Below, in pieces: positions 1-64,000 of a DNA stretch of 64,000 nt. Position 1 is the stretch's first letter. The number at the start of each line of letters is the position of its first letter. The position numbers were made by a program, and so were the translations under genes. The stretch spans positions 248,001 to 312,000 of the forward strand of contig NZ_CP019646.1 in assembly GCF_001999965.1 (NCBI RefSeq). Reading direction: 5' to 3'. The stretch comes from Limihaloglobus sulfuriphilus (GTDB lineage Bacteria; Planctomycetota; Phycisphaerae; Sedimentisphaerales; Sedimentisphaeraceae). A model generated the notes under the pieces. That model made no database searches, was not told the DNA's origin, and was given only the letters and a program-made list of their open reading frames with translations.

Positions 1-1
1 C

Positions 2-697
2 AGGCGAGGCTCGAGCGACGGCACATGGCAGGACCCGCAATGGTCAACCGAGGGCTACAGCGGCAACTGCCTGCATTTCATTGGTGAGCAAGGCAGCGGC
101 GATGGCGATACCGACATACTGCGGCCAAACAGCACAGCGGATTTAAGTGCTTTCTACACGCAGACTTTTACGGTTGATGCCTGCATAAACCTCGATTCGA
201 TTCCGCTGAATACGTTCGACTGGTACAATCCTTACACGATTATCTCTTTCGGCGGCAAAGACGCGTTGAACAACAACAAGGACGTATATTTCCTTAGAGT
301 TACGCAGCGCAGCGAAGGTGTTGGAATGCTAAACGGCTATTTCTATTCAGAAGACGGTGTCGGGCATTCATTCTCCCACTCGGCGGATATCCTTGCCGGT
401 CAATGGTACAATGTCGGCTTCTCTGTTGACAGCTCATCAACCACTGACAACGTAAGCCTTTGGGTTAACGGCATCGAAGAGACCAAAAGCTCATCGTCAG
501 TAGCAAGAACCGACTTGACGATTAACGGCGAGAGCCTTGTTCTGGGAGCTATGTACGCAAGGTCCAGGTCACTTAACGGCCGCCTTGATGAAGTAAAGTT
601 CTATGACAGCGTAGAAGCAGTTCCCGAGCCGGCTACATTTGCCCTTATGGCAGGTGCGGCATGTTTCGGTGTTCTTCGCAGAAAAGATAAAAAATAA
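2..697 (+). CDS. LamG-like domain protein with PEP-CTERM sorting signal (5' partial)
   Basis: The frame is open from the window edge, so the true start lies upstream; about 231 codons are visible. They encode a concanavalin/LamG-like sugar-binding fold followed by a PEP-CTERM tail: a V-P-E-P motif, a hydrophobic stretch (ATFALMAGAACFGVLRR) and basic terminal residues. In this family the tail is a sorting signal processed by an exosortase, so the protein is expected to be exported and released or anchored at the cell envelope. No exosortase is in the window. The body is closely similar to the first LamG domain of the next gene (shared stretches WQDP-WST-GYSGNCLHF and YFLRVTQRSEGVGMLNGYFY), showing tandem duplication. 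It is probably in one operon with the genes that follow. Ligand unknown. Confidence 0.85.
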   Translation, partial: RRGSSDGTWQDPQWSTEGYSGNCLHFIGEQGSGDGDTDILRPNSTADLSAFYTQTFTVDACINLDSIPLNTFDWYNPYTIISFGGKDALNNNKDVYFLRVTQRSEGVGMLNGYFYSEDGVGHSFSHSADILAGQWYNVGFSVDSSSTTDNVSLWVNGIEETKSSSSVARTDLTINGESLVLGAMYARSRSLNGRLDEVKFYDSVEAVPEPATFALMAGAACFGVLRRKDKK

Positions 698-735
698 CAC
701 TAATTTTATTGTTTAGAGTTAATAGAGGTATTCAA

Positions 736-2421
736 ATGACTAAGAAATTGCTATTTATTATGATAGCGACGGCGGCGGTTTCGCTGACTTATGCCGAAAC
801 TATCGGTTACTGGCCTTTCGAGGAAAATTCGGGTCAATTTGCAAACTGTCCGCCGGCGCTGGCCGGGGCCCTGCCGTTTCGGCTTGGCTCCAGCGGCTCT
901 GCCTGGCAGGACCCTGAGTGGTCAACAGATGGTTATTCGGGTAACTGCCTGCACTTTATGAGTGCAGCGGGGCGGCCTGACGGCGAGCTGGATCTGATCC
1001 GGCCCGAGCCCGAAACAGACGTAAGCATGTATAACACAGATACATTCACTGTCGAAGCGTGGATCAAGCTCGACTCCATACCGGATAATACGTTTGACTA
1101 CTACAATCCGTACCAGATTATCTGTTTTGGCGGTGTAGATAGCGAAAGTGCGAATAAGTATGCGTACTTCCTAAGAGTTACGCAGCGCAGCGAGGGTGTT
1201 GGAATGCTTAACGGCTACTTCTATTCGAGTGACGGCACCGGATATTCTTTTATCCATTCCGCCGATCTGCTCGTGGGACAGTGGTATCATGTCGCATTCG
1301 CAGTTGACGGCTCTTCCACGACAGACAATGTAAGTATATGGGTAAACGGAGCGGAAGAGGTTAACTCTGCCGCGGCATCGCCCAGAACAGACCTGGCCAT
1401 CACAGGTGAAAGCCTGGCGGTCGGCACAAACTGGCTCAGACAGAGGGGCTTCAACGGCTATATCGATGAGCTTCGTATTTCTGATACCAGGCTTGCTACA
1501 TCAGAGCTGATGATAAACGGCGGCAGTGTAAACATACCCGAGCCGCAGAGAGAAACACTTGCCTGGTGGCGTTTCGAAGAGCAGGCCGGCCAGATTGCCC
1601 ATTGTGAGCCGGGAATGTCTGATATCAGTATGAGGCTTGGCACCAGCGACAGCGACTGGCACGACTGCGACTGGGTCGCGGAAGGTATCAGCGGCGGCGG
1701 TGTAATGTGTTACAGCGATATTGATACGGGCACTCTTGGGTATTTGACAGTTGATGCCGCCGACGAGGCCAAAGTTCCTACTCTTATGACCGAGTCCTTC
1801 ACCGTCGAGGCATGTATATGGCCGCAGTATATACCGCTGCTTAACCAGGCCGGCACAGGTGCGGAATTTGGTTTTTATGATCCGTTCTCGATCTTTGATA
1901 TCAAGGAATGGAGCTCCGAAGCCACTGTTACCGGAGATAATTCGATGTTCTGCCTTATCAGGTTTATGCCCAATGAAACAGGTGAATTCGGCCGTCTTGA
2001 GGCTGCCTGGTATGATGACGATACTATGAGGACAATACTGCATAACAGCACAGATATTCCCCAGCAGGAGTGGACACATGTTGCTTTCGCTTATGACGCG
2101 ACAAAGGCATACGACAATGCCACTCTGTATGTCAACGGCGTGGGCACCAGCTTCTCCACAAGCAGGCTGCCCAGGACTGATCAGATTCTGCCCAAGCTGA
2201 CAATCGGTGGAATGTGGGCAGGAAACTACGTTAAACGCGGTTTCTGGGGAATGATTGATGAGGTAAGGATTACCAACAAGGCCCTTACGTCTCAAGAGCT
2301 TCTGCTTCCTGAAAATCCCCACGGCCTTGACGCGGTCTATCTTGACGGCGATCTTAACAGGGATTTGTATGTAGATACTGCTGATCTGGCTTTGATGGCA
2401 GAGAACTGGCTTGCTAATTAA
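736..2421 (+). CDS. Double LamG-like exoprotein with C-terminal dockerin-like tail
   Basis: Secreted protein of 561 aa. The start at ATG 736 is preferred over upstream TTG codons because it gives a clean signal peptide (MTKKLLFIMIATAAVSLTYA) and follows an AGAGGT ribosome-binding site. Two LamG/concanavalin-like domains follow (about residues 20-255 and 270-525), each with the W-F-E-E strand near its start and a WVNG or YVNG strand. The C-terminus is a short calcium-loop, dockerin-like segment (DLNRDLYVDTADLALMAENW). Domain 1 is a near copy of the upstream partial gene, but that gene ends in PEP-CTERM, so the paralogues differ in anchor. LamG domains usually bind glycans; the ligand is unknown. 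The gap to the next gene is 26 nt, consistent with an operon. Confidence 0.85.
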   Translation: MTKKLLFIMIATAAVSLTYAETIGYWPFEENSGQFANCPPALAGALPFRLGSSGSAWQDPEWSTDGYSGNCLHFMSAAGRPDGELDLIRPEPETDVSMYNTDTFTVEAWIKLDSIPDNTFDYYNPYQIICFGGVDSESANKYAYFLRVTQRSEGVGMLNGYFYSSDGTGYSFIHSADLLVGQWYHVAFAVDGSSTTDNVSIWVNGAEEVNSAAASPRTDLAITGESLAVGTNWLRQRGFNGYIDELRISDTRLATSELMINGGSVNIPEPQRETLAWWRFEEQAGQIAHCEPGMSDISMRLGTSDSDWHDCDWVAEGISGGGVMCYSDIDTGTLGYLTVDAADEAKVPTLMTESFTVEACIWPQYIPLLNQAGTGAEFGFYDPFSIFDIKEWSSEATVTGDNSMFCLIRFMPNETGEFGRLEAAWYDDDTMRTILHNSTDIPQQEWTHVAFAYDATKAYDNATLYVNGVGTSFSTSRLPRTDQILPKLTIGGMWAGNYVKRGFWGMIDEVRITNKALTSQELLLPENPHGLDAVYLDGDLNRDLYVDTADLALMAENWLAN

Positions 2422-2447
2422 TCGTAACTCTAAATGGAGCTTATAAT

Positions 2448-3362
2448 ATGAAGACCAAAATATACATTATTACTTTGTTGGCCGTGCTCGCTGCGGGCAT
2501 CTCTCATGCCGAGCTTGTAGGAATGTGGAATTTTTCCGAAGGCACGGGCGAAAATACTTACAGCGAGGTCGGCGATTTTACTCTGCAGCGCGGTACCAGC
2601 CAAAGCGACTGGGCAAACCCGCTGTGGTACGAAGACGGGCTCAGCGGTTATTGTTTTCTCTTTGAGAACGATAAGGGTGAGAGCGAAAACGACAGAGATT
2701 TTCTAACTCCCTTAGACGGTGTTGATGTCTCCGCCGTGATTACTCCGGAATTCACCATTGACGCATGGGTGAAACTGAACTCACTGCCGGTGGGTTTTTC
2801 TTCTAACGATCCTTACTATCTCGTCTGGGCGGGTGATATGGAAAATGTCACAAGCAACAACTACTTTATCCGTATGGATCAGTCCGGGTTGCGGTACGCC
2901 TCGTTTATCGGCGGCTTCTATTATGATGATAACGGAACGCCTACCTACAACAGGTTTATACACACAACGAGACTTGAACCGGGGCTTTGGTACCGTCTGG
3001 TATTCAGCTATGACCCGTCACTGCCCGGCGGAAACGCAAAACTTTGGGTAAACGGCGAGCTTTACAGCGAGGATTCTAATCTTGTACCTATAACCGATGG
3101 CTATACCACACCCTGGTTTGTTCTCGGTGCCGCGCGCCAGAGCGGCTCGCAGTACAGGTCGTTTGACGGGCTTATTGATCAGTTCAGATTTTATGATCAC
3201 GCAGTTCAGGATCTCTCTGAGCTGGACGAGGGCGATTGCAATTACCCCGGGACAGAGAGAAATACCGCTGATATCAACGGCGACTGCATTGTAAATATGC
3301 TTGATTTCAGCTCAATAGCCCAGTCATGGCTGATGAACACTGATCCGACAAATGTCGAATAA
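2448..3362 (+). CDS. LamG-like exoprotein with dockerin-like tail
   Basis: This 304-aa protein has a signal peptide (residues 1-21, ending SHA), one LamG/concanavalin-like domain (about 22-255, with the FDGLIDQFRFYD strand typical of the fold's end) and a dockerin-like C-terminus containing DINGDCIVNMLDFSSIAQSW. It is the third LamG gene in a row and is more diverged than the first two. A GGAGC ribosome-binding site precedes ATG 2448. The pseudopilin gene starts 19 nt after its stop. A surface or secreted glycan-binding role is likely from the fold; no enzymatic residues were recognised. Confidence 0.82.
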   Translation: MKTKIYIITLLAVLAAGISHAELVGMWNFSEGTGENTYSEVGDFTLQRGTSQSDWANPLWYEDGLSGYCFLFENDKGESENDRDFLTPLDGVDVSAVITPEFTIDAWVKLNSLPVGFSSNDPYYLVWAGDMENVTSNNYFIRMDQSGLRYASFIGGFYYDDNGTPTYNRFIHTTRLEPGLWYRLVFSYDPSLPGGNAKLWVNGELYSEDSNLVPITDGYTTPWFVLGAARQSGSQYRSFDGLIDQFRFYDHAVQDLSELDEGDCNYPGTERNTADINGDCIVNMLDFSSIAQSWLMNTDPTNVE

Positions 3363-3381
3363 TAATCGGAGAAAACCTTAC

Positions 3382-4272
3382 ATGAAAATTTTCCAGAAAA
3401 CAAACAAGGCATTCACACTGATAGAGCTTCTTGTTGTGATTTCTATAATCGCGGTTTTGATGGCTATCCTGCTTCCTTCACTTTCTATGGTGAGGAAGCA
3501 GGCCAAAAAGCTTGTCTGCGGCTCAAACCTGAGACAGCTCCAGTTATCCGCCGCGGCATATACGAACTCCAACGACAATAAGTTTCCCTTCCAGGACGGC
3601 CGAGGCTTCCACGGCAACGACGGCGTTAAGGCCCTGAATGCCCTTAACCGTGAGAGCAGCGACTGGCGTGAGAACTGGATTTACAGTCTGGTCAACTACG
3701 GCAATCTGCCCAAGGAATCGTATGTCTGCCCGGAAATAACTTCCCTGTTCAACCGCGAGAAAAACGCTGTGGCTGATGATAGGGGTTATTATTTCAGCTA
3801 TACGGCAAACGGCGTTCTGACTCATTACGGCGGCAGGTACATCAAACGTCCTTCAGAGGTTGTATCCTTTATGGATGATGTTTACCTTGCGACTTCTGCC
3901 GTAATACGTGCCTCGATTCAGACGCATTTCCTCTCACGCAGAGGAGATCCGCCGCCGTCACCGTCTCCGGCTGACGCGGGCTTTTCCGGCTGGATGCGGT
4001 TCAGCGACGCAGACCTGATCTGTGACGGGCCGCACGATATGGATACTCACACAGCCAGATGGTTTGATGAGCCGCGGATAGAAGCCAAAAGCAGCTCCGG
4101 CGGAAACGGCGGCGGGCGAAACTACGTGTTTGCCGACGGACATGTCGAATATATGAAATGGGACGAAATTTCCAGCAGGCATTTCGGCCTTAAGATTAAC
4201 GGCAAAGACCAGCAGGAAGAAGACGTTCCCGGCTACCAGAGCAATGGCAGACTTGGCTACATAAGCCAGTAA
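3382..4272 (+). CDS. Type II secretion-like pseudopilin, H-X9-DG family
   Basis: This 296-aa protein has a type IV prepilin leader: a short basic start, then [20 protein letters not shown], where prepilin peptidase would cut before F and the hydrophobic helix forms the fibre core. The large C-terminal domain contains the NYVFADGHVEY motif of the H-X9-DG planctomycete pseudopilins. ATG 3382 is preferred to an upstream ATG at 3352, which overlaps the previous gene; CGGAGA at 3367-3372 serves as its ribosome-binding site. The gene directly follows the LamG/dockerin-like gene, an arrangement also seen at 12419/11582 and 54372/53405. It may act in export or display of those exoproteins (inference). 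Confidence 0.85.
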   Translation: MKIFQKTNKAFTLIELLVVISIIAVLMAILLPSLSMVRKQAKKLVCGSNLRQLQLSAAAYTNSNDNKFPFQDGRGFHGNDGVKALNALNRESSDWRENWIYSLVNYGNLPKESYVCPEITSLFNREKNAVADDRGYYFSYTANGVLTHYGGRYIKRPSEVVSFMDDVYLATSAVIRASIQTHFLSRRGDPPPSPSPADAGFSGWMRFSDADLICDGPHDMDTHTARWFDEPRIEAKSSSGGNGGGRNYVFADGHVEYMKWDEISSRHFGLKINGKDQQEEDVPGYQSNGRLGYISQ

Positions 4273-4323
4273 AATTACATTTATCACAACACAGAATAAA
4301 AACAGATATACGGAGACAAGAAT

Positions 4324-5268
4324 TTGCTTTATCAGAAAAAGTATATAGTTCACCGCTGCGCGCATAATCCGATACTTACAAAAGACGATTTTCCCGGTGA
4401 TATCGTAAGTGTATTCAACAGTGGAATTATCAAGCATAACGGCAAATACGTTATGATCTGCCGCTGTGAAGATTCGTCGTTCAGCCGGTACATGTGGGTC
4501 GCCCAGAGCGATGACGGCATCAAATTTACACTACGGGATAAACCGCTGGCGATGCCGTTGGATGACCCGCTTTTCCGCGAGTATGTCGATGGAGAGAAAT
4601 CGTACTGGGATCCGCGTATCACCTGTATCGAAGGCCAGCACTATATTGTTCATGCGGCGGATGTTACTAACGGGGCGAGCTGTCAGTTAGGTCTTTTCAA
4701 GATCGATGATTCATTCGAAAAGCTCGAGTGGATGGGGCTGATTTCTGAGCCGGATAACCGCAACGGAGTACTCTTCCCAAGAAAAATAAACGGCCTTTAT
4801 TACAGGCTCGACCGTCCCAACGATAACGGCGGTTTCGATATCTGGGCATGTTCAAGCCCCGATTTGATTTACTGGGGCAACCCGCGGCGGGTTTTGTCCA
4901 AAAGCCTGATCGGCTGGGGTGAAAAGAAGATCGGTCCCGGGGCAGTTCCAATAGAAACAGACGCCGGCTGGCTGTGCATAATCCACGGCGTGCGGCGGCA
5001 GTGTACCGATGAGGTTTACAGTCTCGGCGTTATGCTGCTGGACAGGGACGATCCGACTAAGATGATTGCCTGCAGCAGGCGGGCGATCCTGGCGCCTGAA
5101 GAGCCTTACGAGCTGATGGGCCAGAGCATGAACGTTGTGTTTACAAACGGCGCGGTCGCAGAAGATGACGGCACCGTCAAGATATATTACGGCGGTGCTG
5201 ACCAGGTTCAGTGCCTGGCAACAGCGAAGATTGATGATTTGATAGATTCATGCTTAAATGACAGATAG
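4324..5268 (+). CDS. GH130 family glycosidase/phosphorylase
   Basis: This 314-aa protein has the five-bladed beta-propeller pattern of GH130, whose characterised members phosphorolyse or hydrolyse beta-mannosides (mannose-1-phosphate is the usual phosphorylase product). The catalytic aspartate of the family D-P-R motif is likely D96 (SYWDPRIT). A GVLFPRKING block and a late YYGGADQVQCLA block are also typical. There is no signal peptide, so it is cytoplasmic. The start is TTG 4324, supported by GGAGA at 4312-4316. It is closest in motif style to the GH130 at 21829 (both lack the CEDPR form). Phosphorylase versus hydrolase and the exact substrate cannot be settled by eye. Confidence 0.88.
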   Translation: MLYQKKYIVHRCAHNPILTKDDFPGDIVSVFNSGIIKHNGKYVMICRCEDSSFSRYMWVAQSDDGIKFTLRDKPLAMPLDDPLFREYVDGEKSYWDPRITCIEGQHYIVHAADVTNGASCQLGLFKIDDSFEKLEWMGLISEPDNRNGVLFPRKINGLYYRLDRPNDNGGFDIWACSSPDLIYWGNPRRVLSKSLIGWGEKKIGPGAVPIETDAGWLCIIHGVRRQCTDEVYSLGVMLLDRDDPTKMIACSRRAILAPEEPYELMGQSMNVVFTNGAVAEDDGTVKIYYGGADQVQCLATAKIDDLIDSCLNDR

Positions 5269-5286
5269 TTTAGAGATAACCGCATA

Positions 5287-8151
5287 ATGAGACATTTGAT
5301 ATTTATATTGCTTTTTACTGTTCCGGGCGTTTTTGCCTCGGCCCGTGGGCCTGAGCTGCCGTTTTCCGGCGATGCGAACCAGGAAGTTACTCTTCGGGCC
5401 GTGGCTGGAATTAAGGATTACTCTGATGGGATCGGAAATTACATTATATCCGCCTTCGACTCAGAAAATCCCAATCAGCTGGTTTTCGGCCTTAGAATGT
5501 ATGACAAGAAACTTGAGTTTGTTACCATCGCTGATATCGCTGATGACGGCAAACCCGTTTACCGAGGTGTAAAGTCGAAATCTAATGTGCCGCTCGGGCG
5601 GGATGTTTACCTCTGCGCGGTCAGGACGCACCAGCGGCTTACAGTGTATATCAACGGGCTTGCCGAGGGAGTGCGGACAATAACTACAGAGACGCCCGCG
5701 GCGAATCGGCTTCGTATTGGTGCTGAGTGCCGCTCGGGCAACACCGCCAGGGATATAAAAGGCGTGATAAAACAGCCCAGGGTTTTTGCTAAAGCCTTTA
5801 CGCCCAAAGAGGTCGCCAAAGACTATGCCTCGATCTTCGGCAATGACATCAAACCGCTCATCAGAGATGATGGGATATACCTGCCGCTGAAAGTCTCACC
5901 CAGGCCGGCCGAGTTTCCTGATGCCCCCGTAAGGTGCAAACTTAACCTTGAGTTTATCGAGGCCTTTCTGCCCGAGGGTACATATATAGACCCGACCTGT
6001 ATTGATGTTTTTAAATGGGACAGCGGCAGTGAGAAACCTGCTTCCGGCAAGATAAATTTCCGCAGTGAATACGATTATTATCCAAAGCACGCGACAGTCG
6101 TCTGGAAACGCCCCCGCAAGTGTGACGGCGAATACGCGATCCGCTTTAACGGCAGCGACAAAGACACAGCACAAAAAGAAATACCCTTCATAGCCGCGGG
6201 CGAGCCTTTGAGCATGGGAAGAACTGATATTCCTGCCCAGGGCCAGGGGCTGGCAGGCTATCCGGTAGTGCTTGACTATGACGGTGACGGGCTCAACGAT
6301 CTGATTTCAGCGTATGTGATTCCCAGAAGAACGCTTTTCTATAAAAATATCGGCACTAAGAAAAAACCGGTTTTCAAGGCACCCGAAATCGCATTTGAGG
6401 GTAAGTCCCTTTTGAAGTTCGATATGTTTGGGCAGGACGGGCAGATATACGCGTGCAGTTTCAAGAATGATACTCTGACAATGTGGAAAGCCGTTGAAAC
6501 GCACACAGACAAGACCATAGAGGTTCAGGAAAGCTGCAAGGTAACAGGCCTGCCCGAGGGGTTTGACAGTTTTGATATAGCTTATGTAGATGCCGATAGT
6601 GACGGTGTAAAAGACCTGCTGGTCGGCGGATTCCTCGGCACTTGGTGGTGGGACGGCTCTGATCCGTGGAACAGCGGCAGGGGCAATCCAGATATCGGCT
6701 ACGGAAGGGGTTATGACGAGAAAAACAGATGGTACGGCAAACCTCCGGTTGGAGTGGCGTATCTTGCGATAAACAAAGGTACTGATACATCGCCGCAGTT
6801 TTCTGCCGCGAAGGCTCTTAAGGTAAATGGTGAGCGGATAGAGATACCGACATCACAGTTTTCTGTGGATTTAGCTGATTTCAACGGCGACGGCAAACTG
6901 GATTTTCTGCTTGGCAGCGGTGTTGATGAGACGCTTATTTATTATAACACTTCAAACGAGAAGGGCGGCCTTGAGCTGTCAATGCCGGTTGGCGCGTACA
7001 GAGATTCGACCGTGTCGAAATACAGCTATTTTGACCAGCGGTTCGAAGTGGTGGACTTTGACAATGACGGCGAAATAGAGGTGATTGTCGGCTCAAACCC
7101 CGGCGTTACTGTTTTGTGCGAGGTCGAAGAAGGTCTGCTTGTAGAAGATAGCATTCTGGAGTTTGAAGGGGCTAACCTCTGGGCGGAAAGCCTGGTTGTT
7201 CCGTCAATTGCAGATTTAAACAGAGACGGCTTATGGGATGTAGTCTTAGGCGATTCTTCAGGGTTTTTGAGTTATTTTAAAAACACCGGCACAACCCAAC
7301 AGCCTGTATTCGCTCCAAGAGAAAAGCTGAAGGCCGGCGGCGCGGTTTTCCGCCCGATTGCCGGTTACAGCGGTTCGATTCAGGGGCCCAACGAGGCCCG
7401 CTGGGGCTATCTGGCACCGAATGTCTGTGATTTTGACGGAGACGGCAAACCCGATGTAGTTTTAAGCGATATAACGGGTTATAATTACTGGCTTAGGAAT
7501 ATTTCACGGGACAAAGGCGGCTATGAGTTTACCAGCCCACAGCAGCTCCAGGTAGATACCTGGCCTCTGAAAATACGCTGGAGGACGCGGCCGGCTATGT
7601 GGTATTTTGAACAAGAAGATAAAATGCCCCCGGCTATTGTAACAAGCGACGAATACGGCTTTATAACTATGTACGAGCGTGATTTCATCGAAGGCCCCGC
7701 GGGACTCAAACCGGGCACAAGGCTTAAATACACCGACGGCAGGGAAATCAAAATTGACGGGCCGTCCGGTTATAACGGTAGGAGCAAGTTCTGCGCCGCC
7801 GACTATAACGGCGACGGCAGGCTCGATCTGCTTATCGGCCAGCCCAGAAGGGGCGGTCTGATAAACGCGGGCCGGCGGTATGACCTGGCCGATGCGGACG
7901 CCGCGTATGTCGCCCTGCTGATAAACGCCGGCAGTAATCGGCAGCCTCGTTTTGAGCCGGCTAAGCCCTTGACATTGGCCAACGGCGAGATACTATACTT
8001 TGGAAACCACTCTTGCTCGCCGGCGGTTATGGATGTTGACGGTGATGGTAAATTAGACGTATTTATTGGGACTGAAAGAGGTTATGTTCGCTGCTATAAC
8101 CGTTCGATGTTCGAGGACAGCTCTCAGTTAATCAGTGTCCCGGAATTATAA
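5287..8151 (+). CDS. Exported FG-GAP/VCBS beta-propeller protein with LamG-like N-terminus
   Basis: This 954-aa protein has a signal peptide (about residues 1-18) and an N-terminal concanavalin/LamG-like domain (about 25-190). A long region follows with eight calcium-loop FG-GAP/VCBS repeats of the form D-x-D/N-x-D-G-x-x-D, for example DYDGDGLND, DFNGDGKLD, DFDGDGKPD and DVDGDGKLD. Such repeats fold as integrin-like beta-propellers that bind calcium and, in planctomycete exoproteins, often polysaccharide. It lies 18 nt after the GH130 gene and 13 nt before the aldolase gene, within the same apparent operon. No catalytic motif was recognised; binding protein or polysaccharide lyase-like enzyme are both open. 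Confidence 0.85.
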   Translation: MRHLIFILLFTVPGVFASARGPELPFSGDANQEVTLRAVAGIKDYSDGIGNYIISAFDSENPNQLVFGLRMYDKKLEFVTIADIADDGKPVYRGVKSKSNVPLGRDVYLCAVRTHQRLTVYINGLAEGVRTITTETPAANRLRIGAECRSGNTARDIKGVIKQPRVFAKAFTPKEVAKDYASIFGNDIKPLIRDDGIYLPLKVSPRPAEFPDAPVRCKLNLEFIEAFLPEGTYIDPTCIDVFKWDSGSEKPASGKINFRSEYDYYPKHATVVWKRPRKCDGEYAIRFNGSDKDTAQKEIPFIAAGEPLSMGRTDIPAQGQGLAGYPVVLDYDGDGLNDLISAYVIPRRTLFYKNIGTKKKPVFKAPEIAFEGKSLLKFDMFGQDGQIYACSFKNDTLTMWKAVETHTDKTIEVQESCKVTGLPEGFDSFDIAYVDADSDGVKDLLVGGFLGTWWWDGSDPWNSGRGNPDIGYGRGYDEKNRWYGKPPVGVAYLAINKGTDTSPQFSAAKALKVNGERIEIPTSQFSVDLADFNGDGKLDFLLGSGVDETLIYYNTSNEKGGLELSMPVGAYRDSTVSKYSYFDQRFEVVDFDNDGEIEVIVGSNPGVTVLCEVEEGLLVEDSILEFEGANLWAESLVVPSIADLNRDGLWDVVLGDSSGFLSYFKNTGTTQQPVFAPREKLKAGGAVFRPIAGYSGSIQGPNEARWGYLAPNVCDFDGDGKPDVVLSDITGYNYWLRNISRDKGGYEFTSPQQLQVDTWPLKIRWRTRPAMWYFEQEDKMPPAIVTSDEYGFITMYERDFIEGPAGLKPGTRLKYTDGREIKIDGPSGYNGRSKFCAADYNGDGRLDLLIGQPRRGGLINAGRRYDLADADAAYVALLINAGSNRQPRFEPAKPLTLANGEILYFGNHSCSPAVMDVDGDGKLDVFIGTERGYVRCYNRSMFEDSSQLISVPEL

Positions 8152-8164
8152 ATCAGGAATTTTA

Positions 8165-9097
8165 ATGAAAAAACAATTTTCAAAAGATGTATGCTCGGTA
8201 ATGCTGACATCCTTCAATGATGATAAAAGCATTGACCTTAACGGATTACGAAGTCTGATAGACTTTTATATAGATAACGGCTGTAATGCGCTCTTCGCCG
8301 CCTGTTCTTCAAGTGAGGTTCTCTACTTAACCAGGGACGAGATCGTAACTCTCTGCCGCGAAACTGTTGATTATACCGCCGGCAGGGCGGAAGTCTTCGG
8401 CGGGGCGATATGCCAGAGCAGTCTTGCCGAACAGGCCGAGCTGATTAAGATGATCAAAGATGCCGGAATTGAGGTGCCTGTGATTACTACAAATCAGCTC
8501 TGCAAAGAAGATGACCCGTCAGATGTCTGGAAAGACAACCTGCTCAGGCTGCTTGAAATGACTGACGGGCCTCTGGGTATGTATGAATCGCCGTTTCCGT
8601 TTGTAAGGCTGCTCAGCACAGATGAAATGCAGCTTGTTGTAGATTCGGGCAGGTTTGCTTTCTTCAAGGACACATGCTGCAATATTGATGGATTAAAGGA
8701 AAAGATTCAAATCAAAGACGGTTCTTCGATGGCTTTCTATAATGCAAACGTGGACACTCTCGTTGGTTCTCTCGATGAGGGCGCAGACGGATATTGCGGC
8801 ACCGCGGCTAATTTTTATCCGGAGGTAATCAGGCTTATCTGCGATAATCATGCTGACCATGACCTGATCAAGCCGGCGTTCGACTTTATCCGCAAGGGTG
8901 AAGACGCGTTCAAGAATACCTATCCGCTGGCGGCAAAATATTTCCTTCAGAAGAGGGGAGTTGATATGAAACTCAACTGCCGAACAGAAGTAAAGACTCT
9001 GGCTTCTAAGGATGAGCAAATGCTTTCAACCTTACTCTCTGATATGCATGATGTCCTTAAAATCTATGAACAAAAATCATGTACATCGGAAAAGTAA
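8165..9097 (+). CDS. DapA/NanA-family aldolase (dihydrodipicolinate synthase-like)
   Basis: This 310-aa TIM-barrel protein belongs to the class I aldolase family of dihydrodipicolinate synthase, N-acetylneuraminate lyase and 2-keto-3-deoxy sugar acid aldolases. The Schiff-base lysine is likely K168 (FFKDTCC) and the assisting tyrosine Y140 (GMYESPFPF). The usual GTTGE loop is replaced by ACSSSEV, so it is unlikely to be a standard DapA. ATG 8165 is chosen over GTG/ATG-like starts inside the previous gene because AGGA lies 6 nt upstream. Its position at the end of a GH130/LamG operon suggests a role in splitting a keto-sugar acid from the glycan (inference). A strong terminator follows. Confidence 0.85.
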   Translation: MKKQFSKDVCSVMLTSFNDDKSIDLNGLRSLIDFYIDNGCNALFAACSSSEVLYLTRDEIVTLCRETVDYTAGRAEVFGGAICQSSLAEQAELIKMIKDAGIEVPVITTNQLCKEDDPSDVWKDNLLRLLEMTDGPLGMYESPFPFVRLLSTDEMQLVVDSGRFAFFKDTCCNIDGLKEKIQIKDGSSMAFYNANVDTLVGSLDEGADGYCGTAANFYPEVIRLICDNHADHDLIKPAFDFIRKGEDAFKNTYPLAAKYFLQKRGVDMKLNCRTEVKTLASKDEQMLSTLLSDMHDVLKIYEQKSCTSEK

Positions 9098-9113
9098 ATC
9101 TTTGATAATTCAA

Positions 9114-9148
9114 AAAGGCAGGAACTATGCGGCTCCTGCCTTTTTTTT
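9114..9148. terminator. Bidirectional intrinsic terminator
   Basis: The stem GGCAGGA/TCCTGCC has a loop of about 11 nt and is followed by eight T on the + strand; an A5 run precedes it, giving a U tract on the - strand. It closes the + strand operon ending at 9097 and probably the - strand operon ending at 9221. Confidence 0.85.
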
Positions 9149-9220
9149 CTGTTGAAATTTTCGGACTCAAGAAAGTTTTACAGAGTGAATGTTTCCTTGA
9201 GTGCTGTGATGTCCGCCGCG

Positions 9221-9880
9221 TTATTTGCGTTTTCTGATCAGAAGGCTGCCCGCCGCCAGAATAATTAATGAGGCAGGTTCGGGCACCAGCATAACATTGT
9301 CAACAAACATACCGCCTACTTGATAATAGTTGTTTTTGAACCCTGTGGCGATTATGGCAACATTGTCCAGGTTCATTCCTGCTGAAGTGTATGTGTCAAA
9401 ATCAATTTCAAGTGTCAACGGGCCGGTGCCGCTGGCTGTATAGCCGCCGCCGGAATTATCGTATTCTGCGCTCAACACAGTCTGGCCCCAGCAGTCGAAT
9501 AACGTTACATATGCCAGTCCGCCCGAGCCGTCGAGATATTCCAGGCCGGGTTCAGTCTTAGACGGTATGTACAGATCAACTGAGATGGCTGTATGTCCTT
9601 GTGCGCGGAAGTTCACACCGTAATTGTTCCAGGAAGCGCCTGGGACTGAGTATTTGGTTTGCGTCCAGTACGGGTCGCCGCCGACAATTTCAAAGAGCAT
9701 CTGATTGCTGCCGTTGATATTTACGATCGATTCTGTAGCTGCGCCCCCGTTTGTCTGCACGACCCAGGCCGCATTCAGGGCGGCATCGTCTGCGTATGAC
9801 TCGAAATCATCAATCATGAGGTTTGCCCCGCAGGCAAATCCGGCGAACACTGCCATTACTAAAACAACTGCATTTTTCAT
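9221..9880 (-). CDS. PEP-CTERM exoprotein
   Basis: This 219-aa protein has a signal peptide (about 1-18, MKNAVVLVMAVFAGFACG), a beta-rich domain beginning with MIDDFESY, a pattern shared with the CBM-like parts of the 12419 and 54372 proteins, and a PEP-CTERM tail (VPEPASLIILAAGSLLIRKRK is the last stretch). It is expected to be exported and handled by an exosortase. It is the last gene of the LacI-headed - strand operon, 67 nt after the hydrolase gene, with a GGAG-type site before ATG. A carbohydrate-binding role is likely from the domain but unproven. Confidence 0.82.
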   Translation of the reverse strand: MKNAVVLVMAVFAGFACGANLMIDDFESYADDAALNAAWVVQTNGGAATESIVNINGSNQMLFEIVGGDPYWTQTKYSVPGASWNNYGVNFRAQGHTAISVDLYIPSKTEPGLEYLDGSGGLAYVTLFDCWGQTVLSAEYDNSGGGYTASGTGPLTLEIDFDTYTSAGMNLDNVAIIATGFKNNYYQVGGMFVDNVMLVPEPASLIILAAGSLLIRKRK

Positions 9881-9947
9881 TTTTGTTCTCCTTTCAAAGA
9901 AAACATTAAGTAAAATTATCTATGGCGCCAACACGGCACCTCTTTTC

Positions 9948-11519
9948 CTATTCATTAAGCCGCCAGTCCCCGGGTATCAGGGCAAAATCTTCCCAGCTGA
10001 CTTTATTGTCATTATTCAAATCAAGATCAAAGTCAGGAACATCGGCAAGCCAGCCGCCTGCAAATATTCTTAAATCTTCTCCGTCAGAAATCCCGTCACC
10101 ATTAAAATCTCCAAAGTCAGTATCTCCCCGCTTAAGTGAGACTGTCAGCACTGTATCGCAGGGCAGGCTGATTTCTACCCTGTTGCCGTAAAGTGCATAC
10201 AGGATTGAACCGTTGGAAACAGTTCCGTTGATGTATGCCGAGCCGCGTGATGACACAAAGTCGCCAGTGCCTGCAAACTCTACACTTAACGTTTTCTCAT
10301 ATTCAGTCCCGTTCACCGCTGCCAGATAAACCTTGTCAAGATGTTTGAAGGCAGCCGTGTATATCCCGCTTTGAGGCTGCACCGGCGCCGCGAGCACTAA
10401 ACTTTCCGGCGGCAGTTGGCCAAAGAGTGTCTTTACGGCGAAATATGCCGGCCGTTTGGTACTGCCGTCACTGCCGCGTCTTTGCAGGCCCCAGCCGTCA
10501 TCTGACCAGTACTGATCAGCGGCTTCCCACAGCAGAAGGGCATTTGCCCCGCCTTTAAGCATGGAGAGGCTGTTCTCGAAAACCCTTGCGGCAAAAGCCG
10601 GCTCGTCAGAGGCTGAGTAGCTGTATCCTCCGCCGGGGGATGGGTATTGCTCGCCGTGAAAAAAACGGGCTCCAGTCATATATTCAGTTATAAATATTGG
10701 TTTTGTGCCGCTCGGGTCTTTGGCCCTGACGGCATCAATGAAATCTGTCCATCGATGTCTTAAAAAATCCGGCGCGCAATCAGGCTCAAAGCTCTCGTCC
10801 CAGGCATGGGTTGAGAAGCCGCCCAGAGATGAAACCGCATCATCATCTAAAGCCCCAATCCAGTTTTCGCCGCCGTCGTCATGGTCAAGGTACGCAAGTC
10901 CCGGGCCGATTATCGGCACATCGGCAAAGCCCCGCTCGTCCAGCTCCTGCCGCACAAGTTTCAATATATCATTGTAGTCTTGCGGAGGTACCTTGCAATT
11001 CCAGGTTCCCTCGGGCTCGTTAAACATTTCGATATAGTCCGCTCTGATATCATGACACGCCAGATAGTTCAGTACAGCTCCCCAGAGCATTGCGTAATCA
11101 CTGTGGTTATCACTTCGCAGTTTCCCGTAAAGGTCCCGCCACCGGTCTGGAACGTGAAACTGTACAAATATCGATTGTACGTTTTGCCTTTTGAGCATTT
11201 CAAAAGACGCTTGCATATTGCTGAGTCTTGCCTGGCTGTAATTCTCCGCAACAAATTTATCAAAAGAACTCCGAAGCCCGTCAGTCGGAGGAGCCTGTCC
11301 TATTGAAGACCACGAAGGTCCCGGATCAAGGCGCACAAACCCCATTTTCAAGTCTGCCGGCAAAGGCTCAACACTTGAATCGCCCGACCAGATTTGAGCT
11401 CCAATTCCCATAAACTTATGGGAGACCGCGTGTAAATCGTAATTAAGCACAGTCTCAGCCGCCGCGGCGGCCGCAATAAAACTCAAAGCTGCTAATAATA
11501 TAATTCGTCCCACCAACAT
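9948..11519 (-). CDS. Secreted clan GH-A glycoside hydrolase with dockerin-like tail
   Basis: This 523-aa protein (from ATG 11519; an in-frame GTG at 11549 is possible but lacks a ribosome-binding site) has a signal peptide ending AAAAAAE. A TIM-barrel hydrolase domain follows, with the clan GH-A acid/base E168 (IEMFNEPEG) and nucleophile E279 (FITEYMTG) at the ends of strands 4 and 7. A beta-sandwich comes next, then two EF-hand-like loops of a dockerin-like tail (FGDFNGDGISDGEDLRIF and DLNNDNKVSWEDFALIPGDW). The family within the clan (GH5, GH30, GH39 or other) cannot be fixed by eye. It is expected to cut a polysaccharide outside the cytoplasm. The pseudopilin gene lies just upstream in the same operon. 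Confidence 0.8.
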   Translation of the reverse strand: MLVGRIILLAALSFIAAAAAAETVLNYDLHAVSHKFMGIGAQIWSGDSSVEPLPADLKMGFVRLDPGPSWSSIGQAPPTDGLRSSFDKFVAENYSQARLSNMQASFEMLKRQNVQSIFVQFHVPDRWRDLYGKLRSDNHSDYAMLWGAVLNYLACHDIRADYIEMFNEPEGTWNCKVPPQDYNDILKLVRQELDERGFADVPIIGPGLAYLDHDDGGENWIGALDDDAVSSLGGFSTHAWDESFEPDCAPDFLRHRWTDFIDAVRAKDPSGTKPIFITEYMTGARFFHGEQYPSPGGGYSYSASDEPAFAARVFENSLSMLKGGANALLLWEAADQYWSDDGWGLQRRGSDGSTKRPAYFAVKTLFGQLPPESLVLAAPVQPQSGIYTAAFKHLDKVYLAAVNGTEYEKTLSVEFAGTGDFVSSRGSAYINGTVSNGSILYALYGNRVEISLPCDTVLTVSLKRGDTDFGDFNGDGISDGEDLRIFAGGWLADVPDFDLDLNNDNKVSWEDFALIPGDWRLNE

Positions 11520-11581
11520 CAATACTGCTTTCTCAAAAAATTCCTGCACGGCACGCGGCTATCCGTAACCGTGTTTTTTTC

Positions 11582-12388
11582 TCAATGATCGTAAAAATAG
11601 TATCTCCACCACGGATCTTTGTTTGTGTCTGGTTTTCTGTACTGCTCAAAGTTGTCCGGCTCAACTGTAACATGCCCGTCAACCCAGGCGATATTTCCTT
11701 TGCCGTACCAGTCGTCTGCTTTCTTCTGATGCCAGCGTGTGCGGAAACGATAGGTTGGAGAGAACGAGAGCGGATCTTTATGGGGGTTGAATGTCCAGCT
11801 GAACGCCTGGTAATATTCATGGTCAATAAAATACACCGTTTCCTGGGGTTGACGGATGTTGACAATTTTTGTTACTCCGTGTTCTGTCCAGAAAATATTC
11901 GTGGCGTCTTTGCGTTCGCGGGAATCGTATCCATACAGTGATCCCTTTGACGGGCCTGCTGTTCCGGGCGAGCCTTCATTGTATGGGCTGAGATTGAGGC
12001 AGATATAGCCGTTGGCAGCATAGGTGAATTTTTTCGCGTCGGTTGAAAAATTCGGATCCACCTGGAAGAAATCGGCGGCGTTTGCAGACGGGCAGACGAA
12101 AGAATCGTTTTCAGTTTTCTTTGACGCCTCTACGTAAGGGCATATGGAGCTTTCTTTTTCGTTTTCGCCGGGGTCCTTGTACCAGTCGCCGGCGATTGCC
12201 CAGCCGTCATTGTCTTCTGACCAGAGAATCGAGCCTATAACAAGTGTTTTGAGGTTGCTTCTGCAGACAACCATTTTTGCGAGCTCTCTTGCCCGCCCGA
12301 GTGCCGGCAGCATTATTGCCATCAGCAAAGCGATGATTGATATTACTACCAGCAGTTCAATCAGAGTAAAACCTTTTTTGAATTTCAT
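11582..12388 (-). CDS. Pseudopilin, H-X9-DG family
   Basis: This 268-aa protein starts with a prepilin leader and core helix ([20 protein letters not shown], then [16 protein letters not shown]). The C-terminal part carries the planctomycete motif around [12 protein letters not shown]. It is 30 nt downstream of the large LamG/dockerin-like gene and upstream of the clan GH-A hydrolase gene, repeating the LamG-plus-pseudopilin pairing at 2448/3382. Expected location: inner membrane, then a periplasmic pseudopilus after processing by a prepilin peptidase, which is not encoded in the window. Confidence 0.85.
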
Positions 12389-12418
12389 TTTAAAACTCGT
12401 AATTAAATTATTCTTGTT

Positions 12419-14491
12419 TTAATTTCCAGTCCAGTCTGCACCCATTATCGCAAAATCAAGCAGATCAATTACGCAGTCGCTGTTGAGGTCAGTTTTTATC
12501 TCGGCGGTGCATTCAGCAGTTTCTGCCAACTTTATTGCGTCAAAATCGATAATTCCTGTACGGGCGTCTGACCTGTCCCAGCTGCCGCAGCCAATCCCGA
12601 CAACACGGATATCCGTCAAAACAGAGCTGTCAACCGTGCCCTCGCCTTGGTACCCTTTGAGCTGGTCAAGGTCAATAACCCACTCATCCCATGTATCCGC
12701 GGGGCTTACAACAGCTCCTCCGCTCTGGTGCCAGGCTTCGGCTTTTACAGTTCCCGCCGCGTTCCTGAATTTTATGTAAAAGAGGCTTTCGGCTGTGTTT
12801 CCGGCATGTCGATATACTTGCATTGAGAGCGTGTCATAGCCGGAGAGATCCGTTTCAGAGCCGATATCGTAAAGGATTGTCGTGTAGTTGTTGTTCTCGA
12901 TTGTCGGCGGCTCGGGGAGCTCATAACTCCAGCGAAGCGCTGCGCTGCCTTCGTAAGCGTTGTCGGTTAGGGCAATGGTGCCCGTGCCGTTATAATCTTC
13001 GGAAGGCTCGCCCACAGACCACGCGGGCCCGATTCCGCTTTCAAAGTCGTCGATGTTCATTTCTGTTTCGCCAGCGGCCTGTCGGTTGTCCGTTAGCCAG
13101 TCCGCGGCAAGCACCCTGAAGTCCCGGGCATCTATCGCGACATCACCATTGTAGTTAGCCGCGGCGGCTATCAGCTGTATTTCCGCAGGGCTAAGGGCTG
13201 TTGTCCAGAGCTGGAAGTTGTCTATATACGCCGGCTCAGATTCCTTGCCCAGGTACGTGCCGTTGTTCTGGTAACCTATGTATGAGGATTCTATTGGTGT
13301 TTTATTGTCGCCTCTCTGGCTCGCGGCCTGGTCAGCCAGCTCACCGTCAACGTAGAACTTGACACCCGAGCTGTTTGCTGTAACTGCTATATGATGCCAC
13401 TCGAAATTCAGTACCCCCGAAGCGCTAGTCATGAGGTAATAGACCATGTCCCAGTAGCGGTCTTTGCTGTAAATCTTGAACACGCCCTGGTTATCTACGA
13501 CATCGCCGCGTATAATGAATTCGCTGCCGTCGGAGCCTTTTTCCTGGTAAAATGCCGTTGTATAAGCCTGCCATCCGGCATTGAGCCAAAAGCATACAGA
13601 ATATTCAGGCCCGTTTGAGACGGATACAGGCAGGTCAACCTTTTGTTCGCCGACAAACTTTAAAGCTCCGTCAACGAGGAAGTCATAGGGCGAGCCGACC
13701 CAGTGGTCGAAATACGCGTCAAAACCGTTGCCGCTGTGGTCAGGTATCGTTGCGTCGCTGCCCAAATCGTCCATTATATACCGTGCATAAACTTCTGGTT
13801 CTGGTATAAACTCGGGTATAATAAGGTTTTCGATTTCCGCTTCGGTCAAAGCGTCGTCCCATATCGTGAATTCATCGAACTTGCCCGCAAAGAAAGTGCT
13901 CCAGCCGGGGTTTGAGGGGATACGGATTTCCCCGGGAGCATCCGTAAACGTGAACGCCTTCTTTGACAGGAGTGTGCCGTTTTTGTAAACCCGCACATCA
14001 GTACCGTCATAGGTTGTTGTCATCATCTGCCACTTGCCGGGTTCCCAGTAGTCTGGAGTGGAAAGAAAATTTCCATCGCCGTCTGTAAAAACAATTCTTG
14101 AGAATTCGCCCGCCGAATAGAGCGAGCGTGAAGTACCGCCGGTAGTACCGAATGGTTTCTGGCCAAGGGCATACACAACGTTCCAGTCAGCGGGAAGCGT
14201 ATCAGAATATACCCAGACGTTTACAGACCATGTATCTGCCGCTCCAAAAGGCAGCAGGGCGGTGTTAATGCCGGTTTTGTAGGCACAAGTGCTGCCGTCA
14301 GAGACAAGTGCCTGTCCGTCAACGCCCGTGTCGTAACCTATTCCCTGGTAGTCGTTTGCATGAATACCATTAGGCCCTGTGTCGTTGAGGTTGCCGTCAA
14401 ATTTCCATTCTAATACCTTGTTTGCCGCTTCGGTGCCGGCAATTGTAACAAAAGAAATCAGCAAAATACAAACCAGTGAATTCTTAAACAT
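12419..14491 (-). CDS. Large LamG/CBM exoprotein with internal and terminal dockerin-like segments
   Basis: This 690-aa protein has a signal peptide (residues 1-22, ending TEA). LamG domain 1 spans about 24-235 and LamG domain 2 about 237-440. An internal dockerin-like segment follows (AAANYNGDVAIDARDFRVLA), then a CBM-like beta-sandwich starting MNIDDFESGIGPAW (about 480-665) and a C-terminal dockerin-like tail (DLNSDCVIDLLDFAIMGADW). Two such tails in one chain suggest fusion of two formerly separate exoproteins. The gene lies 19 nt downstream of the LacI gene and so is probably controlled by it. Likely role: glycan capture at the cell surface. Confidence 0.83.
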   Translation of the reverse strand: MFKNSLVCILLISFVTIAGTEAANKVLEWKFDGNLNDTGPNGIHANDYQGIGYDTGVDGQALVSDGSTCAYKTGINTALLPFGAADTWSVNVWVYSDTLPADWNVVYALGQKPFGTTGGTSRSLYSAGEFSRIVFTDGDGNFLSTPDYWEPGKWQMMTTTYDGTDVRVYKNGTLLSKKAFTFTDAPGEIRIPSNPGWSTFFAGKFDEFTIWDDALTEAEIENLIIPEFIPEPEVYARYIMDDLGSDATIPDHSGNGFDAYFDHWVGSPYDFLVDGALKFVGEQKVDLPVSVSNGPEYSVCFWLNAGWQAYTTAFYQEKGSDGSEFIIRGDVVDNQGVFKIYSKDRYWDMVYYLMTSASGVLNFEWHHIAVTANSSGVKFYVDGELADQAASQRGDNKTPIESSYIGYQNNGTYLGKESEPAYIDNFQLWTTALSPAEIQLIAAAANYNGDVAIDARDFRVLAADWLTDNRQAAGETEMNIDDFESGIGPAWSVGEPSEDYNGTGTIALTDNAYEGSAALRWSYELPEPPTIENNNYTTILYDIGSETDLSGYDTLSMQVYRHAGNTAESLFYIKFRNAAGTVKAEAWHQSGGAVVSPADTWDEWVIDLDQLKGYQGEGTVDSSVLTDIRVVGIGCGSWDRSDARTGIIDFDAIKLAETAECTAEIKTDLNSDCVIDLLDFAIMGADWTGN

Positions 14492-14510
14492 TTTAACCTC
14501 CGTTTTAATT

Positions 14511-15572
14511 TCAGTTTACTGGTGGTGCTGTGGAATTCCTCAATATAAAATCACAGCCTACCCTTACCGTATGGGCAGAGCCTGTTTCTTTATTTTCTAT
14601 TCTGTTTATAAGCATCCTGCCGGCATGGTGACCTACTTCTATGCCCCGCTGCATGACTGTTGTCAGGGGCGGCCTCATTTTCTTTGTGAAATCAAGACCG
14701 GAAAATCCGACAACGGAAAGCTCTTGGGGTATTTTTATTCCCAGCTCGGAGGCGGCGTTGTAAACATCTGTGGCAAGGTGGTCTGTCTCGGCAAAAACCG
14801 CGGTTGGGCGGTTCTTATCAGAGAGCATTCTCAGAGCAACCTCGATACCGTCGGTTTCGTCATCGTTTAGGTGCCATATACTGTATTCAACATCTTTGGC
14901 AGTGGTGTAAACCGCGAATTCAAAATACTTTGTACGCATAAGCTGCCAGCTTCTGGCGGATTTCTGGAACTCCGAAAAACATGCTATTTTCTTATGACCA
15001 AGACCGATAAGATGCTCTGCTACAAGTTTTCCGCCCTGTTCCTCGTCGGTTTGTACCGAATCTACGCCTTCCTTTTCCGGCAGAGCGTGGTCTATGACAA
15101 CAAAAGGTATATTTATGTTGCTAAGCTCACGTATATTGGCTCTGTATGTTTCAGCAAAATCAGGCCAGGCAATGAGTCCCTCTACCCTGTGGCCGATCAG
15201 TTTGCGGATATGTTCAAGCCCCTGGGTTTCGTTGGAGAATTTATTTGAATCTCCTGCCCACAGAGTAATCGGCATATAGTCGGCATCGGTGAGCTCCTGA
15301 TGTATTCCGGAGAGGACGTTGGTCCAGTATGAGTCAAAAGGCGGCACAAGCACCCCGATAGTTCGGGTTTTGCCGGTCTGCATACTCTGTACAAGCAGGT
15401 TTTGCTGCCAGCCGAGCTCTCTGGCAGCCTGAAAAACACGTTTTTTGGTGTCTTCGTGGAATCTGCCGTTGCCGTTTCGAAGTATAATAGAGGCGGTGGT
15501 CAAGGATACGTTTGCCTCTTTTGCAACGTCTTTAAGCTGAGGAACTGTTTTTTTGTTTTTACTCACTGACAT
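14511..15572 (-). CDS. LacI-family transcriptional repressor
   Basis: This 353-aa protein has an N-terminal LacI helix-turn-helix (about residues 9-58; LKDVAKEANVSLTTASIILR) and a periplasmic-binding-protein-like effector domain (from TIGVLVPPFDSYW). It should bind palindromic operators as a dimer and release on sensing a sugar or sugar phosphate. The adjacent control region holds three matching palindromes: two flank this gene's own promoter and one overlaps the -35 of the divergent symporter operon. It heads a five-gene - strand operon. The effector is unknown; the GH130/GH5 neighbours suggest a mannose-containing oligosaccharide product. Confidence 0.93.
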   Translation of the reverse strand: MSVSKNKKTVPQLKDVAKEANVSLTTASIILRNGNGRFHEDTKKRVFQAARELGWQQNLLVQSMQTGKTRTIGVLVPPFDSYWTNVLSGIHQELTDADYMPITLWAGDSNKFSNETQGLEHIRKLIGHRVEGLIAWPDFAETYRANIRELSNINIPFVVIDHALPEKEGVDSVQTDEEQGGKLVAEHLIGLGHKKIACFSEFQKSARSWQLMRTKYFEFAVYTTAKDVEYSIWHLNDDETDGIEVALRMLSDKNRPTAVFAETDHLATDVYNAASELGIKIPQELSVVGFSGLDFTKKMRPPLTTVMQRGIEVGHHAGRMLINRIENKETGSAHTVRVGCDFILRNSTAPPVN

Positions 15573-15593
15573 TTTATTACTCTTTTTGCACGT

Positions 15594-15609
15594 GATAAAG
15601 CACTTTATC
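15594..15609. promoter_or_regulatory. LacI operator O1
   Basis: The palindrome GATAAAG-CA-CTTTATC has 7-bp arms and a 2-bp centre. It sits just downstream of the -10 box of the LacI-gene promoter, about where transcription would start, so binding would block initiation. It matches O2 and O3 in length and arms. Confidence 0.82.
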
Positions 15610-15611
15610 GA

Positions 15612-15640
15612 AGTCTAACTATTGCGGCCTCGAATGTCAA
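15612..15640 (-). promoter_or_regulatory. Sigma70-type promoter of the LacI operon
   Basis: On the - strand, TTGACA (15640-15635) is separated by 17 nt from TAGACT (15617-15612). It is oriented toward the LacI gene, whose ATG is about 40 nt downstream. Operators O1 and O2 flank it, which indicates autorepression. Confidence 0.7.
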
Positions 15641-15659
15641 GTGTTTTAATAAAAAAATT

Positions 15660-15677
15660 TGATAAAATACTTTATCA
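15660..15677. promoter_or_regulatory. LacI operator O2
   Basis: The palindrome is TGATAAA-ATAC-TTTATCA (7-bp arms around a 4-nt centre). It lies about 20 bp upstream of the -35 box of the LacI-gene promoter. With O1 and O3 it defines a consensus close to TTGATAAARNNYTTTATCAA. Confidence 0.8.
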
Positions 15678-15744
15678 GGCAAAAAAATGCTGTTATTTTT
15701 AAAATTATATTGATTTAAACCGTACCTGTGATATGTTTTAAATA

Positions 15745-15773
15745 TTGATAAAGTGTTTTATCAATCGTTTAAT
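15745..15773 (+). promoter_or_regulatory. Operator O3 overlapping the symporter-operon promoter
   Basis: The 20-bp palindrome TTGATAAAGTGTTTTATCAA (15745-15764) has 8-bp perfect outer arms. Its first six bases also read as a -35 (TTGATA), followed after 17 nt by TTTAAT (15768-15773) as the -10 of the + strand symporter operon. Repressor binding here would occlude the polymerase. The leader to the TTG start at 15976 is about 200 nt; I see no further structure in it. Confidence 0.75.
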
Positions 15774-15975
15774 AGTGTTTTTTTAGGTTAGATTGTTCGT
15801 TGTATGCCTGTAATTCAGGCAATATCAGTTATTTGCGGCATTATTTCGCCTGTTTCTCCAGAGCTTAGCATGAACATCTCCAGCCGGATAAATTTAGAGG
15901 CCTGGCTTGACATGGCGAATAAATGCATTTTAATAGACAGCTAAATTATTACAAAACATTGTGGAGGTTTGCACT

Positions 15976-17949
15976 TTGAATTATCTTGGGACTCTGGACT
16001 ATGCTGTAATCGGCTCTTATCTTTTTGTGCTTGTAGTAATGGGGTTTTACCTCCAGAAAAAGGCCTCCGCGTCGATGGATGATTATTTCCTCGCCGGCAA
16101 ATCGCTGCCATGGTGGGCAATCGGCATTTCCGGCATGGGCTGGTCACTAGACATCACCGGCACAATGCTTATCGTTTCGCTGCTTTATATACTTGGCCCA
16201 CGCGGGCTGTTTGTGGAGTTTCGCGGCGGGGTGCCGCTGGGACTTATATTTGTCATGGCGTGGACGGGTAAATGGCATCGCCGCTCAAACTGCATGACAG
16301 GTGCCGAATGGCAGGCGTACCGATTCGGCCCGGGATTGCCGGGCAGTTTTGCCAGGGTTCTTTCTGCTGTCGCAGGCATTGTATTTACCCTGGGTATGCT
16401 CGCTTATCTGGTTAAGGGCGTGGGGCTTTTCCTTTCTACGTTTATACCTGTACTTACTCCGCTTCAATGTTCCCTTATAATGGTAGGTGTAGCAACACTT
16501 TACACGGTTACTTCGGGTTTCTATGGAGTGGTTTACAGTGATATTTTTCAGGCGTTTCTGATATTTGCCGGAATAATTGTTGTAACAGTTATTGCCGTTA
16601 CAAATGTCTCGAGCGGCCAGGAGCTTGCCGAATTGAGCGGCCGGATAAGCGGCAACAGTGACTGGATGACAAGCCTGCCGCAGATACAAACAGACATGCC
16701 CAGGGCTTATGAAATGTATGAATGTCTGCTGATGTTTACTATGTTCCTCGTTTTGCGAAACCTTATCAACGGATTCGCCTCCGGAAATACGCCGCAGTAT
16801 TTCGCGGCTAAAAATGAGCGTGAGTGCGGCCGCATCGCGTGTCTGTGGTCTTCTCTGCTGATGTTCCGCTGGCCGATGATGATAGGTTACGCGATTCTGG
16901 GGCTTTACCTGGTAGAGGGGATGTTTCCGGATATGGCTGTGCTTGACCAGGCGGTTCAGCTGATTCATCAGAACCTGCCCGATATTCCCAAGGCCCAGTG
17001 GCCTGATACCCTTTCCAGGATTGCGAACAATTCCGTGGATTATCCTCAAATTGCAGCCGGCCTTGAGCAGATTTTAGGCGGCAGCTGGAGAGAAACTATT
17101 CATATGCTGAGTTTTGAGGGCGGGGTAAACGCTGAGAAGGTACTGCCCGCTGTTTTGCTTCACTATGTGCCGGTAGGTTTTAAGGGGCTTATCCTTGTAA
17201 CGCTCATCGCGGCATCGATGTCAACATTTGACTCTACTATAAACCTTGCCGCTCCGCTGTTCACAAGAGATATTTATCAAACTTATTTCCGGCCAAAATC
17301 TTCAAACAAAGAGCTGCTGACAGTAACATACATATTCACGGTTTTGCTGGTAGCGACCGGCTTCTTGATGGGATACACGACTAAAAGCATCAATGAAATA
17401 TGGGGCTGGGTAACCATGGGGCTCGGTTCCGGTCTTGCCGTGCCCGGGATGCTGCGGCTGTACTGGTGGCGGTTTAACGGGCAGGGGTTCGCAATCGGGA
17501 CATTTGCCGGCATGGCCGCGGCGATAATTCAAAAGCTAATCTGGCCGGAGCTTGCCGAGCAGTGGCAGTTTGTTATATTGACTATAATATCTCTAACCTT
17601 CACGATTGCAGGTACATACATGACGAAACCCACGGACCGCAGCGTGTTGGAGAATTTCTACAAGACGACACGCCCGTTTGGATTATGGGGGCCGTTCAGG
17701 GATACTCTGCCGCCAACAGTCCAGACGGCGCTGAAAAAAGAAAACCGAAACAGCCTTGTCAGCCTGCCGTTTATTTTTGTCTGGATGATTTCACTCTACA
17801 TGATGCCTATGCAGCTTATGATACGCGATTTCAGGGCTTTCGGCATATCGCTGATTTTCTTCGCCGTTGCAGTGGCGGGCATATTTAAATTCTGGGTGGG
17901 CAACCATCACTCTACTGATGCACTCGAAGCACTTGAGGCGGGAAAATGA
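15976..17949 (+). CDS. Sodium/solute symporter (SSS family)
   Basis: This 657-aa polytopic inner-membrane protein has about 13-14 hydrophobic helices and the SSS-family pattern (LDYAVIGSYLFVLVVMGFYL at the start, then ASMDDYFLAGKSLPWW). It should import a sugar or oligosaccharide with Na+. TTG 15976 is preferred over GTG 15961 because GGAGGT at 15963-15968 is then a well-spaced ribosome-binding site. The C-terminal linker holds a TRPFGLWGP motif also present in the symporter at 60158, so the two are paralogues. The next gene overlaps by four bases (ATGA), and the operon is under operator O3, so the cargo is probably the oligosaccharide released by the neighbouring secreted enzymes. Confidence 0.92.
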   Translation: MNYLGTLDYAVIGSYLFVLVVMGFYLQKKASASMDDYFLAGKSLPWWAIGISGMGWSLDITGTMLIVSLLYILGPRGLFVEFRGGVPLGLIFVMAWTGKWHRRSNCMTGAEWQAYRFGPGLPGSFARVLSAVAGIVFTLGMLAYLVKGVGLFLSTFIPVLTPLQCSLIMVGVATLYTVTSGFYGVVYSDIFQAFLIFAGIIVVTVIAVTNVSSGQELAELSGRISGNSDWMTSLPQIQTDMPRAYEMYECLLMFTMFLVLRNLINGFASGNTPQYFAAKNERECGRIACLWSSLLMFRWPMMIGYAILGLYLVEGMFPDMAVLDQAVQLIHQNLPDIPKAQWPDTLSRIANNSVDYPQIAAGLEQILGGSWRETIHMLSFEGGVNAEKVLPAVLLHYVPVGFKGLILVTLIAASMSTFDSTINLAAPLFTRDIYQTYFRPKSSNKELLTVTYIFTVLLVATGFLMGYTTKSINEIWGWVTMGLGSGLAVPGMLRLYWWRFNGQGFAIGTFAGMAAAIIQKLIWPELAEQWQFVILTIISLTFTIAGTYMTKPTDRSVLENFYKTTRPFGLWGPFRDTLPPTVQTALKKENRNSLVSLPFIFVWMISLYMMPMQLMIRDFRAFGISLIFFAVAVAGIFKFWVGNHHSTDALEALEAGK

Positions 17950-20813
17950 AGTACGCGGCGTTAATTTTATTGCTGGTTTGTGCCGTGGATGGCTTTGGGC
18001 TTACCCCCAGAGTTGCCTTTGTGGGTGAAAATCCTGTTCTGGAAAAGCGGCTTAATGAAAGCGGGTTCACCGTTACAGCATTAACATTTGACCAGCTTTG
18101 CGACGGGCATCAGTTCAGCCGCGAGAAGTATGATATACTTTTGCTTACGGACAGTGAGAGGTTTCCCCAGGATGCCGGTGAAAATCTGCTGGGGTTCCTT
18201 CGAGAGGGCGGCTCGCTCGCGGCTTTGGGCGGCTGCGCGTTTTCCCGGCCCTTGTACAAATCCGCAGGCCGCCGGCTCAGCAAGGATGAGGTCTTAACCG
18301 CTTCTTTGGAATTTTCCGGAGTAGAGAACTGCGACGCCTTCATTGATTCGATTGAGCGAAAGGCAGAATTGACAAGAAGCTGTGACAACATGGACAGGCC
18401 CGGCAGAGTGGAAGTTGTCAATACTGGTCAAGCCCGATACCTGCGGTTTCATGTCGCCGACTTTACACGATGGGACACTTTCAGGCTGCCCTTTCGCGGC
18501 AAAGCCGGAGCCAACGCCCTTGTTCTTACTACACGTTCGGTTTCAGGGCTCTCCGAGATAATGGTTGAAGTGCGTGAATCAGACTCCAGCAGATGGATGG
18601 CACGTGTGCCCGCCCAGCGTGACTGGCAAACCCATACAATTCTTGAGAGCAGTTTTGTGTTTATCCCCGACGGCTCGCCGCCTAACCGAGGCAAACGCGG
18701 CGATTTTCCGGATATGTCAAAACTTGAGTTCATTCAGTACGGCCTGGTCTTTGACTATTCTCCGCAAAAGCAGGGAGATTATACCTTCAGCATTGGCAAT
18801 GCCGCTACAGTGAAGATTGATTTGCCGGAGGGGTTTGGAAAGCCGGTTACCCCAAAAAGGCTGCCGATTTTTTACGATGAACCGGCAAACCGCTATAAAG
18901 ACGCGGTTTCAATATCGAGATTTGAAGAAAACGCCAAGCCGCTGAGTATGACCCTAAGCGGCATATCGGCCATCGGTTACCCACTGACCGGAGCGTCTGA
19001 ATATGTTCCGATGCTTGCGGTATATGATGAGTATCAGCGGCGATGCGGTTTCGCGGCGGGTGCACTTGTGCATTACGGCGGAGAGTTCGCCGGCGGTGTC
19101 TGGTATATAAGCGGCGTAGAAGGGCAGGAGTTCTACTCAAATGATATATTCATGGATTCACTGCTTGAAGCGTTTGAGCAATTTGATGCTGGTTATATAG
19201 CAGCTTTGAAAGAGAAGGACAGCCTGGCGCGTAAAGAAAGATTGCCCAAACCGGAATCAAAAATGTCAAAAATCAGCGTTTCTGAAGATGGAAAAACGCT
19301 GGTCCGGCCGGACGGTAAAGAATTTTTTATTCTTGGAGTAAACTATATCGGTTCATTTGACTGCAAATGCTCTCAAGCCTCGGAGAATTTCAAGCTCGAA
19401 AGCTGGCGCAGAGATTTTGCAAAGGCGCGTGAGGCGGGTATAAACTGTTTCAGGCTCTGGATCGAGGGGCTTGACGGGCGGGAAGATATCTTTAACAGTA
19501 TCATAGCCCTTGCCGAGAAGTACGGAATTTATCTGCTGCTGCACCCGACTGCGCATCCTCTCTCGGACTCCGGTGAGCTGGAAGAGCTGTTCGGTAATCT
19601 TGCCCGAATGGCGGCGGACGAAAACGCCGTTATAGGTTATGATTTAATGAACGAGCCCTACATAACAACTGTCGGTTCAATCACTATTGACGCAGGCAAA
19701 GGCGCCATACTCAAATACGGGGCTTATAAAAGGTATGCCGGCACCGGGCTTTTCAGCCGGGACTGGGTGGAGTCGATGGCGAAAAACCGCGGCGGCTGGC
19801 CTGAGCTTGGTGACTGGGTGGGCAGCAAGGACGCTCTTGATCTTTACGCGGCTTTTGATATGGCTCAGCAGTACTCTGCCAAGTATGTTCCTTCAAAGGA
19901 TTATTCTTCTTTGTGGGGGCTCAGCGGGCCGATGCCGGTAGAAAGCACACACGCGGGTCTTCTGGAAGCAGTGAACGAAAATTTTGCTCAATGGATAGGT
20001 TTTCATAAAAAGGCTATCCGCCAATATGACAAACAGGGTATGATAACAGTCGGTTATAACAGCTCGCTGGCCGCGTTAGAGGCGAATAAATCTCTTGATA
20101 TGGTCAGCCATCACCTCTACCAGAATCCCGTCTCGATGGAAGACTTCAAAAAATCCGTAACAACATTCGACCGCCTGCGTCAGCTGTGGCCGGATAAGCC
20201 GATAACACTTGGTGAGTTTGGATACAGTTCCAATGCGAAGGTTTACGGCGGCGGCTGTCTCGGTGATGATGCTGCCGGCGTCGGTGAGATGATGATACAC
20301 CTTTACGCCTTTGCCAACGGTTACAGCGGTGCTATGTCATGGATGCTTTCCGATTGGCCGGTACCGATAATGGAGTACAACGGGCCCTGGATTGCAAAGG
20401 CCGATCAGCCAAAACAGGCCGGTTTTGGAATGTACAGGTATGATGGAACAAAAAAGGGTGCTGCCAAGCCGATTGTTCACGGTCTGGAGGTGTTGAGCCG
20501 TTATATCAAAACGCATGAGCCCGGCGAGGGAATATTTAAAATACACGAATCAGATTCACCCATAGGCTGCGGCTATACATATAAAAGCGCAGATGCGTTT
20601 TTTGTGGGCGACAAAAAATACAGCGGCAGAGAGATTGAGTTTACATCACCTGCGATGGTTAATATAATGGTGGTTGTAAAAGATAATGTTCTCGAAATAA
20701 CCGCTTCCAGAGATGTAAATGTAAAGATAAACCAGAGGTATTTCGGCATTGATGCCGGCGAGAAAAAGATAAAATTGTTAAAAGGAATCACGCATGAAAT
20801 TGATCCGTTATGA
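17946..20813 (+). CDS. Large exported GH5-like glycoside hydrolase
   Basis: This 955-aa protein has a signal peptide (MKYAALILLLVCAVDGFG). The N-terminal half (about 20-420) resembles a class I amidotransferase-like or trehalose-utilisation-like beta/alpha domain followed by a beta-sandwich. From about 430 a clan GH-A barrel of GH5 type begins (LVRPDGKEFFILGVNY), with acid/base E570 (YDLMNEPYI) and nucleophile E757 (ITLGEFGYS). GH5 enzymes of this shape often act on beta-mannans or glucans; the two GH130 genes that follow favour a mannose-containing substrate (inference). It overlaps the symporter stop by ATGA and the next GH130 start by 20 bases, so the three are translationally coupled. Confidence 0.85.
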   Translation: MKYAALILLLVCAVDGFGLTPRVAFVGENPVLEKRLNESGFTVTALTFDQLCDGHQFSREKYDILLLTDSERFPQDAGENLLGFLREGGSLAALGGCAFSRPLYKSAGRRLSKDEVLTASLEFSGVENCDAFIDSIERKAELTRSCDNMDRPGRVEVVNTGQARYLRFHVADFTRWDTFRLPFRGKAGANALVLTTRSVSGLSEIMVEVRESDSSRWMARVPAQRDWQTHTILESSFVFIPDGSPPNRGKRGDFPDMSKLEFIQYGLVFDYSPQKQGDYTFSIGNAATVKIDLPEGFGKPVTPKRLPIFYDEPANRYKDAVSISRFEENAKPLSMTLSGISAIGYPLTGASEYVPMLAVYDEYQRRCGFAAGALVHYGGEFAGGVWYISGVEGQEFYSNDIFMDSLLEAFEQFDAGYIAALKEKDSLARKERLPKPESKMSKISVSEDGKTLVRPDGKEFFILGVNYIGSFDCKCSQASENFKLESWRRDFAKAREAGINCFRLWIEGLDGREDIFNSIIALAEKYGIYLLLHPTAHPLSDSGELEELFGNLARMAADENAVIGYDLMNEPYITTVGSITIDAGKGAILKYGAYKRYAGTGLFSRDWVESMAKNRGGWPELGDWVGSKDALDLYAAFDMAQQYSAKYVPSKDYSSLWGLSGPMPVESTHAGLLEAVNENFAQWIGFHKKAIRQYDKQGMITVGYNSSLAALEANKSLDMVSHHLYQNPVSMEDFKKSVTTFDRLRQLWPDKPITLGEFGYSSNAKVYGGGCLGDDAAGVGEMMIHLYAFANGYSGAMSWMLSDWPVPIMEYNGPWIAKADQPKQAGFGMYRYDGTKKGAAKPIVHGLEVLSRYIKTHEPGEGIFKIHESDSPIGCGYTYKSADAFFVGDKKYSGREIEFTSPAMVNIMVVVKDNVLEITASRDVNVKINQRYFGIDAGEKKIKLLKGITHEIDPL

Positions 20814-21813
20814 AAAGAATCCTATATTGTCACCCAATCCCGCGAATGAATGGGAAAGTCTGGTAACAACCAACCCCGGCGCATGGTATGATCAAAAGAG
20901 CGGTAAGGTTTTGATGCTTTACCGTGCTGCGGGGAATGACCCTGAACATGTGATACGCCTGGGGCTGGCAGTCAGTGATAACGGGTATGATTTCGAGCGT
21001 GTCGGTGATGAGCCGGTTTTTGGGCCCAGCAAAGACGGCTTTGACGCCGGCTGTGTTGAGGATCCGCGAATTATAAAAATCGGCGAGTATTATTATGTAA
21101 CCTATGCTACACGTTATTTTCACCCCGGGCAGTACTGGCTTGAGGGCGGGCCGTATTCCCCGCCCCAGAGTCCTGATGATTTTCCGCTGGTTATCCGTGA
21201 AAACGCTACATCTACCGGACTGGCAATAACAAAAGATTTCAAAAATTGGATCAGGGCCGGCAGAATGACAAACCCGCTAATAGATGATCGGGATGTGATA
21301 CTGTTCCCTGAAAAGATAAACGGCAAATATGCCCTCTTGCACAGGCCGATGAGCTGGGTCGGTGATGAGTACGGCACGGAGCATCCTGCTATGTGGGTTT
21401 CGTTTTCTGATGACATGCTTGTATGGGGCCAAAGCAGGCTGCTGGCAACAGGCGTTGAGGACTGGGAACGAAAGATCGGCGGAAACACTCCTCCGATTAA
21501 AACCAGGCACGGCTGGCTTACAACCTATCATGCTGTAGGCCGGGATAACTACTACAGGCTGGGTGCAATGCTGCTGGATATAAACGAGCCGTGGAAGGTT
21601 ACTCACAGAACAAAAGAATGGATACTTGAACCGCAGGAAGATTATGAGACACAGGGCTGCTACGAAGGCGGCGGGGTGGTGTTTCCCTGCGGCAAGGTGA
21701 TTATCGGGGATACACTTTTTGTTTACTACGGGGCGGCTGATAAATATGTCGGGCTGGCTGTATGCAAGACAGACGAGCTTCTCGACTACCTCTTGAGTTG
21801 TCCGGTTAAATAA
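20794..21813 (+). CDS. GH130 family phosphorylase/hydrolase, GCVEDPR type
   Basis: This 339-aa cytoplasmic protein carries the full GH130 signature with likely catalytic D90 in DAGCVEDPRII, plus a VILFPEKING block and the late YYGAADKYVGLAV block. The presence of the CEDPR form and a YRLGAMLLDINEPW stretch is typical of beta-1,4-mannosyl or mannosyl-N-acetylglucosamine phosphorylases. It begins within the end of the GH5-like gene and precedes a second GH130 by 15 nt. Likely job: intracellular phosphorolysis of an imported beta-mannoside to mannose-1-phosphate. Exact specificity is not determinable here. Confidence 0.9.
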   Translation: MKLIRYEKNPILSPNPANEWESLVTTNPGAWYDQKSGKVLMLYRAAGNDPEHVIRLGLAVSDNGYDFERVGDEPVFGPSKDGFDAGCVEDPRIIKIGEYYYVTYATRYFHPGQYWLEGGPYSPPQSPDDFPLVIRENATSTGLAITKDFKNWIRAGRMTNPLIDDRDVILFPEKINGKYALLHRPMSWVGDEYGTEHPAMWVSFSDDMLVWGQSRLLATGVEDWERKIGGNTPPIKTRHGWLTTYHAVGRDNYYRLGAMLLDINEPWKVTHRTKEWILEPQEDYETQGCYEGGGVVFPCGKVIIGDTLFVYYGAADKYVGLAVCKTDELLDYLLSCPVK

Positions 21814-21828
21814 AGAAATGAGGTTAGC

Positions 21829-22800
21829 ATGAACAGTACAAACAAGCAGCGTTATTTTCCATGGAAAGATCGTCCTGATAACTGCGGAGAGGCGATATGG
21901 AGAGATTCGGCAAATCCTATAATAGGACGAAATCCAATACCCGCCGCGCTGCGAATATACAACAGCGCCGTAGTTCCATATAAAGACGGCTATGTCGCGG
22001 TCTTGCGGGCTGATTACAGGGACGGTATGCCGCATCTGCATCTGGGCAAAAGCAGAGACGGCATAAACTGGCAGATTGAACACGGGCAGATTGTATTTGA
22101 AAGCAGGCAGGGTATGCCCGGAGTGGGCGCGTTTGCTTATGACCCGCGGGTAACGCGAATTGACGATACGTTTTATATCACCTGGTGCAACGGTTATCAC
22201 GGGCCAACTATCGGTGTTGCTTATACAAAAGATTTTGAGACATTTATTCAGCTTGAAAACGCTTTTCTGCCGTTTAACCGAAATGGCGTGCTTTTTCCCA
22301 AAAAGATAAACGGCAATTTCGCCATGCTCAGCCGGCCTAGTGATAACGGGCATACTCCATTTGGCGATGTGTTCTACAGTGAAAGCCCCGATATGTGTTA
22401 CTGGGGGCGGCATCGCCACGTTCTGGGCACTACTAAACTTTGGTGGGAATCTACCAAGGTCGGCGCAGGAGCCGTGCCGATTGAAACGCCGGAGGGCTGG
22501 CTGCTGATCTACCATGGAGTGATGAATACCTGCCGCGGTTTTGTTTACAGCATGGGCGCGGCTCTGCTGGATTTAGAGCAGCCCTGGAAAGTGCTCGCAC
22601 GCGGCAATAAGGCCCTGATGGGCCCCGAAACAGATTATGAAATCAGCGGCCATGTGCCAAATGTGCTGTTTCCATGTGCGGCGGTGCATGAGGAATCTTC
22701 CGGCCGCATAGCAGTATATTACGGCGCGGCCGATACCACAACCTGCCTGGCATATACAACCATAAAACATCTAACCGATTTTATAAAGGCGAATTCTTAG
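21829..22800 (+). CDS. GH130 family phosphorylase/hydrolase, second copy
   Basis: This 323-aa protein lacks a signal peptide. GH130 blocks are present: likely catalytic D105 in AFAYDPRVT, GVLFPKKING, VGAGAVPIETPEGWLLIYHG and a late YYGAADTTTCLAY. Its D-P-R context (AYDPR) resembles the 4324 protein (YWDPR) rather than the neighbour at 20794, so two GH130 subtypes coexist, perhaps attacking different linkages. An AGGT-type ribosome-binding site lies before ATG 21829. It is the last gene of the O3-controlled operon; no clear T-tract terminator was found after it. Confidence 0.88.
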   Translation: MNSTNKQRYFPWKDRPDNCGEAIWRDSANPIIGRNPIPAALRIYNSAVVPYKDGYVAVLRADYRDGMPHLHLGKSRDGINWQIEHGQIVFESRQGMPGVGAFAYDPRVTRIDDTFYITWCNGYHGPTIGVAYTKDFETFIQLENAFLPFNRNGVLFPKKINGNFAMLSRPSDNGHTPFGDVFYSESPDMCYWGRHRHVLGTTKLWWESTKVGAGAVPIETPEGWLLIYHGVMNTCRGFVYSMGAALLDLEQPWKVLARGNKALMGPETDYEISGHVPNVLFPCAAVHEESSGRIAVYYGAADTTTCLAYTTIKHLTDFIKANS

Positions 22801-22844
22801 GATACGGCAAAATCAGATGTTATCCAGGGCTAAATAGCTAAGTT

Positions 22845-22869
22845 CATTCTTTACATAGACTAAAGAATG
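22845..22869. promoter_or_regulatory. Inverted repeat in the leader region of the homocysteine methyltransferase gene
   Basis: The 8-bp perfect arms CATTCTTT/AAAGAATG enclose a 9-nt loop and lack a T tract. The 3' arm can also pair with a second ATTCTTTA copy at 23014-23021, next to the GGAG ribosome-binding site. Another helix, AACGGGA (22927-22933)/TCCCGTT (22972-22978), lies between. It could be a switchable leader or an operator. A TATAAT at 22887-22892 lacks a good -35. The rest of 22801-23032 shows nothing else I recognise. Confidence 0.4.
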
Positions 22870-23032
22870 TGTTATATCTGAATTTATATAATAAATTCTT
22901 GAACAGTCCGAGATTAGAGTTTAAAAAACGGGATTTGGCTATATATTAACATAGACATCAGATACATAGTTTCCCGTTATTTAGACGGCTGTGACGGTAA
23001 AATTCAGATACTAATTCTTTATGGAGTGAAAT

Positions 23033-23920
23033 ATGTCCCTGGGACGAATAACAGATGCGGTTAAATCCGGCAAAATACTCTTTTCAGACGGCGCATGGGG
23101 AACCATGCTCCAGAAAAAAGGACTAAAACCCGGCGAATGCCCTGAACTATGGTGCATTGAGCGGCCCGGCGATGTGTACGATGTGGCAAAATCCTACGTC
23201 GATGCCGGCGCGGATATGGTGCAGGCGGATAGTTTCGGCGGCACACGGTATAAACTTGAGCATTTTGGGCTTGCAGATAAAGTCGCCGAGATAAACGAAG
23301 CCGCGGCGAGAATTTCCAAAAAGGCAATTGGAGATAACGGCTGGGTTATAGCCTCTGTCGGTCCGACGGGCAAGATGCTGGTCATGGGCGATGTGACCGA
23401 AGATGACCTCTACAACGCTTTTAAAGAACAGGCCCTCGCTTTGGAAAAGGGCGGCGCCGATGCCGCGTGTATAGAGACAATGAGCGACATACAAGAGGCG
23501 TGCCTGGCGGTAAAGGCTGTAAGAGAAAATACAAACCTTGAAATAATAAGCACATACACGCTTGAGCTGACAGAACACAGCGGCTATCGAACCATGATGG
23601 GGGCTTCTGCCGCGGATGTTGCCAATGCCGCGGTCAAAGCCGGCGCAGATATTATCGGCACCAACTGCGGCAACGGCATAGTACGAATGATCGATATTGT
23701 AAAAGAGATGCGGCAGGCTCAGCCGGATAAACCGATACTCGTTCATGCCAATGCCGGACTGCCCCGCAGCGTTGACGGAGTAGATATCTTTCCCGATACT
23801 CCGGCGGATATGGCGGCTTACGTGAAAGAGCTTGCAGAGGCTGGGGCGAATGTAATTGGCGGCTGCTGCGGCACAACACCCGAGCATATAACAGCCATGA
23901 AGGCCGCTATTTACGGATAA
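23033..23920 (+). CDS. Zinc-dependent homocysteine S-methyltransferase family protein
   Basis: This 295-aa TIM barrel corresponds to the homocysteine-binding domain of MetH/BHMT. The start motif FSDGAWGTMLQ matches the family's DGAMGT. Zinc ligands are a cysteine near residue 213 (GTNCG) and a Cys pair near 279-280 (IGGCCGTTPEHI). The family transfers a methyl group to homocysteine, making methionine. Here only this domain is present, with no cobalamin-binding or reactivation domains, so the methyl donor may be a small methylated compound or a separate corrinoid protein. It is followed by a cobalt importer, which hints at corrinoid dependence. GGAG precedes ATG 23033. Confidence 0.88.
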   Translation: MSLGRITDAVKSGKILFSDGAWGTMLQKKGLKPGECPELWCIERPGDVYDVAKSYVDAGADMVQADSFGGTRYKLEHFGLADKVAEINEAAARISKKAIGDNGWVIASVGPTGKMLVMGDVTEDDLYNAFKEQALALEKGGADAACIETMSDIQEACLAVKAVRENTNLEIISTYTLELTEHSGYRTMMGASAADVANAAVKAGADIIGTNCGNGIVRMIDIVKEMRQAQPDKPILVHANAGLPRSVDGVDIFPDTPADMAAYVKELAEAGANVIGGCCGTTPEHITAMKAAIYG

Positions 23921-23957
23921 AAGCAAAGATACAGTTTCTATAGAAGGACGATAAAAA

Positions 23958-24974
23958 ATGCACATGATGAATGAGCTCATTTCGGTTCCTGTCGCGGCAG
24001 GCACATTCGCCGTGTCAGCCGGCTGGATAGCGGTAATTTCCCGCAAACTGCATAAGACGCTGAAAAACGCTGATTATGCCCTGATGGGTGTTCTCGGCGC
24101 GTTTGTCTTCGCGGCACAGATGGTGAATATTCAGCTGCCGCTTATGCCGGGTACAAGCTGCCACTTTGTTGGTGCTGTGATGCTTGCGATAATTTTCGGC
24201 CCGCATGTCGGCGCGATAGTGCTCAGCTCGGTGGTGGTTGTTCAGTGCCTGATATTTCAGGACGGCGGGATACTCGCCCTTGGCTGCAATATCCTCAACA
24301 TGGCGATTATTCCCGGCTACACGGGATATTTTCTCTATCGGCTGATTGCTAATGACAACCCGGGCAGATTGCGGTTTTATCTTGCGGTTATAGCCGCGTG
24401 TATAACCGGTCTGATGGCCGGCGCCGCTATGGTGCCGCTGCAGGCAGAGATTTCCGGCGTTTTAAGCATACCGCTGAGCGGGTTTATGCTTACGATGCTC
24501 GGGGTTCATTTTCTCGCGGGTATTGTGGAAGGGCTTATGACCGCCGCCGTTCTTGCATACCTTATGGAAGTGCGCCCGGCGATACTTATGCCGCAGCCGG
24601 AAAACAGCCGCCGGGCTATGAGTATGCGGGGCGTTTATATAAGCATGGCTCTATTGACACTTATTGCCGGAGGCCTGCTCTCACTTGCCGCAAGCGATAA
24701 ACCCGACGGGCTGGAATGGAGCTACGCGGAGAGACCCGACAATCCGGATTTTGAACCGGTTGTAAAAAACGACTCGAAGTTAATAGAAAATGTTGACCGG
24801 CTTCATGGGGAATATGCCCCGATGCCCGATTATACAATCAGGGCTTCATCGGCGAATGAAACCGCTTCCGGCGCCTGGACAAGTTTCGCCGGAGTCGCAG
24901 GGGCGTTTGTTACGATGCTTCTGGTGTGGCTCTTGGCTAAGCTGATCCGCTCAGATACAAAAAACATAGTTTAG
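23958..24974 (+). CDS. cbiM: ECF-type cobalt transporter substrate component, CbiM-CbiN fusion
   Basis: This 338-aa membrane protein begins Met-His-Met, the N-terminal metal-binding turn of CbiM (the His2 amine ligand must be N-terminal, which fixes the start at 23958). Conserved histidines follow in TSCHFVGAVML and FGPHVGAIV, then an N-I-L-N-M-A block, with about six helices. After a loop, a seventh helix and a short extracytoplasmic segment with PDGLEWSYAE correspond to CbiN, giving a natural CbiM-N fusion ending in another helix. It binds and moves Co2+ (Ni2+ cannot be excluded) with CbiQ and CbiO encoded next. Confidence 0.9.
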   Translation: MHMMNELISVPVAAGTFAVSAGWIAVISRKLHKTLKNADYALMGVLGAFVFAAQMVNIQLPLMPGTSCHFVGAVMLAIIFGPHVGAIVLSSVVVVQCLIFQDGGILALGCNILNMAIIPGYTGYFLYRLIANDNPGRLRFYLAVIAACITGLMAGAAMVPLQAEISGVLSIPLSGFMLTMLGVHFLAGIVEGLMTAAVLAYLMEVRPAILMPQPENSRRAMSMRGVYISMALLTLIAGGLLSLAASDKPDGLEWSYAERPDNPDFEPVVKNDSKLIENVDRLHGEYAPMPDYTIRASSANETASGAWTSFAGVAGAFVTMLLVWLLAKLIRSDTKNIV

Positions 24975-24992
24975 CCGGTTAATGCCAATCAA

Positions 24993-25754
24993 ATGCATCA
25001 CGCCCATATAGATAAATACGCCAACCAGTCCTCGCATGTGCATAAGATTGATGCGCGTTTGAAGCTGTTGGCAGTTGTTCTTTTTACGGTTCTTACCGTT
25101 ACCGTCTCAATTAACAAACTTCCTTCACTGGCGTGGTACGCTTTGTTTCCTTTTTTACTGTTGGTTATCGGCAGGATACCGATTAAATTCGTGCTAAAAC
25201 AGGTGATTCTTGTAAGCCCCGTTATACTTGTTTTCGGTTTCAGCTGTGTTATTTTTGAACGGGAACCGGTATATGTTTCTTTTGGGCCCTTTTCCGGTGA
25301 AATTGCCTTGGGCTGGGTTCGGTTTTTGAGTATAGCGTGTAAGTTCACCATATCCGCGGCGGCTTTAATAGCACTTGTTTCGACAACTCGGTTTTATGAC
25401 CTTCTGGCTGCGATGCAGAAACTCGGCGTGCCGAAAATGCTTGTGCTCCAGCTGGGTTTTCTTTACAGGTACATATTTCTGCTGATTGACAAGGCCGGCA
25501 GGATGATGCGTGCCCGCTCGGCAAGGAAACTTTGCACGTTTGGCTTTTTATATGAACTCAGGCTCGCCGGTTCTATGATAGGAAGTATGTTTGTAAGCAG
25601 TATTGATATGGCAGAGAGGGCGGGCATTGCCATGGAGGCTCGCGGCTTCACCGGCACTGTCCATACTCTAAACACCCTCAGACTCAAAGCGGTTGACGCG
25701 GTATTCGGTTTTCTTGTTATTGTGTATTTTTCCTTGCTGCTTGTGATTTTTTAG
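24993..25754 (+). CDS. cbiQ: ECF transporter transmembrane component CbiQ
   Basis: This 253-aa protein shows the CbiQ pattern: HKIDARLKLLAVVLF near the N-terminus, four to five hydrophobic helices, and the two coupling-helix motifs with A-R-S/G, seen as MMRARSARK and IAMEARGF, that dock to the ATPase. It lies 18 nt after cbiM and a few bases before cbiO, consistent with one transport operon. In the inner membrane it links the metal-binding CbiM-N to ATP hydrolysis. Confidence 0.9.
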   Translation: MHHAHIDKYANQSSHVHKIDARLKLLAVVLFTVLTVTVSINKLPSLAWYALFPFLLLVIGRIPIKFVLKQVILVSPVILVFGFSCVIFEREPVYVSFGPFSGEIALGWVRFLSIACKFTISAAALIALVSTTRFYDLLAAMQKLGVPKMLVLQLGFLYRYIFLLIDKAGRMMRARSARKLCTFGFLYELRLAGSMIGSMFVSSIDMAERAGIAMEARGFTGTVHTLNTLRLKAVDAVFGFLVIVYFSLLLVIF

Positions 25755-25771
25755 GCGGATTGTTGATACTC

Positions 25772-26494
25772 ATGTCAAAAGCGATAGAAATAAAGAATTT
25801 AAATTATACTTATCCCGACTCAACTCCGGCACTGCGGGATATCAATCTTTCCATTGACCATGGCGAAAGGGTCGTTATTATCGGCCCAAATGGTGCGGGC
25901 AAGTCAACATTGCTGCTTGCTATAGGCTGTTTTATAAGGACCTGCGGCAGTGTCAGTGTAAACGGGATTGAAAATAAATCTAAAAATATCAAAGAAATAC
26001 GCAGGGTTATTGGAGCGGTCTTTCAAAACCCTGATGAACAGCTTTTTATGCCGCGGCTTATTGACGACATTGCCTTTGGGCCGTTGAATATGGGTCTCTC
26101 GCCGGAAGAAGCCCTTGATGCCGCCAAAGCGGCACTTGAACAGGTCGGGCTTACCGGTTTTGAGAATAAAGAACCTCATCACCTCTCTGCCGGACAGAAA
26201 AGGGCCGCGGCGGTAGCTTCGATACTGTCAATGTCGCCGTCTATAATCACAATGGACGAGCCGGACAGCAATCTTGACCCTGCGGGCCGGAGAAATCTGG
26301 TAAAACTGCTCAACGGGCTTGATAAGACAATCATTATTGCCGGATGCAGTATGGGTTTTCTCTCTCAAATAGCCGAAAGGGCGGTACTTATAGACGGCGG
26401 TGGCGTAGTTGCTGATGGAGATGTCAAAGAAATAATGTCAGATTCAAACCTTATGGAATCCCATGGCCTTGAGGTGCCCTCAAATTTCAAATGA
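25772..26494 (+). CDS. cbiO: ECF transporter ATPase CbiO
   Basis: This 240-aa ABC ATPase has Walker A GPNGAGKS (about residues 36-43), a Q loop in VFQNPDEQLF, the signature LSAGQKRAAA and Walker B IITMDEPDSNLDP. The signature is the ECF form (LSAGQ rather than LSGGQ). ATG 25772 is preferred over TTG 25760. The usual downstream histidine switch position reads GCSMG, so the H-loop histidine seems replaced; this is worth checking. It energises the cobalt importer from the cytoplasmic face. Confidence 0.9.
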   Translation: MSKAIEIKNLNYTYPDSTPALRDINLSIDHGERVVIIGPNGAGKSTLLLAIGCFIRTCGSVSVNGIENKSKNIKEIRRVIGAVFQNPDEQLFMPRLIDDIAFGPLNMGLSPEEALDAAKAALEQVGLTGFENKEPHHLSAGQKRAAAVASILSMSPSIITMDEPDSNLDPAGRRNLVKLLNGLDKTIIIAGCSMGFLSQIAERAVLIDGGGVVADGDVKEIMSDSNLMESHGLEVPSNFK

Positions 26495-26605
26495 ACGCCT
26501 TGCAGGATAAAGCTCTTGCAGATTGAGACTGTCCGGGCTGAAACCGCTGCCTGTAAATCGAAAATTATAGTTGTAAAAGCTGTATTCCTTTGATATATTG
26601 ACAAC

Positions 26606-27622
26606 ATGAATATGCTGGGGCGACACATTAGAACGATACTTTTTTCCGCGGCAGCCTTGTTTTCGGTATTTTTTGTACCGGTTTCAATTTCGGGGCCAAA
26701 CGCGGAAAAAACCGTTAAAGTAAGTAAAAATGATACCGCCATAACACTTTCCTGCGGCGGCAGCAAAATACTCAGCTATCACCACGCGGTGCATCCCGTT
26801 CCGGAAGGCGTTGATCCCTCATACCGCCGAAGCGGATTTATACATCCTTTATACTCACCCTCCGGCAAGGTTCTTACCAGAATCCAGCCGCCTGACCATT
26901 ATCACCATTACGGTAGCTGGGCTCCCTGGACTAAAACGCATATAGATGGCAGAGAGGTAGATTTCTGGAACCTCGGCAAAAAGCAGGGAACAGTCCGCTT
27001 TGCGGAATTGATCTCAAAAGAAGCCGGCGGTTTCACCGTTCATCAGGAGCATGTTGAGTTTACAGACTCCGGCGGCGAGCGGGTGGTAATTGATGAAATT
27101 CTAAGAATACACGCATCTGCCGCGGAGATTGACGGGATACCCGCCTGGATAGTTGATGTGTCCGGCACATTGAAGAACATACTTGATGCGGCGATAATTA
27201 TGGATAAATACCGCTATGGCGGGGGTATAGCAATCCGCGCCGCCAAAGAATGGAAAGCTCCCGGCAGCAACATTCTCTCAAGTGAAGGCAAAGACAGAGA
27301 CAACGGCCGTGCAAGCCGTGCGCGATGGTGCGAGGTTTTCGGCACATTTGATGACGGCACACGAAGCGGAATACTTTTTATGAGCCATCCGGATAACCGT
27401 GAGCACCCCGAGCCGATATACATGTGGGACAGCAAGGCCAACGGCGGCAGGGGTGATATGTTTTTCCAGTTTTGTCCGATTCATCTCAATCCGTGGCAGC
27501 TAAATCCGGGCGCAGAGTATAAACTGCGGTACCGAATGGTTATATATGATGGAAAATTAAACACAGAAAGGATGGAAATTCTATGGCAGACTTTTGCAGA
27601 ACATCAAACTTTCAGCGAATGA
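26606..27622 (+). CDS. DUF6807 (PmoA-like) exported protein
   Basis: This 338-aa protein has a hydrophobic N-terminal signal (about 10-30). The rest matches the DUF6807/'PmoA family' proteins common in planctomycetes and Bacteroidetes: YRRSGFIHPLYSPSGKVLT, the histidine-rich PPDHYHHYGSW and a late LNPWQLNPGAEYKLRYR. Despite the name there is no evidence for methane oxidation. The family often neighbours Gfo/Idh/MocA and ThuA genes, as here. The histidine cluster suggests metal or substrate binding. The next gene starts inside this one, so translation is coupled. Function unknown. Confidence 0.8.
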   Translation: MNMLGRHIRTILFSAAALFSVFFVPVSISGPNAEKTVKVSKNDTAITLSCGGSKILSYHHAVHPVPEGVDPSYRRSGFIHPLYSPSGKVLTRIQPPDHYHHYGSWAPWTKTHIDGREVDFWNLGKKQGTVRFAELISKEAGGFTVHQEHVEFTDSGGERVVIDEILRIHASAAEIDGIPAWIVDVSGTLKNILDAAIIMDKYRYGGGIAIRAAKEWKAPGSNILSSEGKDRDNGRASRARWCEVFGTFDDGTRSGILFMSHPDNREHPEPIYMWDSKANGGRGDMFFQFCPIHLNPWQLNPGAEYKLRYRMVIYDGKLNTERMEILWQTFAEHQTFSE

Positions 27623-28389
27623 TACTTAAACTTGCAGTTCCTGCCGTTATATCTCTTGCGAGTGCGGGTTTGGGGCAAAGGGTTTTGATCTACACAAAAA
27701 ACGGCGAGGGATATGTACACAAGAACATACCGGCAAGCGTTAAGTGCCTGGAAAAGATTTGTAAGGCTAACGGCTGGGAATATGAAAGCAGCGATGATGC
27801 CTCGGTTTTTACCGCGGACAATATCAGCCGGTTCAGCGTTCTGGTATTCTCAAACACCAACAACGAGTCCTTCGATACCGAGGAGCAGAGAAAGGTTTTT
27901 AAGGATTACATCAACTCCGGCGGCGGTTTTGTAGGGATACACTCCGCCTGCGGTTCCGAGCGGAAATGGCCCTGGTTCTGGGCAAATCTGGGCGGCAAAT
28001 TCGCCTGGCACCCGAAAAATCAGCCGTTTGATATCCTTGTAATAGACAAGAATCATCCCTCGACGGCTCATCTTGATGATGTCTGGAAATGGCAGGACGA
28101 GTGCTACCTGATTGATGAGCTGAATCCGCGTATCAGGGTTCTGATGGCAGTGGATCTCAAAACGATAAAGACAGATGCCCAAAGGCTAAAAGAATATCCG
28201 GGGCGTGTATTTGGTGATACATTTCCTCTGGCATGGTGCCAGGAATTCGATGGCGGCCGTCAGTGGTACACCGCACTTGGCCATGACATTGAGCATTATA
28301 AGGACGAGAATTTTATCAGGCATCTCACCGGCGGAATACGCTGGGTAATGGAAAAAGACAACATCAAAACAAAAAATGAGAAGAAATGA
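27583..28389 (+). CDS. ThuA-like domain protein, probably exported
   Basis: This 268-aa protein has a class I amidotransferase-like fold of the ThuA (trehalose utilisation) family: RVLIYTKNGEGYVHKNI, then GGGFVGIHSACG, and late FPLAWCQEFDGGRQWYTALG followed by histidine GHD. ATG 27583 has a well-spaced AAAGGA; an alternative ATG at 27619 forms an ATGA overlap with the previous stop and gives a shorter signal peptide (MILKLAVPAVISLASAG). Both forms predict export. ThuA proteins act with Gfo/Idh/MocA oxidoreductases on keto-sugars in characterised systems; the substrate here is unknown. Confidence 0.85.
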   Translation: MADFCRTSNFQRMILKLAVPAVISLASAGLGQRVLIYTKNGEGYVHKNIPASVKCLEKICKANGWEYESSDDASVFTADNISRFSVLVFSNTNNESFDTEEQRKVFKDYINSGGGFVGIHSACGSERKWPWFWANLGGKFAWHPKNQPFDILVIDKNHPSTAHLDDVWKWQDECYLIDELNPRIRVLMAVDLKTIKTDAQRLKEYPGRVFGDTFPLAWCQEFDGGRQWYTALGHDIEHYKDENFIRHLTGGIRWVMEKDNIKTKNEKK

Positions 28390-28409
28390 CTACCTTCAGG
28401 AGTAATCAA

Positions 28410-29804
28410 ATGAGACGAAGAGTTTTTATGAAAAATACCGCGACAGCCGCCGCTGCCGCATTCGGCGTTCCTTTTATAGTAAATTCAAACGCATTGGGCA
28501 GGTACAGGCCAAATGACAAAATCAATATTGCTCAGCTTGGCTGGGGCCGTATCGCCATGAGCCACGATGCGCCTGAGACCATCAAGCATGATATGTGCCG
28601 TTTTACCGCCGTTGCCGACCCTGATATCAATCGGGCAAGAGACGGCAAAAAGTGGATAGAAAATTACTACGCAAAGAAAACCGGTAAAGAAAAATATGTA
28701 GATGTGAAAGTTTACCAGGATTACCGTGAAATGCTGATGGATCCCAGTATCGATGCAGTCGTAATATCCACACCTGACCACTGGCATGCACAGCCTGCGA
28801 TGGAGGCGGCTTTAAAAAATATGGATGTATATCTACAGAAGCCTTTTAGTCTTACGATCAAAGAGGGCCGGCAGGTGAGTGATGTGATCAACAAGACCGG
28901 CTGTATTCTGCAGGTCGGCAGCCAGCAGCGTTCAATTTCACCCTGGCCGCAGTTTAAAAAGGCCGCTGAGCTTGTAAGAAACGGTGTTCTGGGCAAACTG
29001 ATACATGTTGATGTCGGCCTTGGCACTGACCCTGGCTGCGGGGAAGAGCCCGAGATGCCGGTTCCTGCGAATCTCAACTACGACCTATGGCTCGGCTCGA
29101 CCGAGGATGTTTACTACACAGAAAAACGTGTTCACCCACAAAACAACTACAGCCGTCCCGGCTGGCTGCGGTGCAGGCAGTTCGGCGCGGGCATGATCAC
29201 CGGCTGGGGAGCTCACCACATCGATAACGCCCACTGGGGAATGGGCACGGAGTTTACCGGACCCGTTGAGTTAGAGGGCTGGGGCGAATTCCCCGATTCA
29301 GGTCTCTGGGACGTTCACGGCGAGTTTGAGGTGAATACGAAGTATGCCGACGGTGTTACGATGAACATCAGCAGCAAGCATCCAAACGGCGTTAAATTTA
29401 TCGGCGAAAAAGGCTGGATAGCAGTCAACAGGGGAGGCGTTAAGGTAACCAGCAGCGATCCTGATACCAGGGGTGACAAGGTTGAGACGCCCGCAATCTA
29501 TGCCAGTGACCCGTCTCTGCTGGATGTCAAGCTCGGGCCAAACGCCTTAAAGCTCTATGAAAGCCCCGAACAGCACCTTGACTGGCTCAACTGTATCCGG
29601 AGCCGCCGCACGCCTGTCGCGCCGGCAGAGGTTGCTCACCGTTCATGCTCGGCGTGTCTGCTGGCGCACATCGCAATGCAGATACCGAATACGACATTGA
29701 AATGGGATCCTGTCAAAGAAGAGTTCATCGGCAATGATAAGGCAAATTCAATGCTTCGAAGAACTCAAAGAAAAGGATACGGCACGGAGAGTGTAATTAG
29801 TTAA
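28410..29804 (+). CDS. Tat-exported Gfo/Idh/MocA family oxidoreductase
   Basis: This 464-aa protein begins MRRRVFMKNTATAAAAAFG, a twin-arginine signal, so it is exported folded, presumably with NAD(P) bound as in glucose-fructose oxidoreductase. The Rossmann start INIAQLGWGRIAM keeps a GxGxxA form; VVISTPDHWHA and the catalytic lysine in YLQKPFSLT follow, and the C-terminal sheet contains GWGAHHIDNAHWGMG. ATG 28410 is chosen since AGGAG lies 7 nt upstream; an earlier ATG at 28386 would bury the Tat motif. It belongs to the DUF6807/ThuA operon. Likely reaction: oxidation, reduction or rearrangement of a sugar outside the cytoplasm. Confidence 0.9.
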   Translation: MRRRVFMKNTATAAAAAFGVPFIVNSNALGRYRPNDKINIAQLGWGRIAMSHDAPETIKHDMCRFTAVADPDINRARDGKKWIENYYAKKTGKEKYVDVKVYQDYREMLMDPSIDAVVISTPDHWHAQPAMEAALKNMDVYLQKPFSLTIKEGRQVSDVINKTGCILQVGSQQRSISPWPQFKKAAELVRNGVLGKLIHVDVGLGTDPGCGEEPEMPVPANLNYDLWLGSTEDVYYTEKRVHPQNNYSRPGWLRCRQFGAGMITGWGAHHIDNAHWGMGTEFTGPVELEGWGEFPDSGLWDVHGEFEVNTKYADGVTMNISSKHPNGVKFIGEKGWIAVNRGGVKVTSSDPDTRGDKVETPAIYASDPSLLDVKLGPNALKLYESPEQHLDWLNCIRSRRTPVAPAEVAHRSCSACLLAHIAMQIPNTTLKWDPVKEEFIGNDKANSMLRRTQRKGYGTESVIS

Positions 29805-29822
29805 ATGTAAAGAGTTTGAACT

Positions 29823-31214
29823 ATGAAAATACAAGGATACTTCTTACTGGTTTTGGTTCTAATTATGAGTGTAAATTTTTCAGGATGTCAAAAATCGGCA
29901 TTTACCGGCGATGATGCAAAATTAAAACTTATAACTCTCGATCCGGGGCATTTTCATGCGGCTCTGGTTCAAAAGCAGATGTACAGGCAGATTTCACCGA
30001 ATGTAAGCCTGTATGCTCCTGAAGGGCCTGATATCGAGGATCATCTTGGACGCATTGAGGGTTTTAATACCCGCAGCGATAACCCGACCTCATGGGTTTC
30101 CAGCATTTACACGGGCGATGACTTTCTTGATAGGATGCTCATGGATGAACCAGGCAGCATTGTTGTTCTTGCCGGCAATAACTCTGCGAAAACCGATTAT
30201 ATCTATGCCGCAATCAAGGCTGGAATGAACGTGCTGGCGGATAAGCCGATGGTGATTTTTCCGGAGAAGTTTGATCTGCTCGTGAAGAGCTTCGAGAAAG
30301 CCGGTAAAAACGATGTTCTGCTCTATGACATCATGACCGAACGTCACGAGGTAACAACGATACTGCAGAAAGAGCTCTCGCAGGTTGAGGGTGTATTCGG
30401 CACGCTAAAGGCCGGCACACCCGAAAATCCCGCCGTCACCAAGGAAAGTGTGCACCACTTCTTTAAGTATGTATCCGGAAACCCGATAAAACGCCCTGGC
30501 TGGTTCTTTGATCCGGCTCAGCGGGGCGAAGCTCTCACAGACGTTTCGACGCATCTGGTTGACCTGATACAGTGGGAGTGTTATCCCGAACAGATAATCG
30601 ACTACAAAAATGATATCGAGATGCACGACGCCAGACGGTGGACGACGCAGATAACCCCCGGGCAGTTCTCCAGGGTTACCGGCCTGAGCAGCTATCCGGA
30701 GTATCTGGCACCGTATGTGGACGGCGGCAGTCTCAATGTATTCTCAAACGGTGAAATGGTTTACCGGATAAAAGACACCTGGGCGAAAGTATCGGTTCTG
30801 TGGGAGTTTCAGGCACCCGAGGGAACGGGCGATACGCATTATTCAATCATGCAGGGCACGAAATCAAATCTTATAATCCGGCAGGGCCCGGAAGAAAACT
30901 ATAAACCCACTCTTTATGTTGAGTCGGGGGGCGGGGAAAACATCGAAAAGCAGCTTCGGAATGCCGTTGCCGGCAATGGCAGGCTCCAGAAGATGTATCC
31001 GGGCCTGGAGATAGAAAAGGCGGGCGAGAAAATCTGGAAAGTTGTAATTCCGGATAAGTACCGCGTAGGCCATGAGGCTCACTTTATACAGGTAACAGAA
31101 AAGTATCTGGGCTACCTCAAAGACGGCAAACTCCCCGCGTGGGAGATTCCGAATATGCTGGCGAAGTACTACACAACCACCGAGGCACTGAAGAAAGCCG
31201 GCGGGTCAAGGTAA
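29823..31214 (+). CDS. Gfo/Idh/MocA-like lipoprotein with 'oxidoreductase C' domain
   Basis: This 463-aa protein has a lipoprotein signal with lipobox NFSGC (cysteine about residue 22). The N-terminal Rossmann-like half opens with LKLITLDPGHFHAALVQ instead of a GxGxxG loop, yet keeps the family's VLADKPMVI lysine motif and a T-H-L-V-D-L-I block. The C-terminal half matches the putative oxidoreductase C-terminal family found in planctomycetes. It would be anchored in the envelope. Loss of the glycine loop raises the possibility that it no longer binds NAD in the usual way. It is the last gene of the DUF6807-ThuA-Gfo operon (18 nt gap). Confidence 0.82.
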   Translation: MKIQGYFLLVLVLIMSVNFSGCQKSAFTGDDAKLKLITLDPGHFHAALVQKQMYRQISPNVSLYAPEGPDIEDHLGRIEGFNTRSDNPTSWVSSIYTGDDFLDRMLMDEPGSIVVLAGNNSAKTDYIYAAIKAGMNVLADKPMVIFPEKFDLLVKSFEKAGKNDVLLYDIMTERHEVTTILQKELSQVEGVFGTLKAGTPENPAVTKESVHHFFKYVSGNPIKRPGWFFDPAQRGEALTDVSTHLVDLIQWECYPEQIIDYKNDIEMHDARRWTTQITPGQFSRVTGLSSYPEYLAPYVDGGSLNVFSNGEMVYRIKDTWAKVSVLWEFQAPEGTGDTHYSIMQGTKSNLIIRQGPEENYKPTLYVESGGGENIEKQLRNAVAGNGRLQKMYPGLEIEKAGEKIWKVVIPDKYRVGHEAHFIQVTEKYLGYLKDGKLPAWEIPNMLAKYYTTTEALKKAGGSR

Positions 31215-31221
31215 AGACCGC

Positions 31222-31239
31222 TGCGGCGTTTATGCCGCA
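31222..31239. terminator. Weak hairpin between convergent genes
   Basis: The stem TGCGGC/GCCGCA with a 6-nt loop sits between the lipoprotein gene and the convergent nspC. There is no T tract, so termination strength is doubtful. Confidence 0.35.
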
Positions 31240-31257
31240 TTGAGTTTGCCGGCGGGA

Positions 31258-32394
31258 TCAGGACAGGCGGTTTTTGAAGTCTTCATAGCCGAACCGGCGC
31301 TGGAGTTTGAAACTGCCGTCTTCATTGCGTATCACTATATCGGGCAGGTTGATGCCGTTAAACGTGTTGTTCTTGACCATGGTGTAATGCGCCATATCGC
31401 CGAAAACAAGGCGGCTGCCGGGCTGAAGGGGCTGTTTAAAACTGTAATCGCCTATTACGTCGCCGGCAAGGCATGAGGGGCCTGCCAGGCGGTATGTATA
31501 TGGGTTTTCACCGGGTTTCCCTGCGCCGCGGATTTCCGGCCGGTAGGGCATTTCAAGCACATCGGGCATATGGGTCGCGGCGGAAGTGTCAAGAACGGCG
31601 ATGTCTAAGTCGTTATGCACTATGTCCAGTACCGACGCGATGAGTACGCCGGTATTCAGTGCCACAGCCTCTCCCGGCTCAAGATATATCTGCACATCGT
31701 ATCTTCGCGAAAAATCACTTATCAGGTCGCAAAGCAGGTCAATGTCGTAGTCCGGCCTGGTTATGTGGTGGCCGCCGCCGAAGTTGATCCATTCGATTTC
31801 AGGCAGATAGTCAAAAAAATTATCCTCCACCGCTGCCAGTGTCCTTTGCAGGGCGTCGCTGTTCAATTCGCACAGGTTGTGAAAATGAAAGCCGCTTATA
31901 CCCTCAAGGGTTTCACTTTCGAAAAATTCCGGCAGTATCCCCATACGTGAGCCGGCGGCGCACGGGTCGTAAATAGCCGTCTTCACCTCTGAATGATTTG
32001 GGTTTATCCGCAGGCCGCAGCTGATATTACGCTCGTTGTCCTCTATTCTGTCTTTGCAGCGTTTCCATTGTGAAAACGAGTTGAATACTATATGGTCGCA
32101 GAGCTGGAGCAGTTCATCAAATTCATCCTCTCTGATCCCCGGTGCGCAGAAATGCAGCTCCCCGCCGAATTCTTCGCGTCCAAGTCTTGCCTCGTTGAGC
32201 GAGCTTGCCGACGTTCCCCAGAGATATTCTCTGATAAGATCTGAGACTGACCACATGGCAAACGCCTTTTGTGCCAGCAGAATCTTGCAACCGGTCATAT
32301 CCTGAACGGATTTAAGTGTCTCGAGATTGTTTCTCAGCAAGGCCCTGTCAATTACATAGCAAGGTGTTCGAAGTTCCCTGGGCAGTTCGGTCAT
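31258..32394 (-). CDS. nspC: Carboxynorspermidine decarboxylase
   Basis: This 378-aa PLP enzyme belongs to the alanine-racemase-fold decarboxylases. It forms norspermidine or spermidine from the carboxylated precursor, with CO2 release. Motifs: TPCYVIDRALLRNNL at the N-terminus, the PLP lysine in KILLAQKAFAMW, the HFHNLCE block, the glycine-rich INFGGGHHIT and the late GPSCLAGDVIGDY. ATG 32394 is chosen because it overlaps the upstream dehydrogenase stop in an ATGA arrangement; an earlier in-frame start at 32412 would overlap more. Together the two genes form the alternative polyamine pathway, independent of S-adenosylmethionine decarboxylase. Confidence 0.93.
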   Translation of the reverse strand: MTELPRELRTPCYVIDRALLRNNLETLKSVQDMTGCKILLAQKAFAMWSVSDLIREYLWGTSASSLNEARLGREEFGGELHFCAPGIREDEFDELLQLCDHIVFNSFSQWKRCKDRIEDNERNISCGLRINPNHSEVKTAIYDPCAAGSRMGILPEFFESETLEGISGFHFHNLCELNSDALQRTLAAVEDNFFDYLPEIEWINFGGGHHITRPDYDIDLLCDLISDFSRRYDVQIYLEPGEAVALNTGVLIASVLDIVHNDLDIAVLDTSAATHMPDVLEMPYRPEIRGAGKPGENPYTYRLAGPSCLAGDVIGDYSFKQPLQPGSRLVFGDMAHYTMVKNNTFNGINLPDIVIRNEDGSFKLQRRFGYEDFKNRLS

Positions 32395-33578
32395 AGATTG
32401 ATCTCTTTCCACGGCAGGCCGTATTTGTTCAAATCGTCCATGAACGGGTCAGGGTCGAACTCTTCCATATTGTACACGCCGGGGCGGTTCCATTTATCGG
32501 TAAGAATCATCTTTGCCCCGATCATCGCCGGCACGCCGGTGGTGTAGGAAACCGCCTGCGCCTTGACCTCTTTGTAGCATTGTGCGTGGTCGCAGACGTT
32601 GTATATCATCATTTTGCGTTTCTCGCCGTCTTTGACGCCTTCCATAATGCAGCCGATGCAGGTCTTGCCCTTGTAATTCGTGCCCAGGCTGCCCGGATCC
32701 GGCAGAACCGCTTTTAGAAACTGAAGCGGCACGATATGCTTACCCTCGAACTCAACCGGCTCAATGCTGGTCATACCCACGTTCTGCAGGACGGTTAGAT
32801 GGTTTATGTACGCCTCGCCGAAGGTCATCCAGAAACGGATTCTCTTCAGGCCGGTGATGTGCTTGACCAGTGATTCTTCCTCCTCGTGGTAGAGCAGGTA
32901 CGCCTTGCGCACGCCTACCTCGGGGAAATCGAAGTCCTGTGATACACTCATCGGCTCGATCTCTTTCCACTCGCCGTTTTCCCAGTATTTGCCTTTCTGG
33001 GTTATCTCGCGGATATTGATTTCAGGATTGAAGTTTGTAGCGAACGGGTGACCGTGGTCGCCGGCGTTGCAGTCCACGATATCGACGTAATGAATCTCGT
33101 CTAAATGGTGCTTGAGGGCGTAAGCGCAGAATACATTCGTAACGCCCGGGTCAAATCCGCTGCCCAGCAGTGCCATGATACCGGCATTTTTGTATTTATC
33201 CCTGTATGCCCACTGCCAGCTGTACTCGAATTTTGCCTCGTCTATCGGCTCGTAATTGGCAGTGTCGAGGTAGTTTACGCCGGTTTCCAGACATGCGTCC
33301 ATGATGGGCAAATCCTGATAGGGCAGTGCCACGTTGATAACCAGCTCGGGTTTTACGCTTTTTATCAGGCTCACCATTTCGTGCACATTGTCGGCATCGA
33401 CGCCGGCTGGGGTTATCTTTGTGCCCGTTGCCGCTTTTACATCGGCGGCGATCTTTTCACATTTTGAAGAAGTACGGCTTGCAAGGGTGATGTTACTGAA
33501 TATATCCGGCAGCTGGCCGCATTTATGCGCTACAACATTGCCGACTCCGCCGGCTCCGATTATAAGTACGTTCGACAT
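32391..33578 (-). CDS. Carboxynorspermidine dehydrogenase (saccharopine dehydrogenase family)
   Basis: This 395-aa NADPH-dependent enzyme condenses aspartate semialdehyde with a diamine to give carboxy(nor)spermidine. The Rossmann motif VLIIGAGGVGNVVAHK starts the protein, followed by NVALPYQDLPIMDACLETGVNYLD and GFDPGVTNVFCAYA, characteristic of the family. It is translationally coupled to nspC. An AAGGAG-type ribosome-binding site lies before ATG 33578. The region upstream holds a terminator of the next locus and a palindrome at 33749-33765. Confidence 0.93.
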   Translation of the reverse strand: MSNVLIIGAGGVGNVVAHKCGQLPDIFSNITLASRTSSKCEKIAADVKAATGTKITPAGVDADNVHEMVSLIKSVKPELVINVALPYQDLPIMDACLETGVNYLDTANYEPIDEAKFEYSWQWAYRDKYKNAGIMALLGSGFDPGVTNVFCAYALKHHLDEIHYVDIVDCNAGDHGHPFATNFNPEINIREITQKGKYWENGEWKEIEPMSVSQDFDFPEVGVRKAYLLYHEEEESLVKHITGLKRIRFWMTFGEAYINHLTVLQNVGMTSIEPVEFEGKHIVPLQFLKAVLPDPGSLGTNYKGKTCIGCIMEGVKDGEKRKMMIYNVCDHAQCYKEVKAQAVSYTTGVPAMIGAKMILTDKWNRPGVYNMEEFDPDPFMDDLNKYGLPWKEINL

Positions 33579-33748
33579 ACAGTTCTCCTTATGAGAATAA
33601 TAACATGATTTTCCGGCATTATACTAACTATTTATCCATGGGCAACAAATATTCAGGGCACAAGCCCTCTCTTGTGTTGCAGTTTATCGCGGTTTAATCC
33701 TGTGTTTTAGAGAAATATCTTCAAAAGCAGGTGCCTCGGTGGGTTAAG

Positions 33749-33765
33749 TGTCTTTCTGAAAGACA
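33749..33765. promoter_or_regulatory. Perfect 8-bp palindrome upstream of the polyamine genes
   Basis: TGTCTTTC-T-GAAAGACA lies about 170 bp upstream of the dehydrogenase start and 10 bp past the - strand terminator. It could be an operator; no promoter boxes could be assigned beside it. Confidence 0.35.
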
Positions 33766-33770
33766 GATAC

Positions 33771-33803
33771 AAAAAAAAGGCGGTGCCGTTTGACGCCGCC
33801 TTT
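33771..33803 (-). terminator. Intrinsic terminator of the 61-aa ORF
   Basis: The stem AAAGGCGG/CCGCCTTT has a 12-nt loop. On the - strand it is followed by a run of T (A8 on the + strand, 33771-33778). It ends the small - strand transcription unit. Confidence 0.8.
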
Positions 33804-33840
33804 GGATCCCGGAAATCAGGATAAAAAATTGATAATAGCG

Positions 33841-34026
33841 TTACTCGCTAAAGTTGTGATGCAGAATGATGTCGATCTCATGGTCGTGACATAAATGAAA
33901 CAGGTTCCCGTAGATCATTTTCTTAGTGCGGGGACGGTAGCCTATCATCTCATCACCATCCTTTACTTCGGTGCACCAGCCCGTTTTTTTCAGGCTGTTG
34001 GTAACCTTCATTTCTAATGCGTCCAT
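33841..34026 (-). CDS. Small protein of unknown function (61 aa)
   Basis: Not recognised. The 61-aa product has mixed charge and a histidine-rich end (LFHLCHDHEIDIILHHNF), two cysteines, and no signal peptide or membrane segment. Reality is supported by a GAGGT ribosome-binding site 7 nt before ATG, a strong promoter about 260 bp upstream on the same strand and an intrinsic terminator 35 bp after the stop. Two other terminator hairpins lie between promoter and ORF, so expression may need read-through. The CxxDH/HH pattern might bind a metal, which is speculation. Confidence 0.6.
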   Translation of the reverse strand: MDALEMKVTNSLKKTGWCTEVKDGDEMIGYRPRTKKMIYGNLFHLCHDHEIDIILHHNFSE

Positions 34027-34081
34027 TTCTTACCTCACGATTAAGAGTAATAATATGTTACCCGGCCGCTAAGCCGGCACG

Positions 34082-34122
34082 AAAAAAAACCGACACCGAA
34101 GACTTCGCTCCTGTGTCGGTTT
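34082..34122 (-). terminator. Terminator-like hairpin in the leader of the 61-aa ORF
   Basis: The 10-bp stem AAACCGACAC/GTGTCGGTTT encloses an inner CGAAG/CTTCG pairing. On the - strand it is followed by eight T. It lies upstream of the 61-aa ORF, with no ORF of note between it and the previous hairpin. Confidence 0.75.
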
Positions 34123-34177
34123 AACTGTTTCCAATATTTTTTCAGCAACATGCATTTTATAATATGCCGTCCTTGCA

Positions 34178-34230
34178 AATAAAAAACCCGAATGCTAAGA
34201 AGAGATTAACTCTTCCTGGCGTTCGGGTTT
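34178..34230 (-). terminator. First terminator-like hairpin of the leader
   Basis: The stem AAACCCGAA/TTCGGGTTT extends after one mismatch to GC/GC, with an apical GAAGAG/CTCTTC helix. On the - strand it ends in a T-rich tract. It lies about 50-95 nt after the predicted start of transcription. Confidence 0.75.
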
Positions 34231-34278
34231 ATATTGTTAGTTTTAGTTTGCTCATAATTAAAACTCGTTTCTGTTTAC
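34183..34278 (-). ncRNA. Candidate short RNA (promoter to first terminator)
   Basis: The consensus promoter at 34313-34285 would start transcription near 34278, and the first terminator would end it near 34183, giving an RNA of about 95 nt dominated by one long hairpin. A possible 8-codon ORF (MSKLKLTI) lies at its 5' part. It may be a small RNA or an attenuated leader of the 61-aa gene. Confidence 0.4.
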
Positions 34279-34284
34279 AAATTC

Positions 34285-34313
34285 ATATTAGGAGATAGTT
34301 AGAAGTTTGTCAA
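34285..34313 (-). promoter_or_regulatory. Near-consensus sigma70 promoter
   Basis: TTGACA (34313-34308), a 17-nt spacer and TATAAT-like TAATAT (34290-34285) on the - strand. It is one of the best promoter matches in the window and points toward the two terminators and the 61-aa ORF. Confidence 0.75.
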
Positions 34314-34445
34314 GTAAAAATTAAAAATTTTAAAAACTTAGTGTGTGGAATTTATTTATGATTTAATTATCTGGCTTATAAAATCTTACAGAAGAAGTAC
34401 CCGGGCTTTTTTGTTTCGAATAAACTCCGGAATAGATTTTTTTTC

Positions 34446-34484
34446 TTGACATTTCGGCGTACTTTATGTACGTTAAACCGTACG
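34446..34484 (+). promoter_or_regulatory. Promoter and operator region of the yefM-yoeB pair
   Basis: TTGACA (34446-34451) is followed by three GTAC-centred palindromes starting at 34459, 34468 and 34480. The last two are 12 bp apart, the spacing known for YefM-YoeB operators. A weak -10 (TACGTT, 34469-34474) overlaps the middle palindrome. Autoregulation by the toxin-antitoxin complex is expected. Confidence 0.65.
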
Positions 34485-34506
34485 TTTTAAGTCAAGGAAT
34501 ATTTTA

Positions 34507-34749
34507 ATGACATCTATAACTGTAACAAACGCTCGTAAAGAACTATATAATCTTCTTGATCAGCTGCAGCAATCGCATGAACCCGTACATATTACCAGTA
34601 AACGGGGAGGCGGAGTTTTAATCTCCGAGCAGGATTGGTCGGCGATACAGGAAACTCTCTACCTCCAGTCGATCCCGGGGATGACAGAGAGCATTATCGA
34701 GGGCATGAACACGCCCATAGAAGAGTGCTCCGAGGATCCGGGATGGTAG
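34507..34749 (+). CDS. yefM: YefM-family antitoxin
   Basis: This 80-aa Phd/YefM antitoxin has an N-terminal DNA-binding part (SITVTNARKELYNLLDQLQQ) with the ITSKRGGGVLISEQDW strand-turn-helix, and an acidic C-terminal tail that should wrap the toxin. AAGGA precedes ATG 34507. It overlaps the toxin gene by 7 bases, ensuring coupled synthesis. The pair autoregulates through the upstream GTAC palindromes. Such modules stabilise genome regions or act in stress. Confidence 0.92.
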   Translation: MTSITVTNARKELYNLLDQLQQSHEPVHITSKRGGGVLISEQDWSAIQETLYLQSIPGMTESIIEGMNTPIEECSEDPGW

Positions 34750-35009
34750 GATGGAAAGTTGTTTTTACCTCCAGGGCACGAAAGGATTCCAGAAAACTTT
34801 CATCATCGGGCTTTCGTTCCAACGCGGAGAAACTCCTTGATATCCTGGAACACGACCCATTTCAATCCCCACCTCCGTATGAGAAACTCGTGGGCAATCT
34901 CACCGGCTGTTATTCGCGCAGGATAAATATCCAGCACAGATTGGTTTACAGTATCAACGAAGAAGAAAGGGTGGTCAAAATACTTCGAATGTGGTCACAT
35001 TATGAATGA
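34743..35009 (+). CDS. yoeB: YoeB-family ribosome-dependent mRNA endonuclease toxin
   Basis: This 88-aa toxin of the RelE/YoeB fold cleaves mRNA in the ribosomal A site. Visible functional residues are the glutamate in PYEKLVG, arginines in YSRRINIQHRLVY and the terminal His-Tyr in MWSHYE, all in the positions conserved in YoeB. The start at ATG 34743 (MVGWKVVFTSRARKD) overlaps the antitoxin stop by 7 bases; longer readings upstream are out-of-frame antitoxin sequence. It appears intact. Confidence 0.92.
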   Translation: MVGWKVVFTSRARKDSRKLSSSGFRSNAEKLLDILEHDPFQSPPPYEKLVGNLTGCYSRRINIQHRLVYSINEEERVVKILRMWSHYE

Positions 35010-35188
35010 AGGGTCAAAAGGGCTAAATCTACTTTTATTATAAAGCATTGATATTGATGTTTTTATGTTATGTGTTTTCGCAGGGGAGGCAATGATTCCA
35101 AATGGAGCTTGATAAATATTGAGTTTTCTGTTTAAATTGAACAGCACTGATTTATAATGAAACAATAACAACAGTTCGAGGATTAACC

Positions 35189-35539
35189 GTGCCGGAAAAA
35201 AAGAAAACAACAAAAATACTTCAAAGCTGCCTGTCTAAGGCTCAAAATCTGAATGAAATGATCGATTATTCTGATGATTCGGTCGTTAGTAAAACCATAC
35301 TGGATAAGACTATAGGTAATTTAACGCTGTTTGCCTTCGATGCCGGCCAGCGTTTGAGCGAGCACACATCGCCTTATGATGCCGTAGTGCAGGTAGTCGA
35401 TGGAAAGGGCCGCTTCAACATTGACGGCAAAGCGGTTGAGGCCTCTGCCGGCGAGCTTCTTATAATGCCTTCAAATATTCCGCATTCTGTTGACGCGGAC
35501 GAGCGTTTTAAGATGCTGCTGATTATGATAAGGGAATAA
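35189..35539 (+). CDS. Small cupin-domain protein
   Basis: This 116-aa single cupin barrel has motif 1 around GQRLSEHTSPYDAVVQVVDG and motif 2 around GELLIMPSNIPHSVD. Motif 1 has one histidine and motif 2 one, so a full metal-binding set is uncertain. GTG 35189 is used as the start, with GAGG upstream. It lies 3 nt before the LysM gene. Possible roles are small-molecule binding or quercetinase-like chemistry; function unknown. Confidence 0.8.
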   Translation: MPEKKKTTKILQSCLSKAQNLNEMIDYSDDSVVSKTILDKTIGNLTLFAFDAGQRLSEHTSPYDAVVQVVDGKGRFNIDGKAVEASAGELLIMPSNIPHSVDADERFKMLLIMIRE

Positions 35540-35542
35540 GTT

Positions 35543-36199
35543 ATGAGCAAAGCATTCAAAACAGGTTTTTTAATAGCGTTTATTGTTCTTGCCGCTGTGT
35601 TTATATTGGTAAGCATCAATTCAGAGGATGAACAGTCTCCCTCTGCCGGTGAGAATACGGCAACTGCTCCGCCTGATGAAATCCCCGGTGTTGTCCTTGA
35701 TGAGAGAGGCTCTGAGCCTGTCCGAACCGCCGCGATACAAACAGATGCGCTTTCGAAAGTTCGCCCTCAGCAAAAACCGGAGAGCCGGCCCGTTGCCGAG
35801 CCGGCAGAAACTCAAACGCCGCCGGAAAACGAGCCGGCCGCAGAGGCTGAAAAACCGAAACCAGCTACAATTTCTGAAATTGCCGCTTCTTTAGGCAGGG
35901 TTGAATCCAGCGGGCTAAAAGAGCAGCCAGAGGAGATGCCGGAACCTGTCGAGCAGACAGAAGTAGCCGCTAAACCGGCAGAGAAACAAGACGATCCAGA
36001 ACAGAAGGCTGAAAAAACAGTCAAGACTACACTGCCCGCAAAGGGCCAGGTAATACATGTCGTTGAAAGCGGAGAAAATCTCAGCTCTATCTCAAGGGCA
36101 TACTACGGAACGCCAAACCGCTGGCAGGAAATACAGAAAGCCAACAATATAAAAGATCCGTCAAAGCTGCAAATAGGCCAGAAGCTGTTGATTCCGTAA
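35543..36199 (+). CDS. Membrane-anchored LysM domain protein
   Basis: This 218-aa protein has one N-terminal transmembrane helix (about 8-26), a long Pro/Glu/Ala-rich flexible linker (about 30-165) and a C-terminal LysM domain (IHVVESGENLSSISRAYYG through LQIGQKLLIP). LysM binds N-acetylglucosamine-containing polymers such as peptidoglycan. The linker length suits spanning the periplasm from the inner membrane to the cell wall. No catalytic domain is present. It follows the cupin gene with a 3-nt gap, a likely operon. Confidence 0.85.
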   Translation: MSKAFKTGFLIAFIVLAAVFILVSINSEDEQSPSAGENTATAPPDEIPGVVLDERGSEPVRTAAIQTDALSKVRPQQKPESRPVAEPAETQTPPENEPAAEAEKPKPATISEIAASLGRVESSGLKEQPEEMPEPVEQTEVAAKPAEKQDDPEQKAEKTVKTTLPAKGQVIHVVESGENLSSISRAYYGTPNRWQEIQKANNIKDPSKLQIGQKLLIP

Positions 36200-36290
36200 C
36201 TTCAAGTGTATTGCTTTCTACAAACCGGTAAATCAATCTTAGAAAAACAATTACAAACACTTTATTCTGTTACTTGTAAGAAAATAATTT

Positions 36291-37586
36291 ATGAACATGA
36301 AGGAACTTGCACAACGGGCAAAAAAGGCATCTATCGCTTTGGCTGCTCAGAGCGGAGAAAAGAAAAATCTGGCTTTGGAATACATCGCCCAGATGCTCGA
36401 TAGCCGTAAGGCTGACATTATAGAAGCAAACAGTATTGACCTGCAAAACGCTCAGAAAAATGATCTGGAGAAGCCCCTGCTTAAACGGCTTAAGTTTGAT
36501 GAGGCGAAAATAAAAGGCGTTTGCGACGGGATAAAAAGCCTTATATCTCTTGAGGAGCCTGTCGGCGTTACCCAGAAAGCTACTGAGCTGGACAATGGGC
36601 TTGAGCTGTACAGAGTTACATGCCCTATCGGGGTTATCGGCATCATCTTTGAATCCCGTCCTGATGCGCTGGTACAGATATCTACGCTGTGCCTCAAAAG
36701 CGGCAACTCCGTCCTGCTCAAGGGCGGCAGTGAAGCGGCGAATACAAACCGTATCCTGGCCGATATTATCGCAGAAGCCGCCGACAAAGCGGGTATGCCC
36801 GATGGCTGGATCGGCCTTATGGAAACACGTGATGATGTCGCGGCAATGCTCAAGCTGGAAGACTGCATTGATCTTATAGTTCCCCGCGGCTCAAACGAGT
36901 TTGTACGCTACATTATGCAGAATACCAGTATTCCGGTACTTGGCCACGCCGACGGGATATGCCATGTTTACATCGACAGCGAGGCGGATATTGATATGGC
37001 TGTTAATATAGCTGTAGATTCCAAGTGCCAGTACGCGGCAGTATGCAACGCGGCGGAGACGCTGCTGGTTCATGCGGCCGTCGCGGCGGATTTTCTGCCG
37101 AAATTCAAAGAGCGTATGGACGCTAATGACGCGGTGATAAAGGGTTGCGAAAAGACTCGCGGCATAATCAGTGCGGAGCCGGCGGCGGAGATTGACTGGA
37201 AAACCGAATATCTCGACAACATTATTTCTGTGAAGATAGTCGATTCCCTTACAGAGGCGATCGAGCATATAAATACATACGGCTCCGGCCATACAGAGGC
37301 AATTGTTACTAAAAACCGTGACACCGCATCGCAATTCATGGCACTTGCAGACTCGGGTAATGTTTTCTGGAACGCAAGTACGCGTTTCAGCGACGGATTC
37401 CGCTACGGCCTTGGCGCGGAGGTCGGCATCAGTACAAACAAGATACACGCCCGCGGCCCGGTAGGTCTGGAAGGGCTGTTGATTTACAAGTGGAAATTGA
37501 TCGGCTCGGGCCAGACTGTGGCTGAGTACGCAGGCGGAAACAAAAGTTTTACACATAAGAATTTAGAAAAGAATTGCGATATCTGA
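36291..37586 (+). CDS. proA: Glutamate-5-semialdehyde dehydrogenase (gamma-glutamyl phosphate reductase)
   Basis: This 431-aa aldehyde-dehydrogenase-fold enzyme catalyses the second step of proline synthesis, reducing gamma-glutamyl phosphate with NADPH. Family blocks: ANSIDLQNA, CPIGVIGIIFESRPDAL, SVLLKGGSEAANTN, the catalytic cysteine in YAAVCNAAETLLVH, and SGHTEAIVT near the end. Length is normal. It lies 17 nt upstream of proB, the reverse of the common proB-proA order. ATG 36291 and 36297 are both possible. Confidence 0.96.
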   Translation: MNMKELAQRAKKASIALAAQSGEKKNLALEYIAQMLDSRKADIIEANSIDLQNAQKNDLEKPLLKRLKFDEAKIKGVCDGIKSLISLEEPVGVTQKATELDNGLELYRVTCPIGVIGIIFESRPDALVQISTLCLKSGNSVLLKGGSEAANTNRILADIIAEAADKAGMPDGWIGLMETRDDVAAMLKLEDCIDLIVPRGSNEFVRYIMQNTSIPVLGHADGICHVYIDSEADIDMAVNIAVDSKCQYAAVCNAAETLLVHAAVAADFLPKFKERMDANDAVIKGCEKTRGIISAEPAAEIDWKTEYLDNIISVKIVDSLTEAIEHINTYGSGHTEAIVTKNRDTASQFMALADSGNVFWNASTRFSDGFRYGLGAEVGISTNKIHARGPVGLEGLLIYKWKLIGSGQTVAEYAGGNKSFTHKNLEKNCDI

Positions 37587-37603
37587 TTGTCGTGTAGTAA
37601 TTT

Positions 37604-38704
37604 ATGCGGAACTTCTCAAAATCACGGCGTATAGTAATAAAGGTTGGCACAAATACCCTGAGCAAGGACAACGCGATTGATTCAGAGTATGTGCTTTTAC
37701 TGGCCCGGCAGATTAAGGCGCTTCTCGATGACAAACGCCAGGTGCTTCTTGTAAGCTCCGGTGCTATCGGGATGGGTGCCGGCCGGCTCGGCTATGTCGG
37801 CAGGGTTACCGGAACAAAAAGAAGGCAGGCTTTTGCCGCGGTTGGCCAGCCGCTGCTGATGCACGAATACGAGAAGGCCTTTTCGGCTTACAATGTCAAT
37901 ATCGCACAGGTGTTGGTTACAACCGACGTATTGAATAACAGAAGCTCCTATCTTAATTTGCGCAACGCCATCGACACGCTGCTTGAGCTGGATGTCGTGC
38001 CGGTAATAAACGAGAATGACTGCGTCAGTACGGACGAGATCGGCAAGGTATTCGGCGATAATGACACCCTTTCAGCGAGAGTCGCGGCGAAAATCGGAGC
38101 CGACCTGCTGATAATACTCAGCGACATAGACGCGTTTTATGACAAAGACCCAAAAGAGCATAAAGACGCCGCCGCACTTGAGCTTGTAACGGAAATAACC
38201 GATGATATAGTCAAAGCCGCCGGCAAGAACGGCAGTATGCACTCTACAGGCGGCATGGCGACAAAGATAAAGGCCGCCAGAATTGCCTCTGATGCCGGAT
38301 GCCGGATAGTTCTGGCTCACGGGCGGCTGGAAAATGTCATCAACCGGATTGTCAGAGGCGAAGTGATAGGCACGCTCTTTCTGCCTAAGCGCAAGCTTTC
38401 CAGCCGTTTAAGGTGGATTCTCAACACAGATCCTGCCGGCGTGATTGAGCTTGACGAAGGGGCGGTAAAAGCAATCTCAAACAATAAAAGCCTGCTTCCC
38501 AGCGGGATAAAAGCTGTTAAGGGGCTATTTGATGCGGGCTCGGTCGTGATGCTCTCAGACTGCGCCAAAGCGGTTACCGCCTTGAGCAGTGACGAGCTCA
38601 AGAGACTTGCCGGTTGCCATAGCAGCGAGATACGCGACATTCTCGGCGACCATCGTAAATCCGTAGTTGCCGTGCCGGAAGATATTGTGCTTCTTGAGAT
38701 TTAG
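37604..38704 (+). CDS. proB: Glutamate 5-kinase with C-terminal PUA domain
   Basis: This 366-aa enzyme phosphorylates glutamate in the first step of proline synthesis. The amino-acid kinase domain (about 8-260) has IVIKVGTNTLS, LLVSSGAIGMGAGRLG, PVINENDCVSTDEI and FGDNDTLSARVAAKIGADLL; a PUA domain (about 280-360) follows, as in standard ProB. Feedback inhibition by proline is usual for the family. Its operon partner is proA just upstream. Confidence 0.96.
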   Translation: MRNFSKSRRIVIKVGTNTLSKDNAIDSEYVLLLARQIKALLDDKRQVLLVSSGAIGMGAGRLGYVGRVTGTKRRQAFAAVGQPLLMHEYEKAFSAYNVNIAQVLVTTDVLNNRSSYLNLRNAIDTLLELDVVPVINENDCVSTDEIGKVFGDNDTLSARVAAKIGADLLIILSDIDAFYDKDPKEHKDAAALELVTEITDDIVKAAGKNGSMHSTGGMATKIKAARIASDAGCRIVLAHGRLENVINRIVRGEVIGTLFLPKRKLSSRLRWILNTDPAGVIELDEGAVKAISNNKSLLPSGIKAVKGLFDAGSVVMLSDCAKAVTALSSDELKRLAGCHSSEIRDILGDHRKSVVAVPEDIVLLEI

Positions 38705-38788
38705 CGGGTACAAGGGAATCATCCACCGCGGAGCTGCCGCAAAGACAGCCCCGCAGAGGAAGTTGATTTTATTCTTTATCTGAGCTGT

Positions 38789-39784
38789 TTAGAAGTCAAC
38801 GCCGACACCAAGAATATGCTTAGTGTCTGTGCTGGTATTGCCCTGGGATGGGGTTGCGTCATAATCAAATATAAACTTGTAATTTGTGAACATCCGGCTG
38901 TTTATTTTGAGCCTTAGCTCGGCAAAGGATGTCAGATAGTAATCTGAAACCTGCTCTGTTGAGGGGTAGTAGGTCAGCTCACTTATAAACATAAGATTAT
39001 CCATAAGCTGTTTATCGAAATGATATCCGGCTTGTGCACTGAGCCTTGAGTCGGATGTGCTGGGATTTTCATACGATTCATGCATACTGGCAAGACCGGC
39101 CTCAACGTTGAAGTTCATTTCAGGGGTTTCTATAAACTGATGCCCAAGACCGCCGCCGATTATGGTTCGACGGTCAAGATTGGCCATCGCGTCTTTTTCA
39201 TAGCGGCCTTCGCCGAAAACATAGGTTTTTTTGCTGATAAAGTAGTCATATTTTGCCCTGGTATCCCACCAGTGTTCGGTTACCACATCATAATCCTTGC
39301 TGCGAGCATAGTCGCCGGAGAGGGTTATTCTGTCGTCCTCGCCTCTGCGGCTCAGATGTGCCCCGCCGCCGTAGGTTTCACTTTGGGTGTTTCCGTTTTC
39401 GACTGATGCGCTGCCGTAAACACGACCTTTCCACCTAACCGGCTCCGGCGGAGCGGGATTGATTGCGGCTATGTCGCCGGCGCTTATTTGACTGCTGACG
39501 GTATCACCGGTTATGGTAACGGTTGAATCATCTGATTTTGTGAGCTTGCCTTTGATTATCGAGCCGTCTTTCAGGTGGACAGGCTGATCGCTTTCGATGC
39601 TGAATGTATCGACATTGGCCATATCAGCCTTTACCTCGCCGAACATCTCGGTTGCTATGGTAATGCTGCCGTTTTCCATAGAGGTTACGTCTCCGGTGAT
39701 TTTGTCGCCGTTATTCATTACGATAACATCAGCCCAAACTGCGGCACAAAGTACACTTAGAGAGATAAATGCAATTTTTTTCAT
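38789..39784 (-). CDS. DUF481 outer-membrane beta-barrel protein
   Basis: This 331-aa protein has a signal peptide (about 1-18, ending VWA). An N-terminal region (about 20-105) holds repeats of the form NGDKITGDVTSMENGSI and DGSIIKGKLTKSDDSTV, and a C-terminal beta-barrel of the DUF481/YdiY type ends in phenylalanine, the usual outer-membrane insertion signal. It is convergent with proB, and mscS lies behind it on the same strand, separated by a terminator. Function in the family is poorly known; outer-membrane location is likely. Confidence 0.85.
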   Translation of the reverse strand: MKKIAFISLSVLCAAVWADVIVMNNGDKITGDVTSMENGSITIATEMFGEVKADMANVDTFSIESDQPVHLKDGSIIKGKLTKSDDSTVTITGDTVSSQISAGDIAAINPAPPEPVRWKGRVYGSASVENGNTQSETYGGGAHLSRRGEDDRITLSGDYARSKDYDVVTEHWWDTRAKYDYFISKKTYVFGEGRYEKDAMANLDRRTIIGGGLGHQFIETPEMNFNVEAGLASMHESYENPSTSDSRLSAQAGYHFDKQLMDNLMFISELTYYPSTEQVSDYYLTSFAELRLKINSRMFTNYKFIFDYDATPSQGNTSTDTKHILGVGVDF

Positions 39785-39810
39785 ACTAAATTCCTGTTAA
39801 TTATTTCTGA

Positions 39811-39837
39811 TAAAAAAGGGCCGGGGGTCCGGCCCTT
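39811..39837 (-). terminator. Intrinsic terminator after mscS-like gene
   Basis: The stem AAGGGCCGG/CCGGCCCTT has a 4-nt loop followed on the - strand by six T. It separates mscS from the DUF481 gene. Confidence 0.85.
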
Positions 39838-39879
39838 ATGAGTATTGCTGAATTTAAAACTGTAGAGAGTTACGAATGG

Positions 39880-40800
39880 TTATTTTTCCTGAATCATATG
39901 AACATCATGCTGCGGGAACGGAATTGTGCAGCCGCCTGCTTCCAGAGCGGTTTTGATCTTTTCCTGCATATCGAAATACAGTCCCCAGTAATCCGCTACA
40001 GTTGCCCACGGACGCACAACAAAGTTTACACTGCTGTCTGCAAGCTCGCTTACGGCTATTGTTGGAGCAGGCGATTCGAGTACGCGATCATCTGAATTGA
40101 TGACTTCGGTGATGATTTCGCGGGCCTTCTGAATATCGTCACTGTATGAGATGCCAAAGACCATGTCAAGACGCCGCTGGCCGTTTGCTGTATAGTTTTT
40201 GATGTTATTCGATGTTATACCGCCGTTTGGAACGACTACACGTACATTGTCAGGAGTGTTTATGACCGTGTTGAAAAGCTGTACCTCAACGACCGTGCCG
40301 CCCTGGTTGGCTATTTCTACATAGTCTCCGGCCTTAAACGGCTTGAAGATCATTATAAGGATGCCCGAGGCGAAATTGGATAGCGAGCCCTGCAGAGCAA
40401 AACCAATAGCCAGGCCGGCAGCACCAAGTACAACCACAAACTGAGCCGTCGGCACGCCGAGCATTTGCAACGCGGCGATGATTACACATATCATAAGGCC
40501 GAAATACATGATATGCCTTGTAAATTTAGCCAGCGTCGTATCAACGTTTGCTTTGACCATCATTTTTTCAACTATTGCGCAGAGCACCTTTACTACCATC
40601 TTACCTATGATATATATGGCAATAGCGGCCAGGAGTTTTAAGCCGTAAACAACAAAAAGCGCCTGCACTTTTTCCATTATACCCTGGGCTGATGTTCCGG
40701 AAGATTCTGCTGCCGGAGCTGCCGCTTCGACTGCTTCTGAGGCCTTGGCGGCTGTTTCTTCAGCAGTGGCGATAAGTCTGGAAATTAATGACTGAACCAT
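39880..40800 (-). CDS. Small-conductance mechanosensitive channel (MscS family)
   Basis: This 306-aa protein has an Ala/Glu-rich N-terminal segment, then three transmembrane helices. The pore helix follows the MscS pattern (VVVLGAAGLAIGFALQGSLSNFASG) with small residues lining the pore, then the beta domain (PFKAGDYVEI, VVVPNGGITSNNI) and an alpha-beta C-terminal region. It opens under osmotic downshock to release solutes. ATG 40800 with GAAAGGA upstream is preferred to TTG 40806. A 14-bp palindrome (AATAAG-TT-CTTATT, 40852-40865) lies in its promoter region. Confidence 0.93.
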   Translation of the reverse strand: MVQSLISRLIATAEETAAKASEAVEAAAPAAESSGTSAQGIMEKVQALFVVYGLKLLAAIAIYIIGKMVVKVLCAIVEKMMVKANVDTTLAKFTRHIMYFGLMICVIIAALQMLGVPTAQFVVVLGAAGLAIGFALQGSLSNFASGILIMIFKPFKAGDYVEIANQGGTVVEVQLFNTVINTPDNVRVVVPNGGITSNNIKNYTANGQRRLDMVFGISYSDDIQKAREIITEVINSDDRVLESPAPTIAVSELADSSVNFVVRPWATVADYWGLYFDMQEKIKTALEAGGCTIPFPQHDVHMIQEK

Positions 40801-41128
40801 AATCAAGTTCCTTTCAAAAAAATTATAAATGTATAAATACAGTATCTATATAATAAGTTCTTATTTACTCAAAACAAGCTAAAAATTCAGAATCGAGCAT
40901 TTGCGGCATCTATTTGTGGTTTAATTATCGGTTTCACAAAACCTTGCGACAGCGGTGCTTGAGTTTCTGTATTTTTTTAGGCAGCTGATTCTTGCGTATT
41001 TTTATATAAATGTCCAATTCTGGCGGCATTATTGTTCGCTGTTCTTTGAAAAATGCGGGACAACGAGCGAAGCGAGGCTTTGGTTTTTATTTATTGCTTA
41101 TGATGCGGTAATTGATAAACTGTATCTT
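40801..41128. other. Intergenic region between divergent mscS-like and UDG genes
   Basis: 328 bp, AT-rich in its left half, where the mscS promoter should lie; the only clear element is the 14-bp palindrome at 40852-40865. The right half is open in frame with the UDG gene but reads as low-quality coding. I see no further gene. Confidence 0.5.
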
Positions 41129-41911
41129 ATGGCAGATATAGACTTAAAAGAAATAGCAAAACAGCATCTCGAGATCGACAGTTTTTTTACCGGAGATTTC
41201 GGGATATTGGGCCCCGAGCTGGATTTCCGCAGTCTCAGAGCTGAAATTACACCGCAACCAGAGACGAAAACATCTGATCCGGCCGCAATTTCGGAATTCT
41301 TAGATGATGTTTCGGCAGCCGCCAGTCTTGAGCAGATAGCGTCAATGGTGAATCAATGCCGCAAATGCGAGCTTGGTTCCAGCCGGCTCAATCCCGTCCC
41401 GGGTGAGGGCAGCCCGAATGCACGTCTGGTCTTTGTCGGCGAGGCACCGGGCCAAGATGAGGATAAAACCGGCAGGCCGTTCGTTGGCCGTGCCGGCAAG
41501 ATGCTCACGAATATAATCACTGCGATGGGGCTCTCACGCAACGATGTGTTTATCTGTAATACCATTAAATGCAGGCCGCCGGAAAACAGGGATCCGCTCA
41601 TAGGCGAGAAAAACGCCTGCCGGCCTTTCCTTGACCGCCAACTCGAGCTGATATCCCCTGATGTGATTGTGGCGCTTGGCAGCCATGCCGCCCGTGAGCT
41701 GCTTGGGACAGACGAAGGCATCGGCAAACTCCGCGGCAGGTTTCATGACTATACGCCCTCACCGGGGGCAAAGACCATAAAGGTTATGCCGACATACCAC
41801 CCGTCATATCTGCTCAGGGCATATACAGTTGACAACCGAAGACGCGTCTGGGACGACATGCTTAAGGTCGTAAAAGAGCTGGGCCTCGAACTGCCAAAAA
41901 AAGAAAGGTAA
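41129..41911 (+). CDS. Type 4 uracil-DNA glycosylase (iron-sulfur)
   Basis: This 260-aa DNA repair enzyme removes uracil from DNA. The family core is clear: four cysteines for a 4Fe-4S cluster (the CRKCELG pair, then cysteines in IKCRPPENRDP and NACRPF), the active-site block VFVGEAPGQDEDKTGRPFVG, and the C-terminal YHPSYLLR loop. ATG 41129 is chosen; the frame stays open for 58 more codons upstream but that part has no family similarity. The N-terminal 75 residues are an acidic linker. The heptamer repeat and nnrE follow. Confidence 0.93.
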   Translation: MADIDLKEIAKQHLEIDSFFTGDFGILGPELDFRSLRAEITPQPETKTSDPAAISEFLDDVSAAASLEQIASMVNQCRKCELGSSRLNPVPGEGSPNARLVFVGEAPGQDEDKTGRPFVGRAGKMLTNIITAMGLSRNDVFICNTIKCRPPENRDPLIGEKNACRPFLDRQLELISPDVIVALGSHAARELLGTDEGIGKLRGRFHDYTPSPGAKTIKVMPTYHPSYLLRAYTVDNRRRVWDDMLKVVKELGLELPKKER

Positions 41912-41945
41912 ATTCCTAATTCTTAATTCCTAATTCTTAATTCTC
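41912..41945. repeat. Heptameric short tandem repeat
   Basis: Five 7-bp units of the form ATTCYTA (ATTCCTA/ATTCTTA alternating, the last diverged) lie between the UDG and nnrE genes. A related CTTAATTCTTAATT occurs on the - strand at 53306-53320. Function unknown. Confidence 0.75.
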
Positions 41946-41959
41946 AGTAAGGAGTTAAT

Positions 41960-42637
41960 ATGCCGATAGCAGAGTTATATAACCCGCAAAAGCATAAGAC
42001 AGTAACGCGGCAGGAATCTAAGGATTTTGACCGCTGGGCGATTGATGAGCTGGGGATATGTTCGCTTGTTTTGATGGAAAACGCCGCCCTTGGCTGCACC
42101 GAGGTGGTAGAATCAATGTATCCATCTCTCAAAAAAGCAGTTGTGGTTGCGGGAACAGGCAATAACGCCGGCGATGGTTTTGTGATAGCCCGTCAGTTGA
42201 TGAACAGGGGAGTTGAATGTCTGACAATTCTAATTGGGGACACAGATAAGTTAACACCCGACGCAAAAGCCAATTATACACTTCTGGAGCGGCTGGGCGC
42301 CAGTATTGATGTTAAATCCGCCGAAAGTGCGGCAAAAGTGGGCCTGCAGGAGATTAGCGGGGCGGAGCTGGTTATAGATGCAATTTTCGGGACGGGGCTT
42401 TCCGGCAGTCTTCGCGAGCCCTGGCCGCGGATAATTGAGCACATAAACGCGGCAGAGAAGCCGATACTCTCGGTCGATATACCTTCCGGGCTTAACTGCG
42501 ATACGGGAGAGCCGCTTGGGGCTGCTGTAACGGCGGCGGAGACAGTTAGCTTTGTGGGCTGTAAAAAGGGATTTCTCGAGCCGTGCGCCGCGAAATATAC
42601 CGGCAGGCTCTACATCGGTTCAATCGGCGTAAAGTAG
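41960..42637 (+). CDS. nnrE: NAD(P)H-hydrate epimerase
   Basis: This 225-aa YjeF N-terminal domain protein repairs hydrated NAD(P)H by epimerising the R form. Family blocks: VTRQESKDFDRWAIDELG, VLMENAALG, VVVAGTGNNAGDGFVIARQL, the catalytic aspartate in ELVIDAIFGTGLSG and VDIPSGLNCDTGEP. Here it is a stand-alone domain without the C-terminal dehydratase. AAGGAG precedes ATG 41960. A cluster of hairpin repeats starts immediately after its stop codon. Confidence 0.94.
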   Translation: MPIAELYNPQKHKTVTRQESKDFDRWAIDELGICSLVLMENAALGCTEVVESMYPSLKKAVVVAGTGNNAGDGFVIARQLMNRGVECLTILIGDTDKLTPDAKANYTLLERLGASIDVKSAESAAKVGLQEISGAELVIDAIFGTGLSGSLREPWPRIIEHINAAEKPILSVDIPSGLNCDTGEPLGAAVTAAETVSFVGCKKGFLEPCAAKYTGRLYIGSIGVK

Positions 42638-42761
42638 AACAGGCTTCCAGCCTGTTGGAGACCGCCGCAAGAGTTCAGGCTTTAGCCTGTAGATGCTTAA
42701 AAGAAAACAAGCACGCTGAAGCGTGTACTCTTACCATCAAGTGTCGGGCTGGAAGCCCGAC
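42638..42761. repeat. Cluster of four short GCT-loop-AGC hairpin repeats
   Basis: Four perfect hairpins share a core GCT-(2-3 nt)-AGC: 42638-42656 (AACAGGCT/AGCCTGTT), 42676-42689 (CAGGCT/AGCCTG), 42712-42725 (CACGCT/AGCGTG) and 42743-42761 (GTCGGGCT/AGCCCGAC). Loops are TCC, TT, GA and GGA. They fill the gap after nnrE and resemble REP-like dispersed elements. Confidence 0.75.
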
Positions 42762-42766
42762 CTACG

Positions 42767-42798
42767 AAAAAGGCCGAAACCACGAGGTTTCGGCCTTT
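42767..42798. terminator. Strong bidirectional terminator
   Basis: The perfect 13-bp stem AAAGGCCGAAACC/GGTTTCGGCCTTT has a 4-nt loop. It serves both nnrE (+) and the convergent outer-membrane protein gene (-). Confidence 0.88.
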
Positions 42799-42835
42799 GA
42801 ATCTACTGTAGTATAGGTCTTAAATTCTCAATGTC

Positions 42836-43735
42836 TTAGAATGACAGTGAGTATGTTACTGTTGCATAAAGATCGTTGTCGATCAGAGAATCACCAGCTC
42901 CAAAGCTTGGTTTGAGATCCTGCCTTGAACCGGAGAATGCAGTCTGGTAGTAAACACCAGGTGTCAGAACGCCGTTGAACATGTTGAAGTCTGTCTGGCA
43001 GCCAACAACGAAGTGTGTCCAACCACTTTCCTGAGAACCCAGAGTTGTTGAGTTGAAATCAGCAACACTGCTGCTGTAAACAACGTCGCCAACAAATGTG
43101 AATACCTGTTCCGGGTTTTCAGCTGTGAAGCCGTCTGTTACGAGGTCATAGCTGAGACCAACTGCTGAGATCCAGCCGGTGCCGATAGCACCGTAGTATC
43201 CGGTGAAAGTATCTTTAGTTCCGCCATCAAATCCGTCCCATGTATAGAGGACAGAGAAGTGAGGCTTGATACCTGCAAGGTCAAGATTCGGCATCTCAAC
43301 ATAGATTGAAACTTCCTGGAAATCACATTCGTCAGGAGCGCCCCAGCCGCTCGGCCAGTCGCCGAGGTCGTGGTAAACGTATTTCAGGTCATAGGTTGAT
43401 TCCAGTGCTTCGCCTTCAAGAACAACTGACTTGTAGCCGAGCTTATAGTCGAACTCTGCCAGGTTGTAAGCAGGCATACCACCTGTAGCCATCGGACCGG
43501 CATAAACATTACCCGATGAGAGAGCGTTGATGTAGCTGACGCCGCCGTAGAATCCGGTTTCACCGAAATCCATCATTACGCCAACTTCGTATGCGCCCTT
43601 GTCATCATAAATGTCATAGCCGTTCCACAGGTACTTGCTCATGTATGTAGCATCTAATGTGACGCCCACTTCATCCATGGCGAAAGCACCAGCCGTCATG
43701 CCGATCATGGCGATTAATAGTGTTAATTTCTTCAT
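42836..43735 (-). CDS. TorF/Gcw_chp-like outer-membrane protein
   Basis: This 299-aa protein has a signal peptide (MKKLTLLIAMIGMTAGAFA), followed by a beta-barrel opening with GVTLDATYMSKYLWNGYDIY, the pattern of the TorF/Gcw_chp putative outer-membrane family, with alternating aromatic strands and a terminal phenylalanine. The 5' leader contains a small CCCGC/GCGGG hairpin (43783-43796). Function is unknown; an abundant porin-like surface protein is plausible. It is convergent with nnrE across the shared terminator. Confidence 0.78.
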   Translation of the reverse strand: MKKLTLLIAMIGMTAGAFAMDEVGVTLDATYMSKYLWNGYDIYDDKGAYEVGVMMDFGETGFYGGVSYINALSSGNVYAGPMATGGMPAYNLAEFDYKLGYKSVVLEGEALESTYDLKYVYHDLGDWPSGWGAPDECDFQEVSIYVEMPNLDLAGIKPHFSVLYTWDGFDGGTKDTFTGYYGAIGTGWISAVGLSYDLVTDGFTAENPEQVFTFVGDVVYSSSVADFNSTTLGSQESGWTHFVVGCQTDFNMFNGVLTPGVYYQTAFSGSRQDLKPSFGAGDSLIDNDLYATVTYSLSF

Positions 43736-43970
43736 TAAATTACCCTTTCGAAATTACCCAATAAGTATTCCTTGAAACTTGCCCCGCACACGCGGGACAA
43801 AACTACAGTATCCATATTTTTATATTTAAGTTTAAGCTATACACTTAACGCAAATCTACATTTACCATTGCTGGTATTCTACAACGGCGGATAGGCAATT
43901 TCAAGCAAGATTTTTTTTAAAATTCCAAAAAAAACTCAAAATCACCACAAAATCACATAAAAACGCGTTT

Positions 43971-45524
43971 TTAAGCCCTTTGAGCGGCTTTTATGAACCT
44001 TTCTTTTGCCTGTCCGGCGAGGTAAAAACTGCCCGTTATGCAGATTAAATCGTCTCTATTTACCGCTCTTCTGGCGATTTGCAGCGCTTCGCCGAGACTC
44101 GTAGCGGTCTGGCACATCTTGCCGGTATGCTCTGTATAAAGCTCTGCCAGGTCAGTCGGAGAGACGGCTTTCGGGAAATTGCTGCGTGTGAAAATCAGCT
44201 TATCCGCGCCGTATTGCAGCTCTTTGAGCATCCCAACGACGTCTTTGTCCCGGTTGCATCCGAAGATCATCACCATCGAATCATACGGCACATGCTGGCC
44301 GACTGCCCGTATCAGCGCTTTGATGCTCGCGGCGTTGTGTGCCACGTCAATAAGCACCTTCGGATCGTTCCAGATCAGCTCCATCCTGCCCGGCAGCGAG
44401 ACCGTCTCTATACCCTCGATAATCTTTTCATCGTCTATCTCGTATTCCATGCGTTTAAGCTGGTCAATAGCCGCCAGCGCCAAAGCCAGGTTTTCCGCCT
44501 GGTGCTCTCCCGGCAGCGGTACCCGTATGTGGTGGTACATACTGGTCTCTGTGTCCACGCAAATCCGTGCATGAGGGCCGTATTCCGGCGAAGACTCAAC
44601 ACGCGCGGAAAAATTGACATTTTTATTGATTACCCAGAGCGGAGAGCCTTTTTTCTCTGCGACTTCGCTTATTACCTGCAGCGCGGCTTCTTCCTGTTCA
44701 ACGGTTACAACAGGGACGCCTGGTTTTATAATTCCGGCTTTTTCGTATGCGATTTTGTCAATTGTCCTGCCCAGCTGGTACTGATGGTCTATACTGATGC
44801 GGGTTATGATCGAAACCAGCGGATCTACCACGTTTGTAGCATCGAGACGGCCGCCCAGACCGGTTTCAAGTACCGATATATCAGCGCCCATCTGGTCAAA
44901 ATACAGTATTGCAAGAGCGGTGAATATCTCGAAAAAGGTGGGTTTCATGCCCACATGTTCCATATATTCGACCACAGGCCGCGACTTGTTGATCATCTCC
45001 GAAAGCTCATTCTGGTCTATGCGGCGGGAGTTGAACTCTATCCTCTCATGCAGGCTCAGCAGGTGGGGTGATGTGTAAAGTCCGACTTTAAAGCCGTTTG
45101 CCTGAAGAAGCCGTGCCAGCAGTGTCGCTGTGGAGCCTTTGCCTTTGGTGCCGGCTACGTGAATAAACTTTTTGCCCTTGTGCGGGTTTCCAAGAAGCTC
45201 CAAGAGCTTGCTCATACGCTCAAGATCAAACGTATCGACATTATACCGCATGTGTCTTGCGCGCTCGTAGTCCGTTACTGAAAACAGATAGTTCAGGGCC
45301 TTGTCGTAGTTATTGAAAGGCCTGACCTTCTGAAAATCAGCGAGGGTCTTGTTTTTCTTCGGGGCCGCAGTTTTTTTTGCTGAAGCCTTTTTTGTTGCCG
45401 TCTTTTTAGCAGTTGTTTTCTTCACCGGCTTTTTAGTCGTCTTTTTGCTTGCTGGGGCAGACGATTTGTCAGCTTTGGAAGTTTTCTTCTTTGCTACGGT
45501 TTTTTTAGTTGTCTTTTTTGCCAC
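43971..45524 (-). CDS. folC: Folylpolyglutamate/dihydrofolate synthase with lysine-rich histone-like N-terminal tail
   Basis: This 517-aa protein is a Mur-ligase-fold enzyme that adds glutamate to folates. Normal FolC begins near residue 70 here: NNYDKALNYLFS, the P-loop GTKGKGST (125-132), YTSPHLLSLHERI, ETGLGGRLDATNV, ISIDHQYQLG and the C-terminal VLIDVAHN. The first 60 residues are a low-complexity tail with 24 lysines plus Ala/Thr (repeats of KKTxxKK), resembling histone H1-like tails. No ATG lies between codon 1 and about codon 92, which is inside the enzyme domain, so the tail is probably translated. GTG/TTG alternatives were not excluded. Confidence 0.9.
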   Translation of the reverse strand: MAKKTTKKTVAKKKTSKADKSSAPASKKTTKKPVKKTTAKKTATKKASAKKTAAPKKNKTLADFQKVRPFNNYDKALNYLFSVTDYERARHMRYNVDTFDLERMSKLLELLGNPHKGKKFIHVAGTKGKGSTATLLARLLQANGFKVGLYTSPHLLSLHERIEFNSRRIDQNELSEMINKSRPVVEYMEHVGMKPTFFEIFTALAILYFDQMGADISVLETGLGGRLDATNVVDPLVSIITRISIDHQYQLGRTIDKIAYEKAGIIKPGVPVVTVEQEEAALQVISEVAEKKGSPLWVINKNVNFSARVESSPEYGPHARICVDTETSMYHHIRVPLPGEHQAENLALALAAIDQLKRMEYEIDDEKIIEGIETVSLPGRMELIWNDPKVLIDVAHNAASIKALIRAVGQHVPYDSMVMIFGCNRDKDVVGMLKELQYGADKLIFTRSNFPKAVSPTDLAELYTEHTGKMCQTATSLGEALQIARRAVNRDDLICITGSFYLAGQAKERFIKAAQRA

Positions 45525-45871
45525 TTTACTTAAAATTATAAAATAATTGCAGAAACGGATAGCCCGTTTAAAAGAATTAACAGTAAGATTCTAAGGCTAC
45601 CCTATATCATAAAACGAAATATTATACGGTGTTTTTGCCTTTTTGTCAATCTTAAAGGATAATGTACGTACGTTTTAGCAGGTTCTCTTTGCCGTTATAT
45701 CTACATAATTCCTTTTTTTCAGCAAGTTTATATCGATTTGAACTATTTTGCTGCGGCCGGAACAGCATTAGCTTGCCTTATGGTTAAATAAGTATTGCTG
45801 ATTCTGTTTTCTGGTTATTTGTACTTTTTCAATTTTTTTTCAAATAGAATGTAGTTTTTTCAAATACATTC

Positions 45872-45899
45872 TTGACAACAGGGGTGCGGATTTTATAAT
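45872..45899 (+). promoter_or_regulatory. Promoter of the L13-S9 operon
   Basis: TTGACA (45872-45877), a 16-nt spacer and TATAAT (45894-45899) form a perfect two-box promoter about 60 nt before rplM. Upstream, three TTTTTCAA tracts (about 45824-45863) could act as A-tract/UP elements. The rest of the 433-bp gap 45525-45957 shows no gene. Confidence 0.85.
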
Positions 45900-45957
45900 T
45901 GCCTCTCTTTATCATAATATAACAGAATTTACTCTAAAACTCGGGAGTATATACGTA

Positions 45958-46386
45958 ATGAAGACTTATATGGCAAAAACAGGTCAGGTAGAGCAGAAAT
46001 GGCTGCTGATCGATGCGGAAGGCGCGGCACTGGGCCGTCTCGCTGCAGCGGTTGCGCCAATTCTTATGGGCAAAAACAAGCCTCAGTACACGCCTCATGT
46101 TGATACAGGCGATTATGTTGTGGTTGTTAACGCTGATAAGGTAAAGCTCTCCGGCAACAAACTTCAACAGAAGTATTATGACTATTACACCCGCTATCCA
46201 GGCGGTCATAAGTATGTCTCCTATGAAGAGCTGCTTGAGAAAAAACCGGAAATGCTTGTAGAGCTTGCTGTTAGAAGAATGCTTCCCAAGAATAAACTTG
46301 GCAGGGCAATGTTCAAAAAGCTAAAGATTTACAGCGGAGCCGAGCATGACCATGTCGCTCAGCAACCAGAAAAGTTTGAACTTTAA
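45958..46386 (+). CDS. rplM: 50S ribosomal protein L13
   Basis: This 142-aa large-subunit protein has a start MKTYMAKTGQVEQKWLLIDA that matches the family's usual N-terminus, and the GRLAAAVAPILMGKNKPQYTP, YYDYYTRYPGGHK and VRRMLPKNKLGRAMFKKLKIY blocks are conserved. CGGGAG precedes ATG. It is paired with rpsI, the standard bacterial arrangement, under a strong promoter. Confidence 0.97.
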   Translation: MKTYMAKTGQVEQKWLLIDAEGAALGRLAAAVAPILMGKNKPQYTPHVDTGDYVVVVNADKVKLSGNKLQQKYYDYYTRYPGGHKYVSYEELLEKKPEMLVELAVRRMLPKNKLGRAMFKKLKIYSGAEHDHVAQQPEKFEL

Positions 46387-46404
46387 TTATAAAAGGTGAA
46401 TTAG

Positions 46405-46905
46405 ATGGCAGAATTGGAACAAGCTAACACTCCTTTAATCGACCCGGCTACTGTGCCAGGGGCAATATCCCTGACAGCGGCACCGGCAGCCAAGACAAAA
46501 AAACAAAAACCTGACAGGGGCGGATATATCTGCGGTGTCGGCAGGCGTAAAAGCTCTGTGGCACGTGTGCGTATCAAGCCGGGAACAGGTAAGCTAATTA
46601 TAAATAGGAAAGAGCTTAAAGAGTATTTCCCCCTGCTCAAGGACCAGAACCAGGTTCTTGCTCCGCTCAAGGCAACCGAAGCGGACAGCAGATTTGACGT
46701 TGTCATAAACGTTAAGGGCGGCGGCACCACCGGTCAGGCCGGTGCGGCACTTCTGGGTATTGCCAGAGCGCTTAGCAATTTTGATGAATCGCTGGAAAGG
46801 CCGCTTCGTGAATTGAACCTCATGACCCGTGACGGACGCATGAAAGAGCGTAAGAAACCTGGTCAGAGGGGTGCAAGAAGGCGCTTCCAGTTCTCAAAGC
46901 GTTAA
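46405..46905 (+). CDS. rpsI: 30S ribosomal protein S9 with N-terminal extension
   Basis: This 166-aa protein has a canonical S9 body from about residue 40 (GVGRRKSSVARVRIKPGTG) to the tRNA-contacting C-terminal KKPGQRGARRRFQFSKR. Standard bacterial S9 is about 130 aa; here about 36 extra Ala/Pro/Lys residues precede it. ATG 46405 has AAAGGTG upstream, so the extension is probably real. It lies 18 nt after rplM. Confidence 0.96.
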   Translation: MAELEQANTPLIDPATVPGAISLTAAPAAKTKKQKPDRGGYICGVGRRKSSVARVRIKPGTGKLIINRKELKEYFPLLKDQNQVLAPLKATEADSRFDVVINVKGGGTTGQAGAALLGIARALSNFDESLERPLRELNLMTRDGRMKERKKPGQRGARRRFQFSKR

Positions 46906-46930
46906 TTTACCTCTGTTTTACAGATATTCA

Positions 46931-46970
46931 AAAAGCCGCAATTGGTTTTCGCCAACTGCGGCTTTTTTTT
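46931..46970 (+). terminator. Terminator of the L13-S9 operon
   Basis: The stem AAAAGCCGCA-TTGG/CCAA-TGCGGCTTTT with one mismatch has a 6-nt loop and is followed by a T8 run. Confidence 0.88.
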
Positions 46971-46995
46971 CGTTAACAATATGCTAAGGCTTGAG

Positions 46996-48099
46996 TTACG
47001 CGTAGAAGTCTTTTATCTTCTGTATTACAAAATCTCGCTGGTCTTCTTCAAGCTCGGGTGAAATCGGCAGAGAGAGGACTTCTCTGCACGCCTTAGCGGT
47101 TACGGGCAGGTCATCTTCTTTGAGACCGAGATGTTTGAAGCACTGCTGGGTGTGCAGCGGTTCGGGATAGTAAACGCCGCAGCCGATCTGGTTTTCCTGG
47201 AGATGCGCCTTTAGCTCATCGCGTTTTTCGCTGCGTATTGTGTATTGATTGAAAATGCTGTAATTAACGTCGTCGATATGGGGTATCGTGATGTCGCCGA
47301 CGCCGGCAAGGGCGCGGCTGTACGCGGCGGCGTTTTCACGTCTTGCCTCATGCCAGCTTGAGAGGTATCTGAGTTTTACGCCCAGAACTGCCCCCTGTAT
47401 CCCGTCGAGGCGGAAATTGCCGCCAATGACCTGGTATTGGTAAGTGGCGTTCTGGCCGTGGTTTCTGACCATTCTTATCATTTTAGCGAGATTGTCGTCG
47501 TTTGTCGTTATAAGCCCGCCGTCTCCGAATGCTCCCAGGTTTTTGGTTGGGTAGAATGAGAAGCAGCCGCAATCACCGAAGTTGCCGGCCTTAATGCCGT
47601 TTCGTGCCGCACCGATACTCTGTGCCGCGTCTTCGATGACATATATATTGTTTTTTCGGGCGATATCCATTATCGGCTCCATGTTGGCGATCTGCCCGAA
47701 CAGGTGTACCGGTATAATAGCCTTTGTCTTCTCTGTAATCTTAGCCTCTATCTCTACAGGGCTTATGTTAAATGTGCAGGCTTCTATGTCTGCGAAAACC
47801 GGTGTCGCCCCGACCCTTGCAACGGCTCCCGATGTAGCAACAAAGGTAAACGATGGGATTATAACCTCATCGCCCGGGCCAATTCCAAGCGCCATCAAAG
47901 CCGCGATAATAGCATCACTGCCGCTCGATACGCCGATTGCGTGTTTGCAGTGGCAGTAATCGGCGATTTCCTCTTCAAATTTCGCTACCGCCGGTCCCAG
48001 GCAGCACGCCTGCATTCGGCAAACCCCGGTAATTGCCGGCATTATCTCGTCTTCGAGCCGGGCGAATTGTTTTTTTAAATCAAGTAACGGTACCTGCAT
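46996..48099 (-). CDS. DegT/DnrJ/EryC1 family aminotransferase
   Basis: This 367-aa PLP enzyme transfers an amino group to a keto-sugar nucleotide in surface polysaccharide or antibiotic-sugar synthesis. Motifs: VPLLDLKKQF at the start, GVSSGSDAI, GDEVIIPSFTFVAT, IEDAAQSIGA, and the PLP lysine in FYPTKNLGAFGDGG (about residue 184). The family is a sugar aminotransferase with the substrate set by context, but neighbours give no other sugar-nucleotide gene, so its product is not assigned. It stands alone between rpsI and the RNase R gene. Confidence 0.92.
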   Translation of the reverse strand: MQVPLLDLKKQFARLEDEIMPAITGVCRMQACCLGPAVAKFEEEIADYCHCKHAIGVSSGSDAIIAALMALGIGPGDEVIIPSFTFVATSGAVARVGATPVFADIEACTFNISPVEIEAKITEKTKAIIPVHLFGQIANMEPIMDIARKNNIYVIEDAAQSIGAARNGIKAGNFGDCGCFSFYPTKNLGAFGDGGLITTNDDNLAKMIRMVRNHGQNATYQYQVIGGNFRLDGIQGAVLGVKLRYLSSWHEARRENAAAYSRALAGVGDITIPHIDDVNYSIFNQYTIRSEKRDELKAHLQENQIGCGVYYPEPLHTQQCFKHLGLKEDDLPVTAKACREVLSLPISPELEEDQRDFVIQKIKDFYA

Positions 48100-48324
48100 A
48101 TTTGTTCCAATCTTATTTAAACTTCATTTTCTAAAAAATCATCAAGCCGGTGCGGCCGGCTGCCTGTCAGTCTTTATGATAGTATAAACCTATGAGCAGG
48201 AAATGAAATATATTTTTAGAATTTCCCGGTGGTTGAATAAATCAAATCTACAGTTGCCAGTTAAGAAGATTTCTGATATAACTTAACAAAGCATAAAACA
48301 TATAAAATGTATTCGGAGAACATT

Positions 48325-50535
48325 ATGGATAAGGTCTATAAGGCAGAAATCATTCGGGTTATATCAAACAGCAAGTACGTGCCTGTAAACAAGGCCGAGC
48401 TTGCCGGCTACATCAAGGCAGAAGATGAGGCGGAATTTGACTCAGCGGTAAATCAGCTTGTAGAAGAAGGCCGCTTAGTCGTTACCGGCAAAGGACTTGT
48501 CAAACTGCCGACGATGCCTTCAAAGGTAACCGGCCGCTACCGCTCTAACAGACGCAGGTTCGGATTCGTTATACCTGATATAAAATACCGCGGCGGAGAT
48601 GTTTATATTCCAGAAGAATTCGTCAATGGTGCAGTTGACGGCGACACTGTTGTTGCCCGGGTCAAGAAGAGCCGCGGCCACGGCCCCGACAGCTACGACG
48701 GCAGGGTGATTGAAGTCAAGAAGCGGGCCCGTGAAAGATTTGTGGGCGTGTTGAAAAAGAAAAAAAGTTTCTGGGCTGTGATGCTCGACGGCAACCCGCT
48801 CGGCGATTATGTCATAGTCGATGATGTTGGAGCCAAAGGCGCCAAAGAAGGCGACAAGGTACTTGTAAGCGTCATGGAATTTCCCACGGAAACGGCTCCT
48901 GCAAGGGGGGTAATACTCGAAGTTCTCGGCAAACCGGGACTTTATGATACAGAGCTTGCCGCGGTTATCGGGCAGTATGAGCTGCCGGGTGATTTCCCAG
49001 AACAATGTATTAACGAGGCCGAAGATATTTCGCAAAGATATTTCAAGCAGGGCGAAGCGGACCCCGCCGACGGTGCGGAAGATATCTCCAACAAGATTAT
49101 AATCACCATCGACCCGCATGATGCCCGTGATTTTGATGATGCTATCTCACTCGAACAGGACGATAAGGGCCGCAAGGTTCTGGGCGTGCATATTGCCGAT
49201 GTGAGCCGGTTTGTTACTCCGGATTCACAGCTTGATGTCGAGGCAAAAGAACGCGGCAACAGCGTTTATCTTCCGGGAAAGGTTATCCCGATGCTGCCGG
49301 AGGTGCTCAGCAACGGTATCTGCTCGCTTCAGCCCAAACAGCCCCGTTTTGTTAAAAGTGCATATATCACATACGACGGCGACGGGAATGTCGTTGATGC
49401 CAGATTTGCCAACAGTGTTATAAATTCCTTTTACAGACTGACATACAAAGAGGCAAATGAAATTCTCCAGGGCCGCAGTGATTTCCCGAAGGAGGTTCTG
49501 GAGCTGATGAAGGAAATGAATTCCCTTGCCAGAATAATCGAAAAACGCCGCCGGCGCCAGGGTATGCTGCATCTGGACCTGCCCGAGACAGAGCTTATCA
49601 TGGACGACAACGGCAAGGTCGTCGATGCCGAGCCGGCAGACGATTCATACCCCCATACAATAATCGAGATGTTCATGGTAGAGGCCAACGAGGCTGTTGC
49701 ACGTTTGATGCATCAACTGAATGTGCCCGCAATCAGGCGAATCCACCCGGCTCCGGACGTGTTTGGAATGCGGGATATTTCGAGCTTTACACGTGTTTTC
49801 GGTATCAAGGTTCCTAAAAAACTTGACCGTTTCGCGCTGCAGGCTCTGCTCTCTAAGGTGAAGGGCACCAACAGCGAATACGCGATTAACAACTTTGTTC
49901 TTCGCAATTTTACACGTGCCGAATACTCCCCGCTTAAGGTTGGGCATTATGCCCTTGCATCTGAGCATTATACCCATTTTACGAGTCCCATACGAAGATA
50001 CGCCGATTTGACCATCCACCGTCTCCTGCAGGAATATCTCGAAGGGCGGCTCAAAAAAGGCGGTAAAAACACGGATATCCCCAACGAAGATGATCTGATA
50101 GCTCTTGGAGAGCATCTCGGCGAGACCGAAAACAACGCTGAAAGCGCAGAGCGGGATCTTATAAAGACGCTTATACTGACTATGCTCAGCGAGCGTATCG
50201 GCTCTGTGCTTAAATGTGTTGTTTCCGGTGTAACCCGCAGCGGGATCTTTGCCCGGTGCATGAAATACGGGATCGAGGGCTTCATTAAGGTTGAGCTGCT
50301 CGGCAACGAACAGTGGCATTATGAGCAGTCAATCCAATCGCTTATCGGCAAATTCACCGGCAAGCACATATCGCTTGGCACAGCGCTCAAAGCAAAGGTT
50401 GTATCGGTCAATGTCCCCGGCAAACAGCTTGATCTGGCTCCGGTTGAGCCGCTGGTAAACCGCAAATCAATGACAAAATCAGTGCGTAAAGCCAAAGGTA
50501 AGGGCGGCTCCGGCAAAAAACGCAGACGCCGCTAA
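48325..50535 (+). CDS. rnr: Ribonuclease R
   Basis: This 736-aa 3'-5' exoribonuclease has an N-terminal winged-helix-like region (about 1-60), two cold-shock domains (about 65-225), the RNB catalytic domain with magnesium-binding aspartates in DPHDARDFDDAISLE, a C-terminal S1 domain (about 625-705) and a basic tail ending KKRRRR. ATG 48325 is preferred to ATG 48307 as CGGAGA lies upstream of it. It degrades structured RNA and acts in RNA quality control. The GDPD gene follows after 39 nt. Confidence 0.95.
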   Translation: MDKVYKAEIIRVISNSKYVPVNKAELAGYIKAEDEAEFDSAVNQLVEEGRLVVTGKGLVKLPTMPSKVTGRYRSNRRRFGFVIPDIKYRGGDVYIPEEFVNGAVDGDTVVARVKKSRGHGPDSYDGRVIEVKKRARERFVGVLKKKKSFWAVMLDGNPLGDYVIVDDVGAKGAKEGDKVLVSVMEFPTETAPARGVILEVLGKPGLYDTELAAVIGQYELPGDFPEQCINEAEDISQRYFKQGEADPADGAEDISNKIIITIDPHDARDFDDAISLEQDDKGRKVLGVHIADVSRFVTPDSQLDVEAKERGNSVYLPGKVIPMLPEVLSNGICSLQPKQPRFVKSAYITYDGDGNVVDARFANSVINSFYRLTYKEANEILQGRSDFPKEVLELMKEMNSLARIIEKRRRRQGMLHLDLPETELIMDDNGKVVDAEPADDSYPHTIIEMFMVEANEAVARLMHQLNVPAIRRIHPAPDVFGMRDISSFTRVFGIKVPKKLDRFALQALLSKVKGTNSEYAINNFVLRNFTRAEYSPLKVGHYALASEHYTHFTSPIRRYADLTIHRLLQEYLEGRLKKGGKNTDIPNEDDLIALGEHLGETENNAESAERDLIKTLILTMLSERIGSVLKCVVSGVTRSGIFARCMKYGIEGFIKVELLGNEQWHYEQSIQSLIGKFTGKHISLGTALKAKVVSVNVPGKQLDLAPVEPLVNRKSMTKSVRKAKGKGGSGKKRRRR

Positions 50536-50574
50536 TCAAGATTAAATCAACAAGTTTATTTAAAGGCACTGATT

Positions 50575-51372
50575 ATGAAAGTTATTTTACTTATGGTAAT
50601 GTGTTGTTCTATATTCAGCGGCTGTAAAAGCGGTCCGATGATAATCGCTCACAGGGGCAATTCAAGCTATGCGCCGGAAAATACAATGGCATCGGTGCAG
50701 AGCGGTTGGATTGTTGATGCGGACGCTGTTGAAGTTGATGTTTATCTCACTTCGGACGGCAAAATCGCTGTAATTCACGACGGGGATACTCAGCGCGTCT
50801 CCGGCGAAAAACTGGTAGTTACCGAGTCGAGTTATGAACAACTCTCAAAACTTGATGTAGGGTCACATAAGTCGTGGTATTTTAAAAATGAAAGGATTCC
50901 GCTGCTTGAGGATGTCATCGCGTCAATCCCCGCCGGCAGGAAACTTTTTGTTGAGGTTAAAAGCTCGCCCCAAATCGTTCCGTATCTCAAAGAGCTTTTC
51001 AACAACAGCCCCAACAGAGATAGGCTGGTTGTAATCGCCTTTAACAAGGATGTGCTTGATGAAGTGAAAAAACAGATCCCGGATATTCCGGCTTACTGGC
51101 TCATCGGCGCGTCAAAAGACAGCGAAACCGGCGAGATACTGCCTTATGATACATCTCTGATAGACACAGCCCTCCACGCCGGATTTGAAGGTTTAAACGT
51201 CAATTACGGCGGATTGAACGAAGAATTCGTCGCCCTTGCCCATGCACGGGGCTTGGAGGTCTATGTCTGGACGGTCAACTACTTTGAAGACGCTCAGAGG
51301 CTGCGGCAGTACGGCGTGGACGGTATCACCACGGACAGACCGGCAGACCTTTCTCTTCTACTGAAAAACTGA
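50575..51372 (+). CDS. Glycerophosphodiester phosphodiesterase lipoprotein
   Basis: This 265-aa protein has a lipoprotein signal (lipobox FSGC, cysteine about residue 17) and a GDPD TIM barrel: IIAHRGNSSYAPENT with catalytic His-Arg, the metal ligands in AVEVDVYLTSDG and IAVIHDGD, LFVEVKS and the late VYVWTVN. It hydrolyses glycerophosphodiesters to glycerol-3-phosphate and an alcohol at the envelope. Convergent with the sulfatase gene, 6 nt apart. Confidence 0.92.
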   Translation: MKVILLMVMCCSIFSGCKSGPMIIAHRGNSSYAPENTMASVQSGWIVDADAVEVDVYLTSDGKIAVIHDGDTQRVSGEKLVVTESSYEQLSKLDVGSHKSWYFKNERIPLLEDVIASIPAGRKLFVEVKSSPQIVPYLKELFNNSPNRDRLVVIAFNKDVLDEVKKQIPDIPAYWLIGASKDSETGEILPYDTSLIDTALHAGFEGLNVNYGGLNEEFVALAHARGLEVYVWTVNYFEDAQRLRQYGVDGITTDRPADLSLLLKN

Positions 51373-51378
51373 CACGGC

Positions 51379-53286
51379 TCAGCCTGCGACCTCGACGACT
51401 TCAACGTCATCGATCCAGAACACACCTGCGGCATTTCCACCCGTCGCGGCGTAGAAATCCAGAGCAGCCGCGTTTTTGGGCGTCTTGATCGGGGCGATCT
51501 CTACCATTCGCGGCGCAAAACACCTCATCGGCAGGTTTGTATAGCCCTGTCCAAGGTATTTACCGTCTTTGTCGAAGTACCTCAGGTACACATTAGCCCC
51601 GTCGGCGCAGTTGACGTTGACCGTAACACGCGCCGCGTAAAAAGCGCCGGGCCTGACGGGTACCTTTTTGCTTGCCCAGCCGCAGTTTTTATTCTTATCT
51701 TTTGATATATCAACGATTTGGGCGTATTTGTTGCCCGTCTTAGCATCGGTTACTATTTCTGCGGTTTCACCGGAGCCGCTCCAGTGCCTGTCGCCGTCAT
51801 CAAAGCCAGGGTTTTTGATCAGGTTTTCGCCGCTGACCGGTTTCATCTTGGCATTGGCATTTATGAACTGCCTGAAAGAATTGGTCGCGGGGTCGGTTGT
51901 GTCGGTTAGCCTTTTTAGCATCTTTTCACGCATTATCTTGAGCTGGTCATAGTACTTAGGGTTTGATGCCAGATTCACTAAACTCCACGGGTCGTTCTCG
52001 TAATCATAAAGCTCTTCGGGTGCTCGGTTAAGGTAAAACTCGTATCTGCGGGCTACTTCCGGGTCAGTCTCTGCCGCAGGGTAAAGCACCGGCGTCATGT
52101 TGTCGGCGATAAAATCAACATCGCCGAACTGCCACGCCGCCCATTCGTTGTAGATATAGCTCCATTTCTTCTCATGTATCGCCCGCTGGTTGAAATGGAA
52201 CGTATGCGCCCGGAAGAAAACGCCGTAGCCGGTATCGAACCCATCGTATGTTTTGCCTTTCAGAGCTGGTGCAAACGATTTTCCGTCCATGTGCGGCGGC
52301 GCGGGAACTCCTGCCATATCCAGAACCGTCGGCATAAGATCGTATCCGTTTGCAAACAGCCGCTCATTGCTGGTGCCGGCCTTTGTAACGCCCGGCCAGC
52401 GTATCATCCACGGAGTCTGCACAGACTGGCGGTAGATGCTGCCTTTGGCGAAGGGCAGGGGGGCTCCGTGGTCGGAGAGAAACATCACAACGCTGTCATC
52501 TTTGTATTCTGTTTTATCGAAAGTCTTCATTATAACACCGAACGAGTCGTCGCAGCGTTTCGCCGTGTTGTAATACTGCACCAGCTCGCCGCGCATACCC
52601 GGTGTATCGGGCAGATAGCCGGGAACCGCTATCTCATCGGCTTTATATATTCTTGACGGTTTGGGAGCGGGTTTGCGTCTTTTTTCGTATTTGGCCTTTT
52701 CCTGGCTGCTGCCGACAAACGGCCTGTGCGGGTCGGTTATGTTGATAATAAGGAAAAACGGTTTTCCGCTTTTGTCGGCTTTATTTAGAAACTCTTCCAG
52801 CATCGGAGCGAATTCTTTGGGTTCGCGGCCGTGGCCGGGCATGTCGTTGTTGATGTAGTCCCAGTCGTCTTCTGTTGCCGGCGCGAAATGCGGAACCTTG
52901 AGTACTATGCCGGTATAGTATCCTCCCTGTTTCATAACCTGCCCAAGCCGCGGCACGCCGGGTGCTATCGGGTTAAAGCCGGTTGTTCCGTTATGCTGAG
53001 GCAGACGGCCGGTTATCCAGCTGGAGCGGCAGGGTTGACAGACAGAAACGGTTACAAAACCGTTTTCCAGTTTCACAGACTGCCCTGCGAATCTGTCGAG
53101 ATTCGGGGTGATATCCTCTGTTTTGTTGCCGTAACAGCCCAGTGTGTCAAAGCTCATATCATCGGCGGTTACCATCAGTATATTAGGGCGTTTATTATGG
53201 TCTTGAGCTATTGTCTGGGCGGTAAATGAAAAAGCGGCCAGTGTTCCGACTGCCGCTTTGAGGAAATCTCGTCTGTTTTTCTGCAT
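51379..53286 (-). CDS. Tat-exported type I sulfatase with C-terminal binding domain
   Basis: This 635-aa protein has a twin-arginine signal (MQKNRRDFLKAAVGTLAAF). The sulfatase domain starts RPNILMVTADDMSFDTLG. Formylglycine precursor cysteine is C83 in VSVCQPCRSSWITGR (C-x-P-x-R is kept; the fourth position is Cys instead of the usual Ser/Ala). Metal ligands DDM and MFLSDHGAP are present. After about residue 480 a CBM-like beta-sandwich (NLIKNPGFDDGDRHW) is appended. It should remove sulfate esters from a polysaccharide in the periplasm. Last gene of the GntR/LacI-headed operon. The CBM-like start resembles that of the 54372 exoprotein. Confidence 0.9.
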   Translation of the reverse strand: MQKNRRDFLKAAVGTLAAFSFTAQTIAQDHNKRPNILMVTADDMSFDTLGCYGNKTEDITPNLDRFAGQSVKLENGFVTVSVCQPCRSSWITGRLPQHNGTTGFNPIAPGVPRLGQVMKQGGYYTGIVLKVPHFAPATEDDWDYINNDMPGHGREPKEFAPMLEEFLNKADKSGKPFFLIINITDPHRPFVGSSQEKAKYEKRRKPAPKPSRIYKADEIAVPGYLPDTPGMRGELVQYYNTAKRCDDSFGVIMKTFDKTEYKDDSVVMFLSDHGAPLPFAKGSIYRQSVQTPWMIRWPGVTKAGTSNERLFANGYDLMPTVLDMAGVPAPPHMDGKSFAPALKGKTYDGFDTGYGVFFRAHTFHFNQRAIHEKKWSYIYNEWAAWQFGDVDFIADNMTPVLYPAAETDPEVARRYEFYLNRAPEELYDYENDPWSLVNLASNPKYYDQLKIMREKMLKRLTDTTDPATNSFRQFINANAKMKPVSGENLIKNPGFDDGDRHWSGSGETAEIVTDAKTGNKYAQIVDISKDKNKNCGWASKKVPVRPGAFYAARVTVNVNCADGANVYLRYFDKDGKYLGQGYTNLPMRCFAPRMVEIAPIKTPKNAAALDFYAATGGNAAGVFWIDDVEVVEVAG

Positions 53287-53404
53287 GATGGAAACCTTCG
53301 GTTTTAATTAAGAATTAAGGAGGCTAACTAGCGTAAACGCCTTAGTTTTTTTTATCACGTCCATAATTTACCTCCAAAAACTCCATTTCCGGGTTTAATA
53401 TCTT

Positions 53405-54295
53405 TTACCAGAAATAGTAGTCAGGGCCGGTATAGTCCCAAGGCCCATTGTAATTTTCAGTTGTCTCCCATGTAACATGATAAGGTTTGAGGCTTCCTAT
53501 CCCCTTGTTAATAACAGAGCCGTCGAGCCTGCCGACATTACTTTTGGCGGAGGAGTATTCCTTCATTACATTTCTGGGGTCGGAATCATTTTCGGGGTAT
53601 TGTTCATATCCGGTTTTTCCGTGTACTACAACCAGAGCGCCGCGTTTAGGCACATAGCGGTATCTGTCTGTAACCAGCGCAGAATCTCCGCTGTCGGCGA
53701 TAGTCATTGGTGAACGCCATTTTTCCGCCATCTCAGGGTAATTGTCCCAGTTCCATTTGTCGCTGTCGAATCCGCCCAGATAGCAGTACCCGATACGCGT
53801 GTTCCAGCCGGCACCGCCGTAACGTGCAATATAGGGCATTGTTGATTTGGTCACGCCGCGGATTATGTTTGTGCCGCCAAGGTCATATTCCTGTTTTTCC
53901 AGCTCCGGACAGACAAAGTTGTCTCTGGCTTTGCTGGTAAGCACCTTTTGAGCAATTGGAGCCATCTCTCTTGGATCCATGTTGACATTAGTGTTTATTG
54001 AGCCTCCGATGCCGACCGTGTATTCGCAGAGATTTAGATATTCTTCGGCACGGATGCTGATCGCATCGTCAAAATTGATATTACCGAACTGGAAACCGCC
54101 CTTGGGCAGCCTGCCGTTATTATCATTGGCTACGAGACTTGCGCCGTAAAGATTCTGTTTTATCCTCGTGCCGCATATAGTCTGTTTGGCAATCCTTCTT
54201 ACCTTTGCCAGTGCCGGCATCATGATCGCCATCAGCATTGCTATAATCGAGATAACAACGAGAAGTTCAATTAGTGTAAATGCTTTCTTTTTCAT
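53405..54295 (-). CDS. Pseudopilin, H-X9-DG family
   Basis: This 296-aa protein has a prepilin leader [20 protein letters not shown] followed by LMAIMMPALAKVRRI, almost the same as the pseudopilins at 3382 and 11582. The C-terminal motif is the weaker form NVGRLDGSVINKG, where H is missing after D-G. It is downstream of the CBM/dockerin-like exoprotein gene and upstream of the sulfatase gene, again repeating the exoprotein-pseudopilin pairing. Processing by a prepilin peptidase is expected. Confidence 0.83.
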   Translation of the reverse strand: MKKKAFTLIELLVVISIIAMLMAIMMPALAKVRRIAKQTICGTRIKQNLYGASLVANDNNGRLPKGGFQFGNINFDDAISIRAEEYLNLCEYTVGIGGSINTNVNMDPREMAPIAQKVLTSKARDNFVCPELEKQEYDLGGTNIIRGVTKSTMPYIARYGGAGWNTRIGYCYLGGFDSDKWNWDNYPEMAEKWRSPMTIADSGDSALVTDRYRYVPKRGALVVVHGKTGYEQYPENDSDPRNVMKEYSSAKSNVGRLDGSVINKGIGSLKPYHVTWETTENYNGPWDYTGPDYYFW

Positions 54296-54328
54296 GTTTT
54301 ATACCATAAAATTATGTTGAAATTTGAT

Positions 54329-54355
54329 GGGTGCGGCAGTTAATCCGCCGCACCC
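54329..54355 (-). promoter_or_regulatory. Intercistronic hairpin between exoprotein and pseudopilin genes
   Basis: The perfect 9-bp GC-rich stem GGGTGCGGC/GCCGCACCC has a 9-nt loop and no T tract. It may protect the 3' end of the upstream message or lower pseudopilin expression. Confidence 0.55.
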
Positions 54356-54371
54356 GTTGTACTTACTATAC

Positions 54372-56684
54372 TTACTGAGCGGCAAGCCAGTTCGCTGCCA
54401 TTATGGCAAAATCACCGAAATCAACCGCACAGTTTCCGTCAAGATCCCAAGCCGGCGGGTTGCCGCCGCAGTTGGGGTCAGTATTGACAAAGCTGATATC
54501 GTCGATATCAATCGTGCCGCTGCCCTTGCCGGTATTTTCATCGCCGACAACACCGAAGAAGAATCCGACAACGTTGCTCAGGTCTTCCATACTCGATGCG
54601 CCGCGAGTGAAGATAAGGTCTTCGTTATTTAGCGGAATAACAATCTGGTTCCAGCCGATCGGTTCAAAGGTTGAACCCTGGGAGACGTCAAGTTGCGCCT
54701 CGGCGAGAATGTTGGATTCTACTATAGATTCCTGATAGAATTTCAGGTAGAGCAGTCTTTCCTGGCTGTTGCCGATATGGCGGTTTACCCATATCCGCAT
54801 TTCGTTGTACTGGCTCAGATCAACGGGGTTAGCCAGTATTCTGTTGAATTCCGTCCAGGATTCTGTCTCGACGCCGCTGTTGTCATACTCCCATCTAAGT
54901 GCATTATTGCCTTCATAGGCATCCGCCGGGTTGGTCAGCAGTGTTATAGTGCTTGTGCCTCTGCTTGGGTAAGAGCCGCTTGTCAGGCCCCACCATACTT
55001 CCATATCGCCCTGTGAGGCGTACGATTCAAAGTCATCAGTTTCTACGTCGGACAGAAGCGGCTGGAGGTCATTGCTCAGCCATGCCGAAGACATGCTTAA
55101 AATGTCTGCAGGCTCGAAGGGCCCCAGCTGACTTATCTGGCGGTAAACGCCAACTGTGTCAACATAAGAGAGAGACGGTGAGTCAATACGGATATATACA
55201 TCTGCAACGGTTGCCTCCGCCGGGACTGTGTATTCGTTGGAGTAGAGTACCCACTCACCGCCGGTATTGTCAAAGCCGATCCACTCTTCGCCGAGGAAAA
55301 CCTGTGGATCAACAGAAGTGTTGAAAAATCTCAATTTGACGCTCGATGCGGTCATTGTATCTGTAGAATTGAGCCAGCACTCAAGCAGCAGTTTTTCGTC
55401 AGGATTTACAGTGAACGAGTTATGAGTCATTTCTGTAACGCCTGTCGTGTCCGCCTGGAAAGCATAACTGCCCGCCTGGACCGGTGTCTCGACAACAGTG
55501 GCGTTATTAAACAGATGCCAGTTATCCGAGGTGCCTTTTTCAGCCTCTCCGTTTGTCAGCAGGTTGTTTGACTTGTCATATACGAGCACGTCGCCCTTTT
55601 CGCGGTAAAGCTCTATCTCGTCGATTCTTACAATGCCGTCAACCGGATTTACATTGTTTAGCACAAATCTTACATCGCAATAATCTACTTCTTTGCCGTC
55701 CTGGGCGGGTTGTGCGGCTACCTCTGTTTCTATCAGCGCCCATTCGTTGTCGGTTGGTTCAAGGGGCATATAGAACTGGCCAAGGAATGTGTTGTCGGAT
55801 GCAAAACTCCTGAACCACACAGCAAAAGCGCCTGTGTCGGGAACTTCCCCATAAAAGTCATAAACGTCTGTGGTCTTATAGTAGAATTTCAGGTAGAATT
55901 TTTCTTCAGATTCTGCCGAAATAGGCTGCGAACGAAGATCAGGCTGTGCATATCCGTTAGTTGTGTTGTCCAGCTCGAAGGAGCTTGTGCCGTATGTGGC
56001 GCTGTCTGTCCTGTTGATGACTGCTAACGGGGCTGCTGCTTTAAACCAGTACTGGAAGTCAACCGTTGATTCTGCGTCGCCGTTCTTGAGAATGTTTGTT
56101 TCTTCATAGACCGTGGTGGAGCCTCTGTAAAGTTCAACGTCATCAACCAGTGCAATGCCGTTGGCGTAGCCTTCGTCGAAAGTGTTGAGGGCGAACATAA
56201 TATCTATAGCGCCGGTTGGAGATGCTTCAGTTACCACCTCAAGTTCAACAGAGACCCATTCACCGTCTGTGGCGGCGAGGTTCATACCGGTCTGCCCCTG
56301 CCAGTTTACCGTATTCCCGCCGTCAATACTTTCGTAGCTTCTGAAAAGCATCACGAACGAATTGTCATTGGGCAGGATTGCGCCGGGCAGCGTTTTGTAT
56401 TTAAATTTCAGCAGATAAGGCTCTTCCGGTCCGGCCTCCAAAGGTACCATCCTTAAGTTAGCGTTAGAATCAGAGCCTGTCGTGTCCAGCATGAAACTGT
56501 ATGCCCCATCGCCGGCGCTGTCAGTGTCTGTTACTGTTGCAAACGGCGAGGCAGCATGATACCAGCCGGAAAACGTGCCCGTTTCGGCATCACCGTTTGT
56601 GACAAGGTTTGTTGTGTCGTACGTTACAGCGTACGAGCAGAGTACCATAACTCCAAGCATGATTGCTAATAACATTTTTTTCAT
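54372..56684 (-). CDS. Multi-CBM exoprotein with dockerin-like tail
   Basis: This 770-aa protein has a signal peptide (about 1-19). Three CBM-like beta-sandwich repeats each begin with an NGDAE/NGEAE motif (about residues 28-190, 195-375, 385-545: LVTNGDAETGTFSGW, ILKNGDAESTVDF, LLTNGEAEKGTSDNW). A fourth domain starts DDFESYASQGDMEVWW (about 565-735), and a dockerin-like tail contains DLDGNCAVDFGDFAIMAANW. The N-G-D/E-A-E start is typical of carbohydrate-binding modules. Probably a secreted glycan-binding protein. It lies 48 nt downstream of the regulator. Confidence 0.82.
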   Translation of the reverse strand: MKKMLLAIMLGVMVLCSYAVTYDTTNLVTNGDAETGTFSGWYHAASPFATVTDTDSAGDGAYSFMLDTTGSDSNANLRMVPLEAGPEEPYLLKFKYKTLPGAILPNDNSFVMLFRSYESIDGGNTVNWQGQTGMNLAATDGEWVSVELEVVTEASPTGAIDIMFALNTFDEGYANGIALVDDVELYRGSTTVYEETNILKNGDAESTVDFQYWFKAAAPLAVINRTDSATYGTSSFELDNTTNGYAQPDLRSQPISAESEEKFYLKFYYKTTDVYDFYGEVPDTGAFAVWFRSFASDNTFLGQFYMPLEPTDNEWALIETEVAAQPAQDGKEVDYCDVRFVLNNVNPVDGIVRIDEIELYREKGDVLVYDKSNNLLTNGEAEKGTSDNWHLFNNATVVETPVQAGSYAFQADTTGVTEMTHNSFTVNPDEKLLLECWLNSTDTMTASSVKLRFFNTSVDPQVFLGEEWIGFDNTGGEWVLYSNEYTVPAEATVADVYIRIDSPSLSYVDTVGVYRQISQLGPFEPADILSMSSAWLSNDLQPLLSDVETDDFESYASQGDMEVWWGLTSGSYPSRGTSTITLLTNPADAYEGNNALRWEYDNSGVETESWTEFNRILANPVDLSQYNEMRIWVNRHIGNSQERLLYLKFYQESIVESNILAEAQLDVSQGSTFEPIGWNQIVIPLNNEDLIFTRGASSMEDLSNVVGFFFGVVGDENTGKGSGTIDIDDISFVNTDPNCGGNPPAWDLDGNCAVDFGDFAIMAANWLAAQ

Positions 56685-56732
56685 AATAAAGCATCTCCAT
56701 TAAAAATAATATTCTTTAATACATCTAATATC

Positions 56733-57911
56733 TTATGCAGAAGCAGTAGCGAATTGGGCTGTGCCGCTTGGGCTGCTGCTTTTTCTCTCTATAAACTCAA
56801 CCGGTACTATTTTGTTTATCGCATGTGGAATCGAGCCGGTTATAGTCTCATACAGCAGTTTTGCGCCTTCGTAGCCGACCATTTTCTGGTTCATGTCCAC
56901 GGTTGAGAGCGGCACCGGCAGACGCAATGCAAAAGGCTGATTGTCGCAAGATGCAACAAAGACATCCTCGCCGATTCTGAGTCCCATCTTTTCCGCCGCG
57001 GCATATATTCCGCGTGCCATATAGTCATTTTCCGCGAATACAGTGTATATATCTGCCTCTCTGGTTTGAAACAGCATCAAAGCGTTTTGATACACGTGGA
57101 TTGCCGCCAGCTCCTGGTTTGTCGCTTCTACATCTTCGGGCATTGGCAGGCCGAAAAGGTAATCGTCGGTGTTTAGGAAGTTGAATTCGCGCATTGCCTC
57201 TTTCCAGCCGCGGACTCTGTCGCGGCAGGAGCTTGGCGAATCAGTGTTGCCAAAGTAGTATGCCGGCCGGCCGTGTATCTCAAGCAGTCTGCTCGAGGCC
57301 GTATAAGCCGCCATATAATGGTCTGCACTGGCAACACTTACGTCTATTTCATCAAGCGATCTGTCTAAGAAAACAACCTTGAGCCCGTTTTTTATGGCTT
57401 TTTGGATAGCGGCGGCATAGCTTTGTGTCTCAAAAGGTGCCAGGACTACGCCGTTTATGCCTGCCCCCGGGTGAGAGAGCGAATTAAAAATTTTGCTGTG
57501 AGAGCTGCCTGCATCGATAATACTGTGGTTTAACTCCAGTTCCTCACAGAACCTTAGAAAACCTTTGGTCAGCGAAGAAGTGAACGGGTCGTTACGGAAT
57601 CTCAGGTAGGCGATGGAAATTTCATTTTCGTTGAGAGGAATGATTTTCCGGGGGGTTGATATTGTGCCGCCCTTGTTGGCTTCCCATTCTATTGCGCCGT
57701 CACGTTCAAGCAGCTCAAAGGCTATCTTTGCAGTGCGGTAGTTGACGTTCCAGTCGCGGCAGAGAGCAGTAATCCGGGGTATGGTGTCGCCCGCGGCAAG
57801 CGTACCGTTCGAAATACAAGCAAGTATGTACTTCCGTATCTGCTCATAAAGCGGTACCGACGAATCGCTGCTGCGTTTGAAATGTAATTTTACTCTTTGA
57901 ATTTCCTGCAT
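56733..57911 (-). CDS. GntR-type winged helix fused to LacI-type sensor (AraR-like regulator)
   Basis: This 392-aa regulator has an N-terminal GntR winged helix (about 15-85: VPLYEQIRKYILACISNGTL, then ITALCRDWNVNYRTAKIAFELL) followed by a LacI/periplasmic-binding-protein-like sensor domain (about 100-385) with ISIAYLRFRNDPFTSS. This chimera is the AraR-like subfamily, which senses sugars. It heads the operon with the CBM exoprotein, pseudopilin and sulfatase genes and faces the GxGYxYP/symporter pair. Inverted and phased direct repeats in the 335-bp gap are likely binding sites. Confidence 0.92.
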   Translation of the reverse strand: MQEIQRVKLHFKRSSDSSVPLYEQIRKYILACISNGTLAAGDTIPRITALCRDWNVNYRTAKIAFELLERDGAIEWEANKGGTISTPRKIIPLNENEISIAYLRFRNDPFTSSLTKGFLRFCEELELNHSIIDAGSSHSKIFNSLSHPGAGINGVVLAPFETQSYAAAIQKAIKNGLKVVFLDRSLDEIDVSVASADHYMAAYTASSRLLEIHGRPAYYFGNTDSPSSCRDRVRGWKEAMREFNFLNTDDYLFGLPMPEDVEATNQELAAIHVYQNALMLFQTREADIYTVFAENDYMARGIYAAAEKMGLRIGEDVFVASCDNQPFALRLPVPLSTVDMNQKMVGYEGAKLLYETITGSIPHAINKIVPVEFIERKSSSPSGTAQFATASA

Positions 57912-57942
57912 TAACCAACCTTAAATAATAAAATCTTATTAA

Positions 57943-57971
57943 AATATAAAAATAAACGGCATCAATGTCAA
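57943..57971 (-). promoter_or_regulatory. Promoter of the GntR/LacI-type regulator operon
   Basis: On the - strand TTGACA (57971-57966), 17-nt spacer, TATATT (57948-57943). It lies just beyond the repeat array, about 32 nt from the ATG. Confidence 0.75.
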
Positions 57972-57987
57972 GAAAAATTTGTGTAAA

Positions 57988-58036
57988 TGTTGCACTTATA
58001 TCGCAGATGTTGTATAAGTGTTGCATGTCTGTTGTT
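57988..58036. promoter_or_regulatory. Repeat-based operator region between divergent genes
   Basis: Four TGTTG direct repeats start at 57988, 58008, 58019 and 58030; the last three are 11 bp apart, one helical turn. An inverted repeat CACTTATA (57993-58000)/TATAAGTG (58013-58020) with a 12-bp spacer overlaps them. Probable binding site of the GntR/LacI-type regulator. Confidence 0.6.
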
Positions 58037-58100
58037 TAAACCGTTAGATATGCTAAAATTATGTTCTTACATATATGTGGCTGATTTTGTCATATTTTGC

Positions 58101-58128
58101 TTGCATTTTAATTTTTTGCGGCTATATT
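58101..58128 (+). promoter_or_regulatory. Candidate promoter of the GxGYxYP-symporter pair
   Basis: TTGCAT (58101-58106), 16-nt spacer, TATATT (58123-58128) on the + strand, about 120 nt before the ATG at 58247 and downstream of the repeat operators. Confidence 0.45.
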
Positions 58129-58246
58129 TCTTTGCAAATAAATTTCGGTCTGCATGGGTTTATGTTATTATTCAGGCCTGTGTTTAAACGAGTTATGAAT
58201 TTAGTAGTTCTGTTTTAAAGAAATATTTTTAAATCTGGAGTCGCAA

Positions 58247-60112
58247 ATGCTCAAAAGAAATCTTTTTTTGCTGCTTTTAATCAGTTTTACAGCTGTTAAC
58301 ATTTATTCGGCGTCAATGAGCCGCAGGGCAGAGGCTTCTCCAAGAGAAGAGTCGCGGTGGTGGCCTGTAACGAAAACCCCCGAGATTGTTCATGTTCTCG
58401 ATGTCAACGACATGAAATCCTACAAAAGCCCCAAAGGTGAAACAGTTCATGTTCGTTTCGGCCAGGAGCATATGCTTGCCGCATCGCTTGCCGGACTTGC
58501 CGCACAGGCGGTAAATGAGGGACGCGGCAATGAGATGGTCTGGATCAAACAGCACAAGATAGAGAGCCACGGCCCGGATTATGAAATGTGGTTCCGTGAA
58601 TCCAAAAAACGCATCGGTTTTGAGGACGCCGGCGAAAAAGAGCTCTGGAATCTCGTTAAATACTTTAAAGGTAAAGGGATAGTAAAGGGGTATGTTCTCT
58701 ATACGCATGATTTTACACAGGGCGAGATACCATCTCTGCGTAAGGGGCTGAACCACTCCGCCAACGCCGCGACAGTTGCCTGCTCGGTGGAGCAGGGCGT
58801 TATGATCGCCGAAGAGCTCGAGGAGAAGGCAAAGGCTATGGGCCTGAAAATGCTCGTTGACGCACGCGGCAAAGACGAAGGCTGGGCGTTCGATAAATAT
58901 AAATCGCATCTGAACAAGGACTTCGTGTTTGCACAGGATCCGATAACCGCTCACCACAGGCCGCTGGCTATTGCTCATAAGGTACCGGTGATTTTCGGTA
59001 TAGAAGAGCCTACTCCAACGATTTACGCCTGGATGAACAAACCCGGCGGTGTAATGGGCTGGAACGCCCCGGGAGAGGGCGAATTTGTCGAGCAGCTTTC
59101 ACGCTATGGGCATATCCTGCTGCCGAGCAACTGGTGCATGAATCTGACGGTTCTATCCTCGGGCACTCTGGAATACGATGTCCCGCTGAATTTTCATACG
59201 ATAGACCCCTCAGCGGTTGACTACAGCGACAAGAGCCCGGCTGTCTCGTTTATCATGAGTGACGGCGATAATGTGCAGTGGCTGATGGGCGATTTTGTGC
59301 ATAATCAGTATTACTGGGCAAGCCCCAATCACGGTGATTACCCGATCGGCTGGGGGATGCCTTACGGGGATCTCGACCAGGTATGCCCGGAGGTGATGGA
59401 GGTGCTGTATAACACTCAGCCGCGAAATGCTACTATCAACCTGCACGCAGGCGGATATTATATGCCGGATATCTTTGGTGAATATCTGGACGATAAAGAA
59501 GCCGAGGCTGCTCTTCGCAAACACGCCCGCAGAGTCGGCTATTACATAAACAAGTACGGGCTTAGAACCTGTATGTTCCTGTGCCGGGATTTGGATTCGC
59601 CCGGAGCGATCAAGGCATATACGATATTCGCCGAGGAGATTGAAGAGCTTGCCGGCATGTTTGTCATTCAGTACATGCCTTATAATCCCCAGGACGGCGG
59701 CGTTTACTGGGTGAAAAACTCCAAAGGCGTTGATATTCCGGTGATTTCCTGTGAATATCTGATCTGGGCCAATACCAACATGGCAAAGGCCGGTACGCCC
59801 GCGGCGGTTGCCCGCATGATAAACGAAGACGCGGCAAAGGCGCAGAGCAGCGGTCAGAGATACCTTGAGTGGGGCATGACGCATACCTGGTCGGGCTTCA
59901 AGAAGATCGAGGGTAATGACGAAAAGGCCGAGAATGACCAGTTTATGGCGCCGGGAACCCAGGCCGCCGTGACCCCAACCGGCTGGTGCGTAGATAGACT
60001 TGACGAGGATATTAAGGTAATTACCCCCGAGGAGCTTTTATGGCGGCTTAGAATGGAACGAAATCCGGCAGACACAGAAAAAGCCATAAACGCAATCGGC
60101 CGCGGGAAGTAA
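58247..60112 (+). CDS. GxGYxYP-like putative glycoside hydrolase, exported
   Basis: This 621-aa protein has a signal peptide (about 1-22). The sequence resembles the GxGYxYP putative hydrolase family of Bacteroidetes and planctomycetes: a SFIMSDGDNVQWLMGDF block, GWGMPYGDLDQVCPEV, and AGGYYMP where the family's G-x-G-Y-x-Y-P motif would be, here degenerate (A for the first G, M for the second Y). Catalytic residues of the family are not established. It precedes the symporter by 45 nt and shares the regulator-controlled gap, so it probably acts on the same glycan. Confidence 0.65.
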   Translation: MLKRNLFLLLLISFTAVNIYSASMSRRAEASPREESRWWPVTKTPEIVHVLDVNDMKSYKSPKGETVHVRFGQEHMLAASLAGLAAQAVNEGRGNEMVWIKQHKIESHGPDYEMWFRESKKRIGFEDAGEKELWNLVKYFKGKGIVKGYVLYTHDFTQGEIPSLRKGLNHSANAATVACSVEQGVMIAEELEEKAKAMGLKMLVDARGKDEGWAFDKYKSHLNKDFVFAQDPITAHHRPLAIAHKVPVIFGIEEPTPTIYAWMNKPGGVMGWNAPGEGEFVEQLSRYGHILLPSNWCMNLTVLSSGTLEYDVPLNFHTIDPSAVDYSDKSPAVSFIMSDGDNVQWLMGDFVHNQYYWASPNHGDYPIGWGMPYGDLDQVCPEVMEVLYNTQPRNATINLHAGGYYMPDIFGEYLDDKEAEAALRKHARRVGYYINKYGLRTCMFLCRDLDSPGAIKAYTIFAEEIEELAGMFVIQYMPYNPQDGGVYWVKNSKGVDIPVISCEYLIWANTNMAKAGTPAAVARMINEDAAKAQSSGQRYLEWGMTHTWSGFKKIEGNDEKAENDQFMAPGTQAAVTPTGWCVDRLDEDIKVITPEELLWRLRMERNPADTEKAINAIGRGK

Positions 60113-60157
60113 ATTTCAAGAGTACGAACATAAACTAATTTTTTTTCAGGAAGCAAA

Positions 60158-62188
60158 ATGGGCGGATATTTCAGCGTTATCGACTACATCATCATAGCAT
60201 CTTACGGAATCGTATTGCTTGGAATAGGTTTTTTACTTAAGGAAAAGGCCTCTGAGAGCCTTGAGGATTATTTCCTCGGCGGGCGGCGTCTGCCCTGGTG
60301 GCTGCTGGGATGTTCCGGTATGGCATCATGGATCAGCCTTACCGGCTCTATGGTTATTGTGGCATTTCTGTATCTGCTCGGGCCTCGCGGCATATATGTC
60401 GAGTTTCGCGGCGGGGCAGGGCTGATTCTGATATTTATGATGATCTGGACGGGTAAGTGGCACCGTCGAAGCGGCTGTATTACCGGAGCCGAATATATGA
60501 AGTTCCGTTTCGGTGACAGTATGGGCGCTGCGACGACACGGCTGGTAAGCGTGCTGGCGGTGATTCTGAGCACGGTGGCGATGCTGGCGATGTTCATCAA
60601 GGGGCTGGGAATCTTTATGGCGATGTTTATACCGCTGACGCCCTGGCAATGTTCGCTGCTGTTTATCGGCGTAGTGACGATATATACGATATTTTCCGGT
60701 TTTTACGGCGTTGTTGTAACGGACGTTTTGCAGTCGGTGCTGTTTTTTGTCGGCACCATTGGAGTGTGCATATACACAATGCGGCTGACAGGCAGCGCAG
60801 AAGAATTCGGTAACCTGGCGGCTTCTGTTTCGGGCAATCAGGACTGGATGAGCAGCGTCCCGTCATATTTTACGAACCTGCCCAAAGGTTACGAAACATA
60901 CCAGTACCTGTTCTGGTTTGCGGTGATATGTCTTTTGCAGAATATTCTCTTCGGCTCAGCTTCCGGTGCTGACCCGAAATACTTCGCCGCAAGAAGCGAC
61001 AAGGAATGCAGCCAGCTGAGCATACTCTGGGGGCTTACCCTTGGTATCCGCTGGGTTATTATGATAGCCTTTACCGTACTGGGGATTATCCTCATATCAA
61101 ATATACTTCCAGACCAGGGTGTTCTTGCAACTGCCGGCGAGATTGTAAAGGATGCTTTCCCGCAGGTCAGGGCCACCGGCTGGAATGATCTGGTGAATTC
61201 TATCGCCAGTTTCCCCCAAAGTGATAAGTATGCCGCGATAGTGCCCAGCCTCCAGGAGGTTCTTGGAGATAACTGGCAGACAAAAATGCGGCTGATTGAT
61301 TTTCACGGCAATGTCAACCCCGAGGCTATAATGCCGGTAGTTCTGCTTCAGAGCATACCGGTTGGATTCAGGGGGATAATCATGGTCGCTCTTATCGCCT
61401 CTATCATGTCATCGTTCGACTCGGCGGTTAATACGGCGACGGGCTTTTTTACGCGTGATCTGTATCAGTTTGTTGTCCGGCCCAAAGCCTCTCACAAAGA
61501 GCTGATCATGGCAAGCTACATATTCATCTTCGCTCTTGTGCTGGTGAGTTTCCTCTTTGCCTTCTCACTGGAAAGCGTAAACGACATCTGGGGATTCCTC
61601 GTGATGGGCCTGGGAACGGGCCTTATGGTTCCTGGTATCCTGAAGTTCTACTGGTGGCGTTTCAATACTGCCGGCTTCAATATCGGAATGCTGGCGGGCA
61701 TGATTCTGGCGGCGGTTACAAGGCTGGCAACTACCGGCGGCTTTGGTGATGCGGTAGCCGAGATGCCGTTTTTTGTGTTCCTCTCGGATGAACGTACGCA
61801 GTTCTTTGTCCTGTTCTTTGCCGTGCTGTTTATCTCTGTTGCCGCGGCCCTGCTGACACGGCCGACAAAGACGCATATACTCGAGAATTACTATATTAAA
61901 ACACGTCCATTCGGTTTATGGGGCCCGCTCAAATCACGCCTCAAAGCTGAATGCAGGCTCAACATGGAGGCCGAGCACCGCAGGGATCTGATTGCGGTTC
62001 CGTTTGCCATGCTCTGTCAGGTTACGTTCTTTATACTCCTGATGCAGTTCGTGCTAAAGCAGTCGCGGCAGATGTTTATAACTTTGAGCATATTTGCCGT
62101 ATCAGCCGTAATACTCTACGTGGTCTGGTACAGCAAACTTGACAAGATGGATTATCCGGTTGAGCTCGAGCCGGAGGCTAAAGCCTGA
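60158..62188 (+). CDS. Sodium/solute symporter (SSS family)
   Basis: This 676-aa protein has about 13-14 transmembrane helices. Start MGGYFSVIDYIIIASYGIVL is followed by ESLEDYFLGGRRLPWWLLGC and SLTGSMVIVAFLYLLGPRG, near-parallel to the symporter at 15976; both keep the late TRPFGLWGP motif, so they are paralogues from a planctomycete-type sugar symporter group. Likely imports a product of the neighbouring enzymes with Na+. Coregulated with the GxGYxYP-like gene. Confidence 0.93.
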   Translation: MGGYFSVIDYIIIASYGIVLLGIGFLLKEKASESLEDYFLGGRRLPWWLLGCSGMASWISLTGSMVIVAFLYLLGPRGIYVEFRGGAGLILIFMMIWTGKWHRRSGCITGAEYMKFRFGDSMGAATTRLVSVLAVILSTVAMLAMFIKGLGIFMAMFIPLTPWQCSLLFIGVVTIYTIFSGFYGVVVTDVLQSVLFFVGTIGVCIYTMRLTGSAEEFGNLAASVSGNQDWMSSVPSYFTNLPKGYETYQYLFWFAVICLLQNILFGSASGADPKYFAARSDKECSQLSILWGLTLGIRWVIMIAFTVLGIILISNILPDQGVLATAGEIVKDAFPQVRATGWNDLVNSIASFPQSDKYAAIVPSLQEVLGDNWQTKMRLIDFHGNVNPEAIMPVVLLQSIPVGFRGIIMVALIASIMSSFDSAVNTATGFFTRDLYQFVVRPKASHKELIMASYIFIFALVLVSFLFAFSLESVNDIWGFLVMGLGTGLMVPGILKFYWWRFNTAGFNIGMLAGMILAAVTRLATTGGFGDAVAEMPFFVFLSDERTQFFVLFFAVLFISVAAALLTRPTKTHILENYYIKTRPFGLWGPLKSRLKAECRLNMEAEHRRDLIAVPFAMLCQVTFFILLMQFVLKQSRQMFITLSIFAVSAVILYVVWYSKLDKMDYPVELEPEAKA

Positions 62189-62205
62189 TTCGAAAATCCG
62201 TGCCG

Positions 62206-63942
62206 CTAATCCGTGCTTTGGGCAGTTTTCTTCATAGATGCTTTAAACATGACAATACCTGCTATCAGCAATGCGCCGCCGACGAAGATGTTCATCTTTA
62301 ACGCATAGGCGTTTTCGATCCACGGCAGTATTGCCAGCATCATTACACCTATGGCGGCAACGGCAACGCCTACAACACGGAAAGGTGATATGGCAGAATC
62401 TGAAGTGTCTGTTAAATTCAGGTTCTCCTCGCCGGGAAGTTTGCCTAAAGGCAGCTCGAGACGCTCGAAAAATTCATCAACGCGCTGCTTTACTTTTGGG
62501 CTGTGGGCTGTCAGGAGACTGGTTATAATCATAACCAGGACTGTCGCGGAGGATGTTGATATAAGAATGACGTTTTCTTTTTGTATTTCCCAACCGAATA
62601 ATTGCACGGACTTAGGCAAAGCGAAGAAAAGTATAAGGCCTGTTGTGATGCCTGCCAGGTATCCGTACAGGGAGCCTTTGTTGGTGATTTTCTTTGTCAA
62701 TATGCCCAGAATCATCGGGAACGCTATTGGGGCGGTAAATACGCTGAAAAGCTGTACCATGTTCTTGAAGAGGTCTTCGCCGCCGGCCTCAACCATCAGC
62801 AGTGCCACTCCCAATGCCAGCAGGCCGGTAATCAGAGTAGCGATACGCCCGGCAGTCAGCAGCTCTCTCTGGGAGGCGCCGGGGCGTAAGAATCTTCTGT
62901 AAACATCGTTTGTCATAACATTTGCGACCACGTTGTAATCGCTGCTGAGCATTGACATCGTCGCCGCCAGCATCGCCGCGATAGTCAGCCCCAGAAGCCC
63001 TGTCGGCAGCAGCTGAAGGCATAGAAGCGGATAGACCTCTTTTGGCATTGTATCGGCGGGCAGAAACTGCCTTGCCGCCATCGCGGGAACATACATGATA
63101 ATCGGCGTTATCAGGCAAAGGGCAACGACCATGTAGCTGACCTTGCGGACATCCCTCTCTGTAGGCACACAGGTGTAACGCTGTATCAGCTGCCAGTGCA
63201 CACTTGACATAGAAAGGCTGTACATAAATATCATACACCCGATGTAAAACAGGTTATAATCGCCGCCGGTCAAGCGGAAAAAGCCTTCCGGTGAGTTCTG
63301 AAAAAACTCCCTTACGCCGCCGACCTGGTGAAGCGATAAAGGGAAAAGCAGCAAGATCGCTGCGAGCATGACTATGAACTGTATAAAGTCCGTTGTTGTT
63401 ACCGCCCATAAGCCGCCCATGAAAGTGTAGAGGAGTATAACAACAGCCGACCAGATCATGCTCTGTTTGAGCGGCAGGCCAAGCGTAGAGGATAGGAAAA
63501 TTCCGATTGCCACGATTTTGAGCGCATCATCAATGATTTTTACCGGCAAGCCCTGCCATGCGGAAAACTGGCGAAGTGTCGCCCCGAATCTGGTCTCGAG
63601 ATATTCAACAGGGCTGTCCAGACGTGCTCTTCTCCATCTTATGCCAAAGAAGAGTCCGCCCAGAAGCGCTGCCGGTATGTATGTCCAGAACAGGGTAATG
63701 GGCAGCCAGCCGTACTCATATGCCAGGGCAGAGTAAACCACAAAGCCAAACGCGCTGAAACAGCTCATGTAGAACGAAACGCCGCTGAGCCACCATGTTA
63801 TGTTGTTTGAGCCGCTGAAAAAATCCTTCATCACCCGCATACGCCTGTAAAAATACAGACCTATGGCGACCATTATAAGGAAGTAGGTGATAATAATAAA
63901 ATAATCAGGGTTCTTCAATTCTCTTGCAGCCAATAAAAACAT
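62206..63942 (-). CDS. Sodium/solute symporter (SSS family), different subgroup
   Basis: This 578-aa protein has about 13 transmembrane helices. It opens PDYFIIITYFLIMVAIGLYFY, then MKDFFSGSNNITWWLSGVSF, SAFGFVVYSALAYEYGW and the SSS block AAMLAATMSMLSSDYNVVANV. It lacks the TRPFGLWGP motif, so it is a separate subgroup from the other two symporters here. GGGAG lies before ATG 63942. Convergent with the symporter at 60158, 17 nt apart; its operon partners upstream lie outside the window. Substrate unknown. Confidence 0.93.
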   Translation of the reverse strand: MFLLAARELKNPDYFIIITYFLIMVAIGLYFYRRMRVMKDFFSGSNNITWWLSGVSFYMSCFSAFGFVVYSALAYEYGWLPITLFWTYIPAALLGGLFFGIRWRRARLDSPVEYLETRFGATLRQFSAWQGLPVKIIDDALKIVAIGIFLSSTLGLPLKQSMIWSAVVILLYTFMGGLWAVTTTDFIQFIVMLAAILLLFPLSLHQVGGVREFFQNSPEGFFRLTGGDYNLFYIGCMIFMYSLSMSSVHWQLIQRYTCVPTERDVRKVSYMVVALCLITPIIMYVPAMAARQFLPADTMPKEVYPLLCLQLLPTGLLGLTIAAMLAATMSMLSSDYNVVANVMTNDVYRRFLRPGASQRELLTAGRIATLITGLLALGVALLMVEAGGEDLFKNMVQLFSVFTAPIAFPMILGILTKKITNKGSLYGYLAGITTGLILFFALPKSVQLFGWEIQKENVILISTSSATVLVMIITSLLTAHSPKVKQRVDEFFERLELPLGKLPGEENLNLTDTSDSAISPFRVVGVAVAAIGVMMLAILPWIENAYALKMNIFVGGALLIAGIVMFKASMKKTAQSTD

Positions 63943-64000
63943 TAATTAAACTCCCATGTTAAGTGGTATAAATTAAAAATTAAACGCAGCCGGGGAAATT

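Follow-up and report, generated by a model that had tools for sequence, protein, structure and literature searches.

The gene for a 61-aa small protein in the window (the whole 64,000-nucleotide stretch of DNA analysed here) probably lies in a transcription unit under attenuation of some kind, with a sigma70-type promoter, two tandem intrinsic terminators (T1 and T2), the gene and a third terminator (T3) following one another on one strand (Table 1). For the narrower reading, in which the unit is self-contained and a ribosome on a short leader ORF is the likely switch at T1, we see about an even chance. To our knowledge, transcription attenuation has hardly been described in Planctomycetota; if the attenuation reading is true, this unit would be a compact case that several genera have kept, and its layout points to a small protein that matters enough for its gene to sit behind one or two terminators.

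Table 1. Features of the unit and of its neighbours, in window positions
Feature	Position	Strand	Basis or remark
Sigma70-type promoter, TTGACA-17-TAATAT	34285..34313	-	10/12 consensus matches
Transcription start (predicted)	about 34278	-	placed from the promoter
Leader ORF 1, ATG AGC AAA CTA AAA CTA ACA ATA TAA (MSKLKLTI); weak Shine-Dalgarno GAG 8 nt upstream	34229..34255	-	predicted
T1 terminator hairpin, then TTTTTT	34183..34230	-	-25.4 kcal/mol fold
Possible leader ORF 2, ATG, 28 aa, MHVAEK..., reads through T2	34069..34155	-	weak, not above chance
T2 terminator hairpin, then TTTTTTTT	34086..34122	-	-17.7 kcal/mol fold
61-aa small-protein gene, Shine-Dalgarno GAGGT before ATG	33841..34026	-	homologues, synonymous changes
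T3 terminator 3′ of the 61-aa gene, then 8 T	33771..33803	-	about -17 kcal/mol fold
Phd/YefM-type antitoxin gene	34507-34749	+	Pfam E 9e-17; divergent from the attenuated unit
Saccharopine-dehydrogenase-like gene, then overlapping PLP decarboxylase-like (Orn/DAP/Arg-decarboxylase-like) gene	33578-31258	-	downstream of T3

An earlier note on this DNA described a consensus promoter feeding two tandem terminators, a third terminator behind the ORF and no known leader family. The promoter motif is present, although it is near-consensus rather than consensus. Both terminators between promoter and ORF, each with its T tract, and the T3 hairpin behind the ORF are borne out, with folds more stable than those of dinucleotide shuffles (z of -5.6 for T1, -3.4 for T2 and -2.5 for T3), and T3 is the predicted end of the transcription unit. 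A simple consensus terminator scan finds none of them, an omission probably due to mismatches in the stems; a fold-based scan recovers T1 and T2. Terminated RNAs of about 97 nt (T1) and 195 nt (T2) are predicted. Rfam likewise gave no match at the gathering score over the region, the best sub-threshold hits (E 0.33 and 0.55) being at chance level.

As a genomic background we used 464 kb of the window genome, composed of a 400-kb sample and the 64-kb window, which holds 317 intrinsic terminators; in 15 cases two of them lie on the same strand less than 150 nt apart. T1/T2 is the sole pair among the 15 that is preceded within 150 nt by a promoter with 10/12 matches or more. Two further strong tandem terminator pairs from the same genome, at L064 5895-6043 (+ strand) and L062 6746-6574 (- strand), have no near-consensus promoter upstream.

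The 61-aa ORF had been called an orphan with a good ribosome-binding site; the GAGGT before its ATG stands, but the ORF is not an orphan, as homologues are found in eight genomes (the window genome counted), all of one order. These are the window genome, four members of its own family with 70-75% identity and three further genomes, and the set includes Phycisphaerae or Planctomycetota metagenome bins. Codon changes within genera are all synonymous (14/14 and 5/5), with 14 synonymous and no non-synonymous changes in the gene between L010 and L011, and twelve residues are invariant in the family (M1, E5, G16, W17, T19, E20, Y30, P32, K36, Y39, G40 and L55). Judged by its codons, the ORF is a real gene under protein-level selection. 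Its product has no family match in Pfam, NCBIfam, PHROGs or PADLOC and no significant relative in a PDB sequence search, and searches at the class level (~390 genomes) and the phylum level (~390) gave no convincing homologue outside the order; the matches beyond it (E 0.005-0.05) are short and mostly lie within longer unrelated frames. By these searches the protein represents a new, clade-restricted small-protein family. A mobile-element, phage or plasmid origin was rejected, with no relatives among viral contigs, phages and plasmids.

The AlphaFold2 model of the protein has an alpha-beta-beta-beta-alpha(-alpha) arrangement with a mean pLDDT of 72-78, and its structural matches are weak (Foldseek E at least 0.14). 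The best VIA-align match is Hjc, with Z of 5.5-5.6 over 57 residues, which is within the range of common arrangements; HicA, level with unrelated folds, scores Z 4.6-5.0 over 52-53 residues. We rejected a HicA toxin (PF07927), for which there is no Pfam match and an hhalign probability of 10.6% over 14 columns, and the His that is invariant in the relatives' HicA is missing from the invariant residues of the small-protein family. A PD-(D/E)XK nuclease-like protein (Hjc, UPF0102) was also rejected, with the third strand reading K-(M/T)-(F/I)-Y-G and lacking the ExK of the E/D...D...ExK motif; the hhalign probability of UPF0102 to the family is 3.6%.

A sigma70-type promoter (9-11/12 matches), at least one strong terminator and the ORF follow one another in 8/8 loci, which come from related genomes and are not eight independent confirmations. 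The strong terminator hairpins have folds of -19 to -26 kcal/mol and a T tract; T1 is present at every locus, tandem terminators at six of the eight, and a terminator-like hairpin is also found 3′ of the gene in the four same-family relatives. The shape of the T1 hairpin is constant despite sequence change, with two basal pairs altered on both sides between genera. In the leader of L039 (1195-1300) we observed a second terminator-like hairpin, with ~220 nt from hairpin to small-protein gene, a longer distance than in other relatives.

Adjacent genes vary between most lineages, and in the comparison of L012 with L013 the alignable DNA spans promoter to T3 only, with 94-99% identity in the leader and flanks at an unrelated level (0.47). 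In these two loci the start codon follows the T2 T-tract by only ~43 nt, hardly enough space for another promoter, and with the conserved block this makes it most likely that expression of the gene requires the polymerase to read through the terminators. That conditional read-through controls the small protein, one of two outcomes put forward when the DNA was first annotated, is well supported because the layout travels with the gene in eight genomes, the neighbours mostly differ and the L012/L013 block runs from promoter to T3.

The other outcome was one or two small RNAs; in our version of it, these terminated RNAs would be the chief products and act in trans, with the small protein a by-product or separate. 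RNAs of the two predicted sizes from a strong promoter would fit this, as would the high leader identity of L012 and L013 next to unrelated flanks. We nevertheless hold it to be quite unlikely, since the T1 RNA shows little sequence conservation between genera beyond the form of the hairpin, the leader is always joined to the small-protein gene and a second copy was not found in the window genome. Simple damping, in which a strong promoter and fixed leaky termination keep the small protein low, at a constant or bursty level, and no signal is involved, is also unlikely: two strong serial terminators would suffice for low constant output with no regulator, and the inducing signal is so far not known, but a weaker promoter would be the simpler route, whereas strong promoter and strong terminators are maintained in 8/8 genomes and the part of the leader before T1 is kept within genera.

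In the window, a frame at about 34750-35009 (+ strand) that follows the divergent Phd/YefM gene resembles a YoeB/RelE-type toxin. Downstream of T3, the dehydrogenase-like and decarboxylase-like genes look like a carboxynorspermidine dehydrogenase and decarboxylase pair, with a promoter-like site of its own at 33645-33618. We rejected a functional tie of the small protein to this pair because the relatives have different neighbours and T3 separates the units. In a further genome of the order, two adjoining CBS-domain-like genes (L015 495-913 and 64-444) lie beside the homologous small-protein locus.

A Shine-Dalgarno-led ORF of 6-15 codons lies ahead of T1 in 8/8 loci, starting 23-28 nt before the stem. 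Its stop codon, which falls anywhere from 10 nt before the stem to 22 nt inside it, is usually in the 5′ part of the hairpin, and in the window it overlaps the foot of T1. The leader peptides (MSKLKLTI, MARIIK, MRKVKKPVEETR, MTIDKYSLEPKAEI, MHDLDRYSDPANKGF and MRNTRIESCCRK) differ between genera, and a run of codons for a single amino acid, of the trp/his type, is absent from those compared. When the leaders of the six non-duplicate loci were shuffled, an ORF with an equal or better Shine-Dalgarno arose with P of 0.02-0.18 per locus (0.02 for the window), and Fisher's method over the six gives a combined P of about 4e-4 (hand calculation). In the genomic background a comparable ORF is rarer, preceding 14.6% of 315 terminators, or 5.7% at a distance of 20-31 nt, a range picked after the data were seen. 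We regard this evidence as suggestive and short of proof, because of the modest P values of single loci, that post hoc distance, the TTG start of 4/6 non-duplicate T1 leader ORFs and a Shine-Dalgarno match of only three bases (GAG) in the window. A small hairpin over the leader Shine-Dalgarno also appears in the folds, with z of only -0.2 to -1.9. The position of the ORFs suggests that leader translation may melt T1 and, as a Shine-Dalgarno-led ORF reaches T1 in all relatives, ribosome-mediated attenuation is the leading candidate mechanism.

An ORF is present before T2 in all tandem cases, yet at a frequency expected by chance, and we rejected it as a regulatory element. The lack of a convincing leader ORF at T2 would sit well with attenuation that does not use a ribosome, in which the folding of T1 and T2 would depend on a NusG-like antiterminator, a ligand or a protein that binds RNA and might be the small protein itself. 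A conserved leader with hairpins is compatible with any attenuator, the T1 stems retain internal mismatches and bulges, and the predicted alpha-beta-beta-beta-alpha fold of the small protein is weakly similar to the dsRBD-like HicA, among others. On the other hand, Rfam returned no leader, truncated MFE folds gave no alternative antiterminator hairpin pairing with the T1 5′ arm that was consistent across loci, and no strongly conserved unpaired motif was found in the leader across genera; such a mechanism would also leave the ORF before every T1 unexplained. We consider it a somewhat unlikely alternative to leader translation.

For ribosome-mediated attenuation, we propose that the strong promoter fires and that most transcripts would stop at T1 or T2, so that the 61-aa protein would be produced only after RNA polymerase has passed both. 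A fast-loading, closely trailing ribosome on the leader ORF would mask the T1 5′ arm, blocking the hairpin and letting the polymerase pass, whereas with a slow or absent ribosome T1 would fold and the 97-nt RNA would be released. The signal would then be the general translation state or the polymerase speed, and not one amino acid, because the leader peptides share no common codon run. Passage of T2 could reflect residual coupling, a second factor or plain leakiness. Our data show the anatomy of the unit, the coding nature of the ORF and the conserved layout; that the promoter is active, that the hairpins terminate, that the leader ORF is translated and which way control runs we infer here from sequence. 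In Escherichia coli, termination at an intrinsic terminator dropped from ~90% to <10% when the stop codon ahead of it was shifted from 28 to 5 bp away, and terminators in the initial 100 bp of coding sequence frequently resist repression by ribosomes, which have yet to catch up with the polymerase unless it pauses (PMC4824070).

More speculatively, the two successive terminators could form a double checkpoint that senses ribosome-polymerase coupling via minimal leader ORFs, and the 61-aa product would then be a new factor related to translation or RNA, perhaps acting back on its own leader; we think this improbable. If the leader ORF does control T1, nature would have in this unit a very small sensor of how transcription and translation are coupled. 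The cell plan of Planctomycetota is unusual and makes such coupling an open question in the phylum.

Among known systems, the E. coli pyrBI attenuator has a leader ORF that overlaps an intrinsic terminator, and a close ribosome prevents the hairpin with no need for a codon run. The unit described here would be alike in both the overlap and the dispensability of an amino-acid codon run (pyrBI is discussed in PMC4824070). It differs in that the leader ORF has 6-15 codons and usually stops within the 5′ part of the hairpin, in that there are often two terminators, and in its product, which is no pyrimidine enzyme but an uncharacterised protein of 61 aa. The antibiotic-response gene vmlR reportedly has a ribosome-mediated attenuator composed of a leader ORF and an intrinsic terminator. 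In bmrB-bmrCD, too, a leader ORF and an intrinsic terminator precede the regulated gene (PMC4191407). In attenuators of this type, resistance or transport genes are induced through ribosome stalling and alternative hairpins, whereas the unit in the window shows neither a visible antiterminator nor a gene of that kind. The Salmonella mgtCBR leader, with mgtM and mgtP, resembles the tandem loci in carrying two attenuators with short ORFs (PMC3641672), but its ORFs are proposed to respond to ATP and proline by shifting alternative stem-loops; we found no such stem-loop consistently in MFE folds, and the second ORF is unsupported. The unit may also resemble the DUF1127 attenuator of Sinorhizobium meliloti, where a leader ORF governs premature termination ahead of a small-protein gene, although that termination is thought to be Rho-dependent with no intrinsic terminator (PMC12218461), unlike the intrinsic terminators in the window, and the 61-aa protein matches no Pfam family, DUF1127 included. 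The unit described here differs from these designs in its minimal leader ORFs, in stacked intrinsic terminators that lack a visible antiterminator, and in a product from a new protein family.
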